Part shown: one piece after another, positions 1 to 31,281 of the stretch
Layout: the number at the start of each line of letters is the position of its first letter
Position numbering within the stretch: the first letter of the stretch is position 1
Origin: a virus
DNA length: 31,281 bases
IMG/VR virus record: IMGVR_UViG_3300017751_000115
Span: 1-31,281 of that record
Direction: 5' to 3' (one strand)
The notes under the pieces: generated by a model
Told to the model about the DNA's origin: nothing
The model's input: only the letters and a program-made list of their open reading frames with translations
Databases searched by the model: none
Made by a program: the position numbers and the translations under genes

Positions 1-1
1 A

Positions 2-154
2 GAAGATGTTGTAGAAAGAGATAGAAAGTTTAATAATATAAATACATGTTCTAGTTATACATTTACAAACCACAGTAGTTGGGTTGGTGACGGAACTGGT
101 ATTGATGTAGAAGAGCTTGAAGAAGGAGGATATATATCTGAGATAGACGATTAG
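2..154 (+). CDS. C-terminal fragment of an unrecognised phage protein
   Basis: The window opens inside a reading frame that runs 50 codons from base 2 to a TAG at 152-154. The visible residues contain a Ser/Thr/Asn-rich stretch (CSSYTFTNHSSWVGDG) and finish with a very acidic tail (DVEELEEGG, then SEIDD). The frame is open to the left edge, so the start and most of the protein are missing. Residue composition looks like real protein and the frame ends where a short noncoding gap begins, which supports a genuine gene end. I do not recognise the family. Same strand and codon style as the genes that follow. Confidence 0.55.
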   Translation, partial: EDVVERDRKFNNINTCSSYTFTNHSSWVGDGTGIDVEELEEGGYISEIDD

Positions 155-208
155 TGTAATTATTCACTATTTTATGTGATATTATAACTAGATAAATAAC
201 AATAAATT

Positions 209-225
209 AACTTAAATTAAATAAA
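209..225 (+). promoter_or_regulatory. AACT plus A/T leader before the 94-residue gene
   Basis: AACT followed by 13 bases that are all A or T leads directly to the ATG at 226. It is one of seven such leaders in the window. No Shine-Dalgarno sequence is visible. Whether it acts as a phage promoter or as a translation-initiation leader cannot be told from sequence alone. Confidence 0.4.
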
Positions 226-510
226 ATGGCAAAAAGAAAAACACCTAAGGTTAAAGACCTTAAAGTAAAAGCAGACAAGTTAGAAGAACAAGAACTAGAA
301 AACTTGCAAACATTAGTTAAATCTATAGACGCGTTACACTTGAATATAGGTAGAACGAGAGCTGCTGAACATGGCATGTTACACACGTTAGCTGGCAAAC
401 AAGATGAGGTAAAACTTATGCAAGCTAATTTGCAAGATAAATACGGAGATGCTGATATTGATGTAAGAACAGGAGAATTAAAATACAACGATGGACAAGC
501 TGATTCGTAA
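226..510 (+). CDS. Small charged helical protein, function unknown
   Basis: This 94-residue protein begins with a basic stretch (MAKRKTPKVK) and continues as a probable amphipathic helix or short coiled coil rich in Lys, Glu, Leu and Gln (about residues 12-75), ending in an acidic, polar tail. It has no signal peptide or membrane segment. The ATG is preceded by a long A/T leader, and its 3' end overlaps the next gene by 20 bases in another frame, so the two are likely translated together. Small proteins of this kind are common just upstream of the terminase in marine phages, but I cannot assign a role. A helical DNA- or protein-binding accessory factor is possible. Confidence 0.75.
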   Translation: MAKRKTPKVKDLKVKADKLEEQELENLQTLVKSIDALHLNIGRTRAAEHGMLHTLAGKQDEVKLMQANLQDKYGDADIDVRTGELKYNDGQADS

Positions 511-715
511 AATAAGTATTGGTAAAGATTATAAAAATGACGCTATGCACTATGCCGTGGGGCAAGAAGTGTATGGTGGTCATACCATTTTTGAAATAAT
601 AGAAGAAGATGAAAAGTATTCTATATATATAAAAAAAGGAAGAGAAGTTATACCGTGGAAAGATTTTAATAAAAACATGGCTATATCTGTAGAGTACAAT
701 TTAGAGTACAAATAA
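491..715 (+). CDS. Small hypothetical protein, beta-rich
   Basis: A 74-residue protein whose ATG lies inside the end of the preceding gene (20-base overlap) and whose TAA shares its final A with the next ATG (TAATG). That arrangement points to translational coupling in one operon. The sequence has a basic N-terminus (MDKLIRKISIGKDYKND), then short alternating hydrophobic and charged stretches (VYGGHTIFEIIEEDEKYSIYIKKG) that suggest a small beta-sheet or barrel fold. There are no cysteines, membrane segments or catalytic motifs. The family is unknown to me. A compact SH3- or barrel-like domain would fit the pattern, but this is inference. Confidence 0.75.
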   Translation: MDKLIRKISIGKDYKNDAMHYAVGQEVYGGHTIFEIIEEDEKYSIYIKKGREVIPWKDFNKNMAISVEYNLEYK

Positions 716-1296
716 TGAGAGGTGTTTACACTTTTGTTATAGAACCAAAAGGTGAAAGATATAATAATGTTAAAAAAATTGGTGACAAAGAGCTAATATT
801 AAATACAGAAATATCTAAACACGAGTACATAAATAGAGAAGCTACCGTTAAAGCTGTACCTATAGCTTTAGAAACAAATGTAAAGGTAGGAGATACAGTT
901 ATAGTTCATCACAATGTGTTTAGAAGATGGTATAACCAACGTGCTGAAGAAAAAAATAGTGCAAATTATTTTAACGAAAACACGTATGTAGTAAGCGAAG
1001 ATCAAATATTTGCTTGCAATAGTGGAGATGGTTGGAAAGCATTAGATGGTTATTGTTTTATACAGCCGTTAAAACAAGACAGTAAATTACTGTATAAAGG
1101 AAACGAAAAACTAAAAGGAGTTGTTATATACTCTGATGGTACAGTTGAGAAAAATAGTTTAGTAGAATTCAAGGCTACAGGTAAGTATGAGTTTGTCATA
1201 GACAACGAAAGACTTTACAGAGTTAGATCAAATAAAATTATAATTAAATATGAGTATCAAGGAAACGAAGAAAAGTATAATCCAAGCTGGGCATAA
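715..1296 (+). CDS. Probable tandem GroES-fold co-chaperonin-like protein
   Basis: The 193-residue product looks like two GroES-type beta-barrels in a row. Residues about 4-101 follow GroES order: an opening strand (VYTFVIEP), a loop that could be the mobile loop (GDKELILNTEIS), a strand VKAVP, then VKVGDTVIVHHNV and VVSEDQIFA, which align by eye with VKVGDIVIF and IMSESDILAI of bacterial GroES. Residues about 108-183 repeat the plan (DGYCFIQPL, KGVVIYSDG, EKNSLVEFK, YRVRSNKIIIKYE). Phages such as T4 encode a GroES substitute (gp31) to fold their capsid protein with host GroEL, so a similar job here is plausible. The start overlaps the upstream stop (TAATG), and the 3' end overlaps the next gene by 47 bases. 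The fold call is from motif matching, not a search. Confidence 0.6.
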   Translation: MRGVYTFVIEPKGERYNNVKKIGDKELILNTEISKHEYINREATVKAVPIALETNVKVGDTVIVHHNVFRRWYNQRAEEKNSANYFNENTYVVSEDQIFACNSGDGWKALDGYCFIQPLKQDSKLLYKGNEKLKGVVIYSDGTVEKNSLVEFKATGKYEFVIDNERLYRVRSNKIIIKYEYQGNEEKYNPSWA

Positions 1297-1525
1297 GGCA
1301 GTTGAAGAACTTATCAAAGTTGCTAAAGAAGCTATTGTAGATTCTGACGATGATATCTCAGCTGATAGATTAAAAAATGCTGCAGCAACAAAGAAACTAG
1401 CTATATTCGACGCTTTTGAAATACTTAACAGAATACAAGAAGAAGAAAACTTGCTTGAAGGTAAAACACCTGAGAAAGCAGAAGAAAAAATCTTTAGAGG
1501 ATTCGCAGAAGGTAGATCTAAGTAA
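1250..1525 (+). CDS. Small helical protein, candidate terminase small subunit
   Basis: A 91-residue, almost entirely helical protein with no second in-frame Met, so the ATG at 1250 is the only conventional start. It overlaps the upstream gene by 47 bases. Features are a charged N-terminal helix (IKETKKSIIQAGHKAVEEL), an acidic turn (DSDDDIS), a well-formed helix (RLKNAAATKKLAIFDAFEIL) and an acidic C-terminal helix. It ends TAATG directly on the large terminase gene, which is the usual location of a small terminase subunit, the DNA-recognition partner of the motor. There is no clear helix-turn-helix, so the role rests on position and size. It could instead be an unrelated accessory protein. 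Confidence 0.5.
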   Translation: MSIKETKKSIIQAGHKAVEELIKVAKEAIVDSDDDISADRLKNAAATKKLAIFDAFEILNRIQEEENLLEGKTPEKAEEKIFRGFAEGRSK

Positions 1526-3741
1526 TGTACGAGCAAAATTTATATAAAGTAGTTGAACCTATAAAGTTAACTACAATAAAAAGACTTAATAAGGGTAAGA
1601 AGTGGAAGTATGGTTACAACAAAGAGCACGATATTGTAGTTATATCTAACGATGGACAAATAGGTGAAATATATGAAATACAAGGCTTTCAAATAGCTTT
1701 ACCTAAACAACCAAAAAATGTATACTCTAATAAAAATAAAAAATGGGAACAGTTTGAGTATCCTAAAGAATTAGCTAGACTTAAAAGTATATTTGATTGG
1801 AGAGCTTATCCTGAAGAAAAGAAACCTGATTGGTTTGACTATATAGACGAAGAGTTTAATAGAAGAGATAATGGCTTTTGGTTTAACAATAACGGTATAC
1901 CAACGTATATAACAGGTACACACTACATGTACTTACAATGGAGCAAGATTGATGTAGGTGCACCAGACTTTAGAGAAGCTAACAGATTATTCTATATATT
2001 TTGGGAAGCTTGTAAGGCAGATAAAAGATGTTATGGTATGTGTTACCTTAAAAACAGACGATCTGGTTTTTCTTTTATGTCGTCAGCTGAAACAGTTAAC
2101 CAAGCTACAATATCAAGTGATGCAAGGTTTGGTATATTATCTAAAACAGGTGCTGATGCTAAGAAAATGTTTACAGATAAAGTAGTACCTATTAGTATTA
2201 ATTATCCATTTTTCTTTTCACCTATACAAGATGGTATGGATCGTCCAAAGTCTGAGTTAGCGTATAGAGTACCAGCTAGTAAGTTTACTAGAAAAAAGAT
2301 AACAGCAAACGAAAAGATAGAAGATTTAGAAGGACTAGATACAACTATAGACTGGAAAAATACTGGTGATAATAGTTATGATGGTGAAAAACTAAAACTA
2401 TTAGTACATGATGAAAGTGGTAAATGGGAAAGACCTGACAATATATTAAACAACTGGCGTGTTACAAAAACATGTTTAAGATTAGGTAGTAGAATCATAG
2501 GTAAGTGCATGATGGGGTCAACTTCCAACGCCCTAGATAAAGGTGGAGATAATTTTAAGAAATTATACAATGCATCAGACGTTACTCAAAGAAATAGGAA
2601 TGGACAGACAAAGTCTGGTTTATATTCTCTCTTTATCCCAATGGAATGGAACTACGAAGGATTTATTGACCAATACGGACGTCCTGTATTTGATACGCCA
2701 GATAATGATGTCTTCGCCCCAGACGGAGAGTTAATAGATGTAGGTGTAGTAGAGAACTGGCAGAATGAAGCTGACGGTTTAAAGTCAGATCAAGATGCAT
2801 TAAATGAATTTTACAGACAGTTTCCAAGAACTACTGAGCATGCATTTAGAGATGAAACAAAAAATAGTATATTTAACTTAGTTAAATTATACGAGCAAAT
2901 AGATTACAACGAAGAACTAGGATCAACACTAGGTTTATCTACTGGTAATTTTCAATGGGTTAATGGTATAAAAGATTCACAAGTAATATTTTATCCAGAT
3001 CCAAAAGGTAGGTTTAAAGTAAGTTGGATTCCACCAACAAACATACAAAATAACGTTGTAATTAAAAACGGAATAAAATATCCTGGCAATGAGCACATAG
3101 GTGCTTTTGGTTGTGATAGTTACGATATATCAGGAACAGTAGATGGTAAAGGTTCTAAAGGTGCTTTACATGGGTTGACTAAGTTTAGTATGGAAGATGC
3201 TCCACCTAGTCAGTTTTTTTTAGAATATATAGCTAGACCACAAACTGCTGATATATTTTTTGAAGATATACTTTGTGCTTTAGTTTTTTACGGTATGCCA
3301 ATGCTTGCTGAGAATAACAAACCGAGACTGTTGTACTACTTAAGACGTAGAGGTTACAGAGGTTACAGTATGAACAGACCAGATAAAATATGGAATAAGT
3401 TATCTGTAACAGAAAAAGAAATAGGTGGAATACCAAATACAAGTGAAGATATAAAACAAGCACATGCCGCAGCTATTGAGATGTATATTCAACAAAAAGT
3501 CGGCGATGTTGGTGATGGTAAATACGGTAACATGTATTTTAATAGAACACTAAATGATTGGAGCAAGTTTGATATAAACAAAAGAACAAAGTATGATGCA
3601 ACAATTAGCTCTGGATTAGCGATAATGGCTTGTAATAGACATTTATATAGACCTAACCCAAAACAAACAAGACAACCAGTTAATATAAGTATATCAAGAT
3701 ATAATAACAAAGGAACGAATTCAACAATAATTAAACGATAA
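1525..3741 (+). CDS. terL: Terminase large subunit (packaging ATPase-nuclease)
   Basis: This 738-residue protein is the DNA-packaging motor that pumps DNA into the prohead and cuts it. The ATPase half has a deviant Walker A at 176-183 (KNRRSGFS) with the lysine at the front of the loop, as in lambda gpA, a Walker B at 291-297 (KLLVHDE; D296, E297) and a coupling motif GST at 331-333. The nuclease half shows the RNase H-like acidic set: D531 in AFGCDSYD, E596 in MLAENN and D691 in YDATISSG. Length suits the large terminases of crAss-like and related phages. It is coupled to the upstream small gene by TAATG and followed one base later by the portal gene. The motor and nuclease residues look intact. 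Confidence 0.93.
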   Translation: MYEQNLYKVVEPIKLTTIKRLNKGKKWKYGYNKEHDIVVISNDGQIGEIYEIQGFQIALPKQPKNVYSNKNKKWEQFEYPKELARLKSIFDWRAYPEEKKPDWFDYIDEEFNRRDNGFWFNNNGIPTYITGTHYMYLQWSKIDVGAPDFREANRLFYIFWEACKADKRCYGMCYLKNRRSGFSFMSSAETVNQATISSDARFGILSKTGADAKKMFTDKVVPISINYPFFFSPIQDGMDRPKSELAYRVPASKFTRKKITANEKIEDLEGLDTTIDWKNTGDNSYDGEKLKLLVHDESGKWERPDNILNNWRVTKTCLRLGSRIIGKCMMGSTSNALDKGGDNFKKLYNASDVTQRNRNGQTKSGLYSLFIPMEWNYEGFIDQYGRPVFDTPDNDVFAPDGELIDVGVVENWQNEADGLKSDQDALNEFYRQFPRTTEHAFRDETKNSIFNLVKLYEQIDYNEELGSTLGLSTGNFQWVNGIKDSQVIFYPDPKGRFKVSWIPPTNIQNNVVIKNGIKYPGNEHIGAFGCDSYDISGTVDGKGSKGALHGLTKFSMEDAPPSQFFLEYIARPQTADIFFEDILCALVFYGMPMLAENNKPRLLYYLRRRGYRGYSMNRPDKIWNKLSVTEKEIGGIPNTSEDIKQAHAAAIEMYIQQKVGDVGDGKYGNMYFNRTLNDWSKFDINKRTKYDATISSGLAIMACNRHLYRPNPKQTRQPVNISISRYNNKGTNSTIIKR

Positions 3742-3742
3742 T

Positions 3743-6151
3743 ATGGCAGAGTCTGTACATAAAAATTTTCCTTCTCAAGTTGTTAGTGATTTAGAAAAAA
3801 TTACTAATAAATATGGATTACAAGTGGGTCAAGCAATCGAATCAGAATGGTTTGATGAAGCTGGTTCTCACAGGTACTCACATACTAATAGAAAGTTTCA
3901 CAGCTTAAGATTATACGCAAGAGGAGAACAATCAATACAAAAATACAAAGATGAGTTATCTATAAACGGTGATTTGTCTTATCTTAATTTAGACTGGACA
4001 CCAGTACCTATTATACCAAAGTTTGTTGATATTGTTGTTAACGGTATGGCTGGTAGAGGTTACGAACTAAAAGCATATTCACAAGATCAATACGGAGTAT
4101 CAAAAAGAACAGAGTACATGGAGAGCATGATAGCTGATATGCAAACCAAAGAGTTTAATGACGCTGCAAAGCAACAGTTAAACATAGATATGTACCAAAA
4201 CAACCCGGCTGATTTACCAGATACAAAAGGTGAGTTAGAATTACACATGCAGTTGACTTATAAACAAGCAGTTGAAGTTGCAAATGAAACAGCTGTAAAC
4301 ACATTAATGGAAGGTTGTAAATATGATTTAACAAGAAGAAGATGTTTAGAAGATTTAACTGTTTTAGGTATTGCTGCAACTAAAACTAACTTTAACTGGT
4401 CAGAAGGAGCTAAAGTAGAATATGTAGATCCAGCTAGTTTAGTGTACTCATATACTGACTCACCTTATTTTGATGATATATATTATGTTGGTGAAATAAA
4501 AGAAATACCTATAAATGAGTTAGCAAAAGAGTTTCCACATTTATCACAGACGGACTTGGAAACTGTTTCTAAATTATATTCTAGCCATAACGCTAAAAAA
4601 TACCAAAAACAAGGTAGCAAAGATAAAAACAAAGTAACTTTATTGTACTTTAACTATAAAACATATATGAATGATGTTTATAAAGTTAAAACTTTATCTT
4701 CAGGAGCTCAAAAATCTATAAAAAGAGACGATACATTTAAACCACCTACTGATGCTGCTGATTACTCTAGAATACAGAGATCAGTTGAATGTTTATTTGA
4801 AGGTGTTAAAATAGTTGGAACAGAGATTATGTTAAAGTGGGAGAAAGCTGATAACATGATGAGATCTAAAAGTGATTACAATAAAGTTAAGATGAATTAC
4901 TCTATTGTAGCTCCAAAAATGTATAGAGGTAAAATAGAATCACTTGTAAGCAGAATTACTAGCTTTGCTGACATGATACAACTAACTCATCTTAAACTTC
5001 AACAGGTGTTATCTAGAATGGTTCCTGACGGTGTTTATTTAGACATAGATGGTTTAGCAGAGGTTGATTTAGGTAATGGAACAAATTATAACGCTCAAGA
5101 AGCTTTAAACATGTTCTTTCAAACAGGTTCGGTTGTTGGTAGATCGTTTACTCAAGATGGTGATCAGAACCCAGGAAAAATACCTATACAAGAAATTTCA
5201 AATGGAGCTGGCGCGGGCAATAAATTACAAGCACTTATAGGTAACTATAACTACTACCTACAGATGATTAGAGATGTGACTGGTCTTAACGAAGCTAGAG
5301 ATGCTTCAACTCCAGATTCAAGATCACTAGTTGGTATACAAAAATTAGCTGCAGCAAATTCTAATGTAGCAACAAGACATATATTAGATGCATCGTTATT
5401 TTTAACTGTAGAAACAGCTGAAAAAATATCACTTAGAATATCTGACATACTAGAATATTCTCCAACAAAAGACGCTTTTATACAACAAATAGGTGCTCAT
5501 AACGTAGCTACACTAGATGAAATGAAAGAGCTACACTTGTATGACTTTGGTATATTTATAGATTTAATGCCAGACGAAGAAGAAAGACAAATACTTGAAA
5601 ACAACATTCAAATGGCTATTCAGCAAAAAAGTTTAGATGTTGATGACGCTATTGACATAAGGCAGGTTAAGAATTTAAAGATGGCTAACCAGTTGATAAA
5701 GTATAAAAAGAAAAAGAAACTAGAAAGAGATCAAGCTTTACAACAACAAAATATAAAAGCTCAAGGAGAATCTCAACAGCAAGCAGCACAAGCTCAAGCA
5801 CAAGCTGAAATGCAGAAAAACCAAGCAAAGGTAGAAGCTGATATGCAAATGGAAGAAAAAAGAAATGCTATGAAGGTTCAGTATATGCAACAAGAAGCTG
5901 AAATGAAAATGAAACTAATGGATCATGAGTTTGCAATAAACATGAAGCTTAGAGAGGTAGACGCTAGCAATAGCAAAGGTAAAGAAGAAAGTAAAGAAGA
6001 TAGAAAAGACAGAAGACAAAGAGAACAAGCTAGCCAACAAAGCCAATTAATCGATCAAAAAAAGAACGAAACAACTCCTAAGAATTTTGAGTCTGCAGGT
6101 AACGACAGCTTAGGTAGCGGTATGGGCGTAGCTGGTTTGTCTAGTAACTAA
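3743..6151 (+). CDS. Portal protein
   Basis: An 802-residue portal, the dodecameric ring at one capsid vertex through which DNA enters and leaves. Residues 78-106 hold the segment LDWTPVPIIPKFVD followed by IVVNGM, which I associate with portals of crAss-like and marine Bacteroidota phages. The middle is a mixed alpha/beta clip-wing-stem body. From about residue 650 the chain becomes a long Gln/Lys/Met/Ala-rich helix, probably a barrel or coiled coil reaching into the capsid, and it ends in a polar, disordered tail (GNDSLGSGMGVAGLSSN). Position between the large terminase and the scaffold-like gene supports the call. The start is one base after the terminase stop, with no Shine-Dalgarno sequence. 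Confidence 0.88.
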   Translation: MAESVHKNFPSQVVSDLEKITNKYGLQVGQAIESEWFDEAGSHRYSHTNRKFHSLRLYARGEQSIQKYKDELSINGDLSYLNLDWTPVPIIPKFVDIVVNGMAGRGYELKAYSQDQYGVSKRTEYMESMIADMQTKEFNDAAKQQLNIDMYQNNPADLPDTKGELELHMQLTYKQAVEVANETAVNTLMEGCKYDLTRRRCLEDLTVLGIAATKTNFNWSEGAKVEYVDPASLVYSYTDSPYFDDIYYVGEIKEIPINELAKEFPHLSQTDLETVSKLYSSHNAKKYQKQGSKDKNKVTLLYFNYKTYMNDVYKVKTLSSGAQKSIKRDDTFKPPTDAADYSRIQRSVECLFEGVKIVGTEIMLKWEKADNMMRSKSDYNKVKMNYSIVAPKMYRGKIESLVSRITSFADMIQLTHLKLQQVLSRMVPDGVYLDIDGLAEVDLGNGTNYNAQEALNMFFQTGSVVGRSFTQDGDQNPGKIPIQEISNGAGAGNKLQALIGNYNYYLQMIRDVTGLNEARDASTPDSRSLVGIQKLAAANSNVATRHILDASLFLTVETAEKISLRISDILEYSPTKDAFIQQIGAHNVATLDEMKELHLYDFGIFIDLMPDEEERQILENNIQMAIQQKSLDVDDAIDIRQVKNLKMANQLIKYKKKKKLERDQALQQQNIKAQGESQQQAAQAQAQAEMQKNQAKVEADMQMEEKRNAMKVQYMQQEAEMKMKLMDHEFAINMKLREVDASNSKGKEESKEDRKDRRQREQASQQSQLIDQKKNETTPKNFESAGNDSLGSGMGVAGLSSN

Positions 6152-6171
6152 TTATTTAATATTATTATATC
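6146..6171 (+). promoter_or_regulatory. AACT plus A/T leader before the scaffold-like gene
   Basis: AACT straddles the last sense codon and the stop of the portal gene. It is followed by 22 bases that are all A or T except the C just before the ATG at 6172. Same plan as six other leaders in the window. Confidence 0.35.
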
Positions 6172-7326
6172 ATGGAAGAAAACAAAGACGTAGTCGAGGA
6201 GACTACACAAGAAACTGTAGAGCAAACTACAGAACCTCAGGTTGAAGAAAAACAAGAAGAGTCACCAGTATCAATAAATGAAGATGGTGACATAAGATTA
6301 GATTTAACAAAAATACCAACAGAAACAATACCAGAAGAAAATGAAACCACAGAAACAACAGAAGTTGCAGAAGATAACACTGTCAACGAGGGAGTGGTTG
6401 GAGTCGATGAAGATGCCAATGCCCCACAAGAACAAGAAGAGGTACAACCGCAAGCCGAAACACAGGAAGAGACTTTAGAAGAAGCTGTTGAGGAATTTTT
6501 AGATGTACCTGAAAATGTACAAAAGCTAGTTGAGTTTATGAATGAAACTGGTGGAGACATTAATGATTATGTAAGACTGAATACTAATATAGAAGATATG
6601 GACGATTCAGAAATACTAAATGATTATTATAAAAAGACAAAACCTCATCTAAACACAGATGAAATAAACTTCATGTTAGAAGATCAGTTTTCTTACGATG
6701 AAGATTCTGCAGATGAGAAAGAAATATTAAGAAAAAAATTAGCCATGAAAGAGCAAGTTGCTTTGGCTAAAACCTACTTAGACGGGCAAAAGTCTAAATA
6801 CTATGATGAAATCAAAGCTGGAAGTAAGCTCACAGAAGAGCAACAGAAAGCAGTTGAGTTTTTCAATAGTTATAGTCAGGAAGAAAAGCAGAACGAACAA
6901 ATTGTTCGAGATCAGCAAGAAACCTTTTTAAGCAAGACAAATAAAGTTTTTGAAAACTTTGATGGTTTTGAGTTTAATATAGGTGACAAAAAGATCAAGT
7001 ACAATATTCAAGATGTAGCCGCTTTAAAAAACAAGCAAGTTGATATTAACAACTTCGTTGGGAAGTTCCTAAACGAAAACAATGTTATGGACGATGCTGC
7101 TGGTTATCACAAGGGCTTATTCACCGCTATGAATCCTGATGCAATAGCTAAACATTTCTATGAACAAGGCAAGACTGATGCTGTAAAGCAGACTATTGCT
7201 GAATCTAAGAACATTAACACATCGAGGGAATCTCATAAAGTTTATGAAGGTGAAGGAGGTATTAAGTTTAAAGTATTAGGTGAAGATTCTAATGACATGA
7301 AGCTAAGAATTAGAAAACGAAAATAA
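6172..7326 (+). CDS. Acidic capsid scaffold-like protein
   Basis: A 384-residue protein between portal and major capsid protein, where a scaffold is expected. The first ~120 residues are extremely Glu/Thr/Gln-rich and probably disordered (EETTQETVEQTTEPQ and similar). The middle is helical (about 125-260), with acidic segments such as NIEDMDDSEIL and a helix near LRKKLAMKEQVALAKTYL. The C-terminus turns basic (KLRIRKRK), as in many scaffolds where a basic end binds the capsid shell. No protease active site is apparent, so it does not look like a maturation protease. It would direct capsid assembly and then be removed or kept as a core protein. The call rests on position and composition. Confidence 0.65.
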   Translation: MEENKDVVEETTQETVEQTTEPQVEEKQEESPVSINEDGDIRLDLTKIPTETIPEENETTETTEVAEDNTVNEGVVGVDEDANAPQEQEEVQPQAETQEETLEEAVEEFLDVPENVQKLVEFMNETGGDINDYVRLNTNIEDMDDSEILNDYYKKTKPHLNTDEINFMLEDQFSYDEDSADEKEILRKKLAMKEQVALAKTYLDGQKSKYYDEIKAGSKLTEEQQKAVEFFNSYSQEEKQNEQIVRDQQETFLSKTNKVFENFDGFEFNIGDKKIKYNIQDVAALKNKQVDINNFVGKFLNENNVMDDAAGYHKGLFTAMNPDAIAKHFYEQGKTDAVKQTIAESKNINTSRESHKVYEGEGGIKFKVLGEDSNDMKLRIRKRK

Positions 7327-7351
7327 ACTATTAATTTAAAAATTAAAAATT
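7326..7351 (+). promoter_or_regulatory. AACT plus A/T leader before the major capsid gene
   Basis: AACT starts on the last base of the scaffold-like gene's stop codon and is followed by 22 bases that are all A or T up to the ATG at 7352. The major capsid protein is the most abundant virion protein, so a strong initiation or promoter element would be expected here. Confidence 0.45.
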
Positions 7352-8833
7352 ATGGCTGTAACAGGCGTACCCGCTGCTGGATATACTCCAGCTGCAATGA
7401 AACAAACGTTGGCTACCAATTACATCGATTTCACTTCTGGTGGATCAGGTAATACAAATGGATGGGCACAACAATATTTACCAGATCTTATGGAGAAAGA
7501 AGCTGAGGTTTTTGGAAACAGAACTATCTCAGGTTTCTTATCACAAGTAGGAGCTGAAGAATCTATGAGCGCTGATCAAGTAATTTGGTCTGAGCAAGGT
7601 AGATTACATTTAACATATAAAGCTGTAACAGGTGCTGATAACTCTGGGTCTTTAAGATTAACTATGACTGCTGCAACTGACGTTGATGGTACCGCGGTTG
7701 GTAACTCAGGTCTTGATCACGGGATTCGTCCAGGTGATATGCTATTAGTAGCTGACGCTAACACTACTGTTCAAGTATTTGTAAACAGTGTAACTACTTC
7801 AGGTACTGCACAGATCGAATGTGAAAGATACGATGGTAATGCTGCAGGTAATGCTAACTTATCTAGTGATTTAACTGTTCTTGTTTATGGATCTGAATAT
7901 GTTAAAGGTTCTGTAGGTAGAGTAGGTGCTAACACTCCACAGTTCAAATCTAGAACTAACAAGCCAATCATATTAAAAGACAAGTATGAGATCTCTGGAT
8001 CTGATGCTGCTCAAATTGGTTGGGTTGAAATTTCTGGTGAAGAAGGACAAAATGGTTACATGTGGTACTTAAAAGCTTCTGGTGATACAAAAGCTCGTTT
8101 TAACGACTACTTAGAGATGGCGATGATGGAGTCAGTAAAAGCTACTACAATAGCTAACACTAACTCTACAGTTACTGGAGCAACAGGTCCTATCAACGGT
8201 ACTGAAGGTTTATGGCAAGCGCTAGCAACTAGAGGTAATATATCTAACGCATTAGATGGAGCTACTCCTTCTGCTGCTTTAACTGAATTCGATGACATTA
8301 TCGATGAGTTAGACGCTAACGGTGCAATTGAAGAAAACATGTTATTCTTAGATAGAAAAACTTCTATCTCTATTGATGATATGCTTGCTACAATGAACGG
8401 TGGTGGTAGTGGTGCAACTGCTAGAACTTCTTACGGTGTATTTAACAACGAAGAAGACATGGCATTAAACTTAGGTTTCTCTGGTTTCAGACGTGGATCT
8501 TACGATTTCTACAAGTCTGATTTCAAATATCTAAACGATGCTGCTACAAGAGGTGCTATTAACGCGTCTGACTCGACTAACGCGATTCACGGTGTTATGA
8601 TACCTGCAGGTGTATCTTCTGTATATGACCAACAATTAGGAAAGAATCTTAAAAGACCTTTCTTACATGTACGTTACAGAGCTTCTCAAATGGAAAGCAG
8701 AAAGTACAAAACTTGGACTACTGGTTCGGTTGGTGCTGCTACTTCTGATTTAGATGCGATGGAGATGCATTTCTTATCTGAAAGATGTTTAGTTGTTCAA
8801 GGTGCAAATAACTTTGTATTATTGAAAGGATAA
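7352..8833 (+). CDS. Major capsid protein
   Basis: The 493-residue shell protein. Residues 57-89 (GNRTISGFLSQVGAEE, then DQVIWSEQGRLHLTY) match the pattern I know from crAss-like major capsid proteins, which have an HK97-type fold. Further support comes from the beta-rich insertion around residues 95-190 (ADVDG, GIRPGDMLLVAD and similar), a conserved C-terminal part (RPFLHVRYRASQMESRKY) and the position after the scaffold. Codon use stands apart from the neighbours: 11 of 16 Phe codons are TTC and several Arg codons are CGT, while nearby genes mostly use TTT and AGA, a sign of selection for high expression. A strong terminator follows 12 bases after the stop. Confidence 0.92.
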   Translation: MAVTGVPAAGYTPAAMKQTLATNYIDFTSGGSGNTNGWAQQYLPDLMEKEAEVFGNRTISGFLSQVGAEESMSADQVIWSEQGRLHLTYKAVTGADNSGSLRLTMTAATDVDGTAVGNSGLDHGIRPGDMLLVADANTTVQVFVNSVTTSGTAQIECERYDGNAAGNANLSSDLTVLVYGSEYVKGSVGRVGANTPQFKSRTNKPIILKDKYEISGSDAAQIGWVEISGEEGQNGYMWYLKASGDTKARFNDYLEMAMMESVKATTIANTNSTVTGATGPINGTEGLWQALATRGNISNALDGATPSAALTEFDDIIDELDANGAIEENMLFLDRKTSISIDDMLATMNGGGSGATARTSYGVFNNEEDMALNLGFSGFRRGSYDFYKSDFKYLNDAATRGAINASDSTNAIHGVMIPAGVSSVYDQQLGKNLKRPFLHVRYRASQMESRKYKTWTTGSVGAATSDLDAMEMHFLSERCLVVQGANNFVLLKG

Positions 8834-8845
8834 ACATTATCTTTT

Positions 8846-8888
8846 AAAAGAACCGGGGCTTCGGCCTCGGTCCTTTTATTTTTTTATT
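8846..8888 (+). terminator. Strong intrinsic terminator after the major capsid gene
   Basis: Arms 8846-8859 (AAAAGAACCGGGGC) and 8864-8877 (GCCTCGGTCCTTTT) pair over 14 positions with one A-C mismatch and one G-T wobble. They are closed by a stable TTCG tetraloop and followed by a T-rich tract (ATTTTTTTATT). It is the only clear Rho-independent terminator I see in the window. It would end or attenuate transcription after the capsid gene, so genes downstream probably need their own promoter or read-through. Confidence 0.92.
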
Positions 8889-8908
8889 AACTTATATTAT
8901 ATTATATT
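8889..8908 (+). promoter_or_regulatory. AACT plus TTATA-type repeat leader
   Basis: The 20 bases AACTTATATTATATTATATT lead directly to the ATG at 8909. After AACT the tract is a 5-base periodic A/T repeat, close to the leader before the 3003-residue gene. It follows the terminator immediately, which makes a promoter role more plausible here than elsewhere. Confidence 0.45.
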
Positions 8909-9766
8909 ATGGCAAAAACAAAAAAAGCTTACGCAGGAGACCCTGGCGATGAGCATGTAGAAAAAGTGGTAGAAACTCCAGTTATGGAAGCACCACCGGT
9001 TGTAGAACAACCAAAAAGAAAAGAACCAACAGTTAAAATGATTAATGGTTGGGAAATCAAAGATAGAAGATATGTATTAAGAAGCGATGCAAAACCGTTA
9101 TCTTACTATATGAAAACAAGAGGTATATATTACTTTGACGAAGAAGCTGGTTATGAGCGAGAAATTATGTATTGTGAAAACCAAAGCACACCATTTGTAG
9201 ATGAATTCAAAGGTCAAATAAGACCTGGTAGAATAGTATTTAGAAACGGAGTGTTATACGTTCCAAAGCAAAAAGTTATGCTTCAAAAGTTTTTATCAAT
9301 ATATCACCCAAAAGCTAATAAAACTTGGTACGAAGTAAAACCTAAATTAGCCGCTAAATCAGATTTAGAAACGTTAAATTTAGAAGTTGATGCAATGTTA
9401 GCTGCTAGAGATATAGATATTGATATGGCAGAAGCTATAATGAGAGTAGAAATAGGTTCTAAAGTATCAAGCTTAAGTTCTAGAGAAATCAAAAGAGATT
9501 TACTAGTGTTTGCAAAAGCAAATCCTGTGTTGTTTTTAGAGCTATGTGAAGATGATAATGTTCATCTTAGAAACATTGGTATCAAAGCAACTGAAATGGG
9601 AGTATTAAATTTATCTTCTGATCAAAGAACTTTTACATGGGCTAATAGTAAAAGAAAGCTAATGAACGTTCCTTACAACGAACATCCTTATTCAGCTTTA
9701 GCAGCATTCTTTAAAACCGATGAAGGTATGGAGGTTTTAAAATCTGTTGAGAAACAATTAAAATAA
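8909..9766 (+). CDS. Conserved-looking structural-region protein, function unknown
   Basis: A 285-residue soluble protein, first gene after the capsid terminator. The N-terminal ~40 residues are Pro/Val/Glu-rich and probably disordered (EKVVETPVMEAPPVVEQPKR). A compact beta-containing part follows (WEIKDRRYVLRSDAKPLSYY, then GQIRPGRIVFRNGVLYVPKQ). The second half is helical (ARDIDIDMAEAIMRVEIG, REIKRDLLVFAKANPVLFLEL) and ends near MEVLKSVEKQLK. No catalytic motif, signal or membrane segment is visible. I have an impression of close relatives in marine phages at the same position but cannot name a function. Placement between capsid and connector genes suggests a minor head or neck protein. A DNA-binding role is not excluded. 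Confidence 0.8.
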   Translation: MAKTKKAYAGDPGDEHVEKVVETPVMEAPPVVEQPKRKEPTVKMINGWEIKDRRYVLRSDAKPLSYYMKTRGIYYFDEEAGYEREIMYCENQSTPFVDEFKGQIRPGRIVFRNGVLYVPKQKVMLQKFLSIYHPKANKTWYEVKPKLAAKSDLETLNLEVDAMLAARDIDIDMAEAIMRVEIGSKVSSLSSREIKRDLLVFAKANPVLFLELCEDDNVHLRNIGIKATEMGVLNLSSDQRTFTWANSKRKLMNVPYNEHPYSALAAFFKTDEGMEVLKSVEKQLK

Positions 9767-9771
9767 AAACC

Positions 9772-9812
9772 TTGTAGATGCAGTCGCTCTACGGGGCGAT
9801 TGCAAACTACAA
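9772..9812 (+). promoter_or_regulatory. Two-part intergenic hairpin
   Basis: Outer arms TTGTAG (9772-9777) and CTACAA (9807-9812) pair perfectly. Inside them TGCAGTCGC (9779-9787) and GCGATTGCA (9796-9804) form a nine-pair stem with one G-T wobble and an eight-base loop (TCTACGGG). The tail is A-rich, not T-rich, so it is not a standard terminator. It ends 14 bases before the next ATG and could stabilise or process the transcript or affect initiation. Confidence 0.7.
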
Positions 9813-9826
9813 AATTTAAAAAATAT
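9805..9826 (+). promoter_or_regulatory. AACT plus A/T leader before the connector-type gene
   Basis: AACT overlaps the right arm of the intergenic hairpin and is followed by 18 bases with a single C before the ATG at 9827. It is the weakest of the seven leaders because part of it belongs to the hairpin. Confidence 0.3.
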
Positions 9827-10639
9827 ATGGCGCATAATAAAGAAATTAGTATAGACACAGTATACCAAAGAGTTTTAGCTTTAGCTAATAAAGAGCAAAG
9901 AGGCTACATTACGCCACAAGAATTTAATCTACATGCTAATCAAGCTCAATTAGATATATTTGAGCAGTACTTTTATGATTTAGCTGCTATGATTCAATTA
10001 AAAGCTAGAGGTGATGAGGCAAAAAAGCCAGGAAGCAACAACCCTTTAGAACCTGATTTTGGCGACTCAGTCAATTTACTCAGAGAAAAAATATCACTAT
10101 ATAAAGGAACTGATACAGCTTTAGTATTTACAGCCGCAAACAAATCTTATAGTTTGCCAGCACTTACTAATAGCACTATATATAGAACTGGACGACTGTA
10201 CTATTCTGGTACAGATGGATCGTCAATCCCACTAAAACTTATTGAACAAACAGATGTCAAACATATAGTTGATATGTATAACGCTAGAAACAATAGTAGA
10301 TGGCATATAGCTGATGGTCCTGACTTTTTTTATACCGAAAACTCTGATGGTAGTTTTTCATTATATAAAGAAGATGCTACAACTGCTGTCTCTACAGCCA
10401 ACCAATTAAAAGTAGAGGTTATAGCAACAGTACCACCAAAAGTTCAATGGGGATATGTAGTTGTAAATGAAAAAGCATTATATGATGTTAACACCTCTAT
10501 AGACTTTGTAATGCACAGGTCTGAAGAGACAAACTTAGTTATAAAAATATTAGAGTTAGCTGGTATAACTATAAACAAGCCAGGTTTAGTACAAATAGCT
10601 TCTAACGAAGAAACACAAAACATCCAACAAACAAAATAA
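9827..10639 (+). CDS. Probable connector or neck structural protein
   Basis: I start this 270-residue protein at the ATG at 9827, behind an A/T leader. The frame is open upstream to a TTG at 9800, but that codon lies inside the hairpin stem and has no leader. The N-terminal 60 residues are helical (ISIDTVYQRVLALANKEQ, RGYITPQEFNLHANQAQLDI) and remind me of a structural protein recurrent in marine Bacteroidota phages. The remainder is mixed beta (DTALVFTAANKSYSLPAL, WHIADGPDFFYTEN) and the end is a helical segment (VIKILELAGITI) with a Gln-rich tail. It lies three bases before the next gene, in the block between capsid and muzzle-like protein, which suggests a head-tail connector or ring protein. 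The exact role is uncertain. Confidence 0.65.
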   Translation: MAHNKEISIDTVYQRVLALANKEQRGYITPQEFNLHANQAQLDIFEQYFYDLAAMIQLKARGDEAKKPGSNNPLEPDFGDSVNLLREKISLYKGTDTALVFTAANKSYSLPALTNSTIYRTGRLYYSGTDGSSIPLKLIEQTDVKHIVDMYNARNNSRWHIADGPDFFYTENSDGSFSLYKEDATTAVSTANQLKVEVIATVPPKVQWGYVVVNEKALYDVNTSIDFVMHRSEETNLVIKILELAGITINKPGLVQIASNEETQNIQQTK

Positions 10640-10642
10640 GAT

Positions 10643-11605
10643 ATGCCAAATAACTTAATAACATTAACACACAAACAGTATTATGATGGGCCAGACAACA
10701 CTCAGTTAACTGCTGATGACACTCAGTATGGTAGTTATCAGTTTATGATGATATCTGATTTGATTAACGACGTTGTAGCTACTTATTGTCAGTTGGATAA
10801 GATGCTAGAAGGAACTAGAGTTTCAGATGTAACATATCATGCTCATAGAGCATTGCAGGAATTAAGCTTTGATACTTTTAGATCTACAAGAGGTATGGAG
10901 TTAGAAATACCACCTTCTTTAGTGATGGCTTTACCACACGATTACGTAGGCTACACAAAGGTAACTTGGAAAGATGACTATGGTATAGAACACACAATTC
11001 TACCTACTAGAATAACTAGTAACCCTAAAGCTCCTATTCAAGCTGCAGATTATCAAATAACTTTTGACAATCCAGGTGAAATTCTTGAAGCAAATGAATC
11101 TTCAACTTGGTCAGATTACAAAGGTAATACACCAAATTCAACACCAACTCCTACTGGCAATATATTTGATGATACAGATATTTACGAAAATGTTTTAGGT
11201 GCACAGTTTGGTGGATCACCAGAGCATATGAATGTAAATGGAAATTTTTATGTAGATTATTCAAATGGAACAATTCATTTTAGTAGTAATTTACTCGGAA
11301 AAACTGTGACCTTACATTATATAAGTGATGGAGTTGGAAATTTGCAATCACACACTGGCGCATATGAAGGCACTCCTAACAATCAAGATGATTTTATAGT
11401 TCACAAATTTGCTCAAGAAGCAATGATAAAGCATGTATTATATGGTTGCATGCAAGGCAGGAAAAATGTAGATTATAATATGCTACAGTTGTTGAAAAAA
11501 GAAAAGTTTGCTGAAACAAGAAAAGCTAAAATAAGATTATCGAATATTAAAATTGAAGAGATTACTCAGATACTAAGAGGTAAATCTAAATGGATTAAAC
11601 ACTAA
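10643..11605 (+). CDS. Probable head-tail ring/adaptor protein
   Basis: A 320-residue protein with a helical N-terminal part (about 30-85, including SDLINDVVATYCQLDKML and YHAHRALQELSFDTF), a beta part (MELEIPPSLV, LPHDYVGYTKVTWKDDYG), a Thr/Pro/Asn-rich linker (GNTPNSTPTPTG), more beta strands (GNFYVDYSNGTIHFSS) and a basic C-terminal helix pair (FAQEAMIKHVLYGCMQG, AETRKAKIRLSNIKIEEI). Helices, a beta domain and a C-terminal helix resemble connector or tail-tube adaptors of short-tailed phages. It lies eight bases before the muzzle-like gene, the place where crAss-like phages carry a ring protein. The fold and role are inferred from layout and position only. Confidence 0.6.
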   Translation: MPNNLITLTHKQYYDGPDNTQLTADDTQYGSYQFMMISDLINDVVATYCQLDKMLEGTRVSDVTYHAHRALQELSFDTFRSTRGMELEIPPSLVMALPHDYVGYTKVTWKDDYGIEHTILPTRITSNPKAPIQAADYQITFDNPGEILEANESSTWSDYKGNTPNSTPTPTGNIFDDTDIYENVLGAQFGGSPEHMNVNGNFYVDYSNGTIHFSSNLLGKTVTLHYISDGVGNLQSHTGAYEGTPNNQDDFIVHKFAQEAMIKHVLYGCMQGRKNVDYNMLQLLKKEKFAETRKAKIRLSNIKIEEITQILRGKSKWIKH

Positions 11606-11613
11606 AATACCGC

Positions 11614-14600
11614 ATGGCTGAAATTAAAAGAAATTTTTCTGGAGCAAAGATGAATAAAGACATGGACGAGAGGGTTTTACCTTCTGGTCAATATCGTGAT
11701 GCTTTAAATGTACAGATATCTACGTCGGAGGGTAGTGATGTTGGAGCTCTACAGACTTTACTTGGTAACACAGAACTTAGTAATAACATAGTTCCAGAAG
11801 ACTATTGCACTTGCGTAGGTGCAATGGCTGTAGCAGAAAAAGATTTAATATACTATTTTATTGCAGGTGGTGGACATGGAAACTACAAACCTCTTATTAA
11901 AAAAGATTACATAATAGAATATGACACAGTTAGCAACTCTTTTAAATATGTATTTGTAGATATATATAACGTCAAAGAATTACAAACAGCAAACAACACT
12001 ACTGACAAGTGGTTTACTATTAGTGATAATGGATCCGCTACTAATACAACTGGTGTTAGAGTTGGAATGCATATTACTGGAACATTTACTAATGGTAGTA
12101 CAACTACAACTATAACTTTAGCTGATAATGTTTTAGTAACTGACGTTATTAAGATTAGTAATGGTTGGGCTATATTTCACGACTATCAGTGGGACAACTC
12201 TGGTGGAGTTGCTATACCAACATCAGTAAACAATAGTATATACTTTGTATCTGAATTTGCAGAAAGAATTTTAAACTTTAACCCTTTAATAAAAATTAAT
12301 AACATAAACCATTTAGATGGTATGTTGTTTTGGACTGATGGTTTTACTGAGCCAAAAAAAATACATATTGAAAGAAGTTTAAAAGGTACTGGTGGCACAT
12401 TGCAAGTTGTTGGTTGGGTAGACGCTTTACAGGGAAGTGCAAGTAGTAACTCAAACAATCTTTTAGCAAGTCAAATACCAAGTCCATTTGGTGACAATGC
12501 TAATTTTCACACAAGAAATGTTATACAAAATCCTAATACACTAGGTTATCAAACATGTTTAAACAGAAATGAAGTTAGACCTCAATGGTCTAGAACAGAA
12601 AATATAACTGTTATAAAAAAATCCCCTAAATTTCCTTTAGAATTAAGAATGTTAGAAACTAGTATTGCTAGAGTTCCAGACTCAACATTAGCAGTGCCAA
12701 ATCCAGGTGAAAACCAAACATCCGCAAATTCAGCGTCAGCAGTTTCTTGGGCTGATAATAATGGTAATCCGTTTGAAGAAGGTTATGAAGTTACTGGTTT
12801 TACATTTGACAATCCTGTAGATTTTAGAAATGGTGATGTATTACTTTTTACAGATTCAACTAGCGCACCTGTAGATTTTGACGAAGACGATGCTTTAATA
12901 AGAGTTTTAGTTACCGGCGCACCAACAGGTATGCCTAACAATGGTGGTGACGTTGGTCCTTACACGTTTAACGTTATAAGTATTGATGAAAATATATCAA
13001 CAGTACCTAGTATATGGAAATGTAGATTAGATTCACCTCCACCTTTATTTGAGTTTAAATTTCCTAGATTTTCTTATAGATGGAAATATACAGACGGTGA
13101 ATACTCAACATTTGCACCTTGGACAAAGGTAGCATTTATACCTGGAGGTTTTGATTATCTTTGTCAAAAAGGATTTAATCTTGGTATGACAAATAAAATG
13201 AAAAGTTTAAGGTTGCAAAATTACTTTTCAGAACAACACTTAGTTCCTGATGATGTTGTGCAAGTAGACTTGTTATATAAAGAAGATGGTAAAAATGAAA
13301 TATACACTGTAAAAGAAATAACAAAAAAAGATGGAGCACCTCAATGGCCAGACAGAGCTGCTAGTCAATATAATAGAGGTCAGTACGATTTGACTTCAGA
13401 AATGATACATGCTATACTTCCTTCTAATCAATTGCTGAGACCTTGGGATAACGTTCCAAAAAGTGCAAAGACTCAAGAGATAACTTCTAACAGGTTAATA
13501 TATGGTAATTATAAGCAAAACTATCAGCTGTCTCAAGATCTAAAGCTAGATGTAAGCTTTAACCACGAGTATATAGGCGAAACTGTTGAATCGTGTAAAA
13601 CGTTAAGAAACTATCAAGTTGGTGTTGTGTTTTGTGATACTTATGGTAGAGAGACTCCTGTTCAAATACCTACAAAGAGTAGTAGTATAAATTTAGAGAA
13701 GAAATGGTCTAGTTATCAAAATTTATTAAAAGTTACAGTAAATAGCTCTTCTACAATTCCTAGTTGGGCTGAATATATGAAGTTTTATGTTAAAGAAACT
13801 TCTAACGAATATTATAACATAGCAATGGATCGTTGGTATAATGCTGAAGATGGTAACGTTTGGATCTCGTTTCCATCAGCTGAAAGAAATAAAATACAAG
13901 ACGATACGTTTTTAATACTTAAAAAAGCGCACGATTCAAACGAAGGTGTAAAAGAAAAAGCTAGATTTAAAGTTGTTGCTGTTTCTGACGACGCACCTTT
14001 ATATATAAAGACAGTTAAAAAAATACACGGTACCGTTGAAACGTCAACTCAAGGAACAAATGCAGCAGCTGCTTTTCCAACTGCTAATGAAATATTAACA
14101 ACTCTAGGTAATTTTAATGCTGCTTTTGGTAGCACTTGGTTAACTGAAGTTTACTCTAGAATATCAAGTGGTAGCCTGCAAGTACGTTTAACGGGTAATC
14201 TAGGTAACACTACTATAGCTACAGAGTGGGTTAGCTTAACGGCTGTTAAAAAAATAGGAAGTAGTGATGTTGCAGTTCGTTTAGCCGCACCCTTTGGTGA
14301 AAGAGCTCAAATGAATAAATATGATGGTAGTAATAATATAATAAACGCAGCTGGTTTAGGTACTAACTCATCGTTTCCTACATATAGAATTGAATTAAGA
14401 GAAAACGTTGTAGAGAACAAAGCAGAGTTTGATGGTAGATTTTTTGTTAAAATATTTAGAAACCCAACACTAGAAGAGTATGTGTTAACTAATGCTGCTG
14501 ATAGCTCCGCTGCTTATAACATAGTATCTAGTCATAGTACAAATTTAGTAATTGGTATTGGTAGTAATGGTGATAGAAGACACCCATCTAAATCAACCAA

Positions 14601-17600
14601 CACCACACCAGGTCATACACCTGTTCATCATAGAAATAACGCTAGTGATGAATGGAACACTAACGATTCGTACTACGGTATGAATGGTAGTTTTTCATCT
14701 AGCGAGCAAATGGGACATTATAACGCTAGATATAGAACTAGAGATTACTGGCAATACGTCAATAACCCTATTAGTAGTTGGTATATAGATGGATGTGGTC
14801 ATGGTGGTGACGTAAATTGGTCTAATGGACAAGGTGGTTTTCACCCTAACGATGATCACAATGATAACGGTGCTCACCCTTCACACTCGGATATAAATGG
14901 AACTGGTAGAGGAGGTATGAGACACTATTCAGATAGAACTAGGATATGGTGGGGATATAGAACACATGGAGCTCCAGGTGGTTCTGACGGTGTGTTTTAT
15001 AGTAAAATGAGAAAAGCAGGTACACTATTCAAGTGGAGAGACGATCCTAACGGTACAGTTTATAGAGTTTTAAGATCATTAGGTCATAGAAATACAGAAA
15101 ACTATCAACATCGTAATTATAGTAACAATCCAGATAAAAAAAGAAGACAATTTGTTCAGGAAGTAGTTGTAGATCAAACTGGTGAACCTATGGATGTAAA
15201 TCTTTGGGATCCAATGAGTGCATATACTCATGATGGAAGAACTGCTTCTATTATTGATATTGTTAGCCCTGATACTACTTTTGGCGTAGACTCTAGCGAG
15301 TTTGCCAGTGAAGATCCTGCAATATGGGAAACTGAGCCAAAAGAAAACGTAGAGCTAGACATTTACTACGAAGCTTCTGGCGCAATACCATTAAACGTAA
15401 CACATAGAAACAACGAGTTGTTAATACCTTTATTTTCAACTTTTCAAACAAGAGATGAAAATGGTGATTGGCATACTGAAGATGGTACTCCAACTGGTGA
15501 AAAACAAACTTATAAAATAACTTATGTTAGTTCAGCTGCAGATCAAGACATAACAAATATAACGTTCACACCAGCTTTAGTAGGAACTTTAGATCATGAT
15601 CAATACATAAAAATATACAAGTATGATGGTAGCTACTCAACTGTATATGTATCTAAAGCTAGTGCTAACCCATATGCAATTGGCACGCAATCAATTAAAG
15701 TAGTAACAGGTAAAAACCCTACCAATAAAAGAGCTCCTTTTGGTTATCAATACTGGAGAGCACCTCATTATCAACCTCAACTATTAGGTTGGCACAACTG
15801 TTGGACTTTTGGTAACGGTGTAGAATCTGATAGAATTAGAGATGACTACAATGCTCCTCAAATAACTAACGGCGTTAAAGCATCTACTGTTTTAGCAACT
15901 CCTTATGCTGAAGAACATAGAAGTAGTGGTATGATATGGTCTGGTATATTTAACTCGACTAGTGGTGTTAATAATTTAAACCAATTTATACAAGCAGAAC
16001 CTATAACTAAAGATCTTAGTCCTAGACATGGTTCAATACAAAAGCTTGTTAGTAGAGATACTGACACTATAGCTTTTTGCGAAGACAAAGTATTAAGAAT
16101 GTTAACAAACAAAGATGCTTTATTTAACGCTGATGGAAACAGTAATGTAACGTCGACAAACAATGTTATAGGGCAAGCAACTCCTATAAACGGTGACTAC
16201 GGTATATCAACAAACCCAGAATCACTAGCGGTAACACCTTTTGCTATGTACTGGGCAGATCAAATGAGAGGTCAAGTATTAGCTTTAGAAGGTGGTATGT
16301 CTATAAAGAGTATATCTGATATAGGTATGAAAGATTATTTTAACGATAATCTTGAAAACTTATCAGAACTACTTGGTACTTACGACGAAAAGAAAAACGA
16401 ATATAACTTAACATTAGCAACTAGAGTAGCTAAACATCAGTTTAGACCAACAACACAAACTGTTAGTTACAATGAGATAACTGGTGGTTGGACTAGCTTT
16501 AAATCTTTTGGGCCTGAGCAAGGTATAAGTTTAAATAATCAATACTACACATTTAGCGAAGGTAGTATATGGAAGCATCATGACAATACTACTACTAATA
16601 ACTTTTATGGTAATCAGTATTATTCTGATTTTACATTAGTATTTAATGATTCACCAAGCTCTGTAAAAAGCTTTAATTCTATAAACTACGAAGGAACTCA
16701 AGCTAGAATATCACAGTTCACAACTGTTAGTGGTAAAACAGATAATAGATATGATAATTTAACAGCTAAAACTGGTTGGTATGTAGATAGCATGCACACA
16801 GATCTTCAAGAGGTTGACAATGTAGAGTTTAAGAACAAAGAAGGTAAATGGTTTAGCACAGTTCAAGGTGTGAGCACAGATTTAGCTAACTTAGATGAAA
16901 GAGAATTTTCAGTTCAAGGTTTAGGTGGTGGTGCAACTATTGTTAACACTGGTACTCCTGCAACACAGTACAAAATAGAAGTTCACGGACACCCTTCAAA
17001 CGCTGCGGGAAGTGTAAACTGGGATTCAAGCGGCGCTGATTCTGATTTTAAAATAGGTGCATACAATAGTTTTACAGCTGCGGCTGGTTCAACCGTAACA
17101 CAAGCTAATGGTACTCAAAACGCTTCAAGTACTTATATTGATAACTTAGTATATAACTCTACAACTGGTCTTTATGTGTATTCAGGCTTAGACTTAGATG
17201 CTGCAGATTTTAGTGTACCTGGAGGTACAGCAACAACTAGTGGATCTACTTATATTTATACTGCAGCTAGCGGTTGGAATGCTGATGCTGGCATTACTAA
17301 AGTAGAATTTACAAATCAAGGTATTGCTGGTGATCCTGCAAATGTTGTAGAAGCTAAAGCTTATTACTCATCTTTTACAATGCCTAGTAGTGATTATAAT
17401 TTACATTTTGATGTTGATACGTCGGCAACACCAACAAGCGGTAAAATACCTAGACCAGCATGCTTATATGTTAGTTACGAAGAACACGCATCAGATAACG
17501 TTACTATAGTTCCTAGCTCTCCTATATCTGGTATAGCTAGAACTGATGATGTGTTGTTTTTAACTGGAGTTTCTGGTTTAAGTACATCTTCAGATAAATG

Positions 17601-19107
17601 GACTGGAACAGTAGACCAAGGTCAAGCTCATAAAATAGCAGAATACACTATAACTGCTGCGACTGGTTATCACTTAGAAATACAAGCAGGTGGTAGCGGT
17701 GTTGAAGTGTCTTGGACTAGTAGATTGGCAAATGCGCCTTGGGAACCTTATTACTCTTGGAACGTTGTAGATACATATTACACGTCTAGTGGTAACACTG
17801 GTTTAATTGAAAAGTCAGTTATAGAAATATACTACACACCTCCAGAGAACGTGTTTGGTTTAGATCCTGATCCACCATCACCAGAAGGAGGTTTTTGTGC
17901 TTGGCTTCATGACATTAGACTTGCTTATTTAGCTAGAACTACAACGAGTAACAACAAAATTAAAAGAGTAACTGCTATCAATGCAGATAAGCCTATTGTT
18001 GGTCCTGGAGATACTGTTCTTTTACAGTATGATAGTACTGGTTATACAATTCCAACCGATGTTAATGGCTTAGCTTACTGTATGATCGTAAGATTAAACA
18101 ATGCTGAAAATGGTATAACACATGCTTATAGATGGGACACGCAAGCTTGGGAAGCAACAACAGATCTAAACGGCAACACTGGTCCGCACGGTATTGGTAA
18201 TTATACTACTGGAGCAGTAGCTAGTACTCCTCCATTTACAACACCAGCTACACAGGGCCAAATAAGAAACAACTATAGACTTGCTATGAACTTTCATATT
18301 GTCCCGCCACTTAATGGTACTGTTTTTCAACCTATAATCATGCCTCTTGACCCTAGTGGATTTTCTGTTGGAAAATATTGTACGTTCATGGAAGGTGGTG
18401 ATTTTACAGGAACAGCAAACAACATAGCTTTAGATGCTGCTGTACCAACAAATATAAACACTGCTGTTGGTAGTAGTTGGGAAGTTCAAGGTAACGTAAC
18501 TGCTAATATAAATAACGGAACACTAACCAATGTAACTTCTGGCGGTGACTCGGTTTCAATAACTAGTAGTCCTCCATTAACAGCTGTTAAAGCTTCACAA
18601 AAGTTAGATTTCAACTTTACATTTACTTATGCAAGAACAGGATCAAGAACATTAACTTTACTTAAACAGCCTTCAATAAATGATTTCTTAGGTGTTAGTG
18701 TTGAACGTTTAACACATCCTACTATAGCTTCTAACATTAACACTCCACTTGTAATAAACATGCCAGATACTAGTGGTATAAAAGTTGGTATGTTTGTTGA
18801 AGATGTAGGTTACGAAAATGGTGAGAGTCCTTCTAACTTATTTAAAAATGCTAAAACAGTAGTTACTGCTATAGGCGCGAATGACAGTGTAACTATTAGC
18901 AACGCTCATAGTGGTGTACCAGCAGGTACTAATATAAGGTTCTTTAGTGATTGGCAATACGAGTTAGTAAATGTAAACGCTACTACAAACAATGATATTA
19001 CAACATTAATAACTGTAACTGGTTCTGTTAGAGTATTACAATACGGTACTACTTCTCCTAATGGCGATATAACATTACAACCTAGCAACTTTATAACAAC
19101 AACATAA
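11614..19107 (+). CDS. Giant muzzle-like (tail stabilisation) protein
   Basis: A 2497-residue virion protein. Its N-terminus (NFSGAKMNKDMDERVLPSG, then YRDALNVQISTSEGSDVGAL and LGNTEL) fits the opening pattern of the crAss-like muzzle or tail stabilisation protein, which forms the end of the short tail. The rest is beta-rich, Asn/Thr/Ser/Gly-heavy and has no membrane segment. Residues 990-1118 form an unusual His/Asp/Gly/Trp-rich insert with 12 histidines (GHTPVHHRNN, FHPNDDHNDNGAHPSHSD). Residues from about 1750 on look like serial beta-sandwich domains, suited to surface binding. It is one base upstream of a small coupled gene. The N-terminal assignment is fairly firm; the function of the C-terminal two thirds is inferred. 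Confidence 0.75.
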   Translation: MAEIKRNFSGAKMNKDMDERVLPSGQYRDALNVQISTSEGSDVGALQTLLGNTELSNNIVPEDYCTCVGAMAVAEKDLIYYFIAGGGHGNYKPLIKKDYIIEYDTVSNSFKYVFVDIYNVKELQTANNTTDKWFTISDNGSATNTTGVRVGMHITGTFTNGSTTTTITLADNVLVTDVIKISNGWAIFHDYQWDNSGGVAIPTSVNNSIYFVSEFAERILNFNPLIKINNINHLDGMLFWTDGFTEPKKIHIERSLKGTGGTLQVVGWVDALQGSASSNSNNLLASQIPSPFGDNANFHTRNVIQNPNTLGYQTCLNRNEVRPQWSRTENITVIKKSPKFPLELRMLETSIARVPDSTLAVPNPGENQTSANSASAVSWADNNGNPFEEGYEVTGFTFDNPVDFRNGDVLLFTDSTSAPVDFDEDDALIRVLVTGAPTGMPNNGGDVGPYTFNVISIDENISTVPSIWKCRLDSPPPLFEFKFPRFSYRWKYTDGEYSTFAPWTKVAFIPGGFDYLCQKGFNLGMTNKMKSLRLQNYFSEQHLVPDDVVQVDLLYKEDGKNEIYTVKEITKKDGAPQWPDRAASQYNRGQYDLTSEMIHAILPSNQLLRPWDNVPKSAKTQEITSNRLIYGNYKQNYQLSQDLKLDVSFNHEYIGETVESCKTLRNYQVGVVFCDTYGRETPVQIPTKSSSINLEKKWSSYQNLLKVTVNSSSTIPSWAEYMKFYVKETSNEYYNIAMDRWYNAEDGNVWISFPSAERNKIQDDTFLILKKAHDSNEGVKEKARFKVVAVSDDAPLYIKTVKKIHGTVETSTQGTNAAAAFPTANEILTTLGNFNAAFGSTWLTEVYSRISSGSLQVRLTGNLGNTTIATEWVSLTAVKKIGSSDVAVRLAAPFGERAQMNKYDGSNNIINAAGLGTNSSFPTYRIELRENVVENKAEFDGRFFVKIFRNPTLEEYVLTNAADSSAAYNIVSSHSTNLVIGIGSNGDRRHPSKSTNTTPGHTPVHHRNNASDEWNTNDSYYGMNGSFSSSEQMGHYNARYRTRDYWQYVNNPISSWYIDGCGHGGDVNWSNGQGGFHPNDDHNDNGAHPSHSDINGTGRGGMRHYSDRTRIWWGYRTHGAPGGSDGVFYSKMRKAGTLFKWRDDPNGTVYRVLRSLGHRNTENYQHRNYSNNPDKKRRQFVQEVVVDQTGEPMDVNLWDPMSAYTHDGRTASIIDIVSPDTTFGVDSSEFASEDPAIWETEPKENVELDIYYEASGAIPLNVTHRNNELLIPLFSTFQTRDENGDWHTEDGTPTGEKQTYKITYVSSAADQDITNITFTPALVGTLDHDQYIKIYKYDGSYSTVYVSKASANPYAIGTQSIKVVTGKNPTNKRAPFGYQYWRAPHYQPQLLGWHNCWTFGNGVESDRIRDDYNAPQITNGVKASTVLATPYAEEHRSSGMIWSGIFNSTSGVNNLNQFIQAEPITKDLSPRHGSIQKLVSRDTDTIAFCEDKVLRMLTNKDALFNADGNSNVTSTNNVIGQATPINGDYGISTNPESLAVTPFAMYWADQMRGQVLALEGGMSIKSISDIGMKDYFNDNLENLSELLGTYDEKKNEYNLTLATRVAKHQFRPTTQTVSYNEITGGWTSFKSFGPEQGISLNNQYYTFSEGSIWKHHDNTTTNNFYGNQYYSDFTLVFNDSPSSVKSFNSINYEGTQARISQFTTVSGKTDNRYDNLTAKTGWYVDSMHTDLQEVDNVEFKNKEGKWFSTVQGVSTDLANLDEREFSVQGLGGGATIVNTGTPATQYKIEVHGHPSNAAGSVNWDSSGADSDFKIGAYNSFTAAAGSTVTQANGTQNASSTYIDNLVYNSTTGLYVYSGLDLDAADFSVPGGTATTSGSTYIYTAASGWNADAGITKVEFTNQGIAGDPANVVEAKAYYSSFTMPSSDYNLHFDVDTSATPTSGKIPRPACLYVSYEEHASDNVTIVPSSPISGIARTDDVLFLTGVSGLSTSSDKWTGTVDQGQAHKIAEYTITAATGYHLEIQAGGSGVEVSWTSRLANAPWEPYYSWNVVDTYYTSSGNTGLIEKSVIEIYYTPPENVFGLDPDPPSPEGGFCAWLHDIRLAYLARTTTSNNKIKRVTAINADKPIVGPGDTVLLQYDSTGYTIPTDVNGLAYCMIVRLNNAENGITHAYRWDTQAWEATTDLNGNTGPHGIGNYTTGAVASTPPFTTPATQGQIRNNYRLAMNFHIVPPLNGTVFQPIIMPLDPSGFSVGKYCTFMEGGDFTGTANNIALDAAVPTNINTAVGSSWEVQGNVTANINNGTLTNVTSGGDSVSITSSPPLTAVKASQKLDFNFTFTYARTGSRTLTLLKQPSINDFLGVSVERLTHPTIASNINTPLVINMPDTSGIKVGMFVEDVGYENGESPSNLFKNAKTVVTAIGANDSVTISNAHSGVPAGTNIRFFSDWQYELVNVNATTNNDITTLITVTGSVRVLQYGTTSPNGDITLQPSNFITTT

Positions 19108-19108
19108 T

Positions 19109-19447
19109 ATGCCAACAACATTAACATTTTCAGAACCATTAAATACATCTGTCCAAGTTGGAGACACTGTTTACTATGTCCCAACATCTAGTTTAGGTGG
19201 TTATAACATAAATTCATCATCTGTAATAGAGATAGGTGTTATAACAAATATAACTGGTTCTGTTATAACTGTAGCGAATCAAGTTAACAACCCGCCTAAT
19301 GGTGTGTTTATATTATTTAGCAAGGACAACAAGGTTAACTTAAGCTCTGTGTTAGGTTATTATGCTGAAATTAAGTTTAAAAACAACTCTACAACAACAT
19401 CTGAACTGTTTAGTGTAGGTATTGACATGTTTGAAAGTAGTAAATAA
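19109..19447 (+). CDS. Small beta-rich virion-associated protein
   Basis: A 112-residue protein whose ATG lies one base after the stop of the giant muzzle-like gene, so it is probably translated by coupling. It is rich in beta-forming residues and Thr/Ser/Asn (VGDTVYYVPTSSLGGYN, VITNITGSVITVANQV) and ends with a segment (LGYYAEIKFKNNST, ELFSVGIDMFESSK) that I recall at the end of small proteins beside tail genes in marine phages. No signal peptide, cysteines or catalytic motif. Likely a small tail or fibre-associated structural protein, possibly a stop-separated last domain of the giant protein. I cannot name the family. Confidence 0.7.
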   Translation: MPTTLTFSEPLNTSVQVGDTVYYVPTSSLGGYNINSSSVIEIGVITNITGSVITVANQVNNPPNGVFILFSKDNKVNLSSVLGYYAEIKFKNNSTTTSELFSVGIDMFESSK

Positions 19448-19469
19448 CGCGAAAAAAGTGTGATTATTT

Positions 19470-19488
19470 AACTATAATTAAATTAAAT
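19470..19488 (+). promoter_or_regulatory. AACT plus A/T leader before the cupin gene
   Basis: The 19 bases AACTATAATTAAATTAAAT lead to the ATG at 19489. They share the TTAAATTAAATA-type core with the leader before the gene at 226. The gap also contains an A-run (GCGAAAAAAG) with no hairpin. Confidence 0.45.
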
Positions 19489-19941
19489 ATGAATAAAGAT
19501 ATTCAATTATCTTCACGAAAGAAAATCTTAGATTTTCAAAAGGCGTTAATAGATGAATCTGATGGGGTAAACATTGTCATGCACCAAGACTCAAAGTTAT
19601 TTCCACTAAAACATACTTTTGCAGACGGTATATACGTAAGACAAATGTCTATGAGACCTGGATCTATTGTTGTTGGAGCAATACATAAACACTTACATGT
19701 CTGGTTTTTACTAACCGGGCATATTTCAGTTATAACAGAAAACACTACAGAGGATTATATTGCACCTTGTTATGTAGTTGCAAAACCAGGAACTAAAAGA
19801 GTAATACATGCAAATGAAGAAAGTATATTTGTAAATATACATAAAAACCCTACAAACTCGCAAGACATAGAGTGGTTAGAAAAAGAGATTGTAGCTAAAG
19901 ATTTTAAAGAATATGAAGAATACATTAATAAAAATAAATAA
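19489..19941 (+). CDS. Cupin-fold protein
   Basis: A 150-residue protein with a single cupin barrel at about residues 48-118. The first cupin motif is MRPGSIVVGAIHKHLHV followed by FLLTGHISV, and the second is KPGTKRVIHA. Likely metal ligands are H66, H68 and/or H70, and H107. The glutamate usual in the first motif is replaced, with H70 in about that position. The C-terminus is a charged helix (EYEEYINKNK). Cupins bind metals and many small ligands and may be enzymes or sugar-binding proteins; nothing here fixes the substrate. It lies beside the tail genes and three bases before the next gene, so a virion or receptor-related role is possible. Confidence 0.75.
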   Translation: MNKDIQLSSRKKILDFQKALIDESDGVNIVMHQDSKLFPLKHTFADGIYVRQMSMRPGSIVVGAIHKHLHVWFLLTGHISVITENTTEDYIAPCYVVAKPGTKRVIHANEESIFVNIHKNPTNSQDIEWLEKEIVAKDFKEYEEYINKNK

Positions 19942-19944
19942 GAT

Positions 19945-20637
19945 ATGAGTTTTTTACTAGTAGGAGCTGCCGCTATCGGTGCTGGTGGGCAAATAGCTAA
20001 AGCTATATCTGCTGGCAAAGCTAAAAAAGCTGCTAAAAAAGAAGAGGACAAAGCTAAACAAGAGATGCAACGACAGAAAGAAGCTTTTTCTGGGTTAGAC
20101 ACGAGTAATCCGTATGCTAATATGGAAAACAAAATGGAAGACTTAACAGTCAACACACAGGAAGCTGAATTCATGAAAGCACAACAGCAACAAAATCAAG
20201 CTAACGTGTTAGATAGTATGAGACAATCAGCTGGTAGTTCTGGTATTGCTGGTTTAGCACAAGCTATGGCTAACCAAGGTTCTTTAGATGCACAGAAATC
20301 TGCTATATCTATTGGTAAACAAGAAGCAAACAACCAACAGTTAGAAAGACAAGCAGCATCTCAAATACAAAACCAAGAAAGACAAGGAGATGTTATGTCA
20401 AGAGATATGGAGAGAAACAAAGTATCAACATTATTAGGTATGGCACAATCTGAAAAAGCTGCTGCTAGTCAAAAGGTAGCTCAAGCAGATCAACAAATGT
20501 GGTCTGGTATAACTGGTGCTGCTGGCGCTGTAGCTGGTGGGTTAACAGGTATATCTAACGCTGGTGGTATGGGTAATTTACCAGGTCAAGAAGGTTACGA
20601 AGAGTATATGAAATTAAAAAACCAGGGAAATGGATAA
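19945..20637 (+). CDS. Probable internal virion (ejection) protein, small
   Basis: A 230-residue Ala/Gln-rich protein. The first 22 residues are a hydrophobic Gly/Ala segment (FLLVGAAAIGAGGQIAKAI) with no cleavage site, followed by a Lys/Glu-rich coil (KAKKAAKKEEDKAKQEMQ), a Gln-rich helical middle (EFMKAQQQQNQANVLDSMRQ, SSGIAGLAQAMANQGSL) and a second Gly/Ala hydrophobic segment at about 185-212 (ITGAAGAVAGGLTGIS). This layout resembles small core proteins such as T7 gp14 that are ejected and placed in the host envelope. It begins three bases after the cupin and overlaps the next gene by eight bases. The role is inferred from layout and from its place in a three-gene set ending in the giant protein. 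Confidence 0.65.
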   Translation: MSFLLVGAAAIGAGGQIAKAISAGKAKKAAKKEEDKAKQEMQRQKEAFSGLDTSNPYANMENKMEDLTVNTQEAEFMKAQQQQNQANVLDSMRQSAGSSGIAGLAQAMANQGSLDAQKSAISIGKQEANNQQLERQAASQIQNQERQGDVMSRDMERNKVSTLLGMAQSEKAAASQKVAQADQQMWSGITGAAGAVAGGLTGISNAGGMGNLPGQEGYEEYMKLKNQGNG

Positions 20638-21751
20638 AAAATATAAATCACCACTAAAAAACGCTGATGCAACATTAGTACAAGGAGCGTACAACGCTGC
20701 AGCTGCTGGTATAGAGACTGGTAAGTATCAAGGTATGGACAAGCTATTGCAAATAAGTTCAGAAGCTGTGTCTCAAATATCTAAAAATAGAGCTCAGAAC
20801 GTTAAAAAAGGTAACGACTTAGCTGATGATATAAACAGTATGAATGGTTCTATGGGTCAAGACTTTTTTGGAGCTAGTGAAGAGTATGTAAAAGGTTTAC
20901 ATGGTAATTATAAAAGTGCAGCTCAGTTTGGTAGAAAAAATAAACAAGGAGAACATATGGGTGAGTTAAACAAGTTTGCTATTGAAACTGCTAACGCAAA
21001 AGAGATTAGAAACGAAATAGCTCAAATACAAACAGCCGGTGATTGGTCTGAGTATTGTTCAGATGCAGAAAGAAATATGTTTAACAATGTTATGGATCCT
21101 AAAACAAAAAAGAGGGTTAATAAAGAAGGCAAATGGGAAGTTGACATAGGTGATGGCAACTTTATGTTAATGTCTGATATTAAAACTAAAATGGGTGAGT
21201 TTAAAAAGGATTACAAAACTATGGTTAATATAAGAAAAGATGCTATAGGTATTGCTGCTCAAGCAAAAGAAGATGCTTTAAGAAACAAAGAGGAAGGTTA
21301 TACTCCTAAAGGTTTTGAACCTGAAAAGTATAAATACAAAATGCTACAGCAATTAAAAGAGGGTAACATGGGTAGTTTAATGTATGATGATGTTTTAGAA
21401 AATGGAGAACCTTTTGCTAAAGCTTTAGAGGCAAACCCACAGATTAATGGTTTAAAATATGCTGACCTAGGTTTAACTCCACCACCTGGAGATGATAATG
21501 GTATTATAGACGGTGAAGAAACCGCAGGGCTTTTAGGATCAGAACAAAAAGCAAGTATAATAGATGCTTTAATAAACCCTAAAAATGAATTTTACAATGA
21601 AGATACGACAAGAGATCTAATGGCTGATTACTTTGTTGGGTTTATAGGTAATCAATATACAGAAGACTATAAGAGAGAAGGTGGCACTCCATACAATAGT
21701 CTTGACAAAGATGATCAAGATGCCAAAGTCAACAGTTATTTAAACTTATAA
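20630..21751 (+). CDS. Probable internal virion protein, medium
   Basis: A 373-residue, largely helical protein that overlaps the preceding gene by eight bases. Early residues contain Ala-rich helices (LVQGAYNAAAAGIETGKYQG, MDKLLQISSEAVSQISK). The middle has a small beta patch (GKWEVDIGDGNFMLMSD) and a Lys/Glu-rich helix. Residues 288-297 (DDNGIIDGEE) resemble a calcium loop of the EF-hand or dockerin type, but the first ligand position is Pro, so binding may be weak or absent. No membrane segment or signal peptide. Its place between a membrane-segment protein and the giant protein suggests an ejection-complex partner comparable in position to T7 gp15. This is inference from layout. Confidence 0.62.
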   Translation: MDKKYKSPLKNADATLVQGAYNAAAAGIETGKYQGMDKLLQISSEAVSQISKNRAQNVKKGNDLADDINSMNGSMGQDFFGASEEYVKGLHGNYKSAAQFGRKNKQGEHMGELNKFAIETANAKEIRNEIAQIQTAGDWSEYCSDAERNMFNNVMDPKTKKRVNKEGKWEVDIGDGNFMLMSDIKTKMGEFKKDYKTMVNIRKDAIGIAAQAKEDALRNKEEGYTPKGFEPEKYKYKMLQQLKEGNMGSLMYDDVLENGEPFAKALEANPQINGLKYADLGLTPPPGDDNGIIDGEETAGLLGSEQKASIIDALINPKNEFYNEDTTRDLMADYFVGFIGNQYTEDYKREGGTPYNSLDKDDQDAKVNSYLNL

Positions 21752-21762
21752 TATAATATAAT
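21743..21762 (+). promoter_or_regulatory. AACT plus TATAA-type repeat leader before the giant gene
   Basis: The 20 bases AACTTATAATATAATATAAT lead to the ATG at 21763 and overlap the end of the preceding gene. After AACT they form a 5-base periodic A/T repeat, nearly the same design as the leader at 8889-8908. Confidence 0.45.
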
Positions 21763-24700
21763 ATGTCAGTTGAGCCAAAAAGAGATGAAAAATTAGTAGG
21801 AATTATCAATAAAATGCTAGCTAACAACGAGCCTGATCAGCTAATAAAGGACGTTGTTAAAAAGTATAAGAGAAATAAGTGGACTACAGAAATGGCTACG
21901 TTGCAAAACGAGAAACGTAAACTTAACTCAAAAGATCAATCTAACAATACTACTGACAACCCTAGTCTTCAAACTAAGACTAACCCTAAAGTTGTAAGAA
22001 GTAACGCGCAAGGAGCTATCACAGACCATGTGCCGTTTGATATATTCAAAGGTGCTATAAAAGATGGTAAGGAGTTAATCATGCGAAACGATACTAAAAC
22101 AACTGATAATCTTAACGAGCATTACAAAAATTCAGGCTTCGTATTCGAAACCAATGATGACGGTACTATTACCGTTAATTCACCTGGTAGAGATGTGGAG
22201 CCTTATACATTTGAAATACCTGCTGGTGGTCAAGATGATAGCGTTTGGGAAGCTACTTACAACCAAATGAATCAATACATAACAGATACTTCGGCTTTAG
22301 ATATTGACGACACGGCAATAAACGAGGCTATTTTAGAGTCTGAAAAATATGGACCAAACGATGAGCAAAAAGTAGCAAATGATGCTGCGGCAAATAGTTA
22401 TGTTGATGAATTATTTGAAGACCCAGATATAGAGGAGATGAGCTTGATGGATAAAGCATTAAACGTTGGAAAAGCATTTATTGATCCATCAATGAAAAAA
22501 ACTCTTGCTGAAAAGATATCTAGCAATTTAACAGATGATGTAATTGAAAAAAATAAAGAAGCTAAAAAAGCTAAAAAAGATTTAATATTAAAAGCTCAAC
22601 AAAATTTATTTACGTCAGAAAACCCAGGTGTTAGTGTTGGTGGTTATAACGACAACAAACAATATGAAAACTCACCTGAGTTTGATGCTTTCATAGCTGA
22701 TTTAGATCAAGACGATATAAAAGCAGAAGCGTTAAAGATAAAGACAGACATGTTAAATGCTGAGTCTGAAAAGTACAACCTAACAGAAGCTATAGACGAT
22801 CAAGATGTTGGACAAAGAATTTTAGAAGATGTAGTTAATGTTGTGCTTGATGGCGGTGTGTTAATGGATAGACCATGGTTTATGGAGAAAGAGCTTGATG
22901 GTAAAGGTGACAAGCAAGCTGAAATGGAAAGAAAAGCCAAAGAAGCTCAAAGCGTTTTAAATGCTCAAATAACTAAATATGTAAATACACAAAGCTATCA
23001 CTTGGATAACATGACAAATGTTTACAGTGAAATGGAAAAACTTACTGATCCTAATAATAGAAAAAAGGAGCAACATAGGTTAAAGCAAATTGAAAACGAA
23101 TATAAAATAATATCTAAAGGTAGGTATGCAACTGAAGACGAAGTAGACGAAGCAAATGTTAAGATGCAAGCTTTAATGATGGAGAGAGACGAGATAGTTG
23201 CTCTGTTTGATGGTGATAAAGCTAAGTACGATAAGCTTAGAGGTATATTTGACAAGCACGAGGGTATGTATCAAGACGTGCTCAAAGATGGTAAAGGACT
23301 AATAAGTAATGACAAAGAGCTAGCAGCATACTTAAATGTCGTGTCTAGAAGACATGGTGGTGTCGAACAAATGAGATCTGCATTGAGAATCGGTGCAAAC
23401 TCTTTAGTTGGTGGTATGGTTGATGCTGCTGACGCTATAGTCTTTGCTCCTTTAAGATGGGCTGAAGAAAAATACAGTAACGGTGATTTGCCAGAAGGTT
23501 TTCAACCAGTAGTACAGATGGCAAAGAAATACGAAAAGCTACAAGATACTTATGGTATGGGTGCTATTGCTGATCACTTATCTAATGTTAATAAAAAATT
23601 ACAAGCAGGAACTCAAGAACCACCTAAACTAGGAGATATAAATTTTACTTCATTAGAAGGTCTAGAGAACCTTGGTTCTTGGATGGGTAACACAACTATG
23701 ACACAGCTACCAAATGCTGCGTTAATGTACATGACTGGAGGTGCTTCTTTATATTTAATGAGTGCTAGCGCTATGGGTAACACCATGCGAAGTATGGACG
23801 AGGAAATGGACATGTATGCTAATCTTCCAGAGAATCATCCGATGAAAGATTTTAAATATAGTTTTGCTAATCAATACTCAACAGCTATAATAAGTGGTGC
23901 TGCTGAGGGTTTATCTGAAAAAGTTTCTCTTGGTTTTGTAGATGAGTTTTTTGGCAAACTTAAAAGTGGTGATGCTATTAAAGATGGTTTTATGAACTAT
24001 CTTAAAAAAGAATACTTTGCAATACCTGGTCTTGGTAAAAATATTTACCAGTCAGCTATGGAAGGTGGAACTGAAGCTCTATCTCAAATAACTGGAAACT
24101 TAGCCATGAGATATATATCTGGTAATCCAGAGCATAAAAACATGAACATATGGGAAGGAGTTCCAGAGTCTTTTGCTTCTGGTTCGTATATGCAAGGTGT
24201 AGTATTTAAAGCTCCAATATTAGCACAGTCAATGTTAGGTCCTTTTCAATCAGAAGCTTCTGTAGATAATCTTCAAGCTAATGCTAAGGAAATAATGGAT
24301 CTGGAAAAAAGTCTTAATGATCCAAACTTAACACCTAAAGCTAGAGAAGCTATAGAAGCAAGGTTGAGAGAAAAAGTACAAAACTCTACTACTATATTAA
24401 AAAATGATATAGACAACATAGATCAAATGTCTGAACCTGAAAAGGCAAGGCTTATAGAAATAGCAACTCAAAATGCTAAGCTTGAAAATCAATTAGAAGC
24501 TATAAAGCAAGACGAATCTTTACCAGATGAAACTAGAGAAAAAATGATCACACAGATCACTGGTGATATATCTAGAATGAAAAACGAACGTAACTTAATT
24601 GTTGCACCTTATAATAAAGCTAGAAATCAAAAGATACTAGACAAATCTATACAAAGAATTAGAAATAAAGCTAGAAGAACTTTTGGTAAAGGTAACTTAG

Positions 24701-27700
24701 ATATTGAAGATGTTGGTAGAGATAAAGCGGCAGAGCTGTTTGAAATATTTAGAAACCAACAAATAGCTAGATTAGATAATCAGCTAGACGGAATTAGAAC
24801 TGAGTTTAGAAGAGGTAATATAACAGAACAACAGTATTCGCAACAAGTTGCTGAGGTAGAGTCTAAGATGTCAGAAATGCAAAATGCTAACGAGCAAGAT
24901 GCTAAGTATGCTAATGGTTTTATACTAGAAAACCAAGGCGAAGGTCCTGATCAAATAGTTATAAACAGAGATACATCTTTAGAAAAAGGAGCTGTAAATG
25001 TTGCTGCACATGAGTTTCTTCATAAAGTTTTACAAAACACAGTTAGAGACAATCCGCAGGTAGCAAAGTTACTAGGTCAGTCTTTAATGGGTGAGTTAGC
25101 AAAAATAGATTTAGAAGGTCTGCAAAAATCAGCTTACAGAACTAGATTAGAAAACTATAGAGATCAACCTGCAGAAGCACAAGCTGAAGAAGTTTTAACT
25201 ACGTTTGCAGATGCTGTTAAACGTGGAGATTTAAAAATGGACACAAACAAAGTTGGTGACACTGTAAGAAGATCGTTACAAGCTTTAGGTATGGACGTTA
25301 AGTTTAAAAACGCTAGAGATGTATATAATTTTATAGGAGATTATCAAGCTTATGCAGAATCAGATATGCCAAACTATGGTATAGAAAGAGCTGGTAAAAA
25401 AGGTATAGCTATTGAAGGTAAGTTAAAAGCTGAACTTGAAGATTTACAAGCTGAGGTAGTTAAAGCTGAGAAACAAGCTGAGGTCTTAAAAAAATCTATA
25501 GATGGCAGTTTTGAAAATAGCATTCAAGACATGATAGAAAATCCTATATATCCAGACCCTGATGCCAATGCGTTTATGATAGCTGAGATGTATAACCCTT
25601 TAGATACAGACGGTAGAGTTTTACCTGGTGAAAGACTAACAATAGGAGCTAGAAGTATACTCAATAAATTAAAAAAATTCCAAGATTTACCTCAGTTTGA
25701 CAATAAAAGAAAAGCTATAATAGATGATATATTAAACGATCCTGCTACTAATAGAAGTATAAGATCTATTATTAAGACTTACGTTGTTGATAATACTGAT
25801 GGGCCAAACGGTGAAAGAGTACCTTTGAGTGGTTACATCGGATCTGTACTTGCGAAAAGAGGTGTATCTGAAGCTGTAAACAAACATATAAAAAGTGGTG
25901 AAGGTTTTAACAGTGGCGAGGGTGTTATAGATAATATAGGTGTAGAAGATTCTCAGTTTCAAGAAGAGGATAGGTTAACAATGTTAGATTCAGTTGATGA
26001 TGATGGAAATCCTATAATCAGTGTTGAAAGCCAACAAACCGTGTTAGAAGCTATGATGCCTATCATAGGTGTAAAGCTGCCAGCTATTGATGCTGCTAAA
26101 AGTAAAAACAAATCTGTATCTCCATTAATATCTCAATTGAAAAAAGAGTTTGGTGTTAAAAACGGACCTATACATAAAGCAATATTACAAATGATAGGTA
26201 AAACTCCAATTGAAATACAAGAGTTTTTGAACAACCCAAAAAATAAAGAAGTTTTATTATCTGTTTTACCAACATCTTGGTTGGCTAAAAATATTCCAAA
26301 CGCAGTAGAAAAATTAGTTATACAAGAAGACGGTAGTAAAGTGTGGACAACAGATCACGTTGGTAGAACTAAAGGAACTCAACCTGGTCAAATAGATTTT
26401 TGGAGATCTACAGAAGAAGGTCCTTACATGGGCATGACTGATGGTAAGCAAAAAATTAGACGTAATGCTAATGCTATTGAAGATGTAGATTTTAACGAAG
26501 TATTTTTACCTGGTCCAACAGTTACTGATATTAAACGTGGTAACAAAACTCAAGGTAAATTAGGTTTAGACGCTATGGCTATGGCTTTAGGTCAAGAGTT
26601 AGGTATGGAAATGTTTGATAAAGATTTAGAAAACGATGGTCCACTAACTAAGCTGTTTGAAGGAAGACAAGATTTATTTGATAGAATATTAGCTGAAAAC
26701 TATAAGTCAGAGATCATAGCACAAATGGAAAGAGGTACTGTTAAAATGAGTATCGATAGTGAAACTCCAAACGGAAACGGGAACGTGGAAGATAGAGTTG
26801 TTGAGCTTTATAGTCAATTTATAAATCAATACGACAAGGGCTTAAGTAGAGAATCGAACTTAATGAACACGGTTAGCATGTTAGATCCTCAAGCTTTACA
26901 ATTCATGCTAGACAGTGGTTTATTTGCTTTTTTAAGCAATATATCAGAACAGATGTTTGTTAAACCACTTAAGAATTTTATGCAAGAGTTTAATATGACA
27001 GACATGCTTAATAGTTATGAGAATGACACGGTTGAGCAAGCTAGAAAAAAATTCGCAAAAACGTCTTTGGCATACATAGATAAATTACCACCAAGTTTAG
27101 TGAAAGCTTTAGGTAAAAAGTTCTTTGGCTTGACTGGTGACAAAACAAGAGGAGGCTTAGGTTCTATTAAGCAATTTAACAAAGATGGTACTACTACTAA
27201 AAACTATACTCCAGAAGCTGCAGAAGTAAACGCTGCTTGGGAAGCTAAAGTTAAACAAAAAGATAACACTGAGTACGATTTTAATGTTGAAGATGTTCAT
27301 ATATATGAGACAGACAATGGTATAATAAAAGATATAAACGATAATATACTATCACAACACAAACCTGGTGAACAAGGTAGAGTAGATAAAATAAACCAAA
27401 TAGATAAAAAGCATGGTGATGCTATTAGAGCTGCTAATATTGCTAACCCTAAAGCTATGGCTTTTGTTATAGCTACAGGTTTAGAGATCGCATCTGAGAC
27501 AAAAGATGCTAAGCAAAGTGATGATATTATCATGGGTGTTATAAAACTATTACAAGGAGCAACTAGCAATGTTGGTGGTACAAGAGGCCTTATAACTTAT
27601 GATGCTTTAGAGGTTCATGGAGAATCTATGGCTACATTTAAAAAGAAAAATAAAAAAGGCGAAACAGTTTATACTAACAAAGCTACAAGAGCTCAAATAG

Positions 27701-30700
27701 AAAATGGAGAGGTTGAACTAAACACAGAACACCCGTATTACAAAGAAGCTATAAAACAATATCCTAATGATGCTGTTAAGGCTGCTGACAAAATGAAGCA
27801 GAAGTTAGAACACCAAGACGTATCTGCAAATGTGAATAGAGAAAATGCTAAAAGCTTACTAACCCACTATGATTTAGCAAAAAATGATACTTACAAAGAG
27901 TTTTTACCATATATAAAAGAGGCGTTAAAAAACCAAGTTTTATATAACACTTATCAATTCGCTGGTGTTTCGAATCCTAAGATAAATTCTGACATTCAAG
28001 ACAATGTTTTAACAACTACTAGTGTAGATGGTTTTGGTAGACTGCTATTAGCTTCTTTAGCGAAAGGTGTTTCATTCATGGTACCAACAAACACTTTCTC
28101 TACTAATGGTCTAGGAGATTTAATATCAGCAAGAATAAATGAGTCTATAAAAATAACTCAACCGACACCTATAAAACAAATTTTAGAAAACAAAGTTAGA
28201 GATAAAGCTGTTACAACTGGAAGATCAATGATGAGTATAGATTCTAAGGGTATAACTATTTTAGATTTTGACGATACTCTAGCTACTAGCAACTCATTAG
28301 TTAGATACACGACGCCAGACGGAGATACAGGTACATTAAATGCAGAACAGTATGCAAGCACTTACCAAGACTTGCAAGATCAAGGTTATGTGTTTGACTT
28401 CACAGAGTTTAACAAAGTTGTTGGTGGTAAGATAGCACCATTGTTTCAAAAAGCTTTAAAGCTACAAGGTAAGTTTGGTCCTGACAATATGTTTGTATTA
28501 ACAGCTAGACCACCAGCTGCTCAAAAAGCTATATTTGATTTCTTACAAGCAAACGGCTTAAACATACCTGTAGAAAATATAACTGGATTAGGTAACTCCA
28601 CATCGGAAGCTAAAGCGCTTTGGGTTGCTAGTAAAGTTGGTGAAGGCTATAATGACTTTTATTTTGCAGATGATGCTTTGCAGAACGTACAAGCTGTAGA
28701 TAACGTTTTAGAACAATTTGATGTTAAAAGAAAAGTACAACAAGCTAAAGTGCGTTTTAGTAAAGATGCTGACACTATATTTAACGATATACTAGAACAA
28801 TCCTCCGGTATTAAGTCTGAAAAAGAATTTTCAAGAGCTAAAGCAAAACAAAGAGGTAAAGGAAAAGGTGTTTGGCAGCTTTTTATACCAGCTTCAGCTG
28901 AAGACTTTAAAGGTTTACTATATAAATTATTATCTAAAGGTAAACTTGGTGAGCAACAAATGGCTTGGTTACAAGAAAATTTAATAGATCCTTTTGCTAG
29001 AGGAATAAGAGAATTAGATGGGTACACTAGAAGACTAACTAATGAGTACCAAACTTTATTAAAAGCAAACCCAGCTATTAGAAAGGCTTTAGGTAACACT
29101 CTTGGAAACACAGAATTTACTTTAGACCAAGGTATAAGAGTTTATTTATGGAATAAAGCTGGTATTGATATACCTGGTTTATCTAAGACTGATTTAAAAG
29201 AAATAGTAAAAGCTATTGAGTCTAATCCTTTAGCTGTTAAATTTGCTAATGACTTAAATGCTATATCTAAGAAAGGTTATTCAACTCCTAGTGACTATTG
29301 GATGACAGAGTCAATAAAAGGTGATTTAACAGAAATGATAGATGATCTTAGAAAAAACTTTTTAGCAGAGTGGATAGAAAAGAAAAATATAATATTTTCT
29401 GAGAAAAACTTAAATAAGCTCGAAGCAATACATGGACCTAAGTATGTTGAAGCTCTTAGAGATATGCTCTACAGAATGGAGAACGGTACTAATAGAAGTT
29501 TTGGTAGTAACAGATTAGTAAACGGGTTTGCCAACTGGATAAACAACTCTGTTGGTGCTATAATGTTCTTTAACATGCGATCTGCAGTTCTGCAAACATT
29601 ATCAACAGTTAACTTTATAAACTGGGAGGAAAACAATATAATGGCTGCTGCTAAAGCTTTTGCTAATCAAAAACAATATTGGGCTGATTTCTTAACACTA
29701 TGGAACTCTGATATGTTAGTACAAAGACGAAGTGGTTTAAGAACTGGTGTTAGTCAACAAGAACTTTCTGCAGCTGTTAAAGGTGCTAAAAATCCTGTTA
29801 GAGCAGTGTTTCAATATCTACTAAAGTTAGGTTTCACACCTACACAAATTGCGGATAGTTTTGCTATTGCTTCTGGTGGTGCAACATACTACAGAAATAG
29901 AATTGAGATGTATAAAAAGCAGGGCTTAGATCAAAAGGAAGCTGAAGATTTAGCTTTTAATGATTTCCAAAATATTGCTGAAGAGACACAACAGTCTTCT
30001 AGACCTGATATGATTTCACAGCAACAAGCATCTGTTCTAGGTAGATTTATACTAGCATTTCAAAACACACCTATGCAGTATGCTAGGTTAACTAAGAAAG
30101 CTTTACTAGATTTAATTGCTGGTAGAGGTAGTGTTAAAGCTAATATATCAAAAATAATATATTACGGTGCTGTACAAAACTTAATATTCTCTGCATTGCA
30201 AAAAGCGTTGTTTGCATTTATGTTTGATGACGATGATGAAGAAGACAAGAAGAAACAAAGAAAAAAGGAAACTAGTCTTCTTAATAGTATGTTAGATTCT
30301 TTTTTAAGAGGTACTGGTATTGGTGGAGCTATAGTAGCAACAACAAAAAATATGATAATTAAGTTTTTAGAAGAAGAAAAGAAAAACTTTAACGGTGATG
30401 ATGCTAAGGTTTTAATTGAAATGCTCAACCTATCTCCTACTGTTGGATCTAAAATTAGAAAAATGCATACCGCTTTAAAAACATGGAAGTTTAAAAAAGA
30501 TGTTATAAGAGATATGGATGTTTTTGATATTGACAATCCAATATGGCAAGCTATAGGTAACGTTGTTTCTTCTACAACAAACGTACCTATGGATAGAGCT
30601 GTTCAAAAAATGATAAATTTAAACCAAGCTTTAGATTCTCAAAACGAAACATGGCAAAGAATAGCTTTAATATTAGGTTGGAATACTTGGGACTTAGATG

Positions 30701-30774
30701 TTAAGCAAAAAGATGTTGAAGATTCTAAAGAAAGAGTTAGGTTGCGCAAGAAGATGGAAAAACAAAACAAATAA
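21763..30774 (+). CDS. Giant polyvalent internal virion protein with metallopeptidase-like and HAD domains
   Basis: A 3003-residue protein, the largest gene here. Residues about 640-820 contain hydrophobic Gly/Ala/Met-rich stretches (NAALMYMTGGASLYLMSASA, IISGAAEGLSEKVSLG). A charged coiled coil at about 840-1040 precedes HEFLH at 1083-1087, a zinc-metallopeptidase-like motif, with E1142/E1143 as candidate third ligands. A complete HAD-type phosphatase domain covers about 2160-2330: DFDDT 2168-2172, T2247 in LTARPP, K2291 and DD 2303-2304. The C-terminal ~420 residues form a conserved-looking module with hydrophobic helices (NSVGAIMFFNMRSAVLQTL, LGRFILAFQNTPMQYA) ending near WQRIALILGWNTWDL, as I recall from giant proteins of marine Bacteroidota phages. 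The mix fits a 'polyvalent' protein carried in the virion and ejected into the host. No RNA polymerase motif was seen. Confidence 0.78.
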   Translation: MSVEPKRDEKLVGIINKMLANNEPDQLIKDVVKKYKRNKWTTEMATLQNEKRKLNSKDQSNNTTDNPSLQTKTNPKVVRSNAQGAITDHVPFDIFKGAIKDGKELIMRNDTKTTDNLNEHYKNSGFVFETNDDGTITVNSPGRDVEPYTFEIPAGGQDDSVWEATYNQMNQYITDTSALDIDDTAINEAILESEKYGPNDEQKVANDAAANSYVDELFEDPDIEEMSLMDKALNVGKAFIDPSMKKTLAEKISSNLTDDVIEKNKEAKKAKKDLILKAQQNLFTSENPGVSVGGYNDNKQYENSPEFDAFIADLDQDDIKAEALKIKTDMLNAESEKYNLTEAIDDQDVGQRILEDVVNVVLDGGVLMDRPWFMEKELDGKGDKQAEMERKAKEAQSVLNAQITKYVNTQSYHLDNMTNVYSEMEKLTDPNNRKKEQHRLKQIENEYKIISKGRYATEDEVDEANVKMQALMMERDEIVALFDGDKAKYDKLRGIFDKHEGMYQDVLKDGKGLISNDKELAAYLNVVSRRHGGVEQMRSALRIGANSLVGGMVDAADAIVFAPLRWAEEKYSNGDLPEGFQPVVQMAKKYEKLQDTYGMGAIADHLSNVNKKLQAGTQEPPKLGDINFTSLEGLENLGSWMGNTTMTQLPNAALMYMTGGASLYLMSASAMGNTMRSMDEEMDMYANLPENHPMKDFKYSFANQYSTAIISGAAEGLSEKVSLGFVDEFFGKLKSGDAIKDGFMNYLKKEYFAIPGLGKNIYQSAMEGGTEALSQITGNLAMRYISGNPEHKNMNIWEGVPESFASGSYMQGVVFKAPILAQSMLGPFQSEASVDNLQANAKEIMDLEKSLNDPNLTPKAREAIEARLREKVQNSTTILKNDIDNIDQMSEPEKARLIEIATQNAKLENQLEAIKQDESLPDETREKMITQITGDISRMKNERNLIVAPYNKARNQKILDKSIQRIRNKARRTFGKGNLDIEDVGRDKAAELFEIFRNQQIARLDNQLDGIRTEFRRGNITEQQYSQQVAEVESKMSEMQNANEQDAKYANGFILENQGEGPDQIVINRDTSLEKGAVNVAAHEFLHKVLQNTVRDNPQVAKLLGQSLMGELAKIDLEGLQKSAYRTRLENYRDQPAEAQAEEVLTTFADAVKRGDLKMDTNKVGDTVRRSLQALGMDVKFKNARDVYNFIGDYQAYAESDMPNYGIERAGKKGIAIEGKLKAELEDLQAEVVKAEKQAEVLKKSIDGSFENSIQDMIENPIYPDPDANAFMIAEMYNPLDTDGRVLPGERLTIGARSILNKLKKFQDLPQFDNKRKAIIDDILNDPATNRSIRSIIKTYVVDNTDGPNGERVPLSGYIGSVLAKRGVSEAVNKHIKSGEGFNSGEGVIDNIGVEDSQFQEEDRLTMLDSVDDDGNPIISVESQQTVLEAMMPIIGVKLPAIDAAKSKNKSVSPLISQLKKEFGVKNGPIHKAILQMIGKTPIEIQEFLNNPKNKEVLLSVLPTSWLAKNIPNAVEKLVIQEDGSKVWTTDHVGRTKGTQPGQIDFWRSTEEGPYMGMTDGKQKIRRNANAIEDVDFNEVFLPGPTVTDIKRGNKTQGKLGLDAMAMALGQELGMEMFDKDLENDGPLTKLFEGRQDLFDRILAENYKSEIIAQMERGTVKMSIDSETPNGNGNVEDRVVELYSQFINQYDKGLSRESNLMNTVSMLDPQALQFMLDSGLFAFLSNISEQMFVKPLKNFMQEFNMTDMLNSYENDTVEQARKKFAKTSLAYIDKLPPSLVKALGKKFFGLTGDKTRGGLGSIKQFNKDGTTTKNYTPEAAEVNAAWEAKVKQKDNTEYDFNVEDVHIYETDNGIIKDINDNILSQHKPGEQGRVDKINQIDKKHGDAIRAANIANPKAMAFVIATGLEIASETKDAKQSDDIIMGVIKLLQGATSNVGGTRGLITYDALEVHGESMATFKKKNKKGETVYTNKATRAQIENGEVELNTEHPYYKEAIKQYPNDAVKAADKMKQKLEHQDVSANVNRENAKSLLTHYDLAKNDTYKEFLPYIKEALKNQVLYNTYQFAGVSNPKINSDIQDNVLTTTSVDGFGRLLLASLAKGVSFMVPTNTFSTNGLGDLISARINESIKITQPTPIKQILENKVRDKAVTTGRSMMSIDSKGITILDFDDTLATSNSLVRYTTPDGDTGTLNAEQYASTYQDLQDQGYVFDFTEFNKVVGGKIAPLFQKALKLQGKFGPDNMFVLTARPPAAQKAIFDFLQANGLNIPVENITGLGNSTSEAKALWVASKVGEGYNDFYFADDALQNVQAVDNVLEQFDVKRKVQQAKVRFSKDADTIFNDILEQSSGIKSEKEFSRAKAKQRGKGKGVWQLFIPASAEDFKGLLYKLLSKGKLGEQQMAWLQENLIDPFARGIRELDGYTRRLTNEYQTLLKANPAIRKALGNTLGNTEFTLDQGIRVYLWNKAGIDIPGLSKTDLKEIVKAIESNPLAVKFANDLNAISKKGYSTPSDYWMTESIKGDLTEMIDDLRKNFLAEWIEKKNIIFSEKNLNKLEAIHGPKYVEALRDMLYRMENGTNRSFGSNRLVNGFANWINNSVGAIMFFNMRSAVLQTLSTVNFINWEENNIMAAAKAFANQKQYWADFLTLWNSDMLVQRRSGLRTGVSQQELSAAVKGAKNPVRAVFQYLLKLGFTPTQIADSFAIASGGATYYRNRIEMYKKQGLDQKEAEDLAFNDFQNIAEETQQSSRPDMISQQQASVLGRFILAFQNTPMQYARLTKKALLDLIAGRGSVKANISKIIYYGAVQNLIFSALQKALFAFMFDDDDEEDKKKQRKKETSLLNSMLDSFLRGTGIGGAIVATTKNMIIKFLEEEKKNFNGDDAKVLIEMLNLSPTVGSKIRKMHTALKTWKFKKDVIRDMDVFDIDNPIWQAIGNVVSSTTNVPMDRAVQKMINLNQALDSQNETWQRIALILGWNTWDLDVKQKDVEDSKERVRLRKKMEKQNK

Positions 30775-30933
30775 AAAAAGAAAAAAGAAGAACAAAGAAA
30801 AATTAAAGAAAAAGAAAGAAAAGAAAAAGAAGCTAGATCTGTTCAATGTTCTGCTAAAATTAGAAAAGGTAAAGGGCCTAGATGTAAAAACCTAACTGAA
30901 AATAAATCTGGTAAATGCTACGCTCATCAGTAA
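30775..30933 (+). other. In-frame extension of the giant gene: zinc-binding-like tail without its own start
   Basis: Directly after the TAA at 30772-30774 the same frame stays open for 52 codons to a TAA at 30931-30933. It encodes a Lys/Glu-rich linker that continues the style of the giant protein's end (KKMEKQNK before the stop, KKKKEEQRKIKEKERKEKE after it) and then a Cys/His motif: VQCSAKIRKGKGPRCKN followed by SGKCYAHQ (Cys codons at 30847, 30883, 30916; His at 30925). This C-C-C-H pattern is typical of short zinc-binding tails at the ends of phage structural proteins. There is no in-frame ATG, so it can be made only by reading through the stop, or it has been cut off by a point mutation or a base-call error. 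Confidence 0.7.
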
Positions 30934-30963
30934 ATTACAACAAAAACAAGTGACCTTAAATAT

Positions 30964-31281
30964 ATGAAGAAATTACTAATAGTATCGTTAATTATTCTTA
31001 CTTCTTGCGCCGCACCGAAAAAATGTTGTGGTCAAGTAGATTTTAAAAAGTATTTTAAATTTGCAACTTTTTATGGGGCTGCAAGTGGAGGTACTTCTAT
31101 ATCTGATGTAGAGACTTTTTCTGTAACAAACGGCTTGGAAACAGCAACAATAAAAACGCCTTTCGATTACAATGTAGCATTTGGTGTACGTAAGATCGCT
31201 AGGTTTGGTTATGAAAACAAAGCTCAAACATTTTACGATGGAACTGAAACATCTTGGTCTGACGGCGCTAATGTAGGTAAA
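30964..31281 (+). CDS. Lipoprotein, N-terminal part (runs off the window)
   Basis: The frame opens at the ATG at 30964 and is still open at the last base, giving 106 visible residues. The N-terminus is a classic lipoprotein signal: Lys-Lys, a hydrophobic stretch (LLIVSLIILT) and a lipobox ending LTSC, so cleavage before the Cys at residue 17 is expected. The following residues (AAPKKCCG) lack the acidic cluster that directs lipoproteins to the cell surface in Bacteroidota, so a periplasm-facing location is more likely. The rest alternates polar and hydrophobic residues (FKFATFYGAASGG, YNVAFGVRKIARFGYENK), which suggests a beta-barrel or beta-sheet protein of the envelope. Function is unknown; superinfection exclusion, lysis or envelope remodelling are possible. 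Confidence 0.75.
   Translation, partial: MKKLLIVSLIILTSCAAPKKCCGQVDFKKYFKFATFYGAASGGTSISDVETFSVTNGLETATIKTPFDYNVAFGVRKIARFGYENKAQTFYDGTETSWSDGANVGK

Follow-up and report, generated by a model that had tools for sequence, protein, structure and literature searches.

Why does the gene for a giant protein of 3003 residues end at an in-frame stop, when the same frame runs on behind it and encodes a further Cys/His-containing segment? In the window analysed here, which is an entire IMG/VR virus record of 31,281 bases, the frame stays open after the TAA at 30772–30774 for 52 more codons, up to the TAA at 30931–30933 (Table 1). The tail peptide downstream of the first TAA is KKKKEEQRKIKEKERKEKEARSVQCSAKIRKGKGPRCKNLTENKSGKCYAHQ. 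A listing of its codons contains none of the start codons ATG, GTG, TTG and CTG in frame. The protein before the stop closes with a stub of 26 residues that ends RKKMEKQNK. By its length the open run is unremarkable, since the window has only 34% G+C and another of its genes (6172–7326) is followed by 41 open codons past its stop. As explained below, it is very probable that the giant protein natively ends in this tail, which is cut off in the window sequence alone by one nonsense change, be it a recent mutation or a base error.

Table 1. Coordinates of the giant gene, its motifs and its C-terminal end in the window.
Feature	Position	Strand	Remark
Giant ORF	21763..30774	+	3003 codons, ATG start; closes the virion gene block; putatively polyvalent-type, HExxH and DFDDT; synteny with G001
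HEFLH, zincin-type metallopeptidase motif	25009..25023	+	residues 1083-1087
DFDDT, HAD-phosphatase-like motif	28264..28278	+	residues 2168-2172
Conserved C-terminal core	29500..30693	+	common to the 80 relatives (best 80 of 281 loci); ends at GWNTWD
Basic stub remaining before the stop	30694..30771	+	26 residues; resembles natural tail-less ends (most 24-52 aa)
Private in-frame TAA	30772..30774	+	stop absent from every tail-bearing relative found
Lys/Glu-rich linker	30775..30831	+	matching L001 stretch predicted as a single long helix
C-x11-C-x10-C-x2-H knuckle	30832..30930	+	His is the penultimate residue
Knuckle ligand codons	30847-30849, 30883-30885, 30916-30918, 30925-30927	+	C, C, C, H
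Second TAA	30931..30933	+	gene end position in relatives

The 424 C-terminal residues of the giant protein served as query for a scan, of whose 281 loci the best 80 were taken as relatives; two more pattern scans of viral contigs added 112 loci with knuckle tails. Thirteen close relatives carry the tail fused to the giant protein, and the nearest one, L001, is uninterrupted across the stop position. In all 112 added loci the frame of the tail stays open back into the upstream protein, over the length of DNA covered. A separate count over all these IMG/VR loci gave 112 distinct tail DNA sequences, none of which is interrupted by an in-frame stop, in a scanned set that may lack records very near the window, so that a near relative sharing the stop may have been missed. 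None of these distinct tails has an upstream stop within 500 codons, and 109 are preceded by at least 100 open codons. Throughout 2.17 Mb of the relatives' loci, the C-terminal knuckle module occurs only at the end of the giant protein, with its last histidine one residue from the end. When the C-terminal region and the tail were compared with a phage collection, at both the DNA and the protein level, no matches were returned, and a pattern scan of genome contigs was equally negative.

The invariant columns in an alignment of the tails of 32 relatives are the ligands C, C, C and H only. Homology to these fused C-C-C-H tails identifies the tail as real coding sequence and rules out a chance open frame. 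Judged by sequence comparison, the 52-codon segment is a genuine piece of protein, a native C-terminus homologous to the fused ends of the relatives. A separate gene is ruled out as well, because the tail has no start codon and is fused in all relatives found; compensating indels are unnecessary, since the frame and the alignment to L001 are continuous. In a preliminary description of this DNA, the coordinates and the peptide of the tail had been given correctly, and its lack of an ATG, its C-C-C-H motif and the inadequacy of a single indel as explanation are all borne out by these data. The same holds for the statement that related proteins end in similar Cys/His tails; the tail is fused wherever it was found in relatives. 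A tail in a separate frame, a tail with its own start and a lack of protein conservation behind the stop had been named as contrary observations, and we found none of them.

In a tree of the C-terminal core the window and L001 are sisters (SH-aLRT 100). They lie in a clade of 14 rows (support 97), all others of which have a fused single knuckle except L006 and L007, which end in another module. Since none of the 112 relative tails contains a stop and the sister sequence is intact, the stop is, by this sequence comparison, derived and private to the window sequence among the relatives found. The dN/dS ratio between the window and L001 is 0.12 for the core and 0.075 for the tail, and the latter value indicates that the tail was under purifying selection until recently. 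Three nonsynonymous tail changes were assigned to the window branch, where unconstrained drift along the whole branch predicts about 30–70. The time without constraint would thus be at most about 1–25% of the window branch, a rough, count-based bound that varies with the values assumed for branch length and for constraint before the stop, synonymous sites being near saturation. We infer that the nonsense change is recent. Most likely, the stop reflects an isolated mutation of recent date or an error in the sequence and not a read-through switch.

The relatives differ widely in how the giant protein ends. Five end types were distinguished by motif, a few by eye: the protein may end in a short stub, in a single knuckle or in a tandem of two (DUF5763/CCCH-like), in a DRV-type repeat tail or in a KKGAxTR-type tail. 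Among the best 80 relatives (of 281), 30 are tail-less, mostly ending 24–52 residues past GWNTWD and usually in a Lys/Arg-rich stretch. The tree requires 11 changes of tail type if the window is treated as its own class and 10 if it is treated as a knuckle form, and with so many changes this end of the protein acts like a slot for exchange. Within L001–L080 it is the last 25–180 residues that swap among the five end types. L006 and L039 belong to clades that are distant from each other, yet their DRV-type tails are homologous (67% over 46 aa). Two sister loci have unusual repetitive ends: the giant gene of L055 (stop 7351) ends in acidic FEFADD-type repeats, and that of L074 (stop 7327) in KKRKFGSS repeats. 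As the tail-less relatives mostly end in a short basic stub like that of the window, the truncation is plausibly tolerated. The last residues of the giant protein may be regarded as a slot into which small ends are plugged; some of these ends are probably zinc-binding, and doubling, exchange and loss of them occurred several times. The phages with this slot form a widespread group, probably of marine Bacteroidota, and the slot raises the testable question of what the tail would hold on to when the protein is packaged or ejected. The stop alone would be an ordinary private nonsense change or sequence error; it is the modular tail that is worth following.

The preliminary description had named a single substitution or a recent truncation as possible causes of the stop, and both fit a private stop in front of a tail without decay. 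It hinted at a base error solely by proposing to map reads, and it did not take into account how common tail-less forms of the protein are. The chance that the nonsense change is real in the phage appears slightly better than even. In the other branch of our preferred explanation, the tail is fused in the population and a sequencing or assembly error has left a wrong consensus base at the stop. A single substitution would suffice for this, the window is a single 31-kb IMG/VR record, the private stop sits in a low-complexity, A-rich stretch of the linker, and the tail behind it has not decayed. However, such errors are rare in the collection, since 94,352 homologous codons of the relatives contain no premature stop, and the remaining window genes are unbroken and collinear with those of G001 and, as far as fetched, G005. 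We regard a base error as the less likely of the two branches. If the stop is real, it could mark a tail loss under way, one of several independent losses and either neutral or adaptive. For this sub-case of the preferred explanation, which we put forward tentatively, speak the 30 tail-less ends among the best 80 relatives, the at least 10–11 tail-type changes on the tree and the likeness of the 26-residue stub to natural ends, e.g. those of L051, L072 and L059. It requires a real stop, however, and no knuckle remnant was seen past the stop in tail-less relatives, so that loss by a point nonsense change was not caught elsewhere.

It had also been proposed that read-through of the UAA yields two forms of a virion protein. 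A functional, leaky UAA with low-rate read-through would produce tail-less and tailed forms and would account for a tail that is intact and constrained behind the stop, but an intact tail is equally predicted by a recent stop. Programmed read-through is not supported, since the stop is not conserved (found in 0 of the 112 distinct tails of relatives), the RNA behind it forms no structure (fold z = −0.42 for 30730–30933), no tRNA was detected in the window, and TAA is the normal terminator there, ending all 17 complete genes. We regard it as very unlikely. At least as improbable is a real stop maintained in the population, where a leaky UAA or a mixture of stop and sense genomes would yield a tail-less and a zinc-tailed ejected giant; if true, the maintained stop would be the within-population counterpart of the between-species tail exchange. 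A reassignment of TAA, or its decoding by a suppressor tRNA, is hardly conceivable. Reassignment has a precedent in Crassvirales, but for TAG and TGA (PMC11210395); in G001, TAA closes 16 of the 17 genes checked, and stop usage in the complete window genes (17 of 17) rules out a global TAA recoding.

In the AlphaFold model of the L001 tail (mean pLDDT 89), a long helix leads into a small beta-knuckle; for the C-terminal core only a poor model was obtained (pLDDT 59), which was set aside. A Foldseek search with the tail model gave no PDB match, and profile searches with core and tail did not reach any solved structure. In L010, the tandem tail exceeds the cut-offs of two Pfam families, DUF5763 (PF19067; 32.6 vs 26.3 bits) and zf-TRM13_CCCH (PF11722; 28.6 vs 20.9 bits), and the tails of G007 and G008 are also above curated cut-offs. 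The L002 tail scores 14.4 bits against DUF5763, below the cut-off of 26.3, and neither the window tail (E up to 1) nor the L001 tail matches DUF5763. The zinc knuckles of DUF5763 and zf-TRM13_CCCH have the same C-C-C-H ligand order as the window-type tails. The single-knuckle tails of the window and L001 align with the tandem tails in the family alignment only. Since the window knuckle reaches no Pfam family, we call it DUF5763-like and do not file it as a member. From its sequence, it is probably zinc-binding, and contact of the tail with nucleic acid is conceivable.

We therefore prefer the explanation of a native C-terminus cut off by a nonsense change, and the following model is proposed. 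A Lys/Glu-rich helix capped by a small C-C-C-H knuckle, which is probably zinc-binding, would end the native giant protein, and one nonsense change in the A-rich linker would remove this knuckle end. The truncated protein would probably be tolerated, as many relatives end naturally in a similar short basic stub. Normally, the tail would probably hold nucleic acid or a packaging partner. It may be one of several exchangeable end modules on a virion-carried protein that is ejected into the host.

The giant protein of the window has no Pfam match, and its putative domains were assigned by motif; of 73 long sequences, 72 contain HExxH and 59 contain DFDxT. Its gene lies in the same block as the terminase, portal and muzzle-type genes. 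Presumably, it is a protein of the polyvalent type that is packaged and ejected. For phage polyvalent proteins, packaging and injection are assumed (Iyer et al. 2017, PMC5512222). The window protein resembles them in its great size, its place at the end of the virion block and its HExxH and HAD-like motifs, and its relatives have variable extra domains; it differs in that it lacks a Pfam match and its domains are called from motifs. A distant relative, L122 (3119–14173, 3685 aa), contains a Zeta_toxin/AAA-like domain (PF06414) at residues 2546–2684 (34.1 vs 22.3 bits). A further counterpart is the 'structural protein' QLF85284 of a cultured Elemovirus, Flavobacterium phage vB_FspP_elemoA_7-9A, which has about 3694 aa and an HExxH motif. 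Its gene likewise closes the portal-to-giant block; the protein shows weak local similarity to the window protein and belongs to a phage whose portal is 42% identical to that of the window. In contrast to the window-type proteins, it is without the Cys/His tail, and similarity in the C-terminal core is undetectable.

The genes of the window include a terminase (phrog_6681), a portal (phrog_6547) and structural genes. A neighbouring protein of 2497 aa matches the crassvirus muzzle domain PF25729 (crAss_MUZ_C, 36.4 vs 27 bits). Crassvirus virions carry several large cargo proteins (Bayfield et al. 2023, PMC10172136), and the link of the window to this muzzle and cargo system runs via PF25729 in the 2497-aa neighbour. 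In the phage collection, the portal matches podoviruses of Flavobacterium, Cellulophaga, Tenacibaculum and Maribacter, mostly of the first two, the best being 42–51% identical. Since these portal relatives belong to podoviruses of Bacteroidota, the host is probably an aquatic member of this phylum. Downstream of the giant gene, a conserved gene with a lipoprotein-like signal start, TSCAAPKKCC, begins at 30964 and runs off the window at 31281; it is 90% identical in G001 and follows the giant gene in many relatives. The 193-aa gene at 715–1296 (stop 1294–1296) is apparently two codons shorter than its 195-aa relative in G001, the alignment continuing to 1302. For the structural gene phrog_14543 (9800–10639), which lies in frame with the preceding gene, the putative start given is the TTG at 9800.
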